This document shows, in pieces, positions 1 to 64,000 of a stretch of DNA of 64,000 bases. The DNA is taken from the NCBI RefSeq assembly GCF_003355475.1, contig NZ_CP031356.1, positions 3,286,001-3,350,000 of the forward strand, given 5' to 3'. The DNA comes from Brachybacterium saurashtrense. GTDB lineage: Bacteria > Actinomycetota > Actinomycetes > Actinomycetales > Dermabacteraceae. The first letter of the stretch is position 1. The number at the start of each line of letters is the position of its first letter. A program made the translations under genes and the position numbers. The notes under the pieces are model-generated. The model made no database searches. It was not told the DNA's origin and saw nothing but the letters and a program-made list of their open reading frames with translations.

Positions 1-778
1 CCACGTCCTCCGGGGTGCCCGCGTAGAGCACCTCGCGCACCTCGACCTCGACCGGCTCGGACCGGCCCACGCCGAGATCCACCGTCCACACCGCCCCCTC
101 GACCTCGAAGTACCGGCTGGCGGTGGTGAGGTCCAGCAGCAGCGCCGCTCCCTCGCCGCAGTGCATCCAGCTCTGGCGGCCGGCATGGTGCTCGAGATCG
201 TCACGCGGCACCGGGGCGCAGGTGGTGCCGTCGGCGAGGATCACCATCAGCGGCAGGGGATCCTCCGGCGCGGGCGCGGTGAACCCCTCGATCCCCGGGG
301 AGCGGATGCGCACGGCCGTCTTCTCCATGGGGTCGCGCACGCAGAGCGCCCGGTCGTCGCTCTCCTGCTTGCAGGCCAGCAGCCGATCCTCCGGTGCGCC
401 GCAGGTGAAGTAGTCCTGCCCGAGCGCCCAGCGGGAGATCACCGGCGGCGAGTCCCCGCACGCGTCCCCCTCGAGCTCCTCGTGCAGGGCCCACGTCCCG
501 TCCGGCCAGATGCCGGTGATCTCGGTGGCGGTCACCGGCGCCCGGCGCGTTCCGGCCTCCCCGGGAGTGCCGGTGCCGGACGGTTCCTCGGACGGGGCGT
601 CGGCGGTGGGCAGCTGCTGCGGGGTCGGGACGCCGGTGCGCTCCGGAGCGGGCGGGGCCGCGGACGGCGTCTCCTCCGCGGGACCGTCGCCGGCATGGCA
701 CGCGCCGAGCGCGAGTGCGAGCAGGAGGGCGGCGTAGACGGTGCGGAACAGGGAGGTCGATCGACGGTGAGCAGCCAT
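1..778 (-). CDS. Secreted lipoprotein of unknown function (3' end outside window)
   Basis: The reading frame starts at ATG 778 and is still open at base 1, so the C-terminus is missing. Residues 1-27 form a lipoprotein signal: HRR-type positive start, a hydrophobic stretch and a lipobox ending LALGAC with Cys27 as the lipidated residue. A Pro/Ser/Thr/Glu-rich linker follows (about residues 30-75). The remaining domain has paired cysteines (DACGD, YFTCGAP, LLACKQ, DRALCV, GTTCAP, MHCGEG), which suggests an extracellular disulfide-bonded fold. I do not recognise the family. No clear Shine-Dalgarno lies before the start. The neighbouring WYL regulator is on the same strand and ends 98 bp upstream of this start. 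Confidence 0.75.
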   Translation of the reverse strand, partial: MAAHRRSTSLFRTVYAALLLALALGACHAGDGPAEETPSAAPPAPERTGVPTPQQLPTADAPSEEPSGTGTPGEAGTRRAPVTATEITGIWPDGTWALHEELEGDACGDSPPVISRWALGQDYFTCGAPEDRLLACKQESDDRALCVRDPMEKTAVRIRSPGIEGFTAPAPEDPLPLMVILADGTTCAPVPRDDLEHHAGRQSWMHCGEGAALLLDLTTASRYFEVEGAVWTVDLGVGRSEPVEVEVREVLYAGTPEDV

Positions 779-876
779 GGGGCGGACGTCCGTTCGGGCA
801 CGGGGACGGCGGCCCGTTCCGCCCTCCCCAGGGGACTGCCTTCGAGGATAGGCCCTCCGCCGCGGCGGGGGAACGG

Positions 877-1869
877 TCAGGAGGGGGCTGTCGCCGCCCC
901 GTCGGCCGGTCCGTTCCCCGGCGCCGCCCGGACCCCGCCCGCCCAGGCGCCCAGCCGCGTGATCACCTCGAGCAGCTCCGGCGGGTCGATCACCTCGATC
1001 GGCGCGCCGATCCACGCCAGGTGCATCGCGATCCAGTGCAGATCATCCGCGCCGGCGCGCAGGAGGCAGGCGCCCGGACCGTCGGCGGTGACGGTTCCGG
1101 CCCGGGCCGGGATCCGCGGGGCGATCTCCTCCGCCGGGGCGAGGATCCGCACGGTCGCCGCGGCGGCGTAGCCGCCCACGGTGATCGACTCGTGCACCGC
1201 CTGCTCGATGTCCGGGGCGGTCCGCTCGGAGATCGTGAAGGTCGAGACCTGGACCGTGCCCATGCGGTCCAGGCGGAAGGTGCGCCAGTCCTCGCGGTCC
1301 AGGTCCCAGGCGAACAGGTACCAGCGCCCCTCCACCGACAGCACCCGGTAGGGCTCGAGCCGGCGCTCGGCGCGCTCGCCGTCGGCCCGCACGTAGTCCA
1401 CCCGCACCCGCACCCGGTCCCGCACGGCGGTGGCCAGGGCGGTGAGCACCGCGGCACTGGTGCCGGCCCCGGGCCGCGCGATCACGCCGAGCGCCTCCGT
1501 GACCGCGCCGGCCTCCGCCCGCACCGGCGCGGGCAGGATCCGCTCCAGCGCCGCCAGCGCCCGCAGCGCCTCCTCGTCCAGACCGTCCACCCCGGACGCG
1601 GCCGCCAATCGCAGTCCCACCGCGACCGTGACCGCCTCGGAGGCGCTCAGCAGCAGCGGCGGCAGCGCGCGTCCCGCGCCCAGCTGGTAGCCGCCGCCGT
1701 GCCCGGCCGAGGTGAGTACCGGATAGCCCATCCGCCGCAGCCGGTCCACGTCCCGCCGCACCGTCCGCGTGGTCACGCCCATCTCCGCGGCCAGCTCCGG
1801 CCCGGTCCACACCGACCGCGACTGCAGCAGCGCCAGCAGTCGCAGCGCCCGTGCCGTCACATCGCTCAT
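877..1869 (-). CDS. WYL-domain HTH transcriptional regulator (YafY/DeoR type)
   Basis: A 330-aa regulator. Residues 5-60 are an HTH_11 winged helix (LLALLQSRSV...TTRTVRRDVDRLRRMGYPV). Residues about 150-211 are a WYL domain with the signature GRWYLFAW (181-188), followed by a C-terminal extension to about 305. WYL domains are thought to sense small ligands or nucleic acids. I chose ATG 1869, preceded by a G-rich Shine-Dalgarno, because residues upstream of it in the open frame are Trp/Arg-rich and do not look coded. The gene is divergent from a DinB protein and shares a 175-bp promoter region with a perfect palindrome. Autoregulation and control of the DinB gene are the likely roles (inference). 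Confidence 0.9.
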   Translation of the reverse strand: MSDVTARALRLLALLQSRSVWTGPELAAEMGVTTRTVRRDVDRLRRMGYPVLTSAGHGGGYQLGAGRALPPLLLSASEAVTVAVGLRLAAASGVDGLDEEALRALAALERILPAPVRAEAGAVTEALGVIARPGAGTSAAVLTALATAVRDRVRVRVDYVRADGERAERRLEPYRVLSVEGRWYLFAWDLDREDWRTFRLDRMGTVQVSTFTISERTAPDIEQAVHESITVGGYAAAATVRILAPAEEIAPRIPARAGTVTADGPGACLLRAGADDLHWIAMHLAWIGAPIEVIDPPELLEVITRLGAWAGGVRAAPGNGPADGAATAPS

Positions 1870-1913
1870 CGCCCCGCCTCTCGTCTCCGTCGGCCTCCAG
1901 TCTGCCCGTCTTC

Positions 1914-1932
1914 GCGGACAGAAGCTGTCCGC
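1914..1932. promoter_or_regulatory. Palindromic operator candidate for the WYL regulator
   Basis: The arms GCGGACAG and CTGTCCGC pair perfectly around AAG. The site lies in the 175-bp divergent region between the WYL regulator and the DinB gene, 45 bp upstream of the regulator start. Position and symmetry suggest its autoregulatory site. Confidence 0.55.
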
Positions 1933-2044
1933 CGAGGGGTCGAGGGTGGGCATCGGCCGACCGGCGCGGGAGGTCCGCCACGGGCCGGCCCGCCGCAGGA
2001 CCCACCACGACCACCACGACCACCACCCCTTCGAGGAGCACCTC

Positions 2045-2620
2045 ATGCCGTTCCTGACCGCCGAGACCACCGACGAGCGCGACAGCCTCGCCACCTTCGC
2101 CCAACAGCAGATCGATCAGATCGCCACCACCCTCCACGACCTCGACCGCGAGCAGATCGCGAGCCGCCCCAGCGCCTCGACGATGAGCCTCGGCGCGCTC
2201 GCCCGGCACGTGCTGTTCATCGCCAGCGGGGCGGTGCAGGCCCTCGCCGCCGCACCGGAGGCCCCGCCGAGGCCCGAGGGCACCCCGGAGCGGTTCCGCG
2301 CCGAGGGCACGATCGCGCCCGAGGCCCTGCGCGAGGAGGACACCGCCGAGTCCCTCGCCGCGCAGCTGCGGGAGGTGGGCCGGGAGCTCGCCGCCGCGAT
2401 CCGCGCCGCCGACCTCGACGTCGAGGGGCCCGTGCCCGACGGCCCCTGGTTCGCCGGCCGCACCCGGTGGAGCATGCGCTGGTTCGCCCTGCACCAGATC
2501 GAGGAGAACGCCCGTCACGCCGGTCACGCGGACATCCTCCGTGAGAGCCTGGACGGCAAGGGCGCCTACGAGCTCAACGCCCTGGCCGACGGGGAGCCCT
2601 GGCCGCCCGCCGGGTGGTGA
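2045..2620 (+). CDS. DinB-like / DUF664 metal-dependent protein
   Basis: A 191-aa four-helix-bundle protein of the DinB/YfiT superfamily, DUF664 branch. Expected metal-ligand histidines are visible in the early helix (LARHVLFIASG) and in the C-terminal block HQIEENARHAGHADILRE, which is the family hallmark. Members are stress-induced or thiol-dependent (for example mycothiol-dependent) enzymes; the substrate cannot be read from the sequence. The start ATG 2045 has an ideal GAGGAG Shine-Dalgarno six bases upstream. The gene is divergent from the WYL regulator, an arrangement common for WYL/DinB pairs. Its last 55 bp overlap the 3' end of the convergent MFS gene. Confidence 0.85.
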   Translation: MPFLTAETTDERDSLATFAQQQIDQIATTLHDLDREQIASRPSASTMSLGALARHVLFIASGAVQALAAAPEAPPRPEGTPERFRAEGTIAPEALREEDTAESLAAQLREVGRELAAAIRAADLDVEGPVPDGPWFAGRTRWSMRWFALHQIEENARHAGHADILRESLDGKGAYELNALADGEPWPPAGW

Positions 2621-3825
2621 GCGGCCGGGCGGCGGCCCGCCACCAGCAGATGCAGCGGGATCGTCACCACCAGCACCGCCGCGGCCACCAGGGGGAGGTG
2701 CGCGGGGCTCGATCCGGCGGCCAGCGCGAGCCCGCCCAGCCCGCCGCCGAGGGCGCTGCCGAGCGAGACCGCGCTCGCGTTCAGCGCCATCACCACCGGC
2801 GCGGACGCCGGGGCCATCGCCGCCAGCCGTGCCTGCTGCGGGACGGCGTGGCCCCCGTTGCCCACGCCCGCCACCAGGAACCACACCACGCTCGTCACGA
2901 CCAGCACCGCCGGTGCGGCGACGGTGAGGACGATCGCGCCGAACAGAGCGTTGACCAGCAGCAGGACGAGGATCACGGAGAGCACCCGCACCGGGGAGAA
3001 GCGATCCACCAGGCGCCCGGTCACCCCGTTGCCGAGCATGCTGGCCAGGCCGTAGGCGCACATGAGGGCGATGATCGCCCAGCGTGCCGGGTGCGAGGGC
3101 TCCAGGATCAGCACCGCGTAGGTGAAGCAGGCGTAGCTCGCGCACAGCACCCCGGTGGAGACCAGCAGCCCTCCCACCAGGCGGGGCCGCGCGAGCGGAC
3201 GCAGCCGCCGGCCGAGCGTCGTGGCGGGATGGCGCAGCCGGGGCAGCCGCAGCGCGATCCCCACCAGGGCCGTGAGCCCCACGGCGGAGACCATCAGCAG
3301 GGGGAGGCGCCAGCTGGTCTGCCCCAGGATCAGGCCCACCGGCACGCCGAGCGCCGTGGCGGTCATCCATCCGCCCAGCACGAAGGACAGCGCCCGGCCG
3401 CGATGGCGCTCCGGGACCAGGTGCACCACGTACCCGGTCACGGCGGCGGCGAGCAGGCAGCCACCGAGCGCGGCGACCACCCGCCCTCCCAGGGCGACCG
3501 CGTACGTCGGGGCCAGCGCGTTGACGAGGTTGCCGAGCACGAAGGTGCTCAGCGCCGCCATGATCGTGCCGCGCTGCTCCCAGCCGCTGGTCAGCGCGCC
3601 CAGCACGGGCCCCGCGAGGGCGGAGGTGAGGGCGAAGACGGCCACCAGCTGCCCGGCGGCGGCCGCGCCCACCTGGAGATCCGCGGCGATGTCCGGCAGC
3701 AGGCCGGCCAGCACGTAGCCGTCGATGCCGGTGGTGAACGTCGCGACCGCGAGCCACAGCAGCACGCGACGGGGCACGCCGTGCGATGCGGGGGCGTCGT
3801 GGGGCTCGGGCTCCTCGCTGTGCAT
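2566..3825 (-). CDS. MFS transporter (DHA1/AraJ-like drug or sugar efflux)
   Basis: A 419-aa major facilitator with about 12 membrane segments. The N-terminal half shows DIAADLQVGAAAAGQLVAVFALTSALAGP, typical of DHA1 exporters. The loop between helices 4 and 5 carries HLVPERHRGRALSFVLGGW. The start at ATG 3825 follows AGGGTG; a GTG two codons upstream is possible. The last 55 bp (2566-2620) are antisense to the end of the DinB gene, so the two transcripts would overlap tail to tail. The substrate is unknown; efflux of a drug or sugar is the family-based guess. Confidence 0.85.
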   Translation of the reverse strand: MHSEEPEPHDAPASHGVPRRVLLWLAVATFTTGIDGYVLAGLLPDIAADLQVGAAAAGQLVAVFALTSALAGPVLGALTSGWEQRGTIMAALSTFVLGNLVNALAPTYAVALGGRVVAALGGCLLAAAVTGYVVHLVPERHRGRALSFVLGGWMTATALGVPVGLILGQTSWRLPLLMVSAVGLTALVGIALRLPRLRHPATTLGRRLRPLARPRLVGGLLVSTGVLCASYACFTYAVLILEPSHPARWAIIALMCAYGLASMLGNGVTGRLVDRFSPVRVLSVILVLLLVNALFGAIVLTVAAPAVLVVTSVVWFLVAGVGNGGHAVPQQARLAAMAPASAPVVMALNASAVSLGSALGGGLGGLALAAGSSPAHLPLVAAAVLVVTIPLHLLVAGRRPAAHHPAGGQGSPSARALSS

Positions 3826-3898
3826 CGTCACCCTGGGAACGGTATCCCGATTCGGTGAACTTCTCACCGCCGGGCCGCTCGGCGGGAGACCATGGGGC

Positions 3899-4591
3899 AT
3901 GTCCTTCGATCTGGTTCCCGCCGAGCTCCTCGCCAGCGCACTGATCGCCGTGATGGTGGCGATCCCGCTCGCCTTCGCCCTCGCCGCCTCCGTGATCACC
4001 GGCCCGCGCCGCACGTGGAACCGCGCCGGCCTCGCCCTGGGGCTGGGCCTGCTGCTGGGCGTGGGGCTCGCCGTGTTCGGCGCGGTGAGCGGGGCCGAGA
4101 GCGCCCCGCTGCGGAGCGCCGTGGCGCTGATGCTGCTGGGACTGCTGTGCGCGATCGCGGCCGGTGTGCTGGTGATCGTGCTGGAGGACGGCACCACGCT
4201 CTCCGCCGTGGTGGGGGTCGCCGCCTGCCTGCTGATCGGCATGGGCGCCCCGGGGGAGGCGCTGCCGGCGTTCTTCGGCCTCAGCACCTCGGTGCTGGTG
4301 GTCGCCGCCGCAGTGGTGATCGAGGCCGTGGCCCTGGTGGCGATCGTGGGCTTCCTGGTCGCCGCGGCCGGGCGCGTGCGCGCCCTGCAGATCGGGGTGG
4401 CCGCCGCCGGCGCGATCGCCGCCCTGCTGGTCGCCCTCGGGCTGCTGGGCCTGGAGATCCCGCTGTCCACCGTCCTGATCCTCACGCTGAGCGCGCTCGT
4501 GATCGGCAGCGTGGTCAGCGGGGTGCTCGACGCGGTGCGCGGTCGGCGCCGCCCCACCGTCGACGCCCGCAACGGCACCGGGGCGGCCTGA
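3899..4591 (+). CDS. Seven-helix integral membrane protein, family not recognised
   Basis: A 230-aa protein made almost entirely of hydrophobic segments; I count seven probable membrane helices (about 10-34, 47-69, 77-100, 104-121, 132-160, 168-192, 195-217), ending in a short Arg-rich cytoplasmic tail (VRGRRRPTVDARNG). The first ATG after the GGCGGGAG Shine-Dalgarno is at 3889, in another frame; ATG 3899 is the one that opens this frame. The gene is followed 243 bp downstream on the same strand by an AAE-type transporter. No enzymatic motif is visible and I assign no function. The start lies 73 bp from the divergent MFS gene, so the two share a promoter region. Confidence 0.7.
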   Translation: MSFDLVPAELLASALIAVMVAIPLAFALAASVITGPRRTWNRAGLALGLGLLLGVGLAVFGAVSGAESAPLRSAVALMLLGLLCAIAAGVLVIVLEDGTTLSAVVGVAACLLIGMGAPGEALPAFFGLSTSVLVVAAAVVIEAVALVAIVGFLVAAAGRVRALQIGVAAAGAIAALLVALGLLGLEIPLSTVLILTLSALVIGSVVSGVLDAVRGRRRPTVDARNGTGAA

Positions 4592-4834
4592 GGGACCCGG
4601 CGGGGCGCGCCGCGGCCCCGCCCGGGCCGACGGGCCCACTTCCGACGAGCCCACGACCGACGAGCCCACGACCGGCGGGCCGGTCCGTCGGCCGCGGGGC
4701 TGTGACCTCGTCGGCCCGCCCACCCGGCGCGCGTCGCGACGGACTATCGTGGAGGTCCTCCGACCCCACACCGTGGTGCCCGCGCTCGCCGCGCACCCTG
4801 TGGCGACCGAGCCCGGGCCCTGGAAAGGCCCGCC
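4592..4834 (+). promoter_or_regulatory. Leader region of the AAE transporter gene
   Basis: No gene is visible in these 243 bp. Around 4635-4672 the phrase CGACGAGCCCAC is repeated in tandem with small changes. A TATCGT box at 4746-4751 could be a -10. Just before the start, GGGCC and GGCCC (4815-4831) can pair across CTGGAAA, placing the GGAAAGG Shine-Dalgarno in the loop and stem. Translational control is possible but unproven. Confidence 0.35.
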
Positions 4835-6406
4835 GTGATCGCCCTGCTCGAGGGGAGCCCCCTGCTCACGCTGTTCCTGGTGGTCGCCACCGGAGCGGTG
4901 CTCGGCGCGATCCCCTTCGGTCGCGTACGCTTCGGCGCCGCCGGGGCGCTGTTCACCGGCCTCGCCCTCTCCGCCGCCGCCCCGCACCTGGGCGCCAGCA
5001 TGGACATCGTGCAGACCCTGGGCCTGGCCCTATTCGTCTACACCGTGGGGATCTCCGCCGGGGCCGCGTTCTTCTCCACCCTGAACCGGCAGCTGCCGCT
5101 GCTGGGCGCCGCCACCGCCGCCGCCGTGCTGGGCGCGGCCCTCACCCTGGTGCTCGGAGGGGTGCTGGGGCTGAGCCGCGACCTGTCGCTGGGCCTGTTC
5201 ACGGGCGCGCTCACCGCCGCCCCCGCCCTGGACGCCGCGCACCGGCTCACCGGCACCTCCGCGCCCTCGGTGGGCTACGCCTTCGGCTACCCGATCGGCG
5301 TGATCATCGGGATCGTGGTGGTCTCCACCGTGGTCAACCGTGCCTGGCCCGGCCGCCGCGACACCCCGGCCCTGGCCGGCACCCGCCTCGCCTCCGCCAC
5401 CGTGGCGGTGCACCGCGCGGTGAACCTGCGGGACGTGCCGCAGTGGAGCGACCAGGAGGTGCGCTTCTCCTACCTGCGCCGCGACGGGCGCGTGCGGGTG
5501 ATCGTGCCCGGCGAGGACCTGCTCGCCGGGGACGAGGTGGTCGCCGTGGGGATGCCGGACGCCGTCGACGCGGTCACCGAGGAGCTCGGCGAGCGCAGCG
5601 ACCGGCACGTCGCCCACGACCGCTCGCTGGTGGAGTTCACCCGCCTCACCGTCTCCAACCCGGATCTCGCCTCCCGCTCCCTCGCGGATCTCAACCTCTC
5701 GGTGCGCTTCGGCGCGGTGGCGACCCGGGTGCGGCGCGGCGACCTCGAACTGCTGGCCCGCGACGACCTCGTGCTGGAGCCCGGGGACCGGATCGCGGTG
5801 GTGGTGGAGCGGCGCCGCCTCGACGACGTGCACGCCTTCCTCGGCGACTCCGACCGCAAGGCCGGCGAGCTGGACGCCCTCTCCCTGGGACTCGGCCTGG
5901 TGCTGGGCGTGGCGCTGGGCCTGGTGGAGGTGCCGGTGCCCGGCGGCGGCACCTTCTCGCTGGGCCCGGCGGCCGGGCCGCTGCTGGTGGGGATGATGCT
6001 GGGGGCGCTGCGCCGCACCGGTCCGGTGGTGTGGGCGCTGCCCGGCAGCGCGAACCTCACCCTGCGCCAGCTGGGGCTGCTGCTGTTCCTGGCCGGGCTG
6101 GGCCTCACCGCCGGCCCCCAGGTCGCCACCGTGCTCGCCTCGCCCACCGCCTGGCGGGCCGCGGTGCTCTCCGCCGCGGTGGCGGCGCTGAGCTGCGCGG
6201 CGATGCTGATCGCCGCCCGCTGGGTGCTGGACCTCTCCGCCCCGCGGGCCGCCGGCGCGGTCGCCGGTTTCCTGGGCCAGCCCGCGGTGCTCGAGGCGGC
6301 CGGCGCCCGACGGGCCGACGAGCGCATCGAGGCGGCCTACGCGACCCTGTTCGCCTTCTCGATCGTGGTGAAGATCGTGCTGGTGCCGGTGGTGTGGCAC
6401 CTGTGA
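4835..6406 (+). CDS. AAE-family (AspT/YidE-like) membrane antiporter with two RCK_C domains
   Basis: A 523-aa protein with the layout of the aspartate:alanine exchanger family (TC 2.A.81). It has about five helices (residues 8-170), two cytoplasmic RCK_C/TrkA-C-like domains (about 185-345), then a second membrane half. Family motifs are GYAFGYPIGVI in the first half and GPLLVGMMLGALRRTGPV followed by LRQLGLLLFLAGLGLTAG in the second. The RCK_C domains normally bind a regulatory ligand. The start is GTG 4835 with GGAAAGG upstream. Transport of a dicarboxylate or amino acid is the family-level expectation; the actual substrate is unknown. Confidence 0.88.
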   Translation: MIALLEGSPLLTLFLVVATGAVLGAIPFGRVRFGAAGALFTGLALSAAAPHLGASMDIVQTLGLALFVYTVGISAGAAFFSTLNRQLPLLGAATAAAVLGAALTLVLGGVLGLSRDLSLGLFTGALTAAPALDAAHRLTGTSAPSVGYAFGYPIGVIIGIVVVSTVVNRAWPGRRDTPALAGTRLASATVAVHRAVNLRDVPQWSDQEVRFSYLRRDGRVRVIVPGEDLLAGDEVVAVGMPDAVDAVTEELGERSDRHVAHDRSLVEFTRLTVSNPDLASRSLADLNLSVRFGAVATRVRRGDLELLARDDLVLEPGDRIAVVVERRRLDDVHAFLGDSDRKAGELDALSLGLGLVLGVALGLVEVPVPGGGTFSLGPAAGPLLVGMMLGALRRTGPVVWALPGSANLTLRQLGLLLFLAGLGLTAGPQVATVLASPTAWRAAVLSAAVAALSCAAMLIAARWVLDLSAPRAAGAVAGFLGQPAVLEAAGARRADERIEAAYATLFAFSIVVKIVLVPVVWHL

Positions 6407-6524
6407 GCGCACGGCGGGCACGGCGCCCCGCCGGCCCCGTTGCGCGACGACGCGCCCAGCACTGAGAACACCGCGGCGCGGGACGTCCGGGCAGGGCCTC
6501 GGGCGTGCCGCGGGCCCGCACCCC

Positions 6525-6536
6525 TACAGTGTGCCC
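6525..6536 (+). promoter_or_regulatory. Probable leaderless promoter (-10 TACAGT)
   Basis: TACAGT at 6525-6530 sits six bases before ATG 6537, and no Shine-Dalgarno is present. In Actinobacteria a TANNNT box this close to the start codon marks leaderless transcription. The -35 region is not convincing. Confidence 0.55.
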
Positions 6537-8324
6537 ATGTCGAACGCCTCGCCCGCCCCGTCGCCGGACCCGTCCGTCGGCCCCTCCGCCCCCGTGCCGT
6601 CGCCCGGCGGCCCCGTGCGCCGGCGCACCGTGATGGCCGGCGCCGCGGGCGCCTCCCTGGCCCTGCTGGGCCTCGGCGCCTGCACCGAGGACGCTCCGGA
6701 GCCCGGCCCGCAGGAGCCCGACGAGGAGCAGGTCGCCGCCCTTTCCGTCGTCTACCGCGAGGAGGCGCGGGCCCGCGGGGACTGGACCGTGTGGGCGGTG
6801 GGCTACGACCTCGGCGAGGACGAGGAGGCGCCCGCGCTGTACGAGGCCACCACCCAGCAGGCCCGCCACGAGGCGCTCGAGGCGAAGAAGGCGGAGAAGC
6901 AGTGGACCGCCCAGGACCCGCTGCTGGTGATCGACCCCTACGGCACCACCCTCACCGGCCTGTACGTGTACTTCGAGGACGAGGCCGCCGGTGCCCTCGA
7001 CGTGCTGGCCCGGGCCGCCTCCACCCAGGACTACGCCCACACCGCCGCCAACCATGCCACCGCTGGCGGCTTCGAGGGCCTGGTGATCGGCCTGATCCCC
7101 GGCGCGCACACCACGATGATGCTCACCTGGCGGCCCGAGGGCGGGCAGGGGAGCGCGGGCGAGGTGCGGGTGAAGGCGCCCACCACCGCCTCCGGCTACG
7201 GCACCGCCCTGGCCGCCGAGATCCACGACGCCGAGGCGCTCACCCCGGGCCTGTTCGCGATGAACGGCGTCACGGGCCTGGGCAACAACACCTACCTGAT
7301 GGACAGCACCGGCATCATGCGCGCCGAGGTGCCCGCCGTGGACACCGCCGCCCACCAGTTCATCCCGGAGGACGGCCGCATCGTCACCACCACCGGGTCG
7401 CGGCAGCTGGGCGTGCTGGATCCCCTCGGGCACGCCACCACCCTCATCGACCTCGGCGAGCACAGCGTCCACCACGACCTCGCGGTGGTGGGCGACCTGG
7501 TGTACCTGCTCACCTCCGACGCCTCCTCCGAGCGGGTGGAGGACCGGGTGCTGCGGGTGGATCTGGCGAGCGGTGCGGTGGAGCAGGTGGTGGACCTCCA
7601 GCAGCTGCTGCCGGAGTACGAGAGCCTCGCCCACGCCCAGGAGGGCGCGGCCGGCGGCTCCGTGGTGCAGGGCAAGGACTGGATCCACATCAACTCGATC
7701 GACGTCACCGACGGCGTCATGATCCTCTCCGCCCGGGAGACCTCCACGATCATCGCGCTGGACGACGCGCTCGAGCCCGGCGGCGAGCCCTCCGTGCGCT
7801 GGATGCTCGGCGTGGAGGAGCTGTGGGAGGGCACCGGCTACGAGGAGCTCTTCCTCGCCCCCGAGGGCGAGGTGCTCGGCAACGCCGGCCAGCACAGCGT
7901 GCACCGCCTCGACGACGACGCCCTGCCCGAGGGCCAGTACTACCTGGAGATGTTCAACAACAACTACTGGCGCATGAGCACTCGCGAGGACGCCGAGTGG
8001 CAGGACGTGGGCCCCGCGAACGCCACCACCGACGAGCACGACGGCGTGAGCCACGCTCTGCGCTACGTGGTGGACGAGGCGGCCGGCACCTTCTCCCAGG
8101 ACGAGGCGATCGAGCTGCCCTACTCCTCGGTGGTCTCCAACGTGTACCGGCTCGGGACCGGCGGGATCGACCAGAACATGGTCGCCAACTCCGGGCGCTC
8201 CAACGAGTTCAGCGAGCGCTCCGCCGACGGCGAGGTGCTGGCCTCCTACCGCTACGACTCCGCCAGCCACGGCTACCGCGTCTACAAGCACACCTTCGAG
8301 GGCTTCTGGTTCGCGGCCCCCTGA
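6537..8324 (+). CDS. Tat-exported arylsulfotransferase-like (ASST) lipoprotein
   Basis: A 595-aa secreted protein. The signal has a twin-arginine core (RRRTVMAG, about 28-35) and a lipobox ending LLGLGAC, with Cys49 lipidated. The mature part is a beta-propeller-like sequence with arylsulfotransferase (Arylsulfotransf_1) hallmarks: VHHDLAVVGDLVYLLTS, KDWIHINSIDVTDGVMILSARETSTIIALD and a later GNAGQHSVHR. Histidines in these blocks match the positions that carry sulfate and bind substrate in E. coli AssT. The expected reaction is PAPS-independent sulfate transfer between phenolic compounds outside the membrane. I preferred ATG 6537 over GTG 6531 because of the leaderless -10. A structural, non-catalytic propeller cannot be excluded. 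Confidence 0.75.
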   Translation: MSNASPAPSPDPSVGPSAPVPSPGGPVRRRTVMAGAAGASLALLGLGACTEDAPEPGPQEPDEEQVAALSVVYREEARARGDWTVWAVGYDLGEDEEAPALYEATTQQARHEALEAKKAEKQWTAQDPLLVIDPYGTTLTGLYVYFEDEAAGALDVLARAASTQDYAHTAANHATAGGFEGLVIGLIPGAHTTMMLTWRPEGGQGSAGEVRVKAPTTASGYGTALAAEIHDAEALTPGLFAMNGVTGLGNNTYLMDSTGIMRAEVPAVDTAAHQFIPEDGRIVTTTGSRQLGVLDPLGHATTLIDLGEHSVHHDLAVVGDLVYLLTSDASSERVEDRVLRVDLASGAVEQVVDLQQLLPEYESLAHAQEGAAGGSVVQGKDWIHINSIDVTDGVMILSARETSTIIALDDALEPGGEPSVRWMLGVEELWEGTGYEELFLAPEGEVLGNAGQHSVHRLDDDALPEGQYYLEMFNNNYWRMSTREDAEWQDVGPANATTDEHDGVSHALRYVVDEAAGTFSQDEAIELPYSSVVSNVYRLGTGGIDQNMVANSGRSNEFSERSADGEVLASYRYDSASHGYRVYKHTFEGFWFAAP

Positions 8325-8369
8325 GCCGCCGCACCTCAGGAACCGCCGCGACTCCGGGCGGCCCGCGCG

Positions 8370-9755
8370 TCAGGCCTCGTCGCCGGCGGTGATCGCCTCG
8401 GCCTCCTGCGCCGGGTCGAGATCGTGGTGCGCGCCCACGCGGGCCAGGTGCCGCCGCCCGATCGCCAGCATCGCGATCGCGAGCACCAGCGACGCCGCGG
8501 CCAGCAGGTACGGCGCGCCGGCCGTGGTCGCCGCCGCCAGCGGGCCGGCCACGGCCGGGGCCACCGCACCACCCAGGAAGCGCACGCCGGAGTAGGCGGA
8601 GCTCGCCACCCCGCGCGGCAGGTCGGTCGCCTCCATCACCGTCTCGGTGAGGGCCGTGTTCATGATGCCCAGCAGCAGACCGCCCCCCACGATCAGCGCG
8701 ATCATGCCGGCCATGGAGCCGTGGAACAGGGCCAGCGCCACCATCAGCACCGTGAGCAGGCCCAGCGTGACCAGCAGCGTGGGCACCAGCCCCAGCCGCC
8801 GGGTGAGCTGCGGGGCGGCGAACACCGAGGTGATCGCCAGCGCCACGCCCCAGCCGAAGAACACCCCGCCCAGGCCCAGCGCCCCGAACTCGGTGCCGTG
8901 CGCCGCGGCGGCGGCCTCCAGCGGGAAGGGGGAGTAGGCCAGCAGCACGAAGAACGCGAGGTTGTAGAAGATCGCCGTGAGCGCGAGGGTGCGCAGGGCG
9001 GGATGGGCCAGCGCCCGCAGCGAGGCCAGCGGCGAGACGCGCGCGGGCCGCTGCTCGCGCTGCAGCAGCAGAGTGATCGCGAGGAACCCCACGCCCATCA
9101 GCACCGCGGTGCCCGCGAACGGCGCCCGCCAGGAGACGCTGCCCAGCAGCCCGCCCAGCAGCGGGCCGATGGCGAGCCCGATCCCCAGCGCGGTCTCGTA
9201 CAGGATGATCGCCCCGGCCGACGGGCCGGTGGTCGCGCCCACGATCGCGGCCAGGGCGGTGGAGATGAACAGGGCGTTGCCGAGCCCCCAGCCGGCGCGC
9301 AGGCCGATGATCTCGCCCACGGAGCCCGCCGTGGCGGCCAGCGCCGCGAACACCACCACCAGCGCCAGGCCCACCAGCAGGGTGCGCTTCACCCCGGCGC
9401 GGGAGGCGAACCAGCTGGTGAAGAACATCGCGATCGCGGTGACGACGAGGTAGCTGGTGAACAGCAGCATCGCCTGCGAGGGGGAGGCGTCCAGCTGCTC
9501 GCTGATCGCGGGCAGGATCGGGTCCACCAGGCCGATCCCCATGAAGGAGACCGTCGCGGCGAACGCGATCGCCCACACGGACGTCGGCTGCCGGAACGCC
9601 TCGCGCATCGAGGGGGCGGCGGCCGGGCCGGCCACAGGCTGGCCGGCGCCAGTGCGGCCGGCGCCCGTGGTGGGGGCAGTGCCGTCGGTGGCGGCTGGGG
9701 TGTCGGAGGCGGTGGAAGCGGGCGGCGTGGTGCCGTGCTGGAGGGAGGAGGTCAT
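8370..9755 (-). CDS. MFS multidrug exporter, MarR-linked
   Basis: A 461-aa major facilitator. A long Ala/Gly/Thr-rich cytoplasmic N-terminus (residues 1-50) precedes about 12 helices. The first transmembrane motif FMGIGLVDPILPAISEQLDASPSQAMLLFTSYLVVTAI is typical of DHA1 drug exporters, and GLRAGWGLGNALF resembles family motif C. It is the second gene of a two-gene unit behind a MarR regulator (73-bp gap). That context supports efflux of a toxic small molecule that is also the MarR ligand. The start ATG 9755 has AAGGA upstream. It is convergent with the arylsulfotransferase gene, separated by 45 bp that contain an inverted repeat, CCTGAG/CTCAGG (8320-8340). Confidence 0.88.
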   Translation of the reverse strand: MTSSLQHGTTPPASTASDTPAATDGTAPTTGAGRTGAGQPVAGPAAAPSMREAFRQPTSVWAIAFAATVSFMGIGLVDPILPAISEQLDASPSQAMLLFTSYLVVTAIAMFFTSWFASRAGVKRTLLVGLALVVVFAALAATAGSVGEIIGLRAGWGLGNALFISTALAAIVGATTGPSAGAIILYETALGIGLAIGPLLGGLLGSVSWRAPFAGTAVLMGVGFLAITLLLQREQRPARVSPLASLRALAHPALRTLALTAIFYNLAFFVLLAYSPFPLEAAAAAHGTEFGALGLGGVFFGWGVALAITSVFAAPQLTRRLGLVPTLLVTLGLLTVLMVALALFHGSMAGMIALIVGGGLLLGIMNTALTETVMEATDLPRGVASSAYSGVRFLGGAVAPAVAGPLAAATTAGAPYLLAAASLVLAIAMLAIGRRHLARVGAHHDLDPAQEAEAITAGDEA

Positions 9756-9828
9756 GCGGAGATCCTTCGAGGGGTGCGACCGTGCGGGCGAGGGAGTGCG
9801 GGCGTGGCGGCGCGGGGCCGCCGCGCGC

Positions 9829-10293
9829 TCACCCGCCGTGGTCGTCGATGAGGCGGCTCAGCACGGCGGCGGCGCGCTCGAGCGCGGCGCGATCCTCCGC
9901 GGGCAACGGGTCGAGCAGCTCGCCCACGCCCGCGGCGAGCTGGCCGCGCCAGGCGGCCAGCCGGGCGGAACCCTGCGAGGTGGTGCTGATGAGGCTCGAG
10001 CGGGAGTCCGACGGGTCGGGGTCCCGGCGCACCAGGGACTCCTCCTCGAGCCGCTTGATCACGGCGGTCGCGGTGGGACGGGAGACGCGCTCGCGCTCGG
10101 CGATCTCGCTCAGCCGCAGCGGGCCGTGCCGTTCGATCGTGGCGACCACCCGCCAGGACACGCTGCCTACCCCCACCTCGGAGCGCCGTGCCGCCAGGCG
10201 CGAGAACTGGCTGCACACCAGGGCCAGGGTCTGCGGCAGATCGCCGGCAGGTCGGTCGTCGGCGGGCGCGGTGGGGTCGGGCTCGGTGGTCAC
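9829..10293 (-). CDS. MarR-family transcriptional regulator
   Basis: A 154-aa winged-helix regulator. The DNA-binding part at about residues 55-110 reads LRLSEIAERERVSRPTATAVIKRLEEESLVRRDPDPSDSRSSLISTT, a full MarR wing with the conserved DxR (DPSDSRS). It most likely represses itself and the downstream MFS exporter gene. The start is GTG 10293, preceded eight bases upstream by TATATT with no Shine-Dalgarno, so the message may be leaderless. The gene begins 71 bp from the 3' end of the dehydrogenase operon. Confidence 0.9.
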   Translation of the reverse strand: MTTEPDPTAPADDRPAGDLPQTLALVCSQFSRLAARRSEVGVGSVSWRVVATIERHGPLRLSEIAERERVSRPTATAVIKRLEEESLVRRDPDPSDSRSSLISTTSQGSARLAAWRGQLAAGVGELLDPLPAEDRAALERAAAVLSRLIDDHGG

Positions 10294-10324
10294 GGAGCGC
10301 CAATATAGTGAGGAATGCGAACTA
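10294..10324 (-). promoter_or_regulatory. marR promoter with inverted-repeat operator candidate
   Basis: Reading the minus strand, -10 TATATT (10307-10302) lies eight bases before GTG 10293. TAGT (10306-10309) and ACTA (10321-10324) form an inverted repeat with 11 bases between, overlapping the -10. This is a plausible MarR autoregulatory site; the short arms make it tentative. Confidence 0.45.
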
Positions 10325-10364
10325 CTTCAACAGGGGTGACCTCTCGCCCCGCCTCTCCCGCGCC

Positions 10365-11369
10365 TCAGAGCTCCAGCAGCACCTTCGCGGAACGGGAGGC
10401 GTCGCGGGCGGTCGCGAAGGCATCCTCCGCGTCCGAGGCGGGGAGGATCTGCGTGACCACGGCGTCGAAGCGCGGATCCTCGGCCAGCAGCGCGATCGCC
10501 TCGTCGATCTCGGTGTCGAAGCGCTGCGTGCCGCGCAGCTGCACCTCCTTCGCGACCAGCGCCGCGAGGTTCACGGGGATGTCGTGGTCGGGCAGGATCG
10601 CGACCTGCACCAGGATCCCCGCGGGGCGCACCGCGAGCACGCCCGAGGAGAGCGAGGCCGGGGCCGCCGAGCACTCCAGCACCACGTCGTACGCACCGCT
10701 TTCGGGTGCCTGGTCCGGCACCTGGAGCGTGGCCTCGGCGCCGAGGGCCCGCGCCCGTTCGAGCGGCTCCGGGCGCACATCGGTGACGTCCACCGAGGCG
10801 GCGCCGCGATGCAGCAGCGAGGCGACGGCGAGCAGCCCGATCGGGCCCGCCCCCAGCACCAGGCATCGCTTCCCGGTGACGTCCCCGGCGATCGTCACCG
10901 CGTGCAGCGCGACCGCGAGCGGCTCGGCGAGCGCCCCGCGCACCAGCGGCAGCGACCGGGGCAGGCGGCGCACGTTCCCGCGCGTGACCACGAGCATCTC
11001 CGAGGCCGCGCCCTGCCTGTGCGGGGTGACGGACGCGCTGCCCAGGTAGTCCCCACCCGGCCAGAGGTGCGGGCGGTCCTCGATGCCGGGTGCGCTGGTG
11101 CCGTAGCCGGCCGGATGCACCGTCACCGCGGTGCCCGGCGCGTACTCGCCGCTGGGGTCGAGATCCACCACGGCGGAGAGCTCATGGCCGGGGGTGAGCG
11201 GCTCGGTGATGACGAAGGCGCCGTTCGCGCCGTTGTAGAAGTAGTGCAGGTCCGAGCCGCAGATCCCGACGTACCGGATGCGCAGCCGCACCTCGTCGGG
11301 CCCGGGCTCGACGTCCGGCACGTCCTGCCAGCGGATGTCTCCGGCGCCATGGATGACGAGGGCCTTCAT
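10365..11369 (-). CDS. Zinc-type medium-chain dehydrogenase, L-idonate 5-dehydrogenase-like
   Basis: A 334-aa medium-chain alcohol dehydrogenase. The catalytic zinc site is visible: Cys in GICGSDLHYFYNG, His-Glu in TPGHELS and Glu in LAEPLAVALHA. The Rossmann motif is CLVLGAGPIGLL. The closest family by motif is L-idonate 5-dehydrogenase/sorbitol dehydrogenase, which oxidises a polyol or aldonate with NAD(P). The lobe that usually holds four cysteines for a structural zinc is replaced by a cysteine-free stretch (APGIEDRPHLWPGGDYLG), as in some dehydrogenases lacking that metal. It follows the mannitol-dehydrogenase gene with a TGATG stop/start overlap, so the two are co-translated. Confidence 0.82.
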   Translation of the reverse strand: MKALVIHGAGDIRWQDVPDVEPGPDEVRLRIRYVGICGSDLHYFYNGANGAFVITEPLTPGHELSAVVDLDPSGEYAPGTAVTVHPAGYGTSAPGIEDRPHLWPGGDYLGSASVTPHRQGAASEMLVVTRGNVRRLPRSLPLVRGALAEPLAVALHAVTIAGDVTGKRCLVLGAGPIGLLAVASLLHRGAASVDVTDVRPEPLERARALGAEATLQVPDQAPESGAYDVVLECSAAPASLSSGVLAVRPAGILVQVAILPDHDIPVNLAALVAKEVQLRGTQRFDTEIDEAIALLAEDPRFDAVVTQILPASDAEDAFATARDASRSAKVLLEL

Positions 11370-12898
11370 CAGCGGTTCTCCTTCATCGAGAGGGTGAGGG
11401 CCTCGGCGGCCGCGGCGCGAGGTCCGACCGAGACGAGGGTGGTCAGCAGGGCGCCCACCAGGTCGGTGAACTCCTCGTGCGCGGCGAGCTCGGTGGAGAG
11501 GCAGCCGCTGGCCAGGAGCGCCCGCGCGTGGGCGGCCGGGGTGGTGGTGCCTGCGGCGACCTCCTGCAGCCGGGCCTGGTCCGGGTCGGTCATCGCACGC
11601 GCCTGCTCGCCGGGGTCGAAGCCCGCGGGCGGCACCACACACGCGAACCAGGCCGCGACCGTGAGCGCGAGCATCGCCGGCAACCGCCCGGCGCGCAGGT
11701 GCGTGAGGGCGGGGGTGGGCACCCGCTGCGGCAGGCGCATCGACCCGTCGGACCCGACCTGGGCCGTGCGGTGGCCGAGGTCGTGGTTCCGCCAGCGATG
11801 CGTGAGGTCCTCGATGTACCCGTTCACGTCCAGGTCCGCGGGCAGGTCGATGGTGGGGAGGTTCTCGTGGTGGATGAGCGCGAGGGTCGCCTCTGCGATC
11901 CAGTCCTCGGCGAAGGCGGCGGGGATCGTCGGGCGATCGTCGAGCGCCCCGAGGTAGGCGATCAGCGAGTGCGGGCCGTTGAGAATCCGCAGCTTGACCT
12001 GCTCGTACTTCTCCACCTCGGAGCTCATGATCGCCCCGCCCCGCTCCCAGGCGGGCCGCCCGGCGGGGAAGTCGTCCTCGATCACCCACATCGAGAACTG
12101 CTCGGCCCGCACCGGCGCATCGTCCTGCACCCCGAGCAGCGCGGCCACTTGCGCGCTCGTCGCGGGGGTGGTGGCCGGGACGATCCGATCCACCATCGCG
12201 TCCGGGAAGGAGACGTGCTCGCGCACGAAGGTGAGAGCGTCCTCGTCGGCGCCCGAGAGCTGGAGGAACTCGGTGACCATGCGGCGGGTGGTGCGGCCGG
12301 CGGCGGAGACGTTGTCGCAGGGCAGCACGGCGAACGGCGCGCCACTGCGGGCCCGGGCGGTCAGGCCCGCGGCGAGCAGGCCGATCACGGTGCGCGGGGC
12401 GGCGGGGTTCTCGGAACGGGCGTCGTCGAGGTCGGCGCGCAGAGCGGGGGAGTCCACGTCCAGACCGCCGGTGCGCGGGGACACGGAGTAGCCGCCCTCG
12501 GAGACGGCGAGGGTGAGCAGCTTCCGTGCGGGATCCGCGATCTCGGCGATCACCCGCTGCGGCTCCTCGGCCATGACGCCGAGGCCACGGTGCACGTTCA
12601 GGACGTCGGCCCGGGCCCCGGCCTCGGACAGCTCCAGCACCGAGTACACCCCGTCCTGGCGCGCCATCGGGTCGACCACCCGGCGGGAGCGATGCGCGAA
12701 GCCGACGATGCCCCAGTCCCCGGGCTCGGCCTGCATCGCCAGCGCCGTGTGCACGGCGGCGTGCGCGCGATGGAAGGCGCCGAGCCCCAGGTGGATGATC
12801 CCGGCACGGGCCGGATCCTCGGGGGCGGAGGCGCCGAGCAGCGGCACGGTGCCGAGGCGGGAGCGGCCCAGCGGCGGGACAGAGCCGGGAGCGGTCAC
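11369..12898 (-). CDS. Mannitol/fructuronate-type long-chain polyol dehydrogenase
   Basis: A 509-aa polyol-specific long-chain dehydrogenase (mannitol dehydrogenase family). The N-terminal NAD domain begins near IIHLGLGAFHRAHAAVH. The catalytic block VEKYEQVKLRILNGPHSLIAYLG contains the Lys...Asn..His set of the family. Members interconvert fructose/mannitol, fructuronate/mannonate, tagaturonate/altronate or arabinitol/xylulose; the substrate here is open. The partner idonate-type dehydrogenase suggests sugar-acid or polyol oxidation. I chose GTG 12898 because AGGAGG stands six bases upstream; the longer open frame is Arg-rich and unlikely. The promoter carries a near-perfect 28-bp palindrome. 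Confidence 0.88.
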   Translation of the reverse strand: MTAPGSVPPLGRSRLGTVPLLGASAPEDPARAGIIHLGLGAFHRAHAAVHTALAMQAEPGDWGIVGFAHRSRRVVDPMARQDGVYSVLELSEAGARADVLNVHRGLGVMAEEPQRVIAEIADPARKLLTLAVSEGGYSVSPRTGGLDVDSPALRADLDDARSENPAAPRTVIGLLAAGLTARARSGAPFAVLPCDNVSAAGRTTRRMVTEFLQLSGADEDALTFVREHVSFPDAMVDRIVPATTPATSAQVAALLGVQDDAPVRAEQFSMWVIEDDFPAGRPAWERGGAIMSSEVEKYEQVKLRILNGPHSLIAYLGALDDRPTIPAAFAEDWIAEATLALIHHENLPTIDLPADLDVNGYIEDLTHRWRNHDLGHRTAQVGSDGSMRLPQRVPTPALTHLRAGRLPAMLALTVAAWFACVVPPAGFDPGEQARAMTDPDQARLQEVAAGTTTPAAHARALLASGCLSTELAAHEEFTDLVGALLTTLVSVGPRAAAAEALTLSMKENR

Positions 12899-12962
12899 GG
12901 TGAACCTCCTGGTCGCAGGACGGCGGCGTCGGTGCGCGGGTGCTGAACCCGGCGTGACCAGC

Positions 12963-12997
12963 AGTCTAGGTGGCCGCTGGCGGCCGCCACCGGCCAC
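12963..12997 (-). promoter_or_regulatory. Promoter (-10 TAGACT) with 28-bp palindromic operator
   Basis: On the minus strand TAGACT (12968-12963) is a good -10 about 65 bp before GTG 12898. Immediately upstream, 12970-12997 is a 28-bp palindrome with GTGGCC/GGCCAC ends and one mismatched symmetric pair. It would cover the spacer and -35, which suits a repressor site. No regulator gene is adjacent, so the binding protein is unknown. Confidence 0.5.
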
Positions 12998-13022
12998 GAA
13001 TCGGCACTACGGCTGCCTTGAT

Positions 13023-13235
13023 CTAGTTCGACAACTTCGTGTCCGTGATCCCCAGTTCCGCGGCGATCCCCATGACCGTGGTAGTCGGCGTCGGGCGGTA
13101 CGACTCGACAACATCACGACGGAACTCCGCCGAGTACGTCTTCCTGCCGATGACCAGGTCGTCTCGCTTCCTCCGGGTCGGACTCAGCGTGTCCACCTCG
13201 AGGAGGCAAGGCACCCAAAGCGGGCCCGAGAGCAT
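13023..13235 (-). pseudogene. IS3-family transposase OrfA, 5' fragment
   Basis: The frame 13235-13023 encodes RKTYSAEFRRDVVESY and GIAAELGITDTKLSN, the HTH_Tnp_1 region of IS3-family OrfA. It stops after about 40 homologous residues, before the helix and leucine zipper are complete, so this is a remnant. The upstream residues of the frame look uncoded. No intact terminal repeats were found. It points outward (left) from the adhesin island, while an IS3 OrfB fragment at 17.4 kb points right. Confidence 0.75.
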
Positions 13236-13292
13236 TTGAAGGCTCCCAGGCCCGCCCTAGGATGGCCCGTTGGGCCGACAAGTTAGCTCGCG

Positions 13293-16244
13293 TCAGAGAC
13301 GGAACCGCCTGATGGCTGCGAACCCTCCGGCAAGTGCCATCAGTGATGCCAGCGCACCGCCGACGATCATTCCGATGCCAGGACCCTGCGCCTGCAAGTC
13401 ACCAGTCGGGATCGTCGGATTGTCCAGGTTGCCCGGCTGATCAGGGGTGCCCGGCTGATCAGGGGTGCCCGGCTGATCAGGGGTGCCCGGCTGATCAGGG
13501 GTGCCCGGCTGATCAGGGGTGCCCGGCTGATCAGGGGTGCCCGGCTGTACCGTCACCACAATCTCGGCTTCCGTTGGAGTGCCGTTCTCGTCCTGAACGG
13601 TGTAGAGCAACGGCGTTGTCTTGCCGGAGAAACCGTCCTCCGGAGCGAACGTCACCTCACCCGTCTCCGGATTCACCGTGAACGTGCCTTCGCCGGGAAC
13701 CGTAACCTCATCCACTGGGTCACCCGACTCCGGATCGATCAGGTCCACAGTTGTGGGATCCAGTGGAACATCCTCGTCACCCGAGTCATCGTTATCCAGG
13801 ATGGGTACGGTCACCGGCGTGTTCTCAGGAGTGGTGGCTGTGTCATCCACAGCTTCCGGAGTGACCGGCTCGACCGTGACTGTCACGGTGGAGTCAGCGG
13901 TCTGGCCATCTTCATCGGTGATCCGGTACGGAACCGCGGGGGTCTCGCCCGTGAATTCAGGCACTGGCGTGAAGACCGCGTTGCCGTCGTCGTCCACGGT
14001 GAACGTGCCGACATCCGGGATCTCGACCGAGTCGACCGGCTCGCCGTTCTCGTCCAGCAGAGTGGTCAGCGTCGGATCGATCGGTGAATCGCCCGGGGTG
14101 TCATTGTCCAGCAGCGGCACCGTCACCGGCACGCCCTGCGGAGTCGTGTCCGAATCAGGATCGGCAACCGGCGGCGCAACCTCGCCCGGCTCGACCGTGA
14201 CTGTCACGGTGGAGTCAGCGGTCTGGCCATCTTCATCGGTGATCCGGTACGGAACCGCGGGGGTCTCGCCCGTGAATTCAGGCACTGGCGTGAAGACCGC
14301 GTTGCCGTCGTCGTCCACGGTGAACGTGCCGACATCCGGGATCTCGACCGAGTCGACCGGCTCGCCGTTCTCGTCCAGCAGAGTGGTCAGCGTCGGATCG
14401 ATCGGTGAATCGCCCGGGGTGTCATTGTCCAGCAGCGGCACCGTCACCGGCACGCCCTGCGGAGTCGTGTCCGAATCAGGATCGGCAACCGGCGGCGCAA
14501 CCTCGCCCGGCTCGACCGTGACTGTCACGGTGGAGTCAGCGGTCTGGCCATCTTCATCGGTGATCCGGTACGGAACCGCGGGGGTCTCGCCCGTGAATTC
14601 AGGCACTGGCGTGAAGACCGCGTTGCCGTCGTCGTCCACGGTGAACGTGCCGACATCCGGGATCTCGACCGAGTCGACCGGCTCGCCGTTCTCGTCCAGC
14701 AGAGTGGTCAGCGTCGGATCGATCGGTGAATCGCCCGGGGTGTCATTGTCCAGCAGCGGCACCGTCACCGGCACGCCCTGCGGAGTCGTGTCCGAATCAG
14801 GATCGGCAACCGGCGGCGCAACCTCGCCCGGCTCGACCGTGACTGTCACGGTGGAGTCAGCGGTCTGGCCATCTTCATCGGTGATCCGGTACGGAACCGC
14901 GGGGGTCTCGCCCGTGAATTCAGGCACTGGCGTGAAGACCGCGTTGCCGTCGTCGTCCACGGTGAACGTGCCGACATCCGGGATCTCGACCGAGTCGACC
15001 GGCTCGCCGTTCTCGTCCAGCAGAGTGGTCAGCGTCGGATCGATCGGTGAATCGCCCGGGGTGTCATTGTCCAGCAGCGGCACCGTCACCGGCACGCCCT
15101 GCGGAGTCGTGTCCGAATCAGGATCGGCAACCGGCGGCGCAACCTCGCCCGGCTCGACCGTGACTGTCACGGTGGAGTCAGCGGTCTGGCCATCTTCATC
15201 GGTGATCCGGTACGGAACCGCGGGGGTCTCGCCCGTGAATTCAGGCACTGGCGTGAAGACCGCGTTGCCGTCGTCGTCCACGGTGAACGTGCCGACATCC
15301 GGGATCTCGACCGAGTCGACCGGCTCGCCGTTCTCGTCCAGCAGAGTGGTCAGCGTCGGATCGATCGGTGAATCGCCCGGGGTGTCATTGTCCAGCAGCG
15401 GCACCGTCACCGGCACGCCCTGCGGAGTCGTGTCCGAATCAGGATCGGCAACCGGCGGCGCAACCTCATCTTCGGTCGTCACCTCGCGCGTGGCATCGAC
15501 GCGCACGGCGTCTCCGGACCAGCTCATGTTGCGGAAGTTCGTGTACTCGATGCCACCGATCAGCCCATTGGCCAGGGAGATGGATACCCTCGTGGAGTGG
15601 CCCGTGGAGCCAGACTCATTCGCGGGCGCCGAGTCTGCGACGCGGATCCGCATGCTTCCGTCGCCGTTGTCCTGTGCGATATAGGTCATTCGTCCGGCAG
15701 GGGCCTGTCGGGAGTCGAAGTCAACCTCGAGGTCCGCGGGGTCGATCGGCTGACCGTTCGCATCTGTCGCGGTCACATCGAATACATACACCTTGCTGTC
15801 GATGTCGATGAAGGTGAAAGCCGAGTCCGAGACCTCGCTGTTCGGGCTATCGGTCTGATCGATGTTCGGCGCGAGATTGAACGCGACGAGCGCGTTTGGG
15901 TTGTCGCCGATGCGGAAGGACAGCCCCTGCCTGTGGTATCCGACCTCCTGCAGAGCGCGCGCGCGTGAGTTGCCTGCCTCTGGGCTCGTTGCGAATTGGT
16001 AAGGTCCGTAGGTGCCGGGACCAGTTTGTCCGTTTGGACCGTTGTTCGTGACGATCTCATCGCGCACCGTGTCCGCGCTGGCGGCGGTCGGCAGGGCAAT
16101 TAAGCCACCTGCGACCAGAGAGGCGGCAACGATGAGTCGAGCAGTGCTTCGCACACCGCTCAATCGGCCTCGGTCGGCGCAGCGAGGGCCATTAGCGCTC
16201 TGAGGCGGCGCTGGCTCTTGATCGACTCTGCGGGGGGCAGGCAT
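13293..16244 (-). CDS. CshA-type repeat fibrillar surface adhesin
   Basis: A 983-aa surface protein. Residues about 31-58 are a signal peptide (STARLIVAASLVAGGL...ASA). Residues 59-255 are a non-repetitive head that could bind a ligand. Then come five 107-aa repeats, identical as far as I can see, and a sixth divergent one. Their pattern (TVPLLDNDTPGD, GTFTVDDDGNAVFTPVPEF, YRITDEDGQT, TVTVTV) fits the CshA fibril repeat family. A stalk of six PGTPDQ units, a TG-containing spacer, one hydrophobic helix and IRRFRL complete the anchor. No LPxTG is present; the nearest element is TIPTGD. ATG 16244 has GGAGG six bases upstream. A sortase gene is divergent next to it. Base composition is lower in G+C than the surroundings. 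Confidence 0.85.
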   Translation of the reverse strand: MPAPRRVDQEPAPPQSANGPRCADRGRLSGVRSTARLIVAASLVAGGLIALPTAASADTVRDEIVTNNGPNGQTGPGTYGPYQFATSPEAGNSRARALQEVGYHRQGLSFRIGDNPNALVAFNLAPNIDQTDSPNSEVSDSAFTFIDIDSKVYVFDVTATDANGQPIDPADLEVDFDSRQAPAGRMTYIAQDNGDGSMRIRVADSAPANESGSTGHSTRVSISLANGLIGGIEYTNFRNMSWSGDAVRVDATREVTTEDEVAPPVADPDSDTTPQGVPVTVPLLDNDTPGDSPIDPTLTTLLDENGEPVDSVEIPDVGTFTVDDDGNAVFTPVPEFTGETPAVPYRITDEDGQTADSTVTVTVEPGEVAPPVADPDSDTTPQGVPVTVPLLDNDTPGDSPIDPTLTTLLDENGEPVDSVEIPDVGTFTVDDDGNAVFTPVPEFTGETPAVPYRITDEDGQTADSTVTVTVEPGEVAPPVADPDSDTTPQGVPVTVPLLDNDTPGDSPIDPTLTTLLDENGEPVDSVEIPDVGTFTVDDDGNAVFTPVPEFTGETPAVPYRITDEDGQTADSTVTVTVEPGEVAPPVADPDSDTTPQGVPVTVPLLDNDTPGDSPIDPTLTTLLDENGEPVDSVEIPDVGTFTVDDDGNAVFTPVPEFTGETPAVPYRITDEDGQTADSTVTVTVEPGEVAPPVADPDSDTTPQGVPVTVPLLDNDTPGDSPIDPTLTTLLDENGEPVDSVEIPDVGTFTVDDDGNAVFTPVPEFTGETPAVPYRITDEDGQTADSTVTVTVEPVTPEAVDDTATTPENTPVTVPILDNDDSGDEDVPLDPTTVDLIDPESGDPVDEVTVPGEGTFTVNPETGEVTFAPEDGFSGKTTPLLYTVQDENGTPTEAEIVVTVQPGTPDQPGTPDQPGTPDQPGTPDQPGTPDQPGTPDQPGNLDNPTIPTGDLQAQGPGIGMIVGGALASLMALAGGFAAIRRFRL
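13437..13544. repeat. Six 18-bp tandem repeats (PGTPDQ stalk)
   Basis: The unit CTGATCAGGGGTGCCCGG occurs six times without visible change. It encodes PGTPDQ in the adhesin stalk. Copy number could change in frame, altering how far the adhesin projects from the wall. Confidence 0.9.
13871..15475. repeat. Five 321-bp tandem repeats in the adhesin gene, identical by eye
   Basis: Unit starts at 13871, 14192, 14513, 14834 and 15155 are exactly 321 bp apart and read the same throughout by eye. Each encodes 107 residues. The array ends near 15475 where ACCTCGCC changes to ACCTCATC. Such identity indicates recent amplification or ongoing gene conversion; the true copy number may differ from the assembly. 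Confidence 0.92.
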
Positions 16245-16333
16245 AGAGAACCTCCAGTGAATCGGTGGGGCGCATCACGGGCGCGGCACGCCTTGGGTGT
16301 GGCGACGTCTGGAGGCAGTTCGTGTGCCACGTC

Positions 16334-16426
16334 TGTCACCGTGACACACGGTACATAGCTGAGGAGGTCCTGGGAAGGTCGAAGTCACATCCGTCCATGT
16401 CCCCGAACGCATCGTGAATGTATAGT
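16334..16426. promoter_or_regulatory. Divergent adhesin/sortase promoter region with palindrome
   Basis: TGTCAC-C-GTGACA (16334-16346) is a perfect palindrome with a one-base centre. It lies 90 bp upstream of the adhesin start and 172 bp upstream of the sortase start. On the plus strand TATAGT (16421-16426) is a likely -10 for the sortase. On the minus strand TATGTA beside the palindrome (about 16356-16351) may be the adhesin -10. No regulator is encoded in the island. Confidence 0.45.
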
Positions 16427-16517
16427 GAATCCTGTAGGGCGACGTCTGTATCGCCTTTCGTCGCCCTGTAAGGTTGCGAGGGGCCCGCCTGTCCGCCTGA
16501 CTCCAGAAAGGTCTCTT

Positions 16518-17270
16518 GTGGCTCGTACGCGCTTCGCGCCACTGGTCGCCACCCTGTCCTTCTGCGCAGCTGTGTTCGTCGCGGGGCTCGTGCTCGTGGT
16601 GCTCGGGAGCGGCGAATCCTCCCCCGAGGCAACCCCGACACCCTTGGTCGATGTCTCGATTTCGCCCGAGGAGGCTCGGGACCTTGCCGAGGACGAACCG
16701 GGCGACGGGGCTGCTGAGCTTGTCGAGCCTCCCCCTGGCGACCTCGGGCCCTATGTCCGTACTGACCCCGTGCAATCGGTGTGGAGCGAGGTGGTCGCCG
16801 GCGATCGGACCGACAATCTCCCCGCAGACATGCTCGTGGTCCCGTCGTTGCCGGTCGAGGCCTCTATCGTGCGCGAGGGCGTTGAGGACGGAGCGATGTC
16901 CCTTCCCGCAGATCTGGCCGATGTTGGCCTCCTGGAAACCACGTCCGCGCTCGACGCAGATACTGGCAGTTCCCTCATCGCTGGCCACGTCACACAGGGG
17001 GGCAATCCTGGCGCGCTCTTCCTCCTCGGCCTCGCTGAGCCCGGAGCATCCGTCGTGACGACGGACGCAGAGGGCAGGGCGACGGTGTGGGCTATTACGT
17101 CGATAACCTCCTACAACAAGCAGAAGCTTCCCAAGGAGATATTCGAGACCAGCGGAGAACGTCGCCTCGTACTCGTGACCTGCGGTGGCGAGGTGGTTCG
17201 TACAGACGACGGCAGGTGGACGCATGAAGACAACATCGTCGTCACGGCTGTGCCTATGACCGGTGGCTGA
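16518..17270 (+). CDS. Class F-like sortase
   Basis: A 250-aa membrane-anchored transpeptidase. Residues 5-30 form one N-terminal membrane helix, followed by an acidic Pro-rich linker (about 33-80). The sortase domain has the catalytic His157 in SSLIAGHVTQGG and Cys222 in LVLVTCGGEV, with the usual DNIVVTA ending. The layout and the GAMSLPADLADVG segment resemble actinobacterial class F sortases. The arginine normally near the C-terminus is not in its usual place (HEDN instead of YRDN); Arg233 or Arg228 may serve. GTG 16518 has AGAAAGG upstream. Divergence from the adhesin suggests a dedicated sortase-substrate pair that links the adhesin to peptidoglycan. Confidence 0.85.
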   Translation: MARTRFAPLVATLSFCAAVFVAGLVLVVLGSGESSPEATPTPLVDVSISPEEARDLAEDEPGDGAAELVEPPPGDLGPYVRTDPVQSVWSEVVAGDRTDNLPADMLVVPSLPVEASIVREGVEDGAMSLPADLADVGLLETTSALDADTGSSLIAGHVTQGGNPGALFLLGLAEPGASVVTTDAEGRATVWAITSITSYNKQKLPKEIFETSGERRLVLVTCGGEVVRTDDGRWTHEDNIVVTAVPMTGG

Positions 17271-17345
17271 GACCTCAATGCGTCAGGGCGCAGGTTCGCC
17301 CACGGCGCACCGCCAACGACCGTTCCTGGTGCACGCTCTGGAGTC

Positions 17346-17663
17346 GTGAGTCAGGGTGAATCGTCTGTAGGTGTTCGTGGTGCTCCGGACGGGAAACGTG
17401 CCGGTGACCTGTTGAATCGTGACTTCACCGCGGCAGCTCCGAACCTGGTGTGGGTCGCCGACTTCACCTACGTCCGCACCTGGGCGGGGTTCGTCTACTT
17501 CGCGTTCGTCGTGGGCTTGTTCGCCCCGCGGATTGTCGGCTGGCACGCTTCCACCTCGAAGCAAGTTGACCTGGTCATGACCCCACTGCGCATCGCGCTC
17601 TGGCAACGGGAATGGGAAGGAAGCCCCTTCTCACCTGGGAATTTAGTGGCTCTTCACAGATGA
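17346..17663 (+). pseudogene. IS3-family transposase OrfB, internal fragment
   Basis: The frame encodes KRAGDLLNRDFTAAAPN, LVWVADFTYVRTWAGFVYFAF and IVGWHASTSKQVDLVM, part of the rve integrase core of IS3 OrfB, including the first catalytic Asp in ADFTYV. The N-terminus is missing and homology ends after LWQRE at about 17610, where ISL3-derived sequence begins shortly after. The later catalytic residues are absent, so it is inactive. Confidence 0.82.
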
Positions 17664-17921
17664 GGGTGTAGGAGCTGGCGGCGCGGCGGTGTCGGGATAG
17701 ACGTCGAGGTCTCCCGATGATGGAAGTTCCTACGCTCGCCATCTGGAAGACCTCGACGTGCTCAACGCTACCTTCACCGCGCCCGATCTCGATACCTTCA
17801 GCCAGCTTGACCGGCTGGGCCTGACCGTGACGGGGCAGCTGATCGAGCCGCACCGATCGGTGTTGGAGTGTCGCGTGCTCGAACCGGACAACTGGTGCCA
17901 CGGTTGCGGCCAGCAAGGCGT
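17648..17921 (+). mobile_element. ISL3-family element, left-end fragment
   Basis: The sequence starts with GGCTCTTCACAGATGAGGG, which resembles ISL3 left inverted repeats. A frame opening at GTG 17758 encodes an ISL3 transposase N-terminus (TVTGQLIEPHRSVLECRVLE and the zinc-finger start DNWCHGCG), cut at 17921 by the IS1634-type element. An 11-bp inverted repeat, ACGTCGAGGTC (17701-17711) and GACCTCGACGT (17749-17759), stands just before the start codon and could block impinging transcription. The right part of the element is absent from the window. Confidence 0.75.
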
Positions 17922-19689
17922 CCTGACTTGGCTCACGTCGTCAGCTGTTCGCCTGGCGCGGGGCTGTGACCTGGGTTGATGGTGCTTGAGTGGGCTAGGT
18001 TCACGCACTAATCCGGGGTGTTCTAGGCTCGTTGGGTGGCGTTCATCAGGCGGGTTCGAACGAAGTCGGGGGCCACGGCCGTGCAGATCGCGGAGTACGC
18101 GCAGGGGCGTCAGCGGATCATCGAGCATCTCGGCTCCGCGCATACCGAGGCGGAGCTCGGTGTGCTGTTGGAGAAGGGCCAACAGCTTCTCGAGGACCCG
18201 GCCCAGGAGGCACTCGATCTGGGCGTGAGCCCGGAACCCGTCGTGACTCGGATCCAGCCACCTGCTGAGCAGCAGGGCGAGCTCCTTATGCCACCGGCAC
18301 AGTGTGAGGAGGGCCGTGACGGGACCGGGCGGGTGCAGTCCACCTCGAGCCATCTCCTCTATGACGTGCTGACCAGTGCATATGCGTCGCTGGGGTTCGA
18401 TGAGGTCGATGACGCTGTCTTCCGGGATCTGGTGATCGCGCGGATTGTCGAGCCGACCTCGAAACGCGACGCCGCCCGGGTCCTGGCCGACCTCGGCGCC
18501 TCACCGGTCAGCTACGCCACTGTGAAGCGGCACCTGCGGTCCGTGCTCGAGGACGACTACCGTGCCGCCATCGCCTCGAAGTGCTTCGAGCACGTCTGGA
18601 GCCGCGGTGACATCTCGCTGGTCCTCTACGACGTCACCACCCTCTACTTCGAGGCCGAGAAGGAAGACGACCTCCGCAAAGTGGGATTCTCCAAGAAGCG
18701 GAGGGTCGACCCGCAGATCGTTGTCGGCCTGCTGGTGGATCGTCGGGGGTTCCCGCTGGAGATCGGCCGTTTCGAGGGGAACAAGGCCGAGACCAAGACG
18801 ATCCTGCCGGTCATTTGTCAGTTCCAGGACCGCCACGGGCTTGCGGACATCGTCGTGGTGGCCGATGCCGGCATGCTCTCCGCGGACAACCTCCGCGAGC
18901 TGGACGAGGCAGGCCTGCGGTTCATCGTCGGGTCGCGGCAGACCAAGGCCCCGCACGACCTGGACAGTCACGTCCACTGGCACGGCGATGCCTTCGCCGA
19001 CGGGCAGGTCATCGACACGGTCACGCCCCGGCACGGCAACTCGCAGGTCAACGATCGTGCCCTGCGGGCTGAGCCGACCTGGGACCCGAAGCAGCACTCC
19101 CACTCGTGGCGGGTCGTGTGGTCGTTCTCCCGCAAGCGCGGAGTGCGGGACCACAAGACGCTCACCGCTCAGGAGAACCGGGCCCGCGCGATCATCGACG
19201 GCGACAAGCCGGTCAAGAACGCCCGCTTCGTCAAGACCACCGCTGGTGGCCGCCACCTGGACCAGAAGAACATCGACCGTGCCCGCTCCGTGGCCGGGCT
19301 GAAGGGCTACGTCACCAACATCCCAGCACCCGAGATGCCGCCACGAGAGGTGATCTCGAGCTACCACGACCTCTGGCGTGTTGAGCAGTCGTTCCGCATG
19401 TCTAAGGCGGACCTGCAGGCCAGGCCCATGTTCCACCATAGTCGAGACGCGATCGAAGCCCACCTCCCACTGGTCTTCGCGGCACTGGCCGTCTCCAGGG
19501 CCGTCCAGCAGCGCACTGGCCTCGCGATCGGCAACGTCATCAAGAAGCTCCGGCCCCTGCGCTCAGCGACCATCGCGATCAACGGCACCACCCAGACCTT
19601 CCCGCCCCACGTGCCCGACGAGCTGACCAGACTCATCGAACAGATCCAGACACCCGAACCCACGCACTAACGAAATGAGCCAAGTCAGG
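17922..19689 (+). mobile_element. Complete IS1634-family insertion sequence
   Basis: The ends match as inverted repeats: CCTGACTTGGCTCA at 17922-17935 and its complement at 19676-19689, with partial matching beyond. The 1768-bp element carries one intact transposase. I see no convincing target duplication: the left flank is ISL3 sequence while the right flank runs straight into the dehydrogenase gene region. A deletion next to the insertion probably removed the rest of the ISL3 element. Confidence 0.85.
18036..19670 (+). CDS. IS1634-family DDE transposase
   Basis: A 544-aa transposase, full length for the IS1634 group (IS4-related). The DDE residues are visible: first Asp in SLVLYDVTTLYFEAE, second Asp in VVVADAGMLSADN and Glu in LWRVEQSFRMSKADL, in the Y-(2)-R-(3)-E-(6)-K-like block of the IS4 superfamily. 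The start is GTG 18036 and the stop lies six bases inside the right inverted repeat. No frameshift is apparent, so the element may still be active. The codon choice resembles the host. Confidence 0.93.
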   Translation: MAFIRRVRTKSGATAVQIAEYAQGRQRIIEHLGSAHTEAELGVLLEKGQQLLEDPAQEALDLGVSPEPVVTRIQPPAEQQGELLMPPAQCEEGRDGTGRVQSTSSHLLYDVLTSAYASLGFDEVDDAVFRDLVIARIVEPTSKRDAARVLADLGASPVSYATVKRHLRSVLEDDYRAAIASKCFEHVWSRGDISLVLYDVTTLYFEAEKEDDLRKVGFSKKRRVDPQIVVGLLVDRRGFPLEIGRFEGNKAETKTILPVICQFQDRHGLADIVVVADAGMLSADNLRELDEAGLRFIVGSRQTKAPHDLDSHVHWHGDAFADGQVIDTVTPRHGNSQVNDRALRAEPTWDPKQHSHSWRVVWSFSRKRGVRDHKTLTAQENRARAIIDGDKPVKNARFVKTTAGGRHLDQKNIDRARSVAGLKGYVTNIPAPEMPPREVISSYHDLWRVEQSFRMSKADLQARPMFHHSRDAIEAHLPLVFAALAVSRAVQQRTGLAIGNVIKKLRPLRSATIAINGTTQTFPPHVPDELTRLIEQIQTPEPTH

Positions 19690-19713
19690 TCGAACGACGC
19701 GGTGCGGTGTGGC

Positions 19714-20796
19714 TCAGCGCCCGGTGAGCTCCCGCGCCTGCTCCTGGGCCTTCAGCGCCAGCTCCACGGCCTTGAAGGCGTGCTCCTGGGTCATCGCGTT
19801 CTCGGTGCGGTGCAGGAGGTCCAGCACCAGCTCGCCGAAGAAGGGGTAGCCCACCTTGCCGTCGGCCTCGAGGCGGTGCTCGCCCTCGGCGTCCACGAGG
19901 ATGACCTGGTTGGGGCCGTTGTCGGTGGTGACGTCTACGTACTTGCGCAGCTCGAGGTAGCCCTCGGTGCCCACCACGAACGTGCGACCGTCGCCCCAGG
20001 TGCGCAGGCCCGACGGCGTGAACCAGTCCACGCGCACGAAGCCGGTCGCGCCGGAGGAGAGCGCGATGTGCGCGTCGCCGAAGTCGTCGAGCTCGGGGGT
20101 GCCGGGGTTGCCGAAGTTGCCGATCGAGGAGGAGAGGATCTCCGCGTCCTCGGAGCCGGTGAACGTGAGCATCTGCTCGAAGTTGTGCGAGCCGATGTCG
20201 GTGAGGATGCCGCCGTAGCGGGCGCGCTCGAAGAACCAGTCGGGGCGGGAGGAGGGGTCGCCCATGCGATGCGGGCCCATGCCCGTGACCTGCAGGACTG
20301 TGCCGATCGCGCCCTTCTGGATGAGCTGGGTGGCGAGCACGGCGGCCTCGACGTGGATCCGCTCGGAGTAGTACACCATGTACTTCTTGCCGGTGCGCTC
20401 CACGGCGGCCTTCGCCTGGGCGAGCTGCTCGAGGGAGATCAGCGGGGTCTTGTCGGTGAAGTAGTCCTTCCCGGCCTCCATCACGCGGATGCCGAGCGGG
20501 GCGCGATCCACCGGGACGGCGGCGGCGGCGACCAGGTGCACCTCGGGATCGTTGAGCACCTCCTCCTCGCTGGAGGCGATCGTGACCTGCGGGAACTGCT
20601 CCTTGAACGCGGCGGCGCGCTCCGGCTGCGGGTCGTACACCCACTTCAGGGTGCCGCCGGCGCCGAGCAGGCCCTGCGTCATGCCGCCGATGTGGCCGTG
20701 ATCGAGATGCATCGCGGCGAACACGAACTCACCGGGCTCGACCACCGGCTTCGGCATCGCGGCGGGGGCGTAGTTGGCGCCTTCGGAGGCGGGCAT
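19714..20796 (-). CDS. Gfo/Idh/MocA-family oxidoreductase (DKT variant)
   Basis: A 360-aa NAD(P)-dependent sugar or cyclitol dehydrogenase-like protein. The usual GxGxxG loop is replaced by AAMHLDHGHIGGMTQGLLGAG, and the usual EKP reads DKTP (KDYFTDKTPLIS). Both changes recur in a subfamily found beside ABC transporters and ThuA genes. The C-terminal domain contains GGILTDIGSHNFEQML, the expected catalytic Asp/His region. ATG 20796 has AAAGGA upstream; the long upstream frame is not coding. It lies downstream of the importer operon but is separated by a 596-bp gap with a terminator-like hairpin, so it may have its own promoter. IS1634 sits 24 bp beyond its stop codon. Confidence 0.85.
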   Translation of the reverse strand: MPASEGANYAPAAMPKPVVEPGEFVFAAMHLDHGHIGGMTQGLLGAGGTLKWVYDPQPERAAAFKEQFPQVTIASSEEEVLNDPEVHLVAAAAVPVDRAPLGIRVMEAGKDYFTDKTPLISLEQLAQAKAAVERTGKKYMVYYSERIHVEAAVLATQLIQKGAIGTVLQVTGMGPHRMGDPSSRPDWFFERARYGGILTDIGSHNFEQMLTFTGSEDAEILSSSIGNFGNPGTPELDDFGDAHIALSSGATGFVRVDWFTPSGLRTWGDGRTFVVGTEGYLELRKYVDVTTDNGPNQVILVDAEGEHRLEADGKVGYPFFGELVLDLLHRTENAMTQEHAFKAVELALKAQEQARELTGR

Positions 20797-20981
20797 CGAC
20801 AGTCCTTTCGGTCGAGGGGCGGCGCGGGACAACGAGCCGCAGTCGTCTCCAGTCTCGGTCACGGGCCGGGGCGCCCGGGGGCGGTGCCACCGGTTGCCAG
20901 GGTCTCGCCGAGCCGCCCGCATGCACCGGCTGCCGGCATGCAGGGGCCTCCGGAGGGCGCCTGCCTGTGCAGCCACGCCGC

Positions 20982-21014
20982 GTGGAACGAAACACGACCA
21001 TGCGTGCAAGGCTC
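20982..21014 (+). repeat. Intergenic conserved repeat, copy A
   Basis: A 33-bp sequence with core ACCATGCGTGCAAGGCTC. It matches copy B (21225-21257, opposite strand) at 30 of 33 positions and copy C (54619-54647) more loosely. Confidence 0.75.
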
Positions 21015-21224
21015 TGGCACGAGGCACCTGACCTGGGCATCTGCACCGGGCGCCTGGGTGGGAAGCCTGCACGGAGCGCACGGGCGGGCCGCGTAGGCGG
21101 GGCGCCTCGACGAGCTGCCGGGGTGGGCCGCCGGGGCGGCGCGGCTGCGCGGCGGACCGGGTCGGGAGCTGCCCCTGCTCGGCTCTCTGACCTCCCGGGG
21201 CATCGATCCCGCAGCGCAGTTGCG

Positions 21225-21257
21225 GAGCCTTGCACGCATGGTCGCGTTCCGTTCCAT
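21225..21257 (-). repeat. Intergenic conserved repeat, copy B
   Basis: The complement reads with the same ACCATGCGTGCAAGGCTC core as copy A, inverted relative to it and 210 bp away. The two copies could pair as a long-loop hairpin in RNA. Confidence 0.75.
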
Positions 21258-21300
21258 GCCGGGTTCGCGCCGCGAGGTGCTGGTCAGCGCTCGAACGTGC

Positions 21301-21338
21301 CACGGCCAGCCGGCCCGCCGAGCGGCGGGCCGGCCGTG
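21301..21338 (-). terminator. GC-rich hairpin after the importer operon
   Basis: CACGGCC and GGCCCGCC on one side pair with GGCGGGCC and GGCCGTG on the other, with a 4-base bulge and a short loop. It begins 54 bp beyond the stop of the last operon gene. There is no U-tract, so termination is plausible rather than certain. Confidence 0.45.
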
Positions 21339-21392
21339 AGCAGTCCGTCGGCCCCCGACATCGGGCCGGGCCGACGGCCGCCCGTCCGCGTC

Positions 21393-22472
21393 TCAGACCT
21401 GCACGGCCGACGGGGTGAGCGGCACCGCCGCCGGCCGCTCGACGGTGCTGGTGATCTCGACGCGGCCGCCGCCGTGCGCGGCCTCGAGCACCCCGTTCAT
21501 CACCTCGAGCACGTGCTGGCCCAGCTCCCCGGAGGCGCGCAGATCAGCGCCTCGCACCGCCATGTCCTGCAGCCCGATGCCGCGCCCGGTCTCCTCGTAG
21601 CCACCGGTGACGGGCAGGGTCTGCCAGCCGTCGCCGCCGAGGGCGTACAGCTGCACGTCCCCGTCGAAGCGGTTGGGATCCGGGACGGCGAGGGTGCCGC
21701 CGGTGCCGTGGATCTCGATCGGGTGCGCCGAGGTCGCGACCGCGTCGAAGCTCATCACCAGCGTGGAGAGCACCCCGGACTCGTGCACGAGCACACCGGT
21801 GACGTGCGTGTCGGTGCTCACCGGGATGGTCTCCCCCTCGCGCGGGCCGGAGCCGATGGTGCGCTCGGTGCGCAGCCGGCTCGCGGCGCCCACCACCGCC
21901 TGCACCGGCCCCAGCAGCGTGACCAGGGCGTGGATGTAGTACGGGCCCATGTCCAGCAGCGGGCCGCCGCCGGGGACGTAGTAGAAGTCCGGCTGCGGAT
22001 GCCAGCGCTCATGCCCCGGCGTGACCATCGTGGCCATCGCCGCGATCGGGGTGCCGATCAGCCCGTCGTCGATCACCGCGCGCGCCGTCTGCGTGCCGGT
22101 GCCCAGCACGGTGTCCGGTGCCGAGCCCACCAGCACGCCCGCCTCCTGCGCGGCGGCGAGCACCTGCGCGCCCTCCTCGGTGGTCACCGCGAAGGGCTTC
22201 TCCGAGTAGACGTTCTTGCTGGCGGCGATGGCGCGCAGATCCACCTCGGCGTGGGCGGCGGGGATGGTGAGGTTCAGGACGGTGTCCACCTCGTCATCGG
22301 CGATCAGCTCGTCGACGCTGAGCACCCGCACCCCCTCGCGGCCCTCGGCGGCGGTCTCGGCGCGGGCGCGGTCCAGATCCGCGACGGCGACGAGCTGCAC
22401 GTCCGGCAGCGTCTCGACACTCTCCAGGTACTGGCGCGAGATGACACCGCACCCGATCATGCCCACCTTCAT
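21393..22472 (-). CDS. Gfo/Idh/MocA-family oxidoreductase
   Basis: A 359-aa dehydrogenase. The Rossmann motif is MIGCGVISRQYLES at the N-terminus and the EKP signature is NVYSEKPFAVT (about residue 90). The C-terminal substrate domain has GGGPLLDMGPYYIHALVTLLG, with the Asp and His/Tyr expected for hydride transfer. Such enzymes oxidise or reduce hydroxyl groups of sugars and inositols. The start overlaps the ThuA stop as ATGA, so it is translationally coupled as the last gene of the importer operon. In ThuA-linked systems (for example rhizobial Thu genes) this enzyme pair makes or handles 3-keto disaccharides; that role here is inference. Confidence 0.87.
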   Translation of the reverse strand: MKVGMIGCGVISRQYLESVETLPDVQLVAVADLDRARAETAAEGREGVRVLSVDELIADDEVDTVLNLTIPAAHAEVDLRAIAASKNVYSEKPFAVTTEEGAQVLAAAQEAGVLVGSAPDTVLGTGTQTARAVIDDGLIGTPIAAMATMVTPGHERWHPQPDFYYVPGGGPLLDMGPYYIHALVTLLGPVQAVVGAASRLRTERTIGSGPREGETIPVSTDTHVTGVLVHESGVLSTLVMSFDAVATSAHPIEIHGTGGTLAVPDPNRFDGDVQLYALGGDGWQTLPVTGGYEETGRGIGLQDMAVRGADLRASGELGQHVLEVMNGVLEAAHGGGRVEITSTVERPAAVPLTPSAVQV

Positions 22473-23287
22473 CGTGCTGCCTCCGTCGTGGTCGTCGTGG
22501 TGTGTGCCGTCGTGCCGCGGCCCGTCGTGCCGTGCTCCCCGTAGGGCATGGCGCTGCCGCGTGCGGCCCACAGCATGCCCCGCTCGATGAGCGTGCGGAC
22601 GTTCGGATCCTCCAGGACCTCCACCCGGTGCCCGGGGGTGGAGACGAAGATCCGCCCCTCGCCCCACTGCCGCGTCCACAGCGCCGGGGAGGTGACCTCG
22701 CGATGCCACGGGTCCCACTCCCGCACCTTCTGCGTGGTGGTCGCGAGCACGTCGATGAGGTCGTCGCTGAGCACCCAGTACTGCTCGGTGACCAGGTCGA
22801 AGTCGCTGATCCCCGCGGTGATCGGGTGCTCCGCCGCGGCGGGGAGCATGTTCACGGTGTAGGGGACGTAGTTGTCGGCCTGCTCGCCCTTGCGCTCGTC
22901 GGGGTGCTTGCCCGGGTGGCACCCGAACTGGCCGCCGATCAGGGTGAGGTAGTCGGACTCGTTGCGGTAGCTGTCGGCGATCCCGCCGTGCCAGCCCGCC
23001 ATGCCGGTGCCCGCCTCGATCGCGGCGCGCAGCCCCTCGAACTGGGGCCTCTCGATCGTGTTCATGGTGTTGCACTGGACGATGAGGTCCACCGTGGCCA
23101 TGTACTCGGCATCGGCGTAGATCGCCGGCGACTCCTCGATCCGCACCGTGAAGCCGTTCTCCTCGAGGAACGGGATGAACAGGTTCGTCGCCTCGACGGG
23201 CTGGTGGCCGTCCCAGCCGCCGCGGACGACGAGGGCGGTGCGGGGCGCGCCGGCGTCGGCGGCCGCAGGGGTGGTCTGGTCGGTCAT
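22469..23287 (-). CDS. ThuA-domain protein (trehalose-utilisation type)
   Basis: A 272-aa protein with a class I glutamine-amidotransferase-like fold. Recognisable ThuA blocks are ALVVRGGWDGHQPVEATN, VDLIVQCNTMNT, GTGMAGWHGGIADSYRNES and LIGGQFGCHPG, followed by HPITAGISDFDLVTEQYWVL and RIFVSTPGHRVEVLEDP. ThuA proteins accompany Gfo/Idh/MocA dehydrogenases in trehalose or sucrose oxidation; recent work links the wider family to keto-sugar chemistry. Both ends overlap neighbours by ATGA, giving tight coupling with two dehydrogenases. The C-terminal tail (TTGRGTTAHTTTTTTEAAR) is low-complexity. Confidence 0.88.
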   Translation of the reverse strand: MTDQTTPAAADAGAPRTALVVRGGWDGHQPVEATNLFIPFLEENGFTVRIEESPAIYADAEYMATVDLIVQCNTMNTIERPQFEGLRAAIEAGTGMAGWHGGIADSYRNESDYLTLIGGQFGCHPGKHPDERKGEQADNYVPYTVNMLPAAAEHPITAGISDFDLVTEQYWVLSDDLIDVLATTTQKVREWDPWHREVTSPALWTRQWGEGRIFVSTPGHRVEVLEDPNVRTLIERGMLWAARGSAMPYGEHGTTGRGTTAHTTTTTTEAAR

Positions 23288-24555
23288 CGGGTGGTCTCCT
23301 GAGGATCGGTGGCGGTGGCGGTGGCGGTGGCGGTGGCGGTGGCGGTGGCGGTGTCGGTGGTGCTCTCGGGGTCGACGGGGGTCCAGCGCGAGCCGTCGGC
23401 GTCGCTGGCCTCGACCGCGGCGAGCACACGCTGCACGTGCAGCGCCTCGGCGAACGAGGGGGAGGGGTCGACGCCCTCCCCGATGGCGCGCACGAGATCG
23501 GCGATCTCGTGGGTGAAGGTGTGCTCGTAGCCGAGGCCGTGCCCGGTGGGCCACCACGCCGCGGCGTAGGGATGCTCCGGCTCGGTGGTGAGCACGCGGG
23601 TGAAGCCCTGTCGGCCCGCGGGCGCGGTCGCGTCGTAGATCTCCAGCTCGTTCATCCGCTCGAAGTCGAAGGCGATCGAGCCGTTCGCGCCGTTGATCTC
23701 CACCCGGATCGCGTTCTTGCGCCCGGTGGCCATGCGGGTGGCCTCGAACTGGCCCAGCACCCCGCCCGCGAAGCGTGCCGTGAACAGGGCGGTGTCGTCG
23801 ACCGTGACCCGGCCGCGCTCGCCGGAGGCATCCCCCTTCCCGCCGAGGCCCTGCGCCGACCCGGCGACGGGCCGGGTGGGCACGACGGTGGTGAGGGTGG
23901 CGGAGACCGCCTCGATGTCGAGCCCGGTGATCCACTGGGTGAGGTCGATGACGTGCGCGCCGATGTCCCCGAGCGCCCCGGAGCCGGCCGTGTCCTTGTC
24001 GAGCCTCCAGGTCATGGGGGCGTCCGCGTCGGAGAGCCAGTCCTGCAGGTACTGGGCGCGGACCTGCCGGATCTCGCCCACGAACCCCTCCTCGACGAGC
24101 TGCCGCGCATAGGCGAGAGCCGGGGTGCGGCGGTAGGAGAAGCCGCAGAGCGAGAGGATGCCGTCCCGGGCGGCGGCCACCGCGGCCGCCGTCATCTCCT
24201 CGGACTCCGCCACCGAGTTCGCCAGCGGCTTCTCGCACAGCACGTGCTTGCCCGCGGCGAGCGCGGCGAGGGTGATCTCGTGGTGGGTGTCGCCGGGGGA
24301 GCAGATGTCGATCACGTCGATCTCAGGGTCCTCGAGGAGGTCCTGCCACCGGGTGGTGTGCGCGGTGAAGCCGTACCGCGCGGCGGCGTCGGCGACCGAG
24401 GCCTCCGTGCGGCCCGCGATCGTGTGCAGCACCGGGGTGCGCGGCAGGTCGAAGAACCGGTGCGCCGTGCGCCAGGCATGGGAGTGGGCGGCGCCCATGA
24501 AGCCGTAGCCGATCAGGCCGACGTTCAGGGGTGCGGGGGAGGTCTGGTCACTCAT
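23284..24555 (-). CDS. Gfo/Idh/MocA-family oxidoreductase with repeat tail
   Basis: A 423-aa dehydrogenase. The N-terminus reads NVGLIGYGFMGAAHSHAW (GxGxxG) and the signature block is KHVLCEKPLANS. The substrate domain has GALGDIGAHVIDLTQWITG. The C-terminus ends in an alternating Ala-Thr tract encoded by seven perfect GGTGGC units plus near-copies, which looks like an unstable, structurally irrelevant tail. The start ATG 24555 has GGAGAC upstream and follows the permease gene after 35 bp; the stop overlaps the ThuA start. Together with the ThuA protein and the next dehydrogenase it forms the catabolic half of the importer operon. Confidence 0.87.
   Translation of the reverse strand: MSDQTSPAPLNVGLIGYGFMGAAHSHAWRTAHRFFDLPRTPVLHTIAGRTEASVADAAARYGFTAHTTRWQDLLEDPEIDVIDICSPGDTHHEITLAALAAGKHVLCEKPLANSVAESEEMTAAAVAAARDGILSLCGFSYRRTPALAYARQLVEEGFVGEIRQVRAQYLQDWLSDADAPMTWRLDKDTAGSGALGDIGAHVIDLTQWITGLDIEAVSATLTTVVPTRPVAGSAQGLGGKGDASGERGRVTVDDTALFTARFAGGVLGQFEATRMATGRKNAIRVEINGANGSIAFDFERMNELEIYDATAPAGRQGFTRVLTTEPEHPYAAAWWPTGHGLGYEHTFTHEIADLVRAIGEGVDPSPSFAEALHVQRVLAAVEASDADGSRWTPVDPESTTDTATATATATATATATDPQETTR
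23308..23349. repeat. Hexanucleotide microsatellite (GGTGGC)7
   Basis: Seven perfect 6-bp units inside the 3' end of the dehydrogenase gene. Slippage would add or remove Ala-Thr pairs without shifting the frame. Confidence 0.9.
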
Positions 24556-24590
24556 GGACGACGATGTCTCCTTCGAGGTCGGGGTGGGGG

Positions 24591-25403
24591 TCACTTGCCG
24601 GATCCGGCGGTCATGCCGCTGACCAGGTAGCGGCGACCGAACGCGTACAGCAGCACGATCGGGATCGAGGACAGCACCACGGCGGCCATCACCACCGGCA
24701 CGTTGGTGGCGTACTCGCCCTGGAAGCTCCACAGTGCCAGAGGCAGCGTGCGCTGCTCCGGGCTCTGCGTGAGGATCAGCGGGAACAGGAACCCGTTCCA
24801 GGACATGAGCGTCTGGTAGACGGCCACGGTGATCAGCGCAGGTCGCACGATCGGGAAGGCGAGGCGCCACATCTTCTGCCACTCGGTGGAGCCGTCGATG
24901 TCCATCGCCTCGAAGAGCTCCTTGGGGACGTCGCGCAGGGAGTTGGCGATGATGAGGATGCTGAGCGGCAGCCCGAAGGCGATCGCGGGGATCATCAGCG
25001 CCACCAGCGAGTCGTACATGTGCATCCGGATGATCATCAGGTAGATCGGCACGATGGTGGCCTGCACCGGGATCGCGAGGCCCAGCAGGAACAGGCTCCG
25101 CACGGGGCCGAACACGCGCCGTGTGCCGCGCACGATGGAGTACGAGGCCATGAAGGCCATCAGCACCAGCGGGATCACGGTCCCGGCCGCGACGATGATG
25201 CTGTTGAGCAGGTAGCGGGTGAAGTCCGCCTCGAGCACCGCGGTGACGTTCTCGAACGCCAGCGGCAGCGACGGGAGCACCGGATTGGAGCCGAAGTAGG
25301 TGGAGATCGACTTCAGGCTCGTGATGAGCACGAAGTAGATCGGGAGCAGGACGACGCCGAGCCACAGCCAGCCGAAGGCGCCGCCGATCCAGTTGCGCTG
25401 CAT
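24591..25403 (-). CDS. Carbohydrate ABC transporter permease (MalG type)
   Basis: A 270-aa inner-membrane permease with six probable helices. The EAA loop, which contacts the ATPase, reads LFEAMDIDGSTEWQKMWRLAFPIVRPALITV. The second-permease (MalG-like) ending YLVSGMTAGSGK is typical. The start ATG 25403 is one base beyond the preceding permease stop. It works with the permease and binding protein encoded just upstream. No ATPase gene is present in the operon. Confidence 0.93.
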   Translation of the reverse strand: MQRNWIGGAFGWLWLGVVLLPIYFVLITSLKSISTYFGSNPVLPSLPLAFENVTAVLEADFTRYLLNSIIVAAGTVIPLVLMAFMASYSIVRGTRRVFGPVRSLFLLGLAIPVQATIVPIYLMIIRMHMYDSLVALMIPAIAFGLPLSILIIANSLRDVPKELFEAMDIDGSTEWQKMWRLAFPIVRPALITVAVYQTLMSWNGFLFPLILTQSPEQRTLPLALWSFQGEYATNVPVVMAAVVLSSIPIVLLYAFGRRYLVSGMTAGSGK

Positions 25404-25404
25404 G

Positions 25405-26451
25405 TCAGGCTCCTTCCATCTGGCTGGCGGAGGAGTCCCGGCCGCCGAGCCGCTGAACGCCGAGCGCAAGGCTCAGCCCGATCACCACGAGCATCACGGC
25501 GAGAGCGCTGGCCACGCCCATCTCGTTGCCGCGGAAGCCGGTGAGGTACATGTCCAGGGGCAGGATCCGGGTGGCGATGCCCGGCCCGCCCTGGGTGAGG
25601 ACGAAGATGATGTCGAAGTAGGTCAGGGCGCCCACCACCATCAGGGTGGAGCTGGTGATCAGCGTGTACTTCAGCTGCGGCAGGGTGATCGAGAAGAACT
25701 GCCGCACGCGGCCCGCGCCGTCGATCTGCGCGGCCTCGTACATCGTGTGGGGGATCTGCCGCACCGCACCCTGGTAGATGAGGGTGTGGAAGGGGATGAA
25801 CTGCCAGGCGATGATGAACAGCAGCACCACCCACACCAGCACGGGGTCCCCCAGCCAGTTCTGCCTCAGCAGCGGCATGTCCAGGCCGTTGGCGAGCCCG
25901 AAGTTCGGGTCCAGCAGCGACTTGAAGGTGATCGCGATCGCCGCGGAGGAGAGCAGCAGCGGCAGGAAGTACAGGATCGCCAGCAGGTTCCGGTAGCGCT
26001 GCTGGCCCGCGAGGAAGGCGCCCAGCAGGATGCTGAGCGGGGTCTGCAGCAGCCAGGTCGCCACGACCATCAGCACCACCAGGGCCAGGCCGTGCCAGGT
26101 GGTGGAGCGGGTGAGCGCGTCGGTCCAGCTGGTCAGGCCCGTGAACTCGATCGCGCCGATGCCGTTCCAGCTGGTGAAGGACAGCGCCACCACGCCGACC
26201 AGCGGCAGCAGGGCGAAGACCCCGAAGAACGCCAGGGCCGGCAGGGCGAACAGGAGATGGGAGAGCTGCACACGCTCCTCGCGCGGCCCCCGCGTACGGG
26301 ACGCGGTCGGCGCGCCGGCCGCCGAGAGCGGGGCGTCGGAGACCGCCCCGGCCGACGGGGTGCTCGACCGGGCGGCGGTCGCACCGTCGGCCCCCGCCCG
26401 CGCCGCGGCGGGCAGGGCTCCGGACCCCGGGGAGGAGGACAGGGCCGTCAT
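25405..26451 (-). CDS. Carbohydrate ABC transporter permease (MalF type)
   Basis: A 348-aa permease. A 60-residue Ala/Ser/Thr-rich cytoplasmic N-terminus precedes six probable helices. The EAA loop reads MYEAAQIDGAGRVRQFFSITLPQLKYTLI. ATG 26451 has GGGGG seven bases upstream. GTG 26457 overlaps the upstream stop (GTGA) but has its Shine-Dalgarno too close, so I prefer ATG. It pairs with the MalG-type permease downstream and the lipoprotein binding protein upstream. Confidence 0.92.
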   Translation of the reverse strand: MTALSSSPGSGALPAAARAGADGATAARSSTPSAGAVSDAPLSAAGAPTASRTRGPREERVQLSHLLFALPALAFFGVFALLPLVGVVALSFTSWNGIGAIEFTGLTSWTDALTRSTTWHGLALVVLMVVATWLLQTPLSILLGAFLAGQQRYRNLLAILYFLPLLLSSAAIAITFKSLLDPNFGLANGLDMPLLRQNWLGDPVLVWVVLLFIIAWQFIPFHTLIYQGAVRQIPHTMYEAAQIDGAGRVRQFFSITLPQLKYTLITSSTLMVVGALTYFDIIFVLTQGGPGIATRILPLDMYLTGFRGNEMGVASALAVMLVVIGLSLALGVQRLGGRDSSASQMEGA

Positions 26452-26453
26452 GC

Positions 26454-27782
26454 TCACGCCCCCTTGCCCGCGGCCATGTTCTCCGCGAACTGCTCGGGAC
26501 CGATCGCGCCGAGGAAGAGCTGCTCGATGTTGACCAGCAGGGTCTCCGCCTCGGTGGGCTGGAGCGCCTGATCCCAGGACTGTGTGAAGGCCGGAGCGTC
26601 CTGCAGCGAGGTGTAGACCCACTGCAGGTAGTCGGCATCCTCGCTCGCCGCCAGCGCCTCCTCCTGGCCCACGATCACGGGCACCGATCCGGAGGCGATG
26701 AGATCCGTGGCCACCTGGTCGGACATCGCGCCGTCGCGCAGGAACGCCAGGGCGACCTCCTTCTCCTCGTCGCTCGCCGCGGAGGAGACCGAGAGGTAGT
26801 TGCAGGGGTTGCCCACGAGGTTCGCCAGCTCACCGGCGCCGCCGTCGATCGTGGGGAAGGGGCCGTAGCCGAGCCGGCCCGAGGAGACGAAGTCGCCGCC
26901 GCTGGCCTTCATGCTGCCGAAGGTCCAGCCGCCGTGGAGCATGAGCGCGGCCTGATCGGTCCACAGCAGCGCCTGGTCGGTGTTGGAGTCCGCGGCCATC
27001 GACTCGAAGCCGTCGGCGAAGGCGCTCGCGTCCAGCAGCTCCACCACTTTCTCGCCCATCGCGATGACGGAGTCGTCGAGCCAGGCCTCCGCGTCGCCCG
27101 CAGCGATGCGCGCGAAGACGTCGGGGCCGCCGATGCGGTCCAGCAGGTACTCGAGCCACATCATCGAGGTCCAGCGCGACTGGCCGGCCAGGGAGATCGG
27201 CGCGACCCCGGCGGAGTTCGCCTTCTCGACCACGTCGAGCAGCTGATCCCAGGTCTCGGGCGCCTCCGCCCCGATGTCCTCGAGCACGGCGGTGTTCTGG
27301 AACAGGATGATCGGCTGGGTCGCGCCCTGGGGGAGGGCGTAGACCTTCTCGTCCACCGAGGCGGCGGCCCAGACGGACTCCACGAAGCGGTCCCGGTACT
27401 CGGCGTTCTCGTCCAGCCACGAGGTGAGGTCGTCGACCTGGGACTCCTCCGCATAGGTGCGCAGGCCGCCGCCGCCCCAGCCGTAGATGATCGTGGGCGC
27501 CTCGCCGGCGCCGATCGCGGTGCGGATCTTCTGCTTGTAGGCGTCGTTCTGGAAGAACGTGAGATCGATGGTGCCCTGGTCGCCCTCGTTGAAGGCCTCC
27601 ACGGAGTCTCCGTAGATGGTCTCGTTGGGCTCGCCCGAGAGGGCCCAGTACGAGGCCGAGGCGCCTCCGCCTCCGCCGCTGCTGGAACCGGGGCCCGCGG
27701 TGCCGCAGGCGCCGAGGGTCAGGGCGGAGAGTCCGGCGGTGGCGCCGAGCATGCTGCGGCGGGAGAGAGAAAAGTTTCGCAT
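26454..27782 (-). CDS. Sugar ABC transporter substrate-binding lipoprotein
   Basis: A 442-aa family-1 solute-binding protein. The signal peptide MRNFSLSRRSMLGATAGLSA ends in a lipobox with Cys26 (LTLGAC), followed by a Gly/Ser linker. The mature part contains the usual landmarks: YGDSVEAFNEG, PTIIYGWGGGGL, ALPQGATQPIILFQNTAVLEDIG, AALMLHGGWTFGSM and EEKEVALAFLRDGAMSDQVATDLI. The ligand is not predictable. It is the first gene of an operon with two permeases, two dehydrogenases and ThuA. ATG 27782 has AGGAG six bases upstream. A strong promoter with an inverted repeat lies at 27845-27886, divergent from a LacI regulator. Confidence 0.93.
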   Translation of the reverse strand: MRNFSLSRRSMLGATAGLSALTLGACGTAGPGSSSGGGGGASASYWALSGEPNETIYGDSVEAFNEGDQGTIDLTFFQNDAYKQKIRTAIGAGEAPTIIYGWGGGGLRTYAEESQVDDLTSWLDENAEYRDRFVESVWAAASVDEKVYALPQGATQPIILFQNTAVLEDIGAEAPETWDQLLDVVEKANSAGVAPISLAGQSRWTSMMWLEYLLDRIGGPDVFARIAAGDAEAWLDDSVIAMGEKVVELLDASAFADGFESMAADSNTDQALLWTDQAALMLHGGWTFGSMKASGGDFVSSGRLGYGPFPTIDGGAGELANLVGNPCNYLSVSSAASDEEKEVALAFLRDGAMSDQVATDLIASGSVPVIVGQEEALAASEDADYLQWVYTSLQDAPAFTQSWDQALQPTEAETLLVNIEQLFLGAIGPEQFAENMAAGKGA

Positions 27783-27844
27783 GGCGTGCTCCTGGTGTCG
27801 ACGGTGACGGGGAGGTCCGAGGCGTCGGCCAGGTGGCCGTCGCC

Positions 27845-27886
27845 GGTAAGTAAGCGCAATTTACCAACGGCGTCACCAGGGGTCAA
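27845..27886 (-). promoter_or_regulatory. Importer operon promoter with overlapping inverted repeat
   Basis: On the minus strand TTGACC (27886-27881) and TAAATT (27863-27858) are 17 bp apart, a near-ideal housekeeping promoter. GGTAA (27845-27849) and TTACC (27861-27865) form an inverted repeat over the -10. A repressor bound here would block RNA polymerase; the adjacent LacI protein or the nearby ROK protein are candidates. Confidence 0.7.
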
Positions 27887-28060
27887 CTGTGTTGCCGGAT
27901 CGAGACATGGGGGACGGGATAGTGCGATGTGACCTGTGAGTATGCGGCGATGGCACGGAAGGCGGCGGTGGGATGCGCCGTGCCGCCGTTGCCCTCGCGG
28001 CTGCGTGGCGCCTCGTCGGGAGTTCGGGGTCCGCCCGAACCGCGCGGGCTCTCCGCGCAA

Positions 28061-28092
28061 CGAAACTTTCGCTCGCCGGTATGCTCTGCTGC
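28061..28092 (+). promoter_or_regulatory. lacI-type gene: operator CGAAACTTTCG and leaderless promoter
   Basis: CGAAA-C-TTTCG (28061-28071) is a perfect palindrome in the spacer or -35 zone of the promoter. TATGCT (28079-28084) follows, eight bases before ATG 28093, with no Shine-Dalgarno, so leaderless transcription is likely. The palindrome suits LacI autoregulation. Confidence 0.55.
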
Positions 28093-29121
28093 ATGAGTGC
28101 GACACGGAGGTCCCGGGCGTCGGTCACGCTGGCGCAGGTGGCGGAGGCGGCCGAGGTCTCCCTGGCCACCGCGTCGAAGGCGATGAACGGCCGGGGAGCG
28201 GTCAGCGCGAGCACCCGGGAGAAGGTGGCCGAGGCCGCCCAGAGGCTCGGGTATGCGCAGCGTCCGCGCCGTGCCGTCGGTCGCCGCCGGATCGTCCTCC
28301 ACCTCGAGGTGGCGGACAGTCCCTACGTGATGGGGGTCCTCGCCGGGGCGGAATCCGCCGCACGGCAGGCGGGCGCGGACCTCCTCGTGGTGAGCTCCGA
28401 CGGGGCCGGCCTGTCGCGGACCTGGATGGCGGAGGCCGCCGGCTCCGGGGTGGACGGCGTGGTCGCGCTCACCGCCCCGATCGGCGCCCAGCACGTGCGC
28501 TGGAGCCGGAGCCTGCGCCTGCCCCTGATCGTGGTGGACCCGATCCTGCACGACCCCTCCGTGGAGGGCCTGCTCGCCGTCTCCGCGACGAACTGGGAGG
28601 GGGGGCGCAGCGCCGTGCGGCACCTGCTCGAGCTCGGACACCGCAGGATCGGGCTGCTCAACGGCCCCGAGGGCTCCGTGCCCGGCCAGCAGCGGGCCGA
28701 GGGGTATCGCAGCGCGCTCGCCGCGGCGGGCATCCCGTTCGACGAGGAGCTCGTCCACGGCGGTGACTTCAGCGCCGAGCTGGGGGAGGAGGGGGCTGCG
28801 CGGCTGCTCGCGCTCGCCGATCCGCCCACGGCGCTCTTCGCCGCCTCCGACAACCTCGCCCACGGGGCGATGCGCGCCGCCCGGGCGCGCGGCCTCGAGA
28901 TCCCGGCGGATCTCTCGATCGTCGGCTTCGACGACACGATGATCACCCGCTGGACCCAGCCGCAGCTCACCGCCGTGCGGCAGCCGTTGTTCTCCCTCGG
29001 GCAGGTGGCGATCGAGCGGCTGCTCGCGCTGCTGGACGACCCCTCGCGCTTCGCCCACCCGTTCGAGCTGCGCACCCAGCTCATCGAGCGCGAATCCACG
29101 GGCCTCGCGCCGAGCCGGTGA
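28093..29121 (+). CDS. LacI-family transcriptional regulator
   Basis: A 342-aa repressor. The HTH at residues about 10-55 reads VTLAQVAEAAEVSLATASKAMNGRGAVSASTREKVAEAAQRLGY. The periplasmic-binding-like sensor domain follows (HLEVADSPYVMGVLAGAES ... FAASDNLAHGAMRAARARGLEIPADLSIVGFDDT ... ESTGLAPSR). It is divergent from the sugar importer operon and most likely controls it. ATG 28093 was chosen for its HTH-proximal position and the TATGCT box just upstream; ATG 28081 would overlap that box. Its 3' end is 16 bp from the convergent ROK gene. Confidence 0.9.
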   Translation: MSATRRSRASVTLAQVAEAAEVSLATASKAMNGRGAVSASTREKVAEAAQRLGYAQRPRRAVGRRRIVLHLEVADSPYVMGVLAGAESAARQAGADLLVVSSDGAGLSRTWMAEAAGSGVDGVVALTAPIGAQHVRWSRSLRLPLIVVDPILHDPSVEGLLAVSATNWEGGRSAVRHLLELGHRRIGLLNGPEGSVPGQQRAEGYRSALAAAGIPFDEELVHGGDFSAELGEEGAARLLALADPPTALFAASDNLAHGAMRAARARGLEIPADLSIVGFDDTMITRWTQPQLTAVRQPLFSLGQVAIERLLALLDDPSRFAHPFELRTQLIERESTGLAPSR

Positions 29122-29137
29122 CGGCGCCCGCCCGCGC

Positions 29138-30307
29138 CTACGCCCGTCGCGCCTGCTCGATCCACGCCACCGGCTGATCGAACACGGGCTGCAGCGCGGC
29201 GCGCGCCGCGCCGTGCAGCGCCGGGTCCGCGAGGCCGTCGGCCCGCTCGATGGCGATCGGCCCGGCCTCCGCGGCGAGGGCGTGGCGGTCCACCGTCTCC
29301 TGCACCACCGGCGTGATCTCCTCCGCGATCGGGGCGAGGTAGCCCGAGAGCACCACGGTGGACAGGTCCAGCACGTTCAGGGCGTTGGCGATCGCCAGGC
29401 CCAGCGACCGGCCGATCACGCCGATCACCTCGGCGCGGCTCGAGCTGCGCGCCAGCTCGTCCACCAGGTCCTCGATCCGCACGTCGTCGGAGAGCCCCGC
29501 CTGGCGCACCAGCGAGAGGTAGGAGATGTAGGCCTCGAGGCAGCCCCGTCGGCCGCAGCGGCACCGCCGCCCGTCGGGCGCGACCACCGTGTGCCCCAGC
29601 TCGCCGGCCCAGCCGTGCGCGCCCTCGAGCACGCCGCCGTCGAGCACCACGGCGCCGCCTACGCCCGTCGAGCCGCGCAGGTAGAGGAACGACTCGCCGG
29701 GGCGGCGGTCGATCTCGGTGAGCACCGAGAGCCGGTTGTCGTTCTGGGCCGAGACGGGCCACTGCGCGGGCTCGAGCAGCTCCTGGAGCCGGGCGACGAC
29801 CGGGACGTCCGCCCAGTCCAGGCCGGGGGCGGAGAGGGTGCGGCCGTCCTCGGGAGAGAGGCGGCCGGGGATCGCCGCGGTGACGCCCACGACGGGCAGA
29901 TCCGGCAGCTCGGCGCGGACCTCGTGGACCAGCTGTGCGGCCAGCGCCAGGGCGTCCTCCGCGGTGCCCTCGGCCACCCGGTGATAGGTGGTGCGCCGGG
30001 CCAGCTCGGCGCCGGTGAGGTCGATGCCCAGGCAGGAGATGTGATCCGCGGCGATCTCGAGACCGATCGCGAGCAGGGTCCGCGCCGCGGGGCGCAGCGG
30101 CACCATCGGGCGGCCCGCCCCGGCGGAGACCGGCGCGCCCTCCTCCACCAGCCCGGCGCCCACGAGCTCCTCGACGAGCTTGGAGACGGTGGGCTTGGTG
30201 AGGGAGGTGAGGGTGGCGAGGCCCGCGCGCGAGGTGGGGGAGGGGGCCGCCTGCAGGGCGCGCAGCACCGCGGAGAGGTTGTGCTCGCGCAGGTGGGTGG
30301 ACTGCAT
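29138..30307 (-). CDS. xylR: ROK-family repressor, XylR-like
   Basis: A 389-aa regulator. The N-terminal winged helix (about 10-65) reads NLSAVLRALQ...SRAGLATLTSLTKPTVSKLVEELVGAGLVEEG. The ROK sugar-kinase-like domain has GLEIAADHISCLGIDLTG, LYLRGSTGVGGAVVLDGG, GWAGELGHTVV and a zinc motif CRCGRRGCLEAY. Position decides the name: it is divergent from xylA, and a TTAGTAA/TTACTAA palindrome between them matches known XylR boxes. Xylose would be the inducer. ATG 30307 has a GGAGAGG ten bases upstream. A run of 14 GGTGC units lies immediately before that leader. Confidence 0.85.
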   Translation of the reverse strand: MQSTHLREHNLSAVLRALQAAPSPTSRAGLATLTSLTKPTVSKLVEELVGAGLVEEGAPVSAGAGRPMVPLRPAARTLLAIGLEIAADHISCLGIDLTGAELARRTTYHRVAEGTAEDALALAAQLVHEVRAELPDLPVVGVTAAIPGRLSPEDGRTLSAPGLDWADVPVVARLQELLEPAQWPVSAQNDNRLSVLTEIDRRPGESFLYLRGSTGVGGAVVLDGGVLEGAHGWAGELGHTVVAPDGRRCRCGRRGCLEAYISYLSLVRQAGLSDDVRIEDLVDELARSSSRAEVIGVIGRSLGLAIANALNVLDLSTVVLSGYLAPIAEEITPVVQETVDRHALAAEAGPIAIERADGLADPALHGAARAALQPVFDQPVAWIEQARRA

Positions 30308-30327
30308 CGGGGGTGATCCTCTCCTCT

Positions 30328-30397
30328 GGTGCGGTGCGGTGCGGTGCGGTGCGGTGCGGTGCGGTGCGGTGCGGTGCGGTGCGGTGCGGTGCGGTGC
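30328..30397. repeat. Pentanucleotide microsatellite (GGTGC)14
   Basis: Fourteen perfect 5-bp units, 70 bp, begin 21 bp upstream of the xylR-like start codon. They lie in its leader, between the promoter and the Shine-Dalgarno. Degenerate G-rich copies continue to about 30490. Slippage would change the leader length in 5-base steps. Confidence 0.95.
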
Positions 30398-30528
30398 GGG
30401 CACCGGGCGGATGGTGTCGGGTGGGGCGGTGTCGGGCGGTGTCGAGCGGGATGGTGCCGGGCAGGGCGGTGCCGAGGGCGACCGAGCGGGCGTTATGCGG
30501 GCCGTGCCCTCGGGCCGCGCCGCCCGGC

Positions 30529-30577
30529 TTGTGCGGATCAGCATCCCATGAGTAGATTAGTAACGGATACTTACTAA
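30529..30577 (+). promoter_or_regulatory. xylA promoter with XylR box
   Basis: TTGTGC (30529-30534) and TAGATT (30553-30558) are 18 bp apart. TTAGTAA (30557-30563) and TTACTAA (30571-30577) form a perfect 7-bp inverted repeat with a 7-base spacer, from the -10 across the expected start site. It matches the TTAGT...ACTAA form of XylR operators in Gram-positive bacteria. Confidence 0.78.
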
Positions 30578-30649
30578 GAGCGCCACCGCGCTGCGCGAGT
30601 CCGTCCGCAGCGCCCGACGACGCCGTCGATCTCGACCGAGGAGCACCTC

Positions 30650-31843
30650 ATGACCGCACCCACCCCCACCCGTGACGACAAGTTCTCCTTCGGCCTGTGG
30701 ACCACCGGCTGGGAGGCCCGCGACCAGTTCGGCCTCGCCACCCGCCCGCCGCTGGAGCTCACCGCCCACATCCGCCGCCTCGCCGAGCTGGGCGCCTGGG
30801 GCTTCACCTTCCACGACAACGACGTGATCCCCTTCGACGCCACTCCCGAGGAGCGCCAGCGGATCATCGACCAGCTCAAGGCCGTCACCGAGGAGACCGG
30901 CCTGGTGATCGAGATGGTCACCACCGACACCTTCGCCCACCCCGTCTTCAAGGACGGCGCCTTCACCTCCAACGACCGCTCCGTGCGCCGCTTCGGCCTG
31001 CGCAAGGTGCTCGCGAACGTGGATCTCGCGGCCGAGCTGGGCGCCACCACGTTCGTGATGTGGGGCGGGCGCGAGGGCTCCGAGTACGACGGCTCCAAGG
31101 ACCTCCACGCCGCCCTCGAGCGCTACCGCGAGGGCCTGGACACCGTGGCCGGCTACATCAAGGACAAGGGCTACGACCTGCGCATCGGCCTGGAGCCGAA
31201 GCCCAACGAGCCCCGCGGCAACATCTTCCTGCCCACCGTGGGCCATGCCCTCGCCTTCATCGAGCAGCTCGAGCACGGCGACATCGTGGGCATCAACCCC
31301 GAGACCGGCCACGAGCAGATGGCCACGCTGAACTACACCCACGGCCTCGCCCAGGCGCTGTGGAGCGACAAGCTCTTCCACATCGACCTCAACGGCCAGC
31401 ACGGCCCGATGTACGACCAGGATCTGGTGTTCGGCCACGGCGACCTGATCAGCGCGTTCTTCACCGTGGACCTGCTCGAGAACGGTTTCCCCTCGAAGCC
31501 CGGCGCCTACGACGGCGCCCGCCACTTCGACTTCAAGCCCTCCCGCACCGAGCACGAGACCGGCCAGTACGACTCCGCCGCGGCGAACATGGAGATGTAC
31601 CTGATGCTCAAGGAGCGCGCGCTCGCGTTCCGCGCCGACTCCGAGGTGCAGGAGGCGCTGAAGTACTCCGGCATCGACGAGCTCTCCCAGCCCACCCTCG
31701 GCGAGGGCGAGACCCTGGCGGACCTGCTCGCCGACCGCTCCACCTTCGAGGACTTCGACGCCGATAAGGCCGGAGAGCGCAACTACGGCTTCGTGCGCCT
31801 GCAGCAGCTGGCGATGCAGCACCTGCTCGGCTTCCGGGCCTGA
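30650..31843 (+). CDS. xylA: Xylose isomerase
   Basis: A 397-aa enzyme of the actinobacterial (class I) xylose isomerase type, full length. It converts D-xylose to D-xylulose using two divalent metals. The catalytic His55 and its partner Asp58 are in [14 protein letters not shown]. Metal ligands are visible in [22 protein letters not shown], in [12 protein letters not shown] and in [23 protein letters not shown], and the late Asp in [16 protein letters not shown] six bases before ATG 30650 gives a strong translation start. A 19-bp hairpin terminator follows, before xylB. Control by the divergent XylR-like protein is strongly suggested. Confidence 0.97.
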
Positions 31844-31919
31844 GAGTCGGGGTCGGTCGGCCGATTCTGACGGGCCGGCCGTGGTCGGCCCGCTCGGGCG
31901 GCTGTCCACCGACGGGCAC

Positions 31920-31962
31920 CCAGCGGCACCTGCCCTGCATAGAGCAGGGCAGGTGCCGCTGG
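31920..31962 (+). terminator. Hairpin terminator between xylA and xylB
   Basis: CCAGCGGCACCTGCCCTGC (31920-31938) pairs perfectly over 19 bp with 31944-31962 across the loop ATAGA, followed by CGTCCCTTTCG. It lies 77 bp after xylA. xylB begins 136 bp beyond it, so it may attenuate rather than fully stop readthrough. Confidence 0.8.
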
Positions 31963-32097
31963 CGTCCCTTTCGTGGCCACGGCTCCGTAGGCTGGCCCTG
32001 TCCGGCCTGTTCCCACAGCCCTCACCCGGCCCCACCGCCCACACCCACCGGCTTCAACCGTCCTCCCCCGTCCGCCCTGCCCGAAAGGAACCCTGCG

Positions 32098-33504
32098 ATG
32101 GCGCTCGTCCTCGGCATCGACTCCTCCACCCAGTCCACCAAGGCGCTGCTCGTCGACGCCGAGACCGGTGAGGTGCGGCAGGAGCGCCGCGCCGCCCACC
32201 CGGACGGCACCGAGGTGGATCCCCGCGCCTGGCTCACCGCCGTCGACGAGGCGGCCGGCCCCCTGCTGGAGCAGGCCGAGGCCGTGGCGGTGGGCGGTCA
32301 GCAGCACGGCATGGTGCTGCTGGACGAGCGCGGCGAGGTGGTGCGGGACGCGCTGCTGTGGAACGACACCCGCTCCGCCCCGCAGGCCGAGGCCCTGATC
32401 GAGGAGATGGGCGGGCCGGAGGCGAGCGTCGCCGAGATAGGCAGCCTGATGGTCGCCTCCTTCACCGCCTCGAAGCTGCGCTGGGTGCGGGACGAGGAGC
32501 CGGAGGTCGCCGCCCGCGCCGCTCGCGTACTGCTGCCCCACGACTACGTCTCGCTGCACCTGGCGGAGCAGGGCACGGTGCCGTTCACCGATCGCGGCGA
32601 CGCCTCGGGCACCGCCTACTACTCCACCGCCTCCGAGACGTGGAAGCCGGAGCTGGTGGAGCTGGCGCTGGGACGGAGCCTGGACCTGCCGCGCCTCCCG
32701 TCGGCCCCGCAGGAGGTCATGGCCCGCACCGCTGCGACCTCCACGAGCCGCGGTGGAGCCGCGATCGCGGCCGGCACCGGGGACAACATGGGCGCCGCGC
32801 TGGGCCTCTCCCAGGGCGAGGGGGACGTCTCCGTCTCCATCGGCACCTCCGGGGTGTGCGCGATGGTGAGCCCCACCCGGCCGAACGACGCCACCGGCAC
32901 CGTCACCGGTTTCGCGGACGCCACCGGCCGCTTCCTGCCGATGGCCACCACCATGAACGCCGCCCGCATCCTCGAGGCCGGCCGCGCCCTGCTGGGCGTG
33001 AGCCACGAGGAGATGGCGCAGCTGGCGCTCGCCTCGGTGCCCGGCGCGCACGGCGTGACCCTGCTGCCCTACTTCGACGGGGAGCGCACCCCGAATCGGC
33101 CCGACGCCCGCGCCACCCTCACCGGCATGAGCACCTCCACCACCCGGGAGGACATCGCCCGCGCCTACGTGGAGGGACTGCTGTGCTCCCTGGCCGACGG
33201 CGTCACCGCGCTCGAGGAGCGCACCGGCACCACCGCCCGCCGCATCACCCTGATCGGCGGCGGGGCCCGCAGCGAGGCCGTGCAGCAGCTGGCCCCGGCG
33301 ATCTTCGGCCGCGAGGTCACCCTCGCCCCGCCCGCGGAGTACGTGGCGCTCGGCGCCGCCCGCCAGGCCGCCTGGGCGCTCACGGGGGCCGACGAGCCGC
33401 CCGCCTGGGAGCTCAACGGCTCGCGCACCGTCACCGCGGAGCCCACCCCGGAGGTGCTCGAGGCGTACCGCGTGCTCAAGGCGCGCACGGGGGAGTGGGG
33501 CTGA
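32098..33504 (+). CDS. xylB: Xylulokinase
   Basis: A 468-aa FGGY-family kinase that phosphorylates D-xylulose to xylulose 5-phosphate, which enters the pentose phosphate pathway. The N-terminal phosphate loop reads LVLGIDSSTQSTKALLVDAETG. GGQQHGMVLLDERG is the substrate-side motif and DRGDASGTAYYS includes the catalytic Asp region. The C-terminal ATP domain has SVSIGTSGVCAMV and ITLIGGGARSEAVQQLAPAIFG. ATG 32098 follows GAAAGGAA. It lies downstream of xylA in the same direction, with an intervening terminator. Product and context leave little doubt. Confidence 0.96.
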   Translation: MALVLGIDSSTQSTKALLVDAETGEVRQERRAAHPDGTEVDPRAWLTAVDEAAGPLLEQAEAVAVGGQQHGMVLLDERGEVVRDALLWNDTRSAPQAEALIEEMGGPEASVAEIGSLMVASFTASKLRWVRDEEPEVAARAARVLLPHDYVSLHLAEQGTVPFTDRGDASGTAYYSTASETWKPELVELALGRSLDLPRLPSAPQEVMARTAATSTSRGGAAIAAGTGDNMGAALGLSQGEGDVSVSIGTSGVCAMVSPTRPNDATGTVTGFADATGRFLPMATTMNAARILEAGRALLGVSHEEMAQLALASVPGAHGVTLLPYFDGERTPNRPDARATLTGMSTSTTREDIARAYVEGLLCSLADGVTALEERTGTTARRITLIGGGARSEAVQQLAPAIFGREVTLAPPAEYVALGAARQAAWALTGADEPPAWELNGSRTVTAEPTPEVLEAYRVLKARTGEWG

Positions 33505-33548
33505 GAGGACCGGGCGGCCGAATCGCGCCGACAGGGCAGGATCTCCCC

Positions 33549-34031
33549 ATGCCTCCCGCGCTCCTCGATCCTGCCGCCCTGCACGAGATCGCCCTCGGCC
33601 GTGCGCTGGAGCTGCCGGCCGCTCGCCTCGAGCGGCCCTTCGGCCCGGACGCCGAGGTGGTCAAGGTGCTCGGGAAGATGTTCGTGCTGGCCACCGAGCT
33701 GCGCGGGGCGCCGATCGTGGTGCTCAAGGCGGATCCGCGGGACGCGGAGATGCTGTGCGAGCACGTGGCCGGGATCAGCCCCGGCTACCACATGAACAAG
33801 CGCCACTGGATCACCGTCGAGGCCGGCGCGGGCGTGGACGCCGCCCTGCTCGAGGAGCTGGTCACCGACGCCTACCGGCTCGTGGTCGCCACCCTGCCGC
33901 GCCGCCTGCGGCCCATCGACCCCGAGACGTTCGAGGCGCCCGGGACGGCCGGGACCGACGGGAGCTCCGCGGCGTCAGGCCTGCTCGAGACGTCGGAGCA
34001 TCACGCACCGCCGCCGTCCGACGCTCCCTGA
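33549..34031 (+). CDS. MmcQ/YjbR-like protein
   Basis: A 160-aa protein of the MmcQ/YjbR (CyaY-like fold) family. Marker blocks are AARLERPFGPDAEVVKVLGKMFVL and IVVLKADPRDAEMLCEHVAGISPGYHMNKRHWITVEAG, with YRLVVATLPRRLR near the end. The function of the family is poorly known, and some members bind DNA. The Ser/Pro-rich C-terminal tail (about 135-160) is extra. It follows xylB by 44 bp on the same strand; a TTG/TANNNT promoter is not obvious, although CAGGAT lies six bases before ATG 33549. A role in xylose metabolism is not implied by the sequence. Confidence 0.82.
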   Translation: MPPALLDPAALHEIALGRALELPAARLERPFGPDAEVVKVLGKMFVLATELRGAPIVVLKADPRDAEMLCEHVAGISPGYHMNKRHWITVEAGAGVDAALLEELVTDAYRLVVATLPRRLRPIDPETFEAPGTAGTDGSSAASGLLETSEHHAPPPSDAP

Positions 34032-34032
34032 G

Positions 34033-34056
34033 GGCCGGCGGCGGCAGCCGCCGGCC
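34033..34056. terminator. Bidirectional hairpin between convergent genes
   Basis: GGCCGGCGGC (34033-34042) and GCCGCCGGCC (34047-34056) pair perfectly across GGCA. The stem fills the 25-bp gap between two stop codons, so it probably ends both transcripts. No U-tract is present. Confidence 0.6.
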
Positions 34057-35049
34057 TCACCGCGCGACCGGCATCCGCTCCGCCAGCCAGCCCAGCTGCA
34101 GCATGGTCTGCGCGGCGGCACCGCCCTCGTGCCCGTTGTACGGGTACACCTCGATGCGGGTCGAAGGAGCGGCGTCGGTGCGGTCGGCCCAGTGGTTGAA
34201 CGCGGCGAACACGGTCGAGGGCGGGCAGATCATGTCCCGCAGCGCCACCGAGAACAGGGTATCGCCCCGAGCGCGACGGGCGTGGTGGATCGCGTCCACG
34301 TGCGCGAGGGTGTTCTCCACCGCTGCCTCGCGGTGGCGGTTCGCGGCCAGGTAGCGCACGATCTCCTGGTACGGATCGGCATCGGTGAGGTCGATCGCGC
34401 GCCGGATGTGGCACAGGAAGGGCACGTTCGCCATCACCGCGGCGACGTCCGGGACCAGGCCCCCGGCGGCGATCGCGAGACCGCCGCCCTGGCTGTTCCC
34501 GGTCACCGCGACCCGCCCGTCGGCCCCCGGGAGGGCGCGGGCGGCGTCCACGGCACGGGCCGCGTCCGTCATCAGACGGGTGAGGTACGAGGTCTGCGGC
34601 GACTCGATGCCGCGGGTCATGGAGCCCGGGGCGGCGGGCCCGGAGCCGGCCGGGTCCGGGGTGTCCCCGCCGGAGCCCCACGCCGAGCCCTGTCCGCGCG
34701 TGTCCATCACCAGGTGCCCGTAGCCGGCCGCGGGCCAGGCGAGGTGCTCGAGCGGCGTGGAGCGGCCTCCGCCGTAGCCGATGTACTCGACCACCACCGG
34801 CAGCTCGTCGTCGGCCCCCTCGGGCCGCAGGTACCAGGCACGGATCGGCGCGCCGTCATGGCCGGAGAAGGTGACGTCCCAGGTGTCCACGCGGGACATC
34901 CCCGTCTCCACCTCCGTCACCTCCTGGAGCACCTCCGTCGTCCGAGCGCGTCCGAGCACCTCGGCCCAGAAGGCGTCGTAGCCGTCGGGCTCGGGAAGGT
35001 CCGGGCGGTACTCGTGCAGCGCGGGCAGGGGCAGATCGAACAGGGCCAT
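34057..35049 (-). CDS. CE7-family acetyl xylan / cephalosporin-C esterase
   Basis: A 330-aa alpha/beta hydrolase of the AXE1 family (carbohydrate esterase 7), full length. The family signatures are all present: RGQGS (118-122), GNSQGG with nucleophile Ser186, Asp272 in RDMICPPST and His307 in YNGHEGG. It removes acetyl groups from short xylo-oligosaccharides and other small acetylated sugars inside the cell; no signal peptide is visible. It is the last gene of the GH3-GH31-GH42 operon, 140 bp after the GH42 stop. That context points to deacetylation of imported hemicellulose oligosaccharides. Confidence 0.93.
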   Translation of the reverse strand: MALFDLPLPALHEYRPDLPEPDGYDAFWAEVLGRARTTEVLQEVTEVETGMSRVDTWDVTFSGHDGAPIRAWYLRPEGADDELPVVVEYIGYGGGRSTPLEHLAWPAAGYGHLVMDTRGQGSAWGSGGDTPDPAGSGPAAPGSMTRGIESPQTSYLTRLMTDAARAVDAARALPGADGRVAVTGNSQGGGLAIAAGGLVPDVAAVMANVPFLCHIRRAIDLTDADPYQEIVRYLAANRHREAAVENTLAHVDAIHHARRARGDTLFSVALRDMICPPSTVFAAFNHWADRTDAAPSTRIEVYPYNGHEGGAAAQTMLQLGWLAERMPVAR

Positions 35050-35189
35050 GGTCGGAGCCTTCCGGGGAGCAGCAGCAGGGGACGGTGTGGGAGGGCAGGA
35101 GGGGACCGGCCCGGCGGGAGGGACCCGGCCCGACGGGAGGGGACCGGCCCGGCGGGCGGGGACGGGTCCGGCGGGAGCGACCGGTCGCC
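35050..35189. repeat. Short imperfect repeats before the esterase gene
   Basis: At about 35095-35185 the phrase GGACCGGCCCGGCGGG recurs four times with small changes. The 140-bp gap has no gene. The repeats could form G-rich structure in the leader of the esterase part of the operon. Confidence 0.5.
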
Positions 35190-37220
35190 TCAGGCGCCCA
35201 CGAGCTCCACCGGCGCACCGGGCGGCACCGCCAGCACCGCCGCGTCGCCCGGAGCGATCCGCAGCCCGGCACGACCGTCCTGTCCGGAGAGCAGATCGGG
35301 CCCCTCCCCGCGCACGGTCACGGGCTGTGCCCCATGATGCAGCAGCACCACGTGGTCGGCCCCGTCGCCGCGGCGGCGCACCGCCTCCAGGCCGCGCTCG
35401 GCGGCACCCGGCACCGTGGCGGCGATGCCATGAGCGGCGGCGAGTCCCGCGAGGAACCGGTCCCGGGCGGCCTGCACCGGCCGTGCCGAGAGGTACACCG
35501 CATGGCCCTTTCCGCGGGCGGCCCGGGTGATCGCGGGCCGGCCGGCCAGGTCGTCGTGGGTGTAGGAGGCGAGCACCTCGGCGTCGACCGCCTCGAGCAG
35601 CTCGGTCCACTCCTCGACCTCCGTGCCGTCGTCGAGCACCACCTGCTCCCCGGCGGGCAGCGGGCGCATCTCCTGGCCGCGCACGCCGAGCAGGTCGCGC
35701 AGCCGGCCCGGATAGCCGCCCGGGACGATCCGCAGCGAGGGGTCGGCGATGCCGCTGAGGAAGGTCACCACCAGCTCGCCGCCGCTCTCGACGTACTCCT
35801 CGAGCCACGCCGCGTGCTCCTCCGAGAGGGGGTAGAGGCACGGCACCACCAGCAGTCGGTACTGCGATGCATCGGCGCCGGGGCGCACGACGTCCGTCGG
35901 GATCCCCGCCCGCCAGAACGACCGGTGGGTGGCGCGCACCTCGTCGGAGTAGCGGATCGCGTCGCTCGGGAGGTGCGGCGTCTCCAGCGCCCACCAGCCG
36001 TCCGCGTGCCAGAGGATCCCCACCTCCGCCTCGACCAGCGGCCCGTCGGCCGGCAGCGGGGCGAGCGGGGCGAGGGCCTCGAGGGTCTCGCCGAGCGCGC
36101 ACACCTCGGTGAAGTGTTCCGAATCCGGCCCGGCGTGCGGCACCAGCCCGGCATGCCACTGCTCGGAGCCGCCCAGCGAGGCGCGCCACTGGAAGAACAG
36201 CGAGGACTGCGCGCCGCGGGCGATGTAGCCCAGCGAATGGCGGAGCATCCGGGAGGGGGACTTGACCACGGTGCGGTCGCCGAGGGAGATCCCGCGCGCG
36301 TTCTGCTCCATCAGCACCCAGGCGCCGCCGGACCAGGAGCGGGCCAGATCCGCGCCGTAGGCGACGTGCGCCTCGGCGTCCTCCCCGGTGGTGTCGAGGT
36401 AGTGGTCCAGGGAGACCACGTCGAGCTCGTCCGCCCAGCCCCACTGCTCGAGATGGTTCCAGGTGGGCAGCATGAAGTTCGTGGTCATCGGCGCGGTCGA
36501 ACCGGCGGCCCGGATCGCGTCGCGCTGCTCGCACATCGCGGCCAGCATCTCGTCCGAGCTGAAGCGGCGGAAGTCGAGCGCGTGCGCAGGGTTGGCCAGG
36601 TACTGGGTGGCGCGCGGCGGGGTGACCTCCTCGAAGTCCCCGTACCGCTGCGACCAGAACGCCGTGGACCACGCCCGGTTCAGCGACTCGAGATCGCCGT
36701 ACCGCTCCCGCAGCCAGCGATGGAACGCCCGGGCCGCGTGGGGGCCGTGATCGAGGGTGCCGTACTCGTTGTGCAGATGCCATCCGCGCAGTCCGGGATG
36801 GTCCCCGTAGCGTTCGGCGAGCGCGGTCGCGATGCGCCGCGAGGCGTCCCGGTACGCCGGGGCGGAGATCGCGTAGGTGTCCCGCGAGCCGTGGGTGAGT
36901 CGCACCCCGTCGGGTCGCACCGGCATCGCGTCCGGGTGGGAGAGCGTGAACCACGGCGGGGGCGAGGCGGTGGGCGTGGCCAGGAAGAAGCCGATCCCCG
37001 CCTCGGTGAGCAGCGCGATCACCTCGTCGAGCCAGTCGGTCTCGATCACGCCCTCGGACGGTTCGAGGCTCGCCCAGGAGAATACCCCCAGGGTCACCGT
37101 GTTCACGCGGGCGCGGCGCATCAGCGCCACGTCCTCGCGCCACGTCTCCCGATCCCACTGCTCGGGGCTCCAGTCGCCGCCGAACAGCAGGGCGGGCGGG
37201 GTGAAGCGGCCGTCGCTCAT
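35190..37220 (-). CDS. GH42 beta-galactosidase
   Basis: A 676-aa glycoside hydrolase family 42 enzyme of normal length. The TIM-barrel part (about 1-390) starts with LFGGDWSPEQWDRETWREDVALM. The acid/base Glu152 lies in LRGWHLHNEYGTLDHG and the nucleophile Glu305 in AWVLMEQNARG. Residues about 400-610 are the trimerisation domain with DVVRPGADASQYRLLVVPCLYPL, and the last 60 are a beta-sandwich. It releases terminal beta-galactose. There is no signal peptide, so it acts in the cytoplasm. The start overlaps the alpha-xylosidase stop as ATGA, which fits joint attack on xyloglucan side chains. Confidence 0.94.
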   Translation of the reverse strand: MSDGRFTPPALLFGGDWSPEQWDRETWREDVALMRRARVNTVTLGVFSWASLEPSEGVIETDWLDEVIALLTEAGIGFFLATPTASPPPWFTLSHPDAMPVRPDGVRLTHGSRDTYAISAPAYRDASRRIATALAERYGDHPGLRGWHLHNEYGTLDHGPHAARAFHRWLRERYGDLESLNRAWSTAFWSQRYGDFEEVTPPRATQYLANPAHALDFRRFSSDEMLAAMCEQRDAIRAAGSTAPMTTNFMLPTWNHLEQWGWADELDVVSLDHYLDTTGEDAEAHVAYGADLARSWSGGAWVLMEQNARGISLGDRTVVKSPSRMLRHSLGYIARGAQSSLFFQWRASLGGSEQWHAGLVPHAGPDSEHFTEVCALGETLEALAPLAPLPADGPLVEAEVGILWHADGWWALETPHLPSDAIRYSDEVRATHRSFWRAGIPTDVVRPGADASQYRLLVVPCLYPLSEEHAAWLEEYVESGGELVVTFLSGIADPSLRIVPGGYPGRLRDLLGVRGQEMRPLPAGEQVVLDDGTEVEEWTELLEAVDAEVLASYTHDDLAGRPAITRAARGKGHAVYLSARPVQAARDRFLAGLAAAHGIAATVPGAAERGLEAVRRRGDGADHVVLLHHGAQPVTVRGEGPDLLSGQDGRAGLRIAPGDAAVLAVPPGAPVELVGA

Positions 37221-39262
37221 GCGCCCTCCTCGTCGCCGCGCACCAGCTGCAGCGCCCGGGAGCCCGCTCGGGCGAACACCCCCAGCGAGTGCACGTCGTA
37301 GGTGCGGGCCACGAAACGGCCGCCGCGCACCCGCTCGCCGTCGATCAGGTGCACCCACTCGCCCTCGGGAAGGTAGAACTCCACCGCGCCGGAGTCCTGG
37401 AACACCGGGGCGACCAGCACGTCCGGGCCGAGCATGTACTGGGTGTCCAGGCCGCGACAGGCAGGGTCGGCCGGGAACTGCAGCGCCATCGAGCGCATCA
37501 GGGGAGCGCCGCGGCGGGTGGTCTCCTCGGCGCCGTCGAGCAGGTAGGGCAGCAGGCGCTCCTTGAGCCGGGTGAACTCCCGCATCACCACCACCGACTC
37601 CTCGTCGAACAGCCACGGGACCCGGTAGGAGTGCGAGCCGTGCAGGCGCGAATGCGTGCTGAGCAGGCCGAAGGCGATCCAGCGCTTGAACACTGTCGGA
37701 TCCGGGGTGCCCTCGAAGCCGCCGATGTCATGGCTCCAGTAGCCGAAGCCCGAGGAGGTCAGCGACAGCCCGCCGCGCAGCGACTGCGCCATCGCCACGT
37801 AGGTGGACTCGCAGTCCCCGCCCCAGTGGATCGGGAACCGCTGACCGCCTGCGGTGGCGGAGCGGGCGAACAGCACCGCCTCGCCCTCGCCGCGCCGCCG
37901 CTCCAGCAGCTCGAACACGGCCTGGTTGAAGCGGGAGGTGTAGTGGTTGTGCTCGCGCAGCGGGTCGGAGCCGTCGTGCCAGCGGATCCCCTCCACGGGG
38001 ATCCGCTCGCCGAAGTCCGTCTTGAACGCGTCCACGCCGTCCTCCAGCAGCGCCTCGAGCTTGCCCGTGTACCACGCGGTGGCCTCCGGGTTCGTGAAGT
38101 CCACCAGCGCCATCCCGGCCTGCCAGAGGTCCGTCTGCCACACGGACCCGTCCTCGGTGCGCAGCAGGTACCCCTTCTGGGCTCCCTCCGCGAACAGGGC
38201 GGAGCGCTGGGCGATGTAGGGGTTGATCCACACGCACACCTTCAGCCCCCGCTCGTGGAGCTTGCGGAGCAGGCCGCGGGGATCCGGGAAGGTCGCCGGA
38301 TCCCAGGTGAAGTCCGACCAGTGGAAGCCGCGCATCCAGAAGCAGTCGAAGTGGAACACCGACAGCGGGATGTCCCGCTCCGCCATTCCGTCCACGAAGG
38401 ACAGTACGGTCTCCTCGTCGTAGTCCGTGGTGAACGACGTGGACAGCCACAGGCCGTAGGACCACTCCGGCAGCTGCGGCGGCCGGCCCGACCGGGCGGT
38501 GTAGCGGTCGAGCACCTCCAGCGGGGTGCCGCCGCCGTAGACCTCGTAGCGCAGCCGCTCACCGGGCACGGAGAACTGGGTGGCCGAGACGTTCTCGGAG
38601 CCCACCTCGAAGGAGACCGGTCCCGCATCGTCCACCAGCACGCCGTAGCCGCGGGAGGAGAGGTAGAAGGGGACGTTCTTGTAGGCCTGCTCGGAGCTGG
38701 TGCCGCCGTCGGCGTTCCAGATGTCCACGCTCTGGCCGTTCTTCACGAACGCGCCGAAGCGCTCGCCGAGGCCGTAGACGTGCTCGCCCACACTCAGGGA
38801 GAGCTGCTCGTGGACGTAGGGCCCCTCGCCCTCCACCTGGGCGTAGCCGATGGAGCGCGCGGTGGAGCTGGTGAGCACCTCGCCGTCCCACAGGTAGTCC
38901 ACGTGCCAGGGCCCCCGCAGCGCGACCCGCGCGGTGAGGCGGCCGGAGGTGAACGCCGCCGTGGCGCCGTCCTCGCTGCGGGTGATCTCCGGGGTGACCG
39001 GTCCCGGCGTCAGCGCGAAGCGGGGGAGGGACTCGCGGTGCCCGGCGAAGTGCTCGATCCTCACCGCGATCACGTCCTCCCGCGGCGCGGTGAAGGACAC
39101 GCTCAGCACCGGTTTGTTCAGGGTGTCGCCCCGGGTGAGGATCCGGGTGACGGGGGCGTGGACGACCAGCTCGTCCTCGCGGATCTCGAGATCGTGGACC
39201 TCGGCCGGGCGCTGCATCGTGACGCCGTCGCGGAGCAGCCAGTAGCCGTTGGTGAACTTCAT
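37217..39262 (-). CDS. yicI: GH31 alpha-xylosidase (YicI type)
   Basis: A 681-aa glycoside hydrolase family 31 enzyme. The nucleophile Asp416 is in DAFKTDFGERIPVEG, the form specific to YicI-like alpha-xylosidases, and the acid/base Asp483 is in HWGGDCESTY. The N-terminal beta-sandwich (about 1-230) contains HVYGLGERFGAFVKNGQSVDIWNADGG. It removes alpha-linked xylose from xyloglucan-type oligosaccharides such as isoprimeverose. No export signal is visible. ATG 39262 has GGAGGGTT upstream. It lies between the GH3 and GH42 genes with 28-bp and overlapping junctions, so all are one transcript. Confidence 0.95.
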   Translation of the reverse strand: MKFTNGYWLLRDGVTMQRPAEVHDLEIREDELVVHAPVTRILTRGDTLNKPVLSVSFTAPREDVIAVRIEHFAGHRESLPRFALTPGPVTPEITRSEDGATAAFTSGRLTARVALRGPWHVDYLWDGEVLTSSTARSIGYAQVEGEGPYVHEQLSLSVGEHVYGLGERFGAFVKNGQSVDIWNADGGTSSEQAYKNVPFYLSSRGYGVLVDDAGPVSFEVGSENVSATQFSVPGERLRYEVYGGGTPLEVLDRYTARSGRPPQLPEWSYGLWLSTSFTTDYDEETVLSFVDGMAERDIPLSVFHFDCFWMRGFHWSDFTWDPATFPDPRGLLRKLHERGLKVCVWINPYIAQRSALFAEGAQKGYLLRTEDGSVWQTDLWQAGMALVDFTNPEATAWYTGKLEALLEDGVDAFKTDFGERIPVEGIRWHDGSDPLREHNHYTSRFNQAVFELLERRRGEGEAVLFARSATAGGQRFPIHWGGDCESTYVAMAQSLRGGLSLTSSGFGYWSHDIGGFEGTPDPTVFKRWIAFGLLSTHSRLHGSHSYRVPWLFDEESVVVMREFTRLKERLLPYLLDGAEETTRRGAPLMRSMALQFPADPACRGLDTQYMLGPDVLVAPVFQDSGAVEFYLPEGEWVHLIDGERVRGGRFVARTYDVHSLGVFARAGSRALQLVRGDEEGA

Positions 39263-39290
39263 GGAACCCTCCTGGGGCGGTTGGGGGAGA

Positions 39291-42200
39291 TCAGGGGCGC
39301 GCCACGCGGAGGCCGCGGAGCGCGAGCGGGCCGCTCAGACGCACGCGCACCCGGCCGGTGGGGCGAGCGCCGTCGGCGGCGACCTGGTGCGGCAGGGGCA
39401 GCGCGGGAGCGGCCGACGGGTCGGCGGCCTCGGGGTCGATGAGCTCCGCGGTGCCGGCCCGGCTCGCGAGCGCACCGGTGGTCCGCGGGGCGGTGAGCAG
39501 CTCGACCACCTCGGTGCCCGCGGGGAGGACGAACTCCGCCGTCCCGGGCGCGGCGGACCGCGGCCGCAGCTCGGTGCCGGTCAGCAGCGTGGCCGGGCCG
39601 TAGGAGAGGCCGACGAGCCGCTCGGCGCGGTGCGCGGGGATCACCTCGCCCGCGGGCGGCTCCGGGCAGGGCGCTGCCGGGACCTGGACGTCGGCCCGGG
39701 CCTCGGTGCGGGTGCTCGACCGCGCCAGGCGCACGGTGACCGGCCCGTCGGGCAGCTCCCACGTCTCGAGGTCCGGGGCGTACAGGGCCAGTCGCCGCCA
39801 TGGGATCCGCAGCTGCACCTCCCGTGCACCGGCCTCCGGGACCTCGACGGTCGCGAAGCCGAGGAGGCGGGTGGCCGGGGTCTGGACGCGGCGCCGCGAG
39901 AACGAGGAGGCGGGCACATCGGCGTAGACCTGCACCACGTCGTGGAGCGGGCCGGCGGTGCGTCGCTCCTCCGGGGCGCTGAGGGTCAGGGCGACGCTGA
40001 GATGCTCGCCGTCGGCCGCGATCTCCGGCGCCGACCAGTGCGGGGTGTCGAGCGCGAGCCCATGGCCGAAGGGGAAGCGGGCGCCCTGCCCGTACAGGTA
40101 GGTCGCGCCGGCGCCGATCACGTCGTAGTCGAGCACCGAGGGCAGGGGCGAGGAGTCCGGCCAGGTCTGCGCGAGACGCCCGGAGAAGCTCCGCGCCCCG
40201 GTGAGCAGGTCCGCGAGGGCCTCGCCCTCTGCCTCGCCGGCGTGGGAGGACCACACCACCGCGCCCACCCGCTCCTCGAGCCCCTCGAGGTCGTAGGGGT
40301 AGGAGGAGGTGATCACCAGGACCGTCGGGACGTCCTCGCCCAGGGCGGCGAGCCGCTCCGCGGCCGCGCGATCCGGCGCCATGAGGCGGGCGTGGGGTCG
40401 GTCCTCGGTCTCGCGGCCGTGCACGTGGGGGTCGTTGCCGAGCACCAGCACCACGGCCTCCGCCCCCTCGGTCGCGGCACGGAACTGCTCTTCGATGCCG
40501 GCGTGCACCGTGGGACGCAGCCGCGCCGCGGTGGAGGGCAGGGCGCTGCGCAGCACGAGCGCCCCCGTGTGGTGCTCGACCCCGACGAACCGGCCGCTGC
40601 CGGTGTGCTGGAGAGTCCAGGTGCCGTCGCCGTCGAGGGTCCTGCGGAAGGTCTCCTGCACCACCCAGCCGCCGATCCGCTCGGCGGCGGCGACCAGCTG
40701 GCCGCGGTCGTCGGCAGTGACCAGGAGTCCGGTGGAGGTCTCCCGCAGTGCGAGGACGTCCTCGCCGAGGTCGAGGACCTCGAACTCGGCGGGGCCCGGC
40801 AGCGCGGGGGCGGGCCCGTCGGCCGCCGGGCGGGAGCATCGCAGGGAGGAGTCGGTCCCCCGCAGCACGGGGTCGCCGGCGGCGGCGCCCGCGGGGAGCC
40901 CGGGCTGGCCGCCCGTGCTCACGACCTCCAGGCCGATCCGCTCGAGCAGACGGGAGGAACGCACCTCCTGCGGGTCATGGGCGCGATCGGCGAGCGCATG
41001 CGCCAGCGGCACCGGGTCGTGCAGATCGCCGCTGTACCAGTCGCGCAGCACGGTGTGCGCCTGCTCGCCCAGCACCGCGACCCGCCGGCCGGGCAGGGGG
41101 AGCGCCCGGGGGGCGCGCTGGGCGAGCAGCACCGCGCAGCGCGTCGCCACCTCGCGGGACAGGGCCCGACGCGCCGCGCGGGTGCTCGGGGCCGACGTCG
41201 CGTCCGCGGCGGTCGCCGTCCCGGCGCCCGCCGGCGCGGCGTGCGATTCCGCGGCGGGCGATCCCACGGCGTGGGATCCCACGGCGTGCGATCCCGCGGT
41301 GGGCGGGGTCCCGTCGTCGCGGACGTCGGGCCCGAAGCCCGGCAGGGAATCCAGCTCCCCGGTGCGCGCCCGCGCCACCAGCTGCCGCACCACGGCCCGG
41401 TCGACGTGCGCGGTCTCGATCAGCCCTCGCTCGAGCGCCTCGGTGAGCGCACGGATCGACTCGGTGGGATCGGCGTCGTGATCGGTGAAGGAGTCCGCGC
41501 CCGCGCGCAGCATCGCCGCGTACGCCTCCGCGGCGTCCGGCACCACCTTCTCGGCGCGGAAGAGGTTGGACGGCGCTCCGGCATCCGTCACCACGAACAG
41601 CAGATCAGGATCCGGCAGGAGCGCCCGCAGCTGGGTCTCGAGGAGATCCGTGATGTGGGCGGGACGGCCGTTGACCAGGTTGTACGAGAGCATCACCGAG
41701 CCCGCCACCCCTCGTGCGACGGGCTCGACGAACCCGGGCAGCTCGTACTCGTGCAGCACCCGGGGGGAGAGCTGCGAATCCGTCACGCAGCGATCCGTCT
41801 CGTTCGAGTAGGCGAGGAAGTGCTTCAGGGTGGGGACCGTCCGCCAGGTCTCGCCGGGTCCGCGCAGGCCGTGCGCGAAGCCCGTGGCGAGCTCGGCGTT
41901 CAGCAGCGGGTCCTCGGTGTAGGCCTCCTCGGTGCGGCCCCACAGCGGATGGCGCAGCGTGTTCACCACCGGCGCCCAGACGCTCAGGCTCACCCGCGGA
42001 TCCGCCGCGTGGAGCTCGCGCACCTCGACGCTCGTGACCGCGGCCGCGGCGCTCATCAGGGCGGGGTCCCAGCTGGCGGCCATGCCCACCGGCTGCGGGA
42101 ACTGGGTGGCGAGTCCCTTCCAGGCCACGCCGTGCACTCCCTCGGTGCCGGTGACGAACGGTGCCAGCCCCAGGCGCGGCACGCCGGGGGAGTGCTGGTG

Positions 42201-42323
42201 GAGCATCGCCGTCCGTTCGGCGAGGGTCATCTGCGCGACGAGCATGCGGGCCGCAGCGAGACGGCGGGCGTCGGCGGGCGAGGGCGCGGGCGCCGGGGCG
42301 GCGGGGCCGGGAGAGGAGCTCAT
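39291..42323 (-). CDS. GH3 beta-glucosidase/beta-xylosidase with inserted domain
   Basis: A 1010-aa glycoside hydrolase family 3 enzyme. The N-terminal (beta/alpha)8 part shows GTEGVHGVAWKG, TPTLKHFLAYSNET-like TLKHFLAYSNETDR and the nucleophile Asp in LLFVVTDAGAPSN. The second domain has VAVLGEQAHTVLRDWYSG and VLVLGNDPHVHGRE. An insertion at about 520-620 (TSTGLLVTADDRGQLVAAAE, TWTLQHTGSGRFVG) resembles a fascin or ricin-like beta-trefoil and might bind sugar. The fibronectin-like C-terminus follows. A 14-fold repeat-like linker (GSHAVGSHAVGSP) lies near 360. No signal peptide is seen. It heads the GH3-GH31-GH42-CE7 operon, behind a TCGAACCGGTTCGA palindrome. Confidence 0.88.
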   Translation of the reverse strand: MSSSPGPAAPAPAPSPADARRLAAARMLVAQMTLAERTAMLHQHSPGVPRLGLAPFVTGTEGVHGVAWKGLATQFPQPVGMAASWDPALMSAAAAVTSVEVRELHAADPRVSLSVWAPVVNTLRHPLWGRTEEAYTEDPLLNAELATGFAHGLRGPGETWRTVPTLKHFLAYSNETDRCVTDSQLSPRVLHEYELPGFVEPVARGVAGSVMLSYNLVNGRPAHITDLLETQLRALLPDPDLLFVVTDAGAPSNLFRAEKVVPDAAEAYAAMLRAGADSFTDHDADPTESIRALTEALERGLIETAHVDRAVVRQLVARARTGELDSLPGFGPDVRDDGTPPTAGSHAVGSHAVGSPAAESHAAPAGAGTATAADATSAPSTRAARRALSREVATRCAVLLAQRAPRALPLPGRRVAVLGEQAHTVLRDWYSGDLHDPVPLAHALADRAHDPQEVRSSRLLERIGLEVVSTGGQPGLPAGAAAGDPVLRGTDSSLRCSRPAADGPAPALPGPAEFEVLDLGEDVLALRETSTGLLVTADDRGQLVAAAERIGGWVVQETFRRTLDGDGTWTLQHTGSGRFVGVEHHTGALVLRSALPSTAARLRPTVHAGIEEQFRAATEGAEAVVLVLGNDPHVHGRETEDRPHARLMAPDRAAAERLAALGEDVPTVLVITSSYPYDLEGLEERVGAVVWSSHAGEAEGEALADLLTGARSFSGRLAQTWPDSSPLPSVLDYDVIGAGATYLYGQGARFPFGHGLALDTPHWSAPEIAADGEHLSVALTLSAPEERRTAGPLHDVVQVYADVPASSFSRRRVQTPATRLLGFATVEVPEAGAREVQLRIPWRRLALYAPDLETWELPDGPVTVRLARSSTRTEARADVQVPAAPCPEPPAGEVIPAHRAERLVGLSYGPATLLTGTELRPRSAAPGTAEFVLPAGTEVVELLTAPRTTGALASRAGTAELIDPEAADPSAAPALPLPHQVAADGARPTGRVRVRLSGPLALRGLRVARP

Positions 42324-42425
42324 GGGGTCCTTCGTCGCGGAGGGCGGGACGAGTGGCGGGGCGGTGCACTCGCCGATGGGTGGCCGGCCGCCCCTGCCTC
42401 CGTACCGAGGTTCGCCGGAACTATA

Positions 42426-42439
42426 TCGAACCGGTTCGA
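42426..42439. promoter_or_regulatory. Perfect 14-bp palindromic operator TCGAACCGGTTCGA
   Basis: The palindrome has the central CG typical of LacI-family sites. It lies 103 bp upstream of the GH3 start and 57 bp upstream of the YesL-like start, in a divergent region. An A/T-rich TATATC (42422-42427) overlaps it and could be a -10. Confidence 0.65.
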
Positions 42440-42495
42440 CGAAAGCCAGGATCGGCAAGCGTGTGCCAGACTTCGTCCATGAGCGGTGGTCGACG

Positions 42496-43107
42496 ATGAG
42501 GATCGATCCGGAGATTCGTACCTTCCAGGGGGTGACGACCTTCGGCACCTTCGCGGTGCTCAACGTCCTCTACCTCCTGGCCTGCCTTCCGGTGCTCACT
42601 GCCGGAGCGGCCACCAGCGCGCTGCTCGAGGTGGCGATGCGGTACACGGACGGGGAGCGCGGCACGCCGCTGCGCGACTTCCTCGTGGCCCTGGTGCGCA
42701 ACGCGCCTCGTGCCACCCTCGTGCTCCTCGTGCTCGGAGCGCCGATCCCGCTGCTCCTCTGGGTGGGGTGGTTCTGGTATCTCTCCGGATCGGCATTATC
42801 CCTGGTCGCAATGCTGATCGCGGGGCTCGCGGCGCTCTATCTGTGCGGCGCCCTGCTGCATGGTCTCGCACTGGTCGCGGCCTTCGAGGCGGGCCCTCTG
42901 CGCACGGTGCGCAACGCCCTCCTGCTGCCCGGCGCGGACCCTCTCCGCACCGCCGGGCTGGTGCTCCTGCCGGTCGGCTCGGTGCTCGTCGTGCTCGCCG
43001 TCCCGTCGACGCTCTTCCTGCTGCTGACCATCGGGTGCTCGGCCGGCGCCGTTCTCGCCGCCCTGCTGCTGCGGCCGATCTACCGCCGGCTCACGGGCGA
43101 CGCCTGA
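42496..43107 (+). CDS. YesL-like DUF624 membrane protein
   Basis: A 203-aa membrane protein with about five helices. The N-terminal block GVTTFGTFAVLNVLYLLACLPVLTAGAATSALLEVAMRY is the hallmark of DUF624/YesL proteins, which are encoded beside oligosaccharide ABC transporters (for example the rhamnogalacturonan genes of Bacillus). Their job is unknown; an accessory transport role is assumed from context. ATG 42496 has only a weak Shine-Dalgarno (AGCGGTGG). GTG 42461 in the same frame is an alternative. It is divergent from the GH3 operon and precedes an LplB-type permease by 239 bp. Confidence 0.78.
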   Translation: MRIDPEIRTFQGVTTFGTFAVLNVLYLLACLPVLTAGAATSALLEVAMRYTDGERGTPLRDFLVALVRNAPRATLVLLVLGAPIPLLLWVGWFWYLSGSALSLVAMLIAGLAALYLCGALLHGLALVAAFEAGPLRTVRNALLLPGADPLRTAGLVLLPVGSVLVVLAVPSTLFLLLTIGCSAGAVLAALLLRPIYRRLTGDA

Positions 43108-43177
43108 GGGCGAGGGCGCGGCGTCGCGCCGCGTCGACCGGCTGGCCTGGCGATGCGCAGTGGAGACCAGTTCGTTA

Positions 43178-43228
43178 TCGAAGCGCTTCCGCGAAAGTCT
43201 TGACGAGGCCTGTCGGCCGACTTAGTGT
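43178..43228 (+). promoter_or_regulatory. Importer 2 promoter with GAAGCGCTTC operator
   Basis: TTGACG (43200-43205) and TAGTGT (43223-43228) are 17 bp apart, a good promoter about 120 bp before ATG 43347. GAAGCGCTTC (43180-43189) is a perfect palindrome just upstream of the -35. The same palindrome precedes the LacI gene at 48.3 kb. Confidence 0.75.
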
Positions 43229-43346
43229 TCGACTCTGACAAAGGCGGTCCGGGCGTTGGTGTCCCCGCCGACAGCGAACCGGGGAGCACGGCTCCTCGAC
43301 TCGGCGAGAGCCCTCGGGCCGCCGCACCAGGAGAGGAAGGGCATCG

Positions 43347-44357
43347 ATGGCCGTCCCGGTGAATGTCAGCACCGTCGTCGCGACGGAGAGGGAGCAGGTG
43401 CGGTCGCGCCGTTCCCGCGGCGCGGGGCGAGGTGGTCGCGAGGCGCGCCCGCCCAGCCATCGGCGTCAGTCCTTCGGGCTGTTCCTCACGATCGTCCCCT
43501 TCCTCGTGCTGATCTTCGTGTTCAGCTACCTTCCGCTGTACGGCTGGATCTACTCGCTGTTCGACTACCGTCCGGCACGCGGTCTCTTCGGCAGCGAGTT
43601 CGTGGGGCTGCAGTGGTTCCGGATGCTCGTGGGGTCGCCCACCCAGGTGGAGCAGATCGTCCAGGTCATGCTGAACACGCTCGCGATGAGCTTCCTGGGC
43701 ATCGCCGCCTCGGTGCTCCCGCTCGCCTTCGCGGTGTTCCTCAACGAGATCCGGGCGAAGTGGTTCAAGAACCTGGTGCAGACGATCACCACGCTGCCGA
43801 ACTTCATCTCCTGGGTGCTCGTGTACATGATCGCGTTCTCGATGTTCTCCAGCACCGGCATGGTCAACGGCCTGCTGGAGAACTGGGGAGTGATCTCGGA
43901 GCCGCTGAAGTTCCTCGACAGCGACGAGCACGTGTGGCTGAAGATGACGCTGTGGGGCATCTGGAAGACGGTGGGCTGGGGCGCGATCCTCTATCTCGCG
44001 GCGATCGCCGGCATCGACCAGTCGCTGTACGAGTCCGCGAAGATGGACGGCGCCGGGCGCTTCCACACCATGTGGCACATCACCGTGCCGCAGCTGATGC
44101 CCACCTTCTTCGTGCTCCTCCTGCTGGCCATCGCCAACATCCTCAACAACGGGATGGAGCAGTACTACGTGTTCCAGAACGCGTTCAACCGGGAGACCAT
44201 CGAGGTCCTCGACCTGTACGTCTACAACATCGGCATGACCGGCGGGAACCTCTCGCTGGCCACCGCGGTCAGCATGCTCAAGAGCGTCATCTCGGTGGCC
44301 CTGCTGCTGGCGGTCAACGCCCTGTCCAAGCGCGTTCGCGGCACGTCCCTGGTCTGA
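43347..44357 (+). CDS. ABC transporter permease (LplB type)
   Basis: A 336-aa permease with six probable helices after an Arg-rich cytoplasmic N-terminus (about 1-45). QSFGLFLTIVPFLVLIFVFSYLPLYGWIYSLFDYRPARG is characteristic of LplB/YtcP-partner permeases that import complex oligosaccharides. The ATPase-contact loop reads LYESAKMDGAGRFHTMWHITVPQLMPTF. It is the first gene of a three-gene operon with a second permease (9-bp gap) and a lipoprotein binding protein. No ATPase gene accompanies it. GAGAGGAAGGG provides the Shine-Dalgarno. Confidence 0.93.
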   Translation: MAVPVNVSTVVATEREQVRSRRSRGAGRGGREARPPSHRRQSFGLFLTIVPFLVLIFVFSYLPLYGWIYSLFDYRPARGLFGSEFVGLQWFRMLVGSPTQVEQIVQVMLNTLAMSFLGIAASVLPLAFAVFLNEIRAKWFKNLVQTITTLPNFISWVLVYMIAFSMFSSTGMVNGLLENWGVISEPLKFLDSDEHVWLKMTLWGIWKTVGWGAILYLAAIAGIDQSLYESAKMDGAGRFHTMWHITVPQLMPTFFVLLLLAIANILNNGMEQYYVFQNAFNRETIEVLDLYVYNIGMTGGNLSLATAVSMLKSVISVALLLAVNALSKRVRGTSLV

Positions 44358-44366
44358 GGAGGCACG

Positions 44367-45302
44367 ATGACTACGTCCACCCTGTCCCGCCCGAGGCCCG
44401 CGAAGATCCGCGACGAGAAGGGGACCGTTCCGTTCTCGATCGTCAACTACACGGTGTTCGCGCTGCTCGCCTTCGTGTGCGGTTACCCGTTCTACTACCT
44501 CATCGTGAACTCGATCAGCGCCAACGACCTCTCGGCGCTGGGGGAGATCAGGTTCCTGCCCCAGGGCATGCACCTGGACAACTACCGCCAGGTGTTCGAC
44601 CTCGACGGTCTTCCCCGTGCGGCCGTGATCTCCGTGGCCCGCACGGTGATCGGCACGATCGCGACGGTGCTCGCCTCGGCCTATCTCGGCTTCATGTTCA
44701 CCCAGCAGCGGCTGTGGAAGCGGCAGTTCTGGTACCGCGTCGTCATCATCACGATGTACTTCAACGCCGGGCTGATCCCGATCTTCATCATCGTGAAGTC
44801 CCTGGGCCTGACCAACTCGTTCTGGGTCTACATCCTCCCGATGGTGGTGCAGCCCTTCAACATCATCCTCGTGAAGACCTTCGTGGAGTCGATGCCGAGC
44901 GAGCTCCAGGAGGCCGCCGAGATGGACGGTGCGAGCATCCTGCAGATCTTCTTCCGCGTGTACCTGCCGAACATGACGCCGATCCTCGCGACCATCGCGA
45001 TCTTCTCCGCGGTCGCCCAGTGGAACAGCTTCCAGGACACGCTCATCTACATCACGGACCAGAGCCTCTACACCCTGCAGTTCCTGCTCTACATGTACAT
45101 CAACCAGGCCGACAGCCTCGCCCAGGCCGCCCAGCAGTCCGGCGGCGACCTCGGTGCCGTCGCGGGCGCCGCGACCTCGCAGACGGCCACGTCCATCCGC
45201 ACCACCGTCGCCGTGGTGGTGGTGCTCCCGATCCTCTTCGTCTACCCGCTGTTCCAGCGCTACTTCGTCAAGGGGATCATGCTCGGCGCCGTCAAGGGCT
45301 GA
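44367..45302 (+). CDS. Carbohydrate ABC transporter permease (LplC/YtcP type)
   Basis: A 311-aa permease with six probable helices. The contact loop reads LQEAAEMDGASILQIFFRVYLPNMTPIL. The segment between the last helices is longer than in MalG proteins (QADSLAQAAQQSGGDLGAVAGAATSQTATSIRTT), as in LplC/YtcP homologues. The ending YFVKGIMLGAVKG is diagnostic for this group. ATG 44367 follows the LplB-type stop by nine bases with GAGGAG-like GGAGG. It acts with its two operon partners. Confidence 0.93.
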   Translation: MTTSTLSRPRPAKIRDEKGTVPFSIVNYTVFALLAFVCGYPFYYLIVNSISANDLSALGEIRFLPQGMHLDNYRQVFDLDGLPRAAVISVARTVIGTIATVLASAYLGFMFTQQRLWKRQFWYRVVIITMYFNAGLIPIFIIVKSLGLTNSFWVYILPMVVQPFNIILVKTFVESMPSELQEAAEMDGASILQIFFRVYLPNMTPILATIAIFSAVAQWNSFQDTLIYITDQSLYTLQFLLYMYINQADSLAQAAQQSGGDLGAVAGAATSQTATSIRTTVAVVVVLPILFVYPLFQRYFVKGIMLGAVKG

Positions 45303-45351
45303 GCATCACCGCAGATCCCGCACGATCCCCGTGCACTCTCAAGGAGGAGAA

Positions 45352-47112
45352 ATGTCCCGTCCCGTCGCCCGCCGCTCCCTTCTCGCAGGGGGGCTCTCGC
45401 TCCCGCTGCTCGGCCTCGGCCTCAGCTCCTGCTCCTCAGGGCCGGGGGCCGAGGAGGGCCCCGCCACCCCGTTCCCCACCGCCTGGGACGACCAGGCCAC
45501 CATCGACGTCTTCGACGGCCTGGCGAACCAGATGGGGGAGCAGCCCGGATGGTTCGGCCACCTCGTCGCCGACGAGTTCGCGCTCACCCTGAACGTGATC
45601 GCCCCGAACGTCGCCGGTGGCGGCGACACCCTCTACAACACGCGCGTCGCCGCCGGCGAGCTGGGCGACCTCGTGCTCACTGACGTCGGCCAGAAGCTCG
45701 ATGAGCTCATCGAGGGAGGACTCCTGATGGACGTCTCCTCGCTCTACGCCAACATGGACAGCGCGAGCCGCTTCGACGACGCCGTGCAGAAGGTCAACGA
45801 GGGGAAGGACGGGATCTATGCGATCCCCACCCAGGTCTCCTCGCTGAAGCCCACCGAGCCGAGCGAGGGCATCGACCCCACCTTCGGGCCGTTCGTGCGC
45901 TGGGACCTGTACAAGGAGGTCGGCTACCCCGAGATCGGCACCCTCGAGGATCTGCTGCCCGTCCTGAAGGAGATGCAGGACGTCGCTCCCGAGGCGGACA
46001 ACGGCGGCCGGGTCTATGCCCTCTCCCTGTTCAACGACTGGGACGGCAACTACATGAACAACGCCAAGCAGCCCTGCTGCTACTACGGCTACGACGAGGT
46101 CGGCTTCGTGCTGGCGAAGGCGGACGGCTCCGACTACCAGTCGATCCTCGACTCGGACAGCCTCTATGTGCGAGTGCTGCAGTGGTTCTTCGACGCGAAT
46201 CAGATGGGGCTGGTCGATCCCGACTCGACCACACAGAACTACGATTCGCTGTTCTCCAAGATGCAGGGCGGCCAGGTGCTGTTCTCCTTCTGGCCCTGGC
46301 AGGGCCAGGCCGCGTACAACAGCGAGGCGAACATGGCGGAGGGCAAGGGGTTCATGATCGCCCCTCTCGCCGACCAGAAGATCTTCTCCTACGGTGCCCC
46401 TGCCTTCGGTGCCCGTCAGGTGTTCGGTGTCGGCTCGACGGCAGAGGACCCTGAGCGTGTCGCGGCGTTCCTGGACTGGCTGTACTCGCCGGCGGGCGTC
46501 TACTCGAACAGCAGCCAGACGATGGGCGCCGCGGGCCCGCAGGGCCTCACGTGGGAGCTGAACGACGACGGGAAGCCCGAGCTGACAGATTTCGGACGCG
46601 ACGCGCTGCTGGGAGACGGGGCGACCGTTCCCGAGGAGTGGGGAGGCGGGTCCTACACGGACGGCGCGTCCTGGCTGAACGTCACCACGGTTCTCGGCAA
46701 CGACGAGGATCCCGAGACCGGCCACCCCTTCAACTACAAGATGTGGGAGACCTACCAGCAGTCGGTGTCGAACCCGCTCACGGAGGACTGGGCGGGGGTC
46801 ATGGGCGGCTACGCGACCACGATGGAGTACCTCAACGACAACGACATGGTCCTGGTCGCGCCCGGCGCGAGCTACGTCGCGCCGCAGGAGAGCTCCGAGG
46901 TCGAGACCATCCGCAACCAGGTCAAGGCGGTCATCGTCGAGAACTCCTGGAAGATGGCCTTCGCCTCCGATCAGGCGACCTTCGATGCGCTGCTGAAGGA
47001 CATGCAGGAGACCGCCGAGGGGCTCGGATATCAGACGGTGCTCGACGTGGACATGGCCAATGCCGAGGAGCAGAACGCGCTGCGGGAGTCGGTCGCGGCG
47101 GAGTTCGGCTGA
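45352..47112 (+). CDS. Large oligosaccharide-binding lipoprotein (LplA type)
   Basis: A 586-aa solute-binding protein, longer than the usual 430 aa and in the size range of LplA/YtcQ partners of LplB/LplC permeases. The signal MSRPVARRSLLAGGLSLPLL ends with a lipobox and Cys27. Landmarks are GELGDLVLTDVGQKLDELIEGGLLMDV, GKDGIYAIPTQVS, VRWDLYKEVGYPEIGTLEDLLPVLKEMQ and ERVAAFLDWLYSPAGVYSN. Large size suggests a bulky oligosaccharide ligand. ATG 45352 has AAGGAGGAG, an ideal Shine-Dalgarno. A terminator hairpin follows the gene. Confidence 0.92.
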   Translation: MSRPVARRSLLAGGLSLPLLGLGLSSCSSGPGAEEGPATPFPTAWDDQATIDVFDGLANQMGEQPGWFGHLVADEFALTLNVIAPNVAGGGDTLYNTRVAAGELGDLVLTDVGQKLDELIEGGLLMDVSSLYANMDSASRFDDAVQKVNEGKDGIYAIPTQVSSLKPTEPSEGIDPTFGPFVRWDLYKEVGYPEIGTLEDLLPVLKEMQDVAPEADNGGRVYALSLFNDWDGNYMNNAKQPCCYYGYDEVGFVLAKADGSDYQSILDSDSLYVRVLQWFFDANQMGLVDPDSTTQNYDSLFSKMQGGQVLFSFWPWQGQAAYNSEANMAEGKGFMIAPLADQKIFSYGAPAFGARQVFGVGSTAEDPERVAAFLDWLYSPAGVYSNSSQTMGAAGPQGLTWELNDDGKPELTDFGRDALLGDGATVPEEWGGGSYTDGASWLNVTTVLGNDEDPETGHPFNYKMWETYQQSVSNPLTEDWAGVMGGYATTMEYLNDNDMVLVAPGASYVAPQESSEVETIRNQVKAVIVENSWKMAFASDQATFDALLKDMQETAEGLGYQTVLDVDMANAEEQNALRESVAAEFG

Positions 47113-47165
47113 TCCGGAGGCGGGGCGGTGCCGGTCCTCCGGCGCGACCCCGCCGGCCGGCGCGC

Positions 47166-47197
47166 ACGCGGCGCCTCCGACGCTGGAGGCGCCGCGT
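47166..47197 (+). terminator. Terminator hairpin after importer 2
   Basis: ACGCGGCGCCTCC (47166-47178) pairs perfectly with GGAGGCGCCGCGT (47185-47197) across GACGCT, followed by TCGTGTG. It lies between the convergent binding-protein and LacI genes and can serve both. Confidence 0.75.
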
Positions 47198-47248
47198 TCG
47201 TGTGCGCCCGCGGAAGCGCTCCGGCGGTGCCCCGCTCCGGCGTGTCCG

Positions 47249-48253
47249 TCAGCGGGCCCGGGTGGTGCCGCGGGGGACGAAGGCGGGGCTGAGGAGGCGG
47301 GCGTGCGCGGGGGTCTCGTGCGTGCTCAGCCGCTCGAGCGCCATCGCGACCGAGGTCTGGCCGATCGCCGGGATCGGGATGTCCACGGAGGAGACCTCCC
47401 ACGGGCCGTTCATCGCGACGTCGGCGGGGGAGACGGCGACCACCTGGAGGTCGTCGGGGCAGTGCACTCCCTGGGCGAGGAGCGTCCGGCCGAGCAGGGC
47501 GAGCGCCGGCTCGTGGTGGACGAACAGACCGTCGAACTCGCGCTGCTCCACCAGATGGTCGCGCACGAAGGAGGTGACGGCCTCCGGCTCCGGGGGCAGC
47601 TCGACCACGTGGGACTCCATGCCCAGTTCGGCGCACGCCATCGCGTAGCCGAGTCGGCTGCGTCGCGCGTAGGTGGGCACCGGGCCGTCCGGGCCGGCCG
47701 ACGGCGGCTTGAGCATCGCCACGCGCGAGGCACCGCGCGCATGGAGTTCGCGCACGGCGAGCATCGCGCCGGCGAGGAAGTCGAAGTCGACGCAGGCGAG
47801 CCCCCCGGCGTCCTGAGGATTCCCGATCAGCACGACGGGGCTGTGCAGTCGCGCCAGCGAGGGGATGCGCGCATCGCCCTCGACGACGTCCATCACGATC
47901 AGGGCGTCCACCTTGCCCTCCTCGGCCACGCGGAGGGTGCGCGCGTGGTCCTCGGCGGTCACCAGCAGCACGTCGTAGTCCTGCTCGTGGGCGGCGCCGA
48001 GGATCGAGCCGACGAACTCCATCACCACGTGATCGTCGACGTCCGGCCGCTGGGGCACCGCGAGGCCGAGCAGCGAGGTGCGCTGCAGGGCCAGGGCCCG
48101 GGCGCTGGCACGGGGATGGAAGTCGAGCCGATCGATCGCCGCCTGGACCCTCTCCCGGGTGGCGTCGGAGATCGGGCGCTTCCCGCTCAGCGCGTAGCTG
48201 ACGGTGCTCAGCGAGACGCCCGCCTCCCTGGCGATGTCGGTCATCGTGGCCAT
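47249..48253 (-). CDS. LacI-family regulator of the GAAGCGCTTC regulon
   Basis: A 334-aa repressor. The HTH (residues about 4-50) reads MTDIAREAGVSLSTVSYALSGKRPISDATRERVQAAIDRLDFHP, including the hinge-helix approach ARALALQ. The sensor domain has DYDVLLVTAEDHARTLRVAEEGKVDALIVMDVVEGD, ASRVAMLKPPSAG and FDGLFVHHEPALALLG. The gene lies between two importer operons. GAAGCGCTTC palindromes precede it, importer 2 and (in a relaxed form) importer 3. These positions make it the likely common repressor, autoregulated. ATG 48253 has GGGAGGG upstream; ATG 48244 is possible. Confidence 0.9.
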   Translation of the reverse strand: MATMTDIAREAGVSLSTVSYALSGKRPISDATRERVQAAIDRLDFHPRASARALALQRTSLLGLAVPQRPDVDDHVVMEFVGSILGAAHEQDYDVLLVTAEDHARTLRVAEEGKVDALIVMDVVEGDARIPSLARLHSPVVLIGNPQDAGGLACVDFDFLAGAMLAVRELHARGASRVAMLKPPSAGPDGPVPTYARRSRLGYAMACAELGMESHVVELPPEPEAVTSFVRDHLVEQREFDGLFVHHEPALALLGRTLLAQGVHCPDDLQVVAVSPADVAMNGPWEVSSVDIPIPAIGQTSVAMALERLSTHETPAHARLLSPAFVPRGTTRAR

Positions 48254-48336
48254 CGAGCCCTCCCTCTGCCGCCTGCCGCGGCACCGCTCATCCCCTCCCG
48301 GAATGCGTCGCGGGAGGGGATTTCGACAGTCTTTCA

Positions 48337-48350
48337 CAGAAGCGCTTCGA
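48337..48350 (-). promoter_or_regulatory. LacI autoregulatory operator (GAAGCGCTTC)
   Basis: On the minus strand this reads TCGAAGCGCTTCTG, containing the palindrome GAAGCGCTTC (48339-48348). It is 84 bp upstream of the LacI start. I could not fix the exact -10 and -35. Confidence 0.65.
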
Positions 48351-48420
48351 TGGGGAGGCGCGACGAGATGCTCGGGAGCTGAACGGCAGACCTCGACCGA
48401 TCCCGGGGAGGGGCTCGGAA

Positions 48421-50202
48421 TCACCTGTCGCCGAGCACGCGCAACCGCACCGTCAGCGGCGCCGAACTCGAGGCAGGGATCAGCAGCACGTCGCCCTCTG
48501 GTTCGTCGGTCGCCCCGAGGAAGGTGTATCCCTCCCCCGGGTCGTAGAAGGCGCGGCCGCCGAGAGCCCCGCTGGCGGTGATCTCCACGCGTTCGGAGGC
48601 TCCCTCGAGCACGCATCGTGCTCGACTCGTGTCCTGACCGCTCTCGGAAGGTTCGAGGACGTGGCGTCCCTGCGCGTCACGTCGCAATGCTGGAGCGTTC
48701 CGCACACCGTCCAGCGCCAGCAGCAGGCACTGCGGCGCGGCAGCGCCGTCGAATGTCCACGTCAGCTCGAGTTCGCCGGGCCGCGACGTCGCCTGAAGGC
48801 TCGTGTCGAGTCGGACGGCGTCGGCCGGGCGACGGGAGAAGTCCATGGCAGCGGCGAAGCGGCCGTTGAACTCGAGCGCGTAGCGACCGTCCGCATCGCG
48901 CTCGGGACGGGGGAGAGGATGGAAGTACTCCCCCTGGACCCGCTCTTCGAGGAGGTAGCGATGCTCGCCGGAACGAGGCCCGGGCACCTCCACCGGTGGG
49001 CCCGGTCGCATGGGCCCGAGGGAGAAGAAGTCACGGGAGAGTCGGAGTTCCCGAATGCCGACCTCGCGTCCGCGGAAGCGCGCGAGCACGGGGCGGGACG
49101 AGGAACCGGAGGTGATCCGCCCCAGCGCGGCGGTGTCCGTGCCGCCGAAGAGCACGGTGGACGTGCTGCCGTGATCGATGGTGACCAGCCCGGACTCGTC
49201 CAGGCTGACGACCTCGGGGCTCGTCGGCGTGGGGTCGGGCGCGGGCGCGTCCGACGGGGTGGCGGCCTCCGGCTCCTCCGCCGTGTGCGCGAGGAACGTG
49301 AGCAGTGCGTCGGCATCGGCGCGTGCTGCCGTGCGGTGAGCCGCCCGTGCGGTGAGAGGGTCGCCGGTCCGTGCGGCGTGAGCACGGAACCAGGGGTGGA
49401 GCGCGCCCCCGTCGAACGGCGCGAACTGGTCCTGGCGACGCGAGGCGAGGGTCTCCACGAAGCCGCGGGCATCCGTCAGCTCCGCCTGGCGCCGAGTCGC
49501 GATGTCCGCGTCACGGATCAGCTCCGGCCTCTCGAGGATCCGACCCATCGTGAGGAGCGACGGCACGGACACGTGCGCGGCGTAGTTCGCGCTGCGCTCC
49601 GAGAAGAGACCGTCGCGCTGGAGGTCCACGCCCTCGCCGAGCCACTGCTCGGCGCGGTCGAGGCACGATCTGTCGCCGTGCACCTCCCACAGCCGGCACA
49701 GCGCGGACGAGATCTCCCACCGATGGTTGGGCGTGTGGACGCCGCCGTGGCGCAGTGCGGGAGTGACAGCGTCGAGCAGGTGGTCGAGGTCATCGATGAC
49801 GGTGCTCGGCAGCGACTCCCGCACGGAGGCATCGGTGTGCGAGAGCGTCGTGCGCGTCCAGGCGAGGTCGTTCACCGTGAAGGCGGTGTCCGGCGGGGAG
49901 TCCACGTTGTCGCCCCCGCTGAACGTGCCGGAAGGGAGGAGGAGAGTGCGCAGACGTGTGAGTGCTGAGCTCGCCGCCTCATGGAGACCCGCGGCGTCGA
50001 CCTCGTGCACCGGGCTGCCGGGGAGCAGGAAGAGCGTCGCGTCGCGGAGGACACGACCCAGCGCGCGGTGGGTGGGGTGAGCGAGGGCGGCGTGCGCTCT
50101 CTCCGGCAGCGCTCGAGCGCTCTGCGCGACACGTGCCTGCTCGTCGACGGACAGCGCTGAGGCACGGAGGCCACCACGCGAGTCAGAGGTGGGAGTGGTC
50201 AA
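48421..50202 (-). CDS. Possible polysaccharide lyase or hydrolase with an (alpha/alpha) fold
   Basis: A 593-aa cytoplasmic protein (no signal peptide). The first 330 residues look helical and toroid-like, with TPNHRWEISSALCRLWEVHGDRSCLDRAEQWLGEG and DGLFSERSANYAAHVSVPSLLTMGRILE; conserved Asn-His-Arg and Glu-Arg-Ser-Ala-Asn-Tyr sets look catalytic. The remaining 240 residues look beta-rich. This resembles the layout of heparinase II/III-like lyases, but I cannot place it firmly in a family. The start is TTG 50202 with AAGGA seven bases upstream; no better start is available. It is the last gene of the importer 3 operon, 23 bp after the permease, so it should act on the imported oligosaccharide. 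Confidence 0.55.
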   Translation of the reverse strand: MTTPTSDSRGGLRASALSVDEQARVAQSARALPERAHAALAHPTHRALGRVLRDATLFLLPGSPVHEVDAAGLHEAASSALTRLRTLLLPSGTFSGGDNVDSPPDTAFTVNDLAWTRTTLSHTDASVRESLPSTVIDDLDHLLDAVTPALRHGGVHTPNHRWEISSALCRLWEVHGDRSCLDRAEQWLGEGVDLQRDGLFSERSANYAAHVSVPSLLTMGRILERPELIRDADIATRRQAELTDARGFVETLASRRQDQFAPFDGGALHPWFRAHAARTGDPLTARAAHRTAARADADALLTFLAHTAEEPEAATPSDAPAPDPTPTSPEVVSLDESGLVTIDHGSTSTVLFGGTDTAALGRITSGSSSRPVLARFRGREVGIRELRLSRDFFSLGPMRPGPPVEVPGPRSGEHRYLLEERVQGEYFHPLPRPERDADGRYALEFNGRFAAAMDFSRRPADAVRLDTSLQATSRPGELELTWTFDGAAAPQCLLLALDGVRNAPALRRDAQGRHVLEPSESGQDTSRARCVLEGASERVEITASGALGGRAFYDPGEGYTFLGATDEPEGDVLLIPASSSAPLTVRLRVLGDR

Positions 50203-50225
50203 CGGGGCGTCCTTCCCTGGGCGGA

Positions 50226-51065
50226 TCAGTCCTTGAGCCCGGAGCTGATGTCGGAGTTCATGATCTGACGGCGGAACACCAGGAACAGCAGCACCATCGG
50301 GATCAGCGAGATCACCGAGGCGCCCAGCAGGACCGACCAGTCGATGTTCTCGGCGCCGACGATCGAGCGCAGCGCGATCTGGAGGGTGTACTTGTCCTGA
50401 TCGTTCAGCACCAGCAGCGGCCAGATGTAGTCGTTCCATCTCCACTGGAACGAGAAGATCGCCAGCACCGCGATGATCGGCCGAGCGATCGGGAGCATCA
50501 GCGTGAAGAAGATCCGGAACTCTCCGGCACCGTCGATCCGAGCTGCCTGAAGGAGCTCGTCGGGAACCGTCAGGAAGAACTGCCGGAACATGAAGATGCC
50601 GGTCGCCGTGATGATCGAGGGGATGATGATGCCCGCGAGCGAGTTGTACAGACCGAGCCCCAGGATCACGGCGAACGTCGACGGCATGATCACCTCTGTG
50701 GGGAGCATCGTGGTCGCGAGGATCATGAGGAAGAAGGCCTGGACCCAGCGGTTGCGGTACTTCGCGAGGGCGAAGCCCGTGCATGCGCTCACGAACACCG
50801 TGAAGACCGTGGTCACCACGGCGACGAAGGCGGTGTTGAGGAAATAGGTCTGGAAGTCGAACCGCGACCAGGCGGTGCGGTAGCCGTCCAGCGTCCAGTC
50901 CTGCGGGAAGAGGCGGAGCGGCCAGGTGAAGAGCTCGCTGCCCGGCTTGAAGGAGCTCAGGAGGAACCAGGCGACGGGGATCAGGAACAGCGCTGCGAGA
51001 GCCCACAGCAGGGCCGTCGGTGCGATCCAGCGCGTGGACGGCGCCGTGCGCGTGGTGGGGGTCAT
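50226..51065 (-). CDS. Carbohydrate ABC transporter permease (MalG type)
   Basis: A 279-aa permease with six probable helices. The contact loop reads ELLQAARIDGAGEFRIFFTLMLPIARPIIAVLA. The ending FRRQIMNSDISSGLKD is of the MalG/UgpE group. Its start ATG 51065 overlaps the previous permease stop (ATGA), giving translational coupling. It works with the permease and binding protein of importer 3. Confidence 0.93.
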   Translation of the reverse strand: MTPTTRTAPSTRWIAPTALLWALAALFLIPVAWFLLSSFKPGSELFTWPLRLFPQDWTLDGYRTAWSRFDFQTYFLNTAFVAVVTTVFTVFVSACTGFALAKYRNRWVQAFFLMILATTMLPTEVIMPSTFAVILGLGLYNSLAGIIIPSIITATGIFMFRQFFLTVPDELLQAARIDGAGEFRIFFTLMLPIARPIIAVLAIFSFQWRWNDYIWPLLVLNDQDKYTLQIALRSIVGAENIDWSVLLGASVISLIPMVLLFLVFRRQIMNSDISSGLKD

Positions 51066-52018
51066 TCGAGATCACTCCTGTCGAAGCGCTTCTGGATCAG
51101 GGCGATGGCCAGAAGGATCACCATCAGCACCATCGAGGCGGCGCTCGCATATCCGATCTTCGACTGCTCGAAACCGGTCTTGTAGATGTACTGGACGATG
51201 AGGACGTTCGAAGTCCCCGGTCCGCCGCCGTTGAGCGCCTGGATCATCGCGAACTCCTTCATGGCACCGATCGTCCCCAGCAGGATCACCATGAAAGAGG
51301 TGGGGCGGAGCAGCGGCCAGGTGATGCGGACGAATCGCGTGACGGGTCCCGCGCCGTCCAGGGATGCCGCTTCCAGGTACGACGAGGGGACATTCCGCAT
51401 CGCCGCCATGAACAGCAGCATCGAGAAGGCGGTCCCTCCCCAGGAACCGGCGAGGATCACCACGAGGAGTGCGAGGTTCGGATCCGCCGCCCAGTGCAGA
51501 GGGTTCAGCCCTGCGGAGGAGAGCAGGTAGTTCACCAGGCCGAAGTTCTCCCCGAACAGCCAGCGGAAGATCACGCCCGTGACGATCGGCGAGACGAGCC
51601 AGGGGAAGAAGAAGATCACCTGTGCGACCGTGGTGCCCTTGGCGTGCCGCGAGACGAGGAGCGCGCTCACGAACAGGGAGAGGAAGTACCCGAAGGGCAC
51701 CGCGACCGCGGTGTACAGGAAGGTGCGGAGCAGGCTCGTGTAGAAATCGGAGTCGGCCAGCAGAGCGCTGTAGTTCTCGATCCCGACGAACTCCGCATCG
51801 CCGTAGCCGCGGTAGTCCGTGAAGGAGTACAGGACCCCGAGGGCGGCAGGGCCGACGAAGAAGAGGCAGAAGAGCACGAACGCCGGCAGGAGGAAGACGG
51901 CGGCGACGAGGCCGCGTCGTCTCCGCTCGCGAACGGCATTGGGCCGCCTGGCCCCGTCGCCGGCCCGGACAGGGCCGGCGACAGGGGAGGCGTCGGTGGG
52001 CGAGGTGAGCGTGGGCAT
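51062..52018 (-). CDS. Carbohydrate ABC transporter permease (MalF/UgpA type)
   Basis: A 318-aa permease with six probable helices after a Pro/Ala-rich N-terminus. LVAAVFLLPAFVLFCLFFVGPAALGVLYSFTDYRGYGDAEFVGIENY is typical of the family, and the contact loop reads SYLEAASLDGAGPVTRFVRITWPLLRPTSF. I chose ATG 52018, four bases after the binding-protein stop; upstream residues in the open frame run through that gene. Its last codons contain a sequence identical to the LacI operator (51081-51094), right at the junction to the next gene. Confidence 0.92.
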   Translation of the reverse strand: MPTLTSPTDASPVAGPVRAGDGARRPNAVRERRRRGLVAAVFLLPAFVLFCLFFVGPAALGVLYSFTDYRGYGDAEFVGIENYSALLADSDFYTSLLRTFLYTAVAVPFGYFLSLFVSALLVSRHAKGTTVAQVIFFFPWLVSPIVTGVIFRWLFGENFGLVNYLLSSAGLNPLHWAADPNLALLVVILAGSWGGTAFSMLLFMAAMRNVPSSYLEAASLDGAGPVTRFVRITWPLLRPTSFMVILLGTIGAMKEFAMIQALNGGGPGTSNVLIVQYIYKTGFEQSKIGYASAASMVLMVILLAIALIQKRFDRSDLE

Positions 52019-52022
52019 CGGC

Positions 52023-53294
52023 TCAGGCAAGGCTCTCGTTGAGCTGTGCGAGGGCGTTCTCGACGACCTCCTCGGCAGAGATGTCACCCGAGATCGCCTT
52101 GACCGTCTCGTCCCGCAGCGGGTCTCCGCTGAGCGGCGCCGCGGTGCCCGAGACCTGGAGGGCGAGGTCGCGCTCCTTGATCTGCCCGACGAACGCCGGC
52201 GACCCGGCGATCGCCGCGTTGTAGAGGTCGAAGTCCTCCTGGCGTGCGTCGTAGGAGACCTCGACGCCTTCGGTGGCCGGCAGGAAGCCCGCGATGCGGG
52301 AGATCTCCGCGTAGTTCTCCGGGGAGTAGAGCCACCTCACGAAGTCCAGCGCCTGCTCCTCCTGGCCCGTGCCCTCGAAGACGACGATCTGGGCAGCGGC
52401 GCCGAAGTTCGTGGCCTGATCGGGCTGAGCGGGCATGGGCACGCTGATCCATTCGAAGTCGGCGATGTTCTCGACGAAGTCCGCGATCTGCCACGAGCCC
52501 GAGTAGTAGGCGGCGATCTGTCCCGTCTTGAACATCGCGTTGGGATCCTCCTCCGTGAGCCAGACGGAGCGAGGCATGACCTCGTCGTCGTTCATCGCGA
52601 TGAAGCGTTCGAGGGCGCCGGCGGTGCCGTCGTTCGCAACGTACTCGGAGAGGTCATCCGTGAGCGCCAGGCCCTCGGAGCCGTTCTGGTAGAGGAAACT
52701 GCTCAGGCGGTGCGAACTGCGATCCATCGTGAGGGAGAACCGGATGCCGGTCGCCTCACGAACGGTGCGTGCGGACTCGAGGAACTCATCCCATGTCCAC
52801 ACATTGTCGTCGAACGACGTGGGGTACTCGACGCCGGCTTCGTCCCACAGGTCCTTGTTGAGGAACATGCCCACGGCGGTGAGGTCGCTCGGAAGCGCGG
52901 GGATCTTTCCGTCCTCGTCCGCTGCGTACATTCCCTCGATAGGCTTCACCTCGGCCGCGATGTCGGCGAGATCCACGGTGCGATCCAGCCAGACAGGGTC
53001 CACCGAGGGCATGCGGCCGATGGCGGGAAGGTCGTTCGCCTGCGCGGCATTGCGCACCTTGGTCTGCAGGTCGTCGTAGGGAACGTCGACGATCTCGACC
53101 ACGACCCCTGTCTCCTCCTGGTACTTCTCTGCCATGGTGGCGTATCCGCCGCCCTGGTTCGCATCGCCGGAGAGGATGAACTGGAGCGGGGCGTCCGTCG
53201 AGCCGGAGGAATTCCCTCCGCAGGCGGCGACTGTCGGGACGGCCGCGGTGGCGAGGCCGGCGGCAAGCAGGGTGCGACGATTCAATGCGGGCAT
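52023..53294 (-). CDS. Sugar ABC transporter substrate-binding lipoprotein
   Basis: A 423-aa family-1 solute-binding protein. The signal MPALNRRTLLAAGLATAAV ends in a lipobox with Cys25 (TVAACGGN). The mature part shows QFILSGDANQGGGYATMAEKYQEETGVVVEIVDVPYDDLQTKV, KIPALPSDLTAVGMFLNKDLWDEAGVEYP and EEQALDFVRWLYSPENYAEI. The ligand is unknown. It is the first gene of importer 3 (two permeases and the putative lyase follow). ATG 53294 has GGAG upstream; the longer open frame begins in non-coding DNA. A relaxed LacI operator overlaps its -35. Confidence 0.92.
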   Translation of the reverse strand: MPALNRRTLLAAGLATAAVPTVAACGGNSSGSTDAPLQFILSGDANQGGGYATMAEKYQEETGVVVEIVDVPYDDLQTKVRNAAQANDLPAIGRMPSVDPVWLDRTVDLADIAAEVKPIEGMYAADEDGKIPALPSDLTAVGMFLNKDLWDEAGVEYPTSFDDNVWTWDEFLESARTVREATGIRFSLTMDRSSHRLSSFLYQNGSEGLALTDDLSEYVANDGTAGALERFIAMNDDEVMPRSVWLTEEDPNAMFKTGQIAAYYSGSWQIADFVENIADFEWISVPMPAQPDQATNFGAAAQIVVFEGTGQEEQALDFVRWLYSPENYAEISRIAGFLPATEGVEVSYDARQEDFDLYNAAIAGSPAFVGQIKERDLALQVSGTAAPLSGDPLRDETVKAISGDISAEEVVENALAQLNESLA

Positions 53295-53397
53295 GGGGCT
53301 CTCCTCGGTGGACTGCGCTTCATTGACGCGGCCATCGCTCCCTCGCCGAATGGCGGTGACGGGGAGCGGGGCATGTCCACACATAGTCCGCTCGATG

Positions 53398-53421
53398 CAG
53401 AGAGATTGTCAAGCGCTTTCC
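53398..53421 (-). promoter_or_regulatory. Importer 3 promoter: relaxed operator overlapping -35 TTGACA
   Basis: On the minus strand GAAAGCGCTTGACA joins an AAGCGCTT half-palindrome (53411-53418) to a consensus -35 TTGACA. GACTAT is 18 bp downstream as a weak -10. The overlap suits repression by the LacI protein at 47.2 kb. Confidence 0.6.
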
Positions 53422-53642
53422 GGTCACAGTCTCAACGTTGCAGGTGTCGAGGGTGGCTCCGAGGTCCGGATGCGGGGCGTCGCGGTCCGGCGGTGAGGCG
53501 TCGCGATCCGGCGGTGAGGCTTCGCGATCCGGACCCGTGGCCGTGGCCGCCCCGAGCGGAAGACGGCTGGGCGACCTGGGCCGCAGGCCGCTCTCGGAGC
53601 TCTCCGCGCCTGGCGTGAGGGCTCCTGACGCCCCCCACCTCC
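53422..53642. repeat. Intergenic region with 21-bp repeats
   Basis: At about 53475-53535, GCGTCGCGATCCGGCGGTGAG recurs nearly three times with single-base changes. The rest of the gap to the ATP-grasp gene has no visible gene. It separates the importer 3 promoter from the 3' end of the ATP-grasp gene. Confidence 0.6.
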
Positions 53643-54533
53643 TCACACCCGCCGCAGGATCGCCTCCGCGAAGGTCTCCACTACCTCGGGCACGAGGTGC
53701 AGGTTGAAGGTGGGTTCGAACAGCTCCGCCTCGAGCAGCACCAGGCCGTGGGCGGCGGAGTCGACCATGTCGATGCGGGCGTAGAGCGGGGCGGGCAGTC
53801 CGGTGGCGTCGGCGACCGCGTCGAGCACCCGTCGGGCGAACGCGCGCTCCGCCTCGCCCGCCTCCACCAGCTGCGGGTTCTCCTGGTACACGCCGCCGCG
53901 CAGGCCGCCGCCGCGGGCCAGCAGCGCGCCCTTGGCGACGGCGTGGGTGACCGCTCCGTCGAGCGTGTACAGCGCCTTCTCCCGCCCGGAGGAGAGCTCC
54001 TCGATCTCTGGCTGCAGCATCAGGGTGCCCCGCTCGGCGAGGATCGTGCGGGCCTGGTCCGCGGCGGCGGGGTCGTCGCGACCGAAGAGCCCGGTGAGGC
54101 GCGATCCGGCGCCGACGGACGGTTTGACCACCACGTGCGCGTCGGCCGGGAACTCCTCGAGGGCCGCGGTGAACGTCCCCTCCTCGTGGTGGTAGCTGGT
54201 GGGCACCACCGCGATGCCTGCGGCCTCGAGTGCGGAGAGGTAGCGCTTGTCCATGTTCCAGCGCACCAGCTCGGGCTCGTTGAGCACCCGGGTGAGGGCG
54301 CTCGCGCGGGTGAGCCAGGCGTCGAACTCGGCGGGCCGCTCGGAGTAGTCCCAGGGACTGCGGATCACCACCAGGTCGTACCCGGCCCAGTCCACCGAGG
54401 CGTCCCGCCACACCAGCGCCTCGGCGTCGACGCTCCGTGCCCGCAGCGCCGCCACGAGGGGGCGGCTGTCCCGTTCCGGATCCGCGGCGGTGAAGAAGTC
54501 GGGGCGCGTGGTGAGGATGCCGATCCGGGTCAT
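53643..54533 (-). CDS. ATP-grasp domain protein (DcsG/RimK-like ligase)
   Basis: A 296-aa ATP-grasp enzyme. Marker segments are LVVIRSPWDYSERPAEFDAWL, NMDKRYLSALEAAGIAVVPTSY, HVVVKPSVGAGSRLTGLF (nucleotide lysine and glycine loop), LMLQPEIEELSSGREKALYTLDG and LYARIDMVDSAAHGLVLLEAELFEP, where the last acidic residues bind magnesium. The pattern is close to the cycloserine-pathway ligase DcsG and its many unstudied relatives. It would join a carboxylate to an amine or close a ring using ATP; the substrate is unknown. It stands alone and has a leaderless-type promoter (TAGTGT seven bases before ATG 54533). Confidence 0.82.
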   Translation of the reverse strand: MTRIGILTTRPDFFTAADPERDSRPLVAALRARSVDAEALVWRDASVDWAGYDLVVIRSPWDYSERPAEFDAWLTRASALTRVLNEPELVRWNMDKRYLSALEAAGIAVVPTSYHHEEGTFTAALEEFPADAHVVVKPSVGAGSRLTGLFGRDDPAAADQARTILAERGTLMLQPEIEELSSGREKALYTLDGAVTHAVAKGALLARGGGLRGGVYQENPQLVEAGEAERAFARRVLDAVADATGLPAPLYARIDMVDSAAHGLVLLEAELFEPTFNLHLVPEVVETFAEAILRRV

Positions 54534-54569
54534 GGGTCCGACACTAGCCGGTGAACAGGGCCCTCTCGA
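54534..54569 (-). promoter_or_regulatory. Leaderless promoter of the ATP-grasp gene
   Basis: On the minus strand TCGAGA (54569-54564) and TAGTGT (54546-54541) are 17 bp apart. Only seven bases separate the -10 from ATG 54533, and there is no Shine-Dalgarno, so transcription probably starts at the A of the start codon. Confidence 0.7.
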
Positions 54570-54618
54570 CGGGGGTCGATGGGGGAGAGGAGGGTTGTGT
54601 GTCCGCGCGCCCGCACCG

Positions 54619-54647
54619 GTGGACGAAACGATGCCACGCGTGCAAGG
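54619..54647 (+). repeat. Intergenic conserved repeat, copy C
   Basis: The segment GACGAAACGATGCCACGCGT and the following GCAAGG match copies A and B near 21 kb with one deletion and several substitutions. Downstream, GGAGCGGCCCGTCGGCC occurs twice (about 54691 and 54722). Confidence 0.65.
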
Positions 54648-54755
54648 ACGCGCATACCGCTGCCGCCGCCGTGGCTCGCTGCATCCGCCCGGAGCGGCCC
54701 GTCGGCCCGCGCCACCCGCCCGGAGCGGCCCGTCGGCCTGCGGCACCCGCCCGGC

Positions 54756-55778
54756 TCAGCCCCGGGGGCCCACGCCGCTCAGCCGGTACGCCTCCTTCAG
54801 GATCTCCAGCGAGGCCATCGCCTGCTGCGGCCCGATCCAGAACGGCTCCGGCTCCGCCAGGCGGGCGTGGAAGTCGCGGATCAGCAGCTCGTGGGAGACG
54901 CCCCAGTAGGAGCGGCCGCCGGAGGTGACCGAGCGCTCGCCCAGGGTGTCCACCCGCCCGTCGGCCCAGCGGATCGTGAGCCCGCCGTCGGTGCCGCCGC
55001 GCAGCGTGACGTAGGCGTTCTCGCAGTCCAGCTCGATCTCCACCGGCCGGTGCTGCGGAGCGGTGAGCGTGGCGTAGAACGAGGTGGTGATCCCGCCGGG
55101 ATGGTGGAGCAGCAGCTCGGCGGTGTCCTCCACCTCGATGACGTCGCCGTACTTGCGGGTCGCGACGTGGCCGTCGGTGCGCTCCACCCCGCCCAGCAGC
55201 CATTGCACCAGGTCCAGGGTGTGGATCGCCTGGTTGATGAGCAGCCCGCCGCCGGAGCCCGCCCATGTGCCGCGCCAGGGCTTGGCCCGGTAGTACTCCG
55301 CCGTGCGGGTCCACACCACCGACGCCCAGGCACCCCGCACCGCCCCCAGCTCCCCGGAGCGCAGCATCTGGTGCAGACGCTGGCTGGCCAGGTTGTAGCG
55401 GTTCTGGAAGCAGATGCCCACCTTCGGGCCGTCCGTCGGCGCAGCGGCGAGGGCATCCACCAGGCGCCGGCCCTCCTCCAGGGTGTGGGCGAGCGGCTTC
55501 TCCTGCAGCACGTGCACGCCCGCCGCGAGCGCGGTGAGGGAGGGGTCGATGTGGGCATCGTGCGGCGTGGTGACGTGCACGGCGACCGGTCCGACGCCGT
55601 CGATCAGCTCCTGGGTGCTCGCGAAGCCCGGCACCCCGGTGGCCTCGACGGCGCGGGCCAGGGCCTGCGGGTCGGTGTCCGCCACGCCCACCAGCTCCAG
55701 GCCCTCGATGTCCCGGATCGCCTCGAAGTGGACCACGGAGACGTCCCCGCATCCGATCACGCCGATGCGCACGGTCAT
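54756..55778 (-). CDS. Gfo/Idh/MocA-family oxidoreductase
   Basis: A 340-aa dehydrogenase. The Rossmann motif is RIGVIGCGDVSVVHFEAI and the signature block is GVHVLQEKPLAHT. The substrate domain shows GTWAGSGGGLLINQAIHTLDLVQWLLGG, with the catalytic His in the NQAIHTLDL block. Members oxidise sugars or cyclitols. It is divergent from a sodium:solute symporter over a 522-bp region with two operator-like repeats. The symporter may import its substrate. ATG 55778 has GAGGAGGAGG upstream. Confidence 0.88.
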   Translation of the reverse strand: MTVRIGVIGCGDVSVVHFEAIRDIEGLELVGVADTDPQALARAVEATGVPGFASTQELIDGVGPVAVHVTTPHDAHIDPSLTALAAGVHVLQEKPLAHTLEEGRRLVDALAAAPTDGPKVGICFQNRYNLASQRLHQMLRSGELGAVRGAWASVVWTRTAEYYRAKPWRGTWAGSGGGLLINQAIHTLDLVQWLLGGVERTDGHVATRKYGDVIEVEDTAELLLHHPGGITTSFYATLTAPQHRPVEIELDCENAYVTLRGGTDGGLTIRWADGRVDTLGERSVTSGGRSYWGVSHELLIRDFHARLAEPEPFWIGPQQAMASLEILKEAYRLSGVGPRG

Positions 55779-55948
55779 CCTCGTCCTCCTCCTCGCGGCC
55801 GACGGTCCGGCCCGTCTCGATCCTGCTCACTGTACGGGCGGCTCGGACCCGGCGCTCGTGGATGCCGCCTGATGCCGCGGGTTGCCGGGAAGGGGCCCGT
55901 CGCGAAGGGCCCCACCCGCCGAGTGCATCAGCATGCATCGTGATCGCG

Positions 55949-55977
55949 ATCGTATGCGCCATCCGTTTGTCTGACAA
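55949..55977 (-). promoter_or_regulatory. Dehydrogenase promoter with GntR-type operator TTGTCTGACAA
   Basis: On the minus strand TTGTCA (55977-55972) and TACGAT (55954-55949) are 17 bp apart. TTGTC-T-GACAA (55967-55977) is a perfect palindrome over the -35, a form seen at GntR (FCD) family sites. No GntR gene is in the window. Confidence 0.62.
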
Positions 55978-56015
55978 TCGGTTTATGCGCCCTGACCTGC
56001 GAGAGTGACCTGATA

Positions 56016-56060
56016 GTTACCTTCGGACTGGTAACCCTGCCCCTGCTGTGCGACTATCTA
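56016..56060 (+). promoter_or_regulatory. Symporter upstream inverted repeat and possible -10
   Basis: GTTACC (56016-56021) and GGTAAC (56030-56035) form a perfect inverted repeat with eight bases between. TATCTA (56055-56060) is a possible -10 downstream of it. The site would suit an activator or repressor of the symporter. The 240 bp that follow to the start codon hold no other gene. Confidence 0.45.
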
Positions 56061-56300
56061 TGCGGCTCCCGGTGCGACAGCGCCGCGGTGCGCCCTGCAC
56101 GGGCGCGGACCGACGGGTGCCGCCCCCTCCCCGGAGCAGGTGCACGGCACCGCCCGGGTCGACGCGGGGCGGCCGGCGTCGCGGGGGTCGAACGCCGGTC
56201 GGCCCGACGCAGGGGCGCCACGAGCCCTGTGCGCACTCGCGCGCCTCGCGGAGACCGGATGCACGTGAAGAACGGTTTGTCCGCGACGAAAGGAAGTCCA

Positions 56301-58013
56301 GTGCCGCCCGCAGGCGAGATCGCACAGCTCGGAATCATCGGAGTGATCCTGCTTCTGCTCCTGTTCTACGGGGGCACGATGTGGATGTCGGTCGCGATCT
56401 CCCGCAAGAAGGAGAACGCCGACGACTACATGACCGCCGGCAACAGCATCGGCTTCGGCGTCTCCGCCGCCTCGATGACCGCCACCTGGATCTGGGCCTC
56501 CTCCATGTACGCCTCGGTGACCGCGGGCTACACGTACGGCGTCTCCGGCCCCATCCACTACGGCCTCTGGGGTGCGCTGATGATCCTGTTCATCTACCCC
56601 TTCGGCAAGCGGATCCGCTCCGTCGCGCCGCGCGCCCACACCCTCGCCGAGGTGATGTACGCCCGGCACGGCCGCTCCTCGCAGCTGATGCTCGCCGGCT
56701 CCAACGTGCTCGGCTCCGTCATCTCGCTCACCTCGAACTTCATCGCCGGCGGCGCGATCATCTCGATGCTCTCCCCGCTCAGCTTCGGCGCGGGCATCCT
56801 CATCATCGCCGGCGGCGTGCTGATGTACACCCTGTGGTCCGGCTTCCGCGCCTCCGTGCTCACCGACTTCACGCAGGTGATGGCGATGCTGGGCGCCGCG
56901 GTGATCATCATCCCCGCGGTGTTCTTCCTCGCCGGCGGCCCCTCGATGTTCACCGAGGGCGTGGCCAGCGGGAACGTCACCCCGCAGCAGGAGACCTTCT
57001 TCTCCTCCGACGCGTTCATGAACCAGGGCGCCCCGTACATCGCCGCCGTGCTGGCCTACGCGATCGGCAACCAGACCATCGCCCAGCGCCTGTTCGCCGT
57101 GCGCGAGGACCTCATCAAGCCCACCTTCATCACCGCCACCATCGGCTACGGCGCCACCGTGATCGGCGTGGGCATGCTGGGCGTGATGGCGCTGTACCTG
57201 GGCGTGCAGCCCACCGGCGGCGACGTCAACAACCTGATGCCGCAGATGGTGGGCACCTACCTGCCCGTGGCCCTGGTGGCGCTGGCCTTCGTGATGATCG
57301 TCGGCTCGCTCTCCTCCACCGCGGACTCCGATCTCGCGGCCCTCAGCTCGATCGTGATGACCGACGTGTACGGCCAGTCCGTGGGCCGCAAGAACGTGAA
57401 CCCCAAGCTCATGCTGCTGATCGGTCGGGTCACGATGATCGTGGCCACCGGGCTCGCCCTCTACTTCGCCACCGCGAAGTTCAACATCCTGGACCTGCTG
57501 GTGTTCGTGGGCGCCCTGTGGGGCTGCCTGGTGTTCCCGGTGATCGCCTCCTTCTACTGGAAGAAGGTCACCAACCTCGCCTTCAGCGTCTCCGTGGTCG
57601 CGGCGCTGGCGATCTTCCTGCCGGTGCGGTTCCAGTGGATCCCGCTCACCGGCGGCTGGGCGCTCCTGGTGGAGCTGCTCGCCGTGGTCGGCGTGGGCGT
57701 GGTGCTCGGGATCATGGCCTTCGGCTTCTTCGGCCTGCGCCCGGCGATCATCGTCGGCGTGGTCGCGGCGCTGGCGGCCCTGCCCTTCGGCCTCTTCGCG
57801 CTGCGCGACTACGAGACCCTCTCCGGCTCCCTCGTCGCCTACGCCGTCTCCTTCCTGGTCTGCTACCTGATGAGCGTCCGCTCGACCCAGGACTTCGACT
57901 TCTCCGTGATCAAGAAGGTCACCGGCGACTTCGACGAGGAGACCCCCGCCGCCGAACCCACCACCGGGGATGACGACGACCGTGATCGCGTCGTCGCCGG
58001 CTCCGACCGCTGA
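56301..58013 (+). CDS. Sodium:solute symporter (SSS family)
   Basis: A 570-aa secondary transporter with about 13-15 helices. The N-terminal block MWMSVAISRKKENADDYMTAGNSIGFGVSAASMTATWIWASSMY, the QRLFAVRED segment and SLSSTADSDLAALSSIVMTDVY are standard for the SSS family (sodium-binding serines in the last). The acidic tail EETPAAEPTTGDDDD is cytoplasmic. I chose GTG 56301 behind AAAGGAA; ATG 56259 in the same frame, behind GGAGACCGG, would add 14 residues. Substrates in the family range from sugars to urea and carboxylates. A 39-aa membrane protein is encoded 37 bp downstream. Confidence 0.88.
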   Translation: MPPAGEIAQLGIIGVILLLLLFYGGTMWMSVAISRKKENADDYMTAGNSIGFGVSAASMTATWIWASSMYASVTAGYTYGVSGPIHYGLWGALMILFIYPFGKRIRSVAPRAHTLAEVMYARHGRSSQLMLAGSNVLGSVISLTSNFIAGGAIISMLSPLSFGAGILIIAGGVLMYTLWSGFRASVLTDFTQVMAMLGAAVIIIPAVFFLAGGPSMFTEGVASGNVTPQQETFFSSDAFMNQGAPYIAAVLAYAIGNQTIAQRLFAVREDLIKPTFITATIGYGATVIGVGMLGVMALYLGVQPTGGDVNNLMPQMVGTYLPVALVALAFVMIVGSLSSTADSDLAALSSIVMTDVYGQSVGRKNVNPKLMLLIGRVTMIVATGLALYFATAKFNILDLLVFVGALWGCLVFPVIASFYWKKVTNLAFSVSVVAALAIFLPVRFQWIPLTGGWALLVELLAVVGVGVVLGIMAFGFFGLRPAIIVGVVAALAALPFGLFALRDYETLSGSLVAYAVSFLVCYLMSVRSTQDFDFSVIKKVTGDFDEETPAAEPTTGDDDDRDRVVAGSDR

Positions 58014-58050
58014 GAACCCCGATTCCCCCACCTGCAAGAGGAGGACCCCC

Positions 58051-58170
58051 ATGCTCACCGTCTACGTGCTCATGTGGCCGCTGATCGTGCTCGGCGTGCT
58101 GATCGCCATCGCCGGCGGCTTCGCCAAGGACGTCAAGAAGGCCCGCGACGAGGGCCGCCCCGTCATCTGA
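58051..58170 (+). CDS. Small transporter subunit, 39 aa
   Basis: A 39-aa protein: one hydrophobic helix (VYVLMWPLIVLGVLIAIAGG) and a charged tail (DVKKARDEGRPVI). GAGGAGGA upstream of ATG 58051 shows it is translated. Short proteins of this form are repeatedly found directly after SSS transporter genes in Actinobacteria and are annotated as putative transporter small subunits. It probably binds the symporter in the membrane. Confidence 0.8.
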   Translation: MLTVYVLMWPLIVLGVLIAIAGGFAKDVKKARDEGRPVI

Positions 58171-58296
58171 CGGCACCCGGCCGGGCGGCAGCTCGAGCCA
58201 CCGGCCGGCCGTGCCGCCCCTCGGCGCCGGGCCGGCCGGGGCGCCACCTCGCGGGCCGGGCCGGCCGGGGCGCCGCCTCGCGGGTCGGGCCGGCGA
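58171..58296. repeat. GC-rich 30-bp tandem repeat
   Basis: GCCGGGCCGGCCGGGGCGCC followed by (A/G)CCTCGCGG occurs twice in tandem at about 58226-58285 with a partial third copy. No gene is visible. Confidence 0.6.
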
Positions 58297-58354
58297 AGAA
58301 ATGTCACGGGACGATCGATGCGCGTGCTCGCATCGATCGTCCCGTGACATTTCT
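58297..58354. terminator. Perfect 26-bp-stem hairpin between convergent genes
   Basis: Bases 58297-58322 pair without mismatch to 58329-58354 around the 6-base loop CGTGCT. The stem ends are AGAAAT and ATTTCT, so transcripts from either side end in a U-rich run. It separates the symporter unit from the convergent aldo/keto reductase gene, which fits a two-way terminator. The stem is about twice the usual length. Confidence 0.8.
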
Positions 58355-58467
58355 CTGTGCGGGAGGGGGAGGGGCCGCCCGCTGGGCGCCGGCAGCCGGG
58401 CCGCCCGCTAGGCCCCGGCAGCCGCGCCACCCCGCCGACCGTGCCGCGCTCCGGAGGCGATGCGCCC

Positions 58468-59403
58468 TCAGGGCACGATCCACCCTGCGGCGCGGAACAG
58501 CTCGTACCACTCGGCGCGGGTGAGCGGCACCTCGGAGCCCGCGGCGGAGTCCGCGACCCGCTGCGGGGTGGTGGTGCCGAGCACTACCTGCATCTGCGCC
58601 GGGTGCCGGGTGATCCACGCGGTCGCGATCGCCTCGGGCGCCACCTGGTACTTCGCCGCGAGGCGGTCGATCGCGGCGTTGAGCTCGGCGTGCTCGGGAT
58701 GTCCGAGGAACACCCCGTCGAAGAAGCCGGCCTGGAACGGGGACCAGGCCTGCACGGTGATGTCGTGCAGGCGGCAGTAGTCGAGGATCCCGCCGCCGTC
58801 GCGCACCAGCGACTGGTCCGTGCCCTGCATGTTCGCGGCGATGCCCTGGGCGATGATCGTGGAGTGGGTGATCGACAGCTGCAGCTGGTTGGCCACGATC
58901 GGCTGCTGGACGTGCTTGCGCAGCAGGTCGATCTGGCGCGGGGTGTGGTTGGAGACGCCGAAGTGGCGCACCTTGCCCGCGGCGTGCAGCGCGTCGAAGG
59001 CCCGCGCCACCTCCTCGGGCTCCACCAGCGCGTCGGGCCGGTGCAGCAGCAGGATGTCGATGCGGTCGGTGCCCAGCGCTCGCAGCGAGCCCTCGACGGA
59101 CTCGATCAGGTGCTCGTACGAGTAGTCGAAGTACGGGCCGTCGGTGACGATGCCGGCCTTCGTCTGGATCGTCACCTGGTCGCGCTCGGAGGGGCTGAGC
59201 TGCAGCGCCTGGGCGAAGCGCTCCTCGCAGCGGTGCAGCTGCCCGCCGTAGATGTCGGCATGGTCGAGGAAGTCGATCCCGGCCTCGCGCGCGGTGCGCA
59301 CCAAGGTGCGGATCTCCTCGTCGGACTTCTCCGCGATGCGCATCAGGCCGAGCACCACGTTCGGTGCGGCGATGTCGGTGTGCGGCATGGTGAACTGCTT
59401 CAT
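58468..59403 (-). CDS. Aldo/keto reductase (YdhF-like)
   Basis: A 311-aa NADPH-dependent TIM-barrel oxidoreductase. The catalytic tetrad is visible: Asp and Tyr in FLDHADIYGGQLHRCEERF, Lys in VTIQTKAGIV and His in DILLLHRPDALVEPEEVA. Cofactor-binding residues are in QVVLGTTTPQRVADSA. The order and the YGG variant fit the E. coli YdhF subfamily, whose substrate is unclear. ATG 59403 has GAGG upstream. It is divergent from the Bcr/CflA exporter, 97 bp away. Confidence 0.92.
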   Translation of the reverse strand: MKQFTMPHTDIAAPNVVLGLMRIAEKSDEEIRTLVRTAREAGIDFLDHADIYGGQLHRCEERFAQALQLSPSERDQVTIQTKAGIVTDGPYFDYSYEHLIESVEGSLRALGTDRIDILLLHRPDALVEPEEVARAFDALHAAGKVRHFGVSNHTPRQIDLLRKHVQQPIVANQLQLSITHSTIIAQGIAANMQGTDQSLVRDGGGILDYCRLHDITVQAWSPFQAGFFDGVFLGHPEHAELNAAIDRLAAKYQVAPEAIATAWITRHPAQMQVVLGTTTPQRVADSAAGSEVPLTRAEWYELFRAAGWIVP

Positions 59404-59464
59404 GGGGGCCTCGGCTCCGTCGGGGGCGGTCTCCCCGAGAGCGTACGCCGGCCGTGGACCGCCC

Positions 59465-59500
59465 GTGACGGACGCGCCGGGTGTGCCTACAGTGGAGCGG
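59465..59500 (+). promoter_or_regulatory. Leaderless promoter of the Bcr/CflA exporter gene
   Basis: GTGACG (59465-59470) and TACAGT (59488-59493) are 17 bp apart, and GTG 59501 follows the -10 after seven bases. No Shine-Dalgarno is present. Confidence 0.68.
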
Positions 59501-60763
59501 GTGACCGCTTCCCCGCCCCGCACCCCCGCCGGGGCGTCCCCTGCCGAGCCCCGTCGTGCCGGTGCGCGCCTCACCCTGACCATCGCGTCGCTGGCGATGA
59601 TCGGCCCGTTCTCCATCGACACCGTCTTCCCCGCGTTCACCCGGATCGGGGCGGAGTTCGCGGCCGACGAGGTGGCGCTGCAGCAGCTGATCTCCGCCTA
59701 TCTCGCCGCCTTCGCGGTGATGTCCGTGTTCCACGGGCCGCTCTCGGACGCGCTGGGCCGCAAGAAGGTGATGATCGGCGGCCTGGTGATCTACCTGATC
59801 GGGATGTTCGGCTGCGTGATCGCGCCGAGCCTGGGATCGCTGGTGCTGCTGCGGGTGCTGCAGGGAATGAGCGCCGGGGCGGCCACGATCGTCTCCCGCG
59901 TGGTGATCCGGGACCTGTTCGACGGCGCCGAGGCGCAGCGGCTGATGGCCCGGGTGATGATGATCTTCGCCCTCGCCCCGGCGATCGCCCCGCTGGTGGG
60001 CGGCTGGCTGCTCCTGCTGGGGGACTGGCGCTGGGTGTTCGCGGGCGTGGGCCTGTACGGGCTGGCGGTGCTGGCGCTCACCACCGCGCTGCCGGAGACG
60101 CTGCCGCCCGCGGACCGCACCCCGCTGCGGCTCCGCTCCCTGCTGGGCTCCCTGGTGCACGTGGGGCGCTCGCCGGTGATGCTGCGGGTCGCGGCCGCGA
60201 CGGCGTTCGGCTTCGGCTCCCAGTTCCTGTTCATCGCCTCCGCCTCGATCATCGTGGTGCGCCTGCTGGGGCTGGGCGAGCAGGACTTCTGGGTGCTGTT
60301 CGCCCCGCTGATCGCCGGTCTCATGGGCGGCTCCTGGATGGTGGGGCGCGCGGCCGAGCGGATGCCGCGCAGCCGGTTGATCACGTTCGGCTTCGTGGGC
60401 ACGATCGCCTCCACCGCGGTGAACCTGCTGCTGGTCTCCTTCCTCGACGGCGAGCCCGGCGAGCTCGCCCCGGTGCTGCTGCTGGCCGTGACCGGCCCGG
60501 CGCTGATCTCCTTCACCGTCTCGCTGTTCTTCGCGCCGATCCAGCTCGAGGCGATGGACCTGTTCCCGCACCAGCGCGGGGCCGCGGCCTCGCTGGGCAC
60601 CTTCTTCGCCCTGGTGCTCAACGCCCTCCTCGCCGGCGCGATCGCCCCGCTGGTGAGCGACACGCTGGTGACCCTCGGCCTCACCGCCCTCGCCTTCGCG
60701 CTGCTGGGCACCGCCTTCTGGACCTGGCACATGCTCACCCGGCCTGCCCGGCTGCGGGGCTGA
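59501..60763 (+). CDS. MFS drug-resistance exporter (Bcr/CflA type)
   Basis: A 420-aa major facilitator with 12 probable helices. The segment GPFSIDTVFPAFTRIGAEFAADEVALQQLISAYLAAFAVMSVFHGPLSDALGRKKVMIGG is characteristic of Bcr/CflA exporters, as is VLQGMSAGAATIVSRVVIRDLFDGAEAQRLMARVMM. These proteins export drugs or small metabolites using the proton gradient. The start is GTG 59501 on leaderless evidence. It ends two bases from the convergent ROK gene; the stops form the palindrome GCTGAGCTCAGC. Confidence 0.9.
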   Translation: MTASPPRTPAGASPAEPRRAGARLTLTIASLAMIGPFSIDTVFPAFTRIGAEFAADEVALQQLISAYLAAFAVMSVFHGPLSDALGRKKVMIGGLVIYLIGMFGCVIAPSLGSLVLLRVLQGMSAGAATIVSRVVIRDLFDGAEAQRLMARVMMIFALAPAIAPLVGGWLLLLGDWRWVFAGVGLYGLAVLALTTALPETLPPADRTPLRLRSLLGSLVHVGRSPVMLRVAAATAFGFGSQFLFIASASIIVVRLLGLGEQDFWVLFAPLIAGLMGGSWMVGRAAERMPRSRLITFGFVGTIASTAVNLLLVSFLDGEPGELAPVLLLAVTGPALISFTVSLFFAPIQLEAMDLFPHQRGAAASLGTFFALVLNALLAGAIAPLVSDTLVTLGLTALAFALLGTAFWTWHMLTRPARLRG

Positions 60764-60765
60764 GC

Positions 60766-61983
60766 TCAGCTGTCCGAGGGCGAGAGCTCCCGCTGCAGGA
60801 ACAGGGTGGCCGCGCCGAGGGCGCCCACGCCGTCGCCGAGCCGTGAGGACTCCAGACCCGGCGCGGTCCCGTCCGGGGCGGGGACGGCCGCGCGCCGCTG
60901 CACCTCGGGGAGCACGAGCGGGGAGAGCACGTCCCAGGAGGGGCCGCCGATCACCAGGCGATGCGGGTCGTGCAGATCGATCAGCGTGCGCAGCGCCTCG
61001 CCGAGCGCGGCGCCGTAGTCACCGACCAGTTCTGCCGCCACGGGATCGCCGGCGGTGGCGGAGGCGACCAGATGGGCGAGGCGCTCCGACGAGGCTCGCC
61101 CGGCTCCGCCGAGGGGGAGCCCGCGCGCCTCTGCGGCGGAGAGCATCGTCTCCACGTCGGTGTAGACGCTCAGGCACCCGTCGCGCCCGCAGCCGCAGCG
61201 CCGCCCGGTGAGTCCCGTCGGCAGGTGCCCGATCTCCCCGGCCTGCGCCGCCGCCCCGTGGTGGGGACGGCCGCGGATGCTCAGCGCGGAGCCCACGCCG
61301 GCCCCCAGGTACACGTACTGCACGGATTCCTCGGCCGGCCCTGCCACCGACCAGGTCTCCGCGGTCAGCGCCGCGTTGGTGTCCTTGTCGAGCACCACCG
61401 GCAGCCCGGTCTCGTGCTCCAGCAGGGCGGTCACGGGCACGTGTCGCCAGCCGGGCAGCCACGGCGGGGTCAGCACGATGCCGGCCGCGACGTCCACGCC
61501 GCCGGGGCTGGCCACGCCGATGCCGAGCATCGCCTCTGCGGCGCACCGGCCGTCGGGGGTGCGCCAGCCCTCCCTCTGCAGGTCCTCCTGCATCGCGCTC
61601 AGCTCGCGGGCGATGCGGGCGATGTCTCCCGGCGGGTCGTCGGTGGGCGGGGCGAGGGAGCGCTGGGCGACGGCCTCTGCGAGCAGGTCCACGATCACCA
61701 GCGAGATCCCGGCCGGGTCCAGGTGCACGCCGGCGGCGAGGAGCGCGGTGGGCACGATCCGCAGCACCGTGCGGGGCTTGCCCCGACTGCCCGAGAGGGT
61801 GCCGTCGGTCTCGATCAGGCCCCGCTCGCGCAGCCGCCGCGTGATCAGCGAGACGGCCTGCCGGGAGAGGCCGGTGCGGTGGACCACCTCGGACTGCGAG
61901 GTGCCGTCGGGGGAGAGGCGCACGGCGGAGAGCACCGTCAGCTCGTTGCGCCGTCCGAGGTCGAGCATCGTCCTGCCCTGCAT
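60766..61983 (-). CDS. ROK-family transcriptional regulator
   Basis: A 405-aa ROK protein. The winged helix (about 10-65) reads NELTVLSAVRLSPDGTSQSEVVHRTGLSRQAVSLITRRLRERGLIE. The sugar-binding domain shows GVHLDPAGISLVIVDLL, VVLDKDTNAALTAETWS, YLGAGVGSALSIRG and AGEIGHLPTGLTGRRCGCGRDGCLSVYTD, where the zinc motif lacks the usual Glu after CL. It is divergent from a sugar ABC importer and most likely regulates it. ATG 61983 has GGGAGGTG upstream. The longer frame to 62073 starts at a site without a Shine-Dalgarno. Confidence 0.9.
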   Translation of the reverse strand: MQGRTMLDLGRRNELTVLSAVRLSPDGTSQSEVVHRTGLSRQAVSLITRRLRERGLIETDGTLSGSRGKPRTVLRIVPTALLAAGVHLDPAGISLVIVDLLAEAVAQRSLAPPTDDPPGDIARIARELSAMQEDLQREGWRTPDGRCAAEAMLGIGVASPGGVDVAAGIVLTPPWLPGWRHVPVTALLEHETGLPVVLDKDTNAALTAETWSVAGPAEESVQYVYLGAGVGSALSIRGRPHHGAAAQAGEIGHLPTGLTGRRCGCGRDGCLSVYTDVETMLSAAEARGLPLGGAGRASSERLAHLVASATAGDPVAAELVGDYGAALGEALRTLIDLHDPHRLVIGGPSWDVLSPLVLPEVQRRAAVPAPDGTAPGLESSRLGDGVGALGAATLFLQRELSPSDS

Positions 61984-62242
61984 CCGCGCACCTCCCGGTA
62001 TGTCCGGTTCTCCGCCCCGGCCTCGAGGCCGGGCTCCGAGTATCTCCCGGGGAGCCCCTTCCATTTTGTCCATCGGTGTGAGTAATGTACGTCACGCCAG
62101 GCCGCTCCGGCGGCATCGGCCCGGGCGCGGGAGCTCGGGCCGGGAGGGTGCGAGAGGCGCCCTCCCCTCGGTCCGAGGTCGGGACCGAGCACCTCACCCG
62201 GCACGACACCGAGGTCGTGCCCGTCAGTGGAAGGAGGGACCG
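61984..62242. promoter_or_regulatory. Divergent ROK/importer 4 control region
   Basis: This 259-bp region has no gene. At 62077-62094 GTGA...TCAC (GTGAGTAATGTACGTCAC) is an imperfect inverted repeat in the only A/T-rich stretch, and is the best place for a shared operator. A clear -35/-10 pair was not found. Confidence 0.35.
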
Positions 62243-63235
62243 ATGAGCTCATCGCTGGCAGCAGACCCGCGCACGGCGGGCCCCGGCGGCGCAGCCGGCG
62301 GGGCCACGGCCGCCGCGGATCCCGCAGGCCCTCGTCCGGGCAGGGCGACGGTGCGCCGCCGCAACCTGCGCACCGGACTGCTGTTCATCTCGCCCTGGAT
62401 CGTGGGCGTGCTGATCTTCATCGTGTACCCGGTCGCCTACTCGATCGGCCTGAGCTTCACCCGGTACTCCGGGATGGAGGCGCCCACCTGGGTGGGGGTG
62501 CAGAACTACGTCACCGCCGCCGCGGATCCGCTGGTGCGCACCGCGGTGGGCAACACCCTCTTCTACGCCGTGATCGCGGTGCCGCTGGGCCTGCTGGTGG
62601 CGCTCACCCTCGCGATCGCGATGAACCAGAACGTGCGGGAGGTGGCGCTGTACCGCACGATCTTCTACGCCCCCTCGCTGATCCCCGCCTTCGCAATGTC
62701 GTTCATCTTCATCGTGTTCCTCAACCCCCAGTTCGGCGCGTTCAACCAGGTGATCAACCTCTTCGGGGGTCCCAACGTGAACCTGCTGGGCGATCCCACC
62801 GGGGTGAAGATCGCGATCATCCTCATGGCGCAGCTCGGCGCCGGCAACGCCGCGCTGATCTTCCTGGCCGGGCTGCGCAACATCCCCCGCACCATCTACG
62901 AGGCCGCGCGCGTGGACGGGGCCGGGCCGATCCGGCAGTTCGCCGCGATCACGTTCCCGCTGCTCACCCCGGTGCTGCTGTTCAACCTCATCACCGGCGT
63001 CTCCGGCGCGCTGCAGGTGTTCACCGAGGCGTACATCGTCACCAACGGCACCGGCGACCCCGATGCGGGCGCGCTGTTCTACATGATGTACCTCTACAAG
63101 AACGCCTTCGGCTTCGCCGAGCTGGGCTACGCCTCGGCGCTCGCGGTGCTGCTGTTCCTGGCGGGCCTCGCCCTCGCCCTTCTCATCTACTGGCTCTCGC
63201 GCCGGTTCGTGAACTACGACGTGGAGGCCGGCTGA
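62243..63235 (+). CDS. Carbohydrate ABC transporter permease (MalF/UgpA type)
   Basis: A 330-aa permease. An Ala/Gly-rich N-terminus (about 1-40) precedes six probable helices: LLFISPWIVGVLIFIVYPVAYSIGLSFTRYSGMEAPTWVGVQNY opens the fold. The ATPase-contact loop reads IYEAARVDGAGPIRQFAAITFPLLTPVLLF. GAAGGAGGG upstream of ATG 62243 gives a strong start. It is the first gene after the divergent ROK regulator, with no binding-protein gene in front; that gene may be downstream of the window. The next permease starts inside its stop codon. Confidence 0.93.
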   Translation: MSSSLAADPRTAGPGGAAGGATAAADPAGPRPGRATVRRRNLRTGLLFISPWIVGVLIFIVYPVAYSIGLSFTRYSGMEAPTWVGVQNYVTAAADPLVRTAVGNTLFYAVIAVPLGLLVALTLAIAMNQNVREVALYRTIFYAPSLIPAFAMSFIFIVFLNPQFGAFNQVINLFGGPNVNLLGDPTGVKIAIILMAQLGAGNAALIFLAGLRNIPRTIYEAARVDGAGPIRQFAAITFPLLTPVLLFNLITGVSGALQVFTEAYIVTNGTGDPDAGALFYMMYLYKNAFGFAELGYASALAVLLFLAGLALALLIYWLSRRFVNYDVEAG

Positions 63236-64000
63236 TGAGCAGCATGATGCGCACCGACACCCGCTACGACGTGCCCCGCAAGGCGGCGGACGCCGAGAAC
63301 TACAACCGACGGGCCGACGGGACCGTCCGGCCCTGGTACTCCACCCTCACCGCGCGGATCGTGATGATCGCGCTGAGCATCCTGTTCCTGCTGCCGCTGT
63401 ACTGGATGATCGCCTCGGCGCTGAAGAGCGACCAGGAGCTGGCGGAGTTCCCGCCCACCCTGATCCCGCGCAGCTGGGAGTTCGGGAACTTCGTCGAGGC
63501 CGTCACGGCCATGCCGTTCCTGACCTTCTTCGCGAACTCCGCGATCATCACCGTCTCCGTGGTGGTGCTCTCGGTGCTCTCGAACTTCGTCATCGCCTAC
63601 GGCTTCGCCTGCATCGACTGGCCGGGCCGCAACACGATGTTCTACGTGGTGATCGCGACGCTGTTCCTCCCGTTCCCCGTCACGCTCATCCCGATGTTCG
63701 ACATGTGGGCGCGGCTGGGGCTGGTCAACACCCTGTTCCCGTTGATCATCCCGGCGGCGTTCGGCTCCGCGTTCTACGTGTTCCTGCTGCGCCAGTTCCT
63801 GCTGCAGATCCCCCGCGCGATGCTCGACGCGGCCCGGGTGGACGGGGCGAGCGAATGGCGGATCCTGTGGACCATCGCATTCCCCACCTCCCTGCCGGCG
63901 CTCACCACGGTCGCGATCTTCGCCGCCGTGGCCTCGTGGAACGACTTCATGGGGCCGCTGATCTACCTGCAGGACGAGAGCGTGCAGACCCTCTCCATCG
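63235..64000 (+). CDS. Carbohydrate ABC transporter permease (MalG type), 3' end outside window
   Basis: The first 255 codons are present. ATG 63235 shares its A with the preceding TGA (TGATG), so the two permeases are coupled. Helices include VMIALSILFLLPLYWMIASALKSDQEL, and the contact loop reads MLDAARVDGASEWRILWTIAFPTSLPAL. WNDFMGPLIYLQDESVQTLSI, at the end of the window, is the usual MalG block before the last helix. About 30 residues are missing. Confidence 0.92.
   Translation, partial: MSSMMRTDTRYDVPRKAADAENYNRRADGTVRPWYSTLTARIVMIALSILFLLPLYWMIASALKSDQELAEFPPTLIPRSWEFGNFVEAVTAMPFLTFFANSAIITVSVVVLSVLSNFVIAYGFACIDWPGRNTMFYVVIATLFLPFPVTLIPMFDMWARLGLVNTLFPLIIPAAFGSAFYVFLLRQFLLQIPRAMLDAARVDGASEWRILWTIAFPTSLPALTTVAIFAAVASWNDFMGPLIYLQDESVQTLSI

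Follow-up and report, generated by a model that had tools for sequence, protein, structure and literature searches.

The window analysed here, a stretch of 64,000 nucleotides of the Brachybacterium saurashtrense genome, contains on its minus strand an open reading frame of 983 amino acids (13293..16244) that encodes a predicted surface protein with CshA repeats. A gene for a putative sortase (16425..17270, plus strand, with a probable GTG start at 16518) lies next to it in divergent orientation. In the 983-residue product we observed six copies of the Pfam family PF19076 (E 1.5e-106, 350.5 bits with a cut-off of 27), and the NCBIfam model TIGR04225 also recognized it well above its threshold (E 1.9e-95, 314.6 bits with a cut-off of 60).

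Architecture of the predicted surface protein and of the putative sortase beside it

Reading of the translation gives a signal-peptide-like N-terminus at about residues 31-58 (16071..16154, minus strand). It is followed by a domain of about 200 residues (residues 59-259; 15468..16070, minus strand), which could be the adhesive tip of the protein. We detected no Pfam match over the cut-off for this N-terminal domain, which is thus an orphan. Its model is rich in beta structure and of low confidence (pLDDT 52); the fold matches obtained with it were not usable.

The stalk comes next, with five identical 321-bp repeats of 107 amino acids arranged head to tail (13865..15467, minus strand) and then a sixth, diverged CshA repeat recognized by profile match and DNA comparison (residues 794-901; 13542..13865, minus strand). 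On the basis of the PF19076 and TIGR04225 matches, each 321-bp unit is one CshA-type fibril repeat. The best solved relative by sequence is the CshA repeat 6szc, which is matched via the sixth repeat, and 6szc is retrieved by fold as well, with a model of low confidence built from two identical units (rank 3, probability 1.00).

Beyond the sixth repeat, a perfect 18-bp array of 6.6 copies (13430..13547, minus strand), found by TRF and by translation, encodes a proline-rich (PDQPGT)n linker that probably spans the cell wall. This is the second perfect array of the gene and it may likewise vary in length. The putative C-terminal membrane anchor read from the translation (13296..13427, minus strand) consists of NPTIPTGD, a hydrophobic helix and an RRFRL tail. 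The hydrophobic segment and the positively charged tail resemble a sorting signal; the canonical LPxTG is absent from this C-terminus, where IPTGD alone stands at the place of the motif.

The product of the divergent gene matches the general Sortase domain PF04203 (45.5 with a cut-off of 26.6). Its nearest NCBIfam model, that of class F sortases (NF033748), gave only 63.5 bits when 166 are required. An alignment with sortases of congeners shows that the His and Cys residues of the protein are still set in the motifs GHVT and TCGG. The adhesin and the sortase may be a co-adapted pair.

Identity of the repeats at the DNA level

The original prediction was that one gene of this window holds five identical 321-bp repeats between 13871 and 15475. 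TRF reports at 13865-15467 a period of 321 with 5.0 copies, 100% matches and 0% indels, and in a position-by-position test at an offset of 321 each base equals its counterpart over a single unbroken run of 1282/1282 positions. The predicted span was therefore correct within 6-8 bp, its last 8 bases falling outside the identical run. On the minus strand the units start at 15467, 15146, 14825, 14504 and 14183. When they are read codon by codon, there is no difference among units 1-4, and unit 5 departs from them in one base at its very end, at the junction with the next repeat. Scattered synonymous differences between units, which would have spoken against the prediction, were searched for and none was present inside the identical run. 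If two units of the same protein sequence drew their codons independently from the usage of the gene, they would match with p ~10^-37, so that their sameness reflects identity of the DNA and not constraint on the protein.

The absence of any difference between units sets a 95% upper bound of 0.23% per site on their divergence, with dS below about 0.9% between neighbours, whereas the adjacent sixth repeat, downstream on the minus strand, shares only 63.5% DNA identity with the array. The strong divergence of that repeat was thus confirmed, and the proposal of a very recent expansion or an active homogenisation is supported, because the units show zero differences.

These two histories are not separable, since the genomes searched yielded no ortholog. 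An old array whose identity is upheld by continuing gene conversion, instead of a recent burst of duplication, seems to us unlikely but deserving of serious weight. Zero differences are compatible with either history, and a second perfect array, that of 18 bp, is present within the same gene; however, the neighbouring sixth repeat, with its 63.5% identity, was not drawn in, and no ortholog homogenised to another unit, the mark of concerted evolution, came to light. The undrawn sixth repeat leans the interpretation toward recent expansion.

Another explanation is that the array is an artefact of the assembly, with a true copy number that differs and units made to look identical by consensus building or polishing. 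Indeed, short reads are unable to resolve five identical 321-bp units, and misassembly of repeat genes is a known problem (PMC6868369). We consider this improbable: the window is within a single contig of 3.72 Mb (completeness 100), which suggests long reads, for which an array of 1.6 kb is short, and the adjacent sixth repeat remained distinct. Finally, a constraint acting on the DNA itself, for instance an antisense gene, has practically no chance of being the cause: a plus-strand frame of 687 codons (13621-15684) is open through the array, but random recoding with five identical units gave an antisense frame with a median of 696 against the observed 692 (55% at least as long), and the known domain is on the sense strand, so that we rejected an antisense gene on the strength of the recoding test.

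Two other short arrays were observed in the window. A perfect pentanucleotide array, (GGTGC)14.4 (30328-30399), lies a short way upstream of the likely start of a ROK-family regulator (29138-30544, minus strand, PF00480); since its period is not divisible by three, changes in its length could affect the leader or the reading frame. In addition, a hexanucleotide array (CGGTGG)9 with 95% matches (23307-23360) lies close to where two sugar-oxidoreductase-like genes meet.

A low-GC segment with insertion sequences

The adhesin and sortase genes are located on a segment of about 6.8 kb littered with IS elements, in a genome of 3.72 Mb assembled as one contig. From about 13.0 to 19.7 kb the GC content is 63-66%, lower than the 71-76% of the sampled flanks. 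Sequence reading places IS3-like relics on either side of the adhesin and sortase genes: a putative OrfA relic of IS3 type bordering the segment on its low-coordinate side (13026..13256, minus strand, read from the translation) and a probable relic of an integrase-like IS3-type OrfB (17400..17650, plus strand). Further along, an element of the IS1634 family (17922..19689, plus strand; transposase ORF 18036-19670), bounded by terminal inverted repeats that lie at 17922 and 19689, looks complete and is the sole copy in the genome; its transposase matches NF033559 with E 1.6e-116 and 390 bits, for a cut-off of 100. Immediately before it, at 17750-17921, we also noticed in the sequence a possible fragment of an ISL3-type transposase, interrupted by the IS1634 element.

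Homology with the closest congeners ends at about 12915 and at 19704-19711, just beyond the end of the IS. A clean empty site was not found in the congeners because the gene order of this stretch is rearranged in them. The segment looks foreign and was, on the best reading, acquired horizontally.

We compared the locus with 37 congeners and 395 other genomes of the order, with one genome per species. The N-terminal domain was found in 0/37 congeners and in none of the genome contigs searched, and an array comparable to that of 321 bp was likewise seen in 0/37 congeners. Among the 395 other genomes of the order, the N-terminal domain had a lone partial match of 28% in one genome; this weak match belongs to a GEVED-domain adhesin and was rejected as an ortholog, as was a marginal match of 50 residues in a sample of the phylum. 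The best match to the repeat unit in the same 395 genomes has 53% amino acid identity. No donor of the array was found, named relatives of the unit being at most 54% identical in the genome contigs and at most 40% in plasmids. In repeat loci fetched as short samples and not as a survey, TRF arrays reached at most 78% matches in genomes of the order and 76-95% in named genomes of other phyla. A genus-conserved CshA-like surface protein, present in this genome (C1:2368716-2369549) and in most congeners, likewise has PF19076-like repeats, but it is encoded by a different gene in which they are few and diverged, and it was rejected as the source of the array.

A probable Periscope-type adhesin

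Periscope Proteins are surface proteins whose stalks are made of long, highly identical tandem domains in varying number, a variation for which intragenic recombination was proposed as the cause (Whelan et al. 2021, PMC8201768). CshA is named among them, and CshA_repeat, a new Pfam family, is among the stalk domains listed (PMC8201768; review PMC9704523). Their stalks are defined by folded domains in tandem, each exceeding 50 residues, that share very high identity; here we found five domains of 107 residues with 100% DNA identity. The 983-residue protein has in common with them a single chain, a stalk of identical domains, an N-terminal non-repeat domain and a putative C-terminal anchor. Judged by these sequence features, it has a Periscope-type anatomy and belongs to a known kind of system. 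It differs from the described examples by its actinobacterial host, by having no ortholog among the genomes sampled and by an N-terminal domain that belongs to no recognised binding family. With CshA of Streptococcus gordonii it shares the family of stalk repeats, Ig-like domains of about 100 residues, but its stalk is short (5 + 1 repeats), five of its repeats are identical in DNA, and the CshA non-repeat domains are not recognisable in it with Pfam.

Taken together, we consider it highly probable that the gene encodes a horizontally acquired, wall-anchored fibrillar adhesin of Periscope type, with a stalk that was recently expanded or homogenised. The adhesin would be secreted and its C-terminus attached to the cell wall, probably by the adjacent sortase, and the rod of Ig-like CshA repeats would hold the N-terminal binding domain off the cell. 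Tandem duplication together with unequal recombination or slippage may have lengthened the stalk recently or kept it uniform. Since the length of the unit is that of one CshA domain, every duplication step would add one whole rod segment, and stalk length would change in steps of exactly one 107-residue domain. With such steps, isolates should differ in copy number, and the reach of the tip should follow from it. Length variation of the array from strain to strain is likely by analogy, the greatest variation being known from the most identical arrays (PMC8201768, PMC9704523).

The adhesin and sortase genes would have arrived as a pair on the low-GC, IS-flanked segment. One may go further and propose a mobile cassette: IS-flanked DNA would carry along, as one unit, a CshA-repeat adhesin of variable length and a sortase dedicated to it, with an unusual sorting motif. 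This extension is doubtful in our opinion; if true, a recipient would gain a new, tunable surface fibre. The system is otherwise ordinary in kind, its particular points being an actinobacterial member of the Periscope group, a sortase of its own and an orphan domain at the putative tip. If copy number proves to differ between isolates, the locus would offer a simple case for studying the rate at which arrays of identical domains grow and shrink. The locus would carry a mechanism of surface variation, described mainly from human-associated bacteria, over to a genus of actinobacteria where the gene has the look of a recent acquisition.
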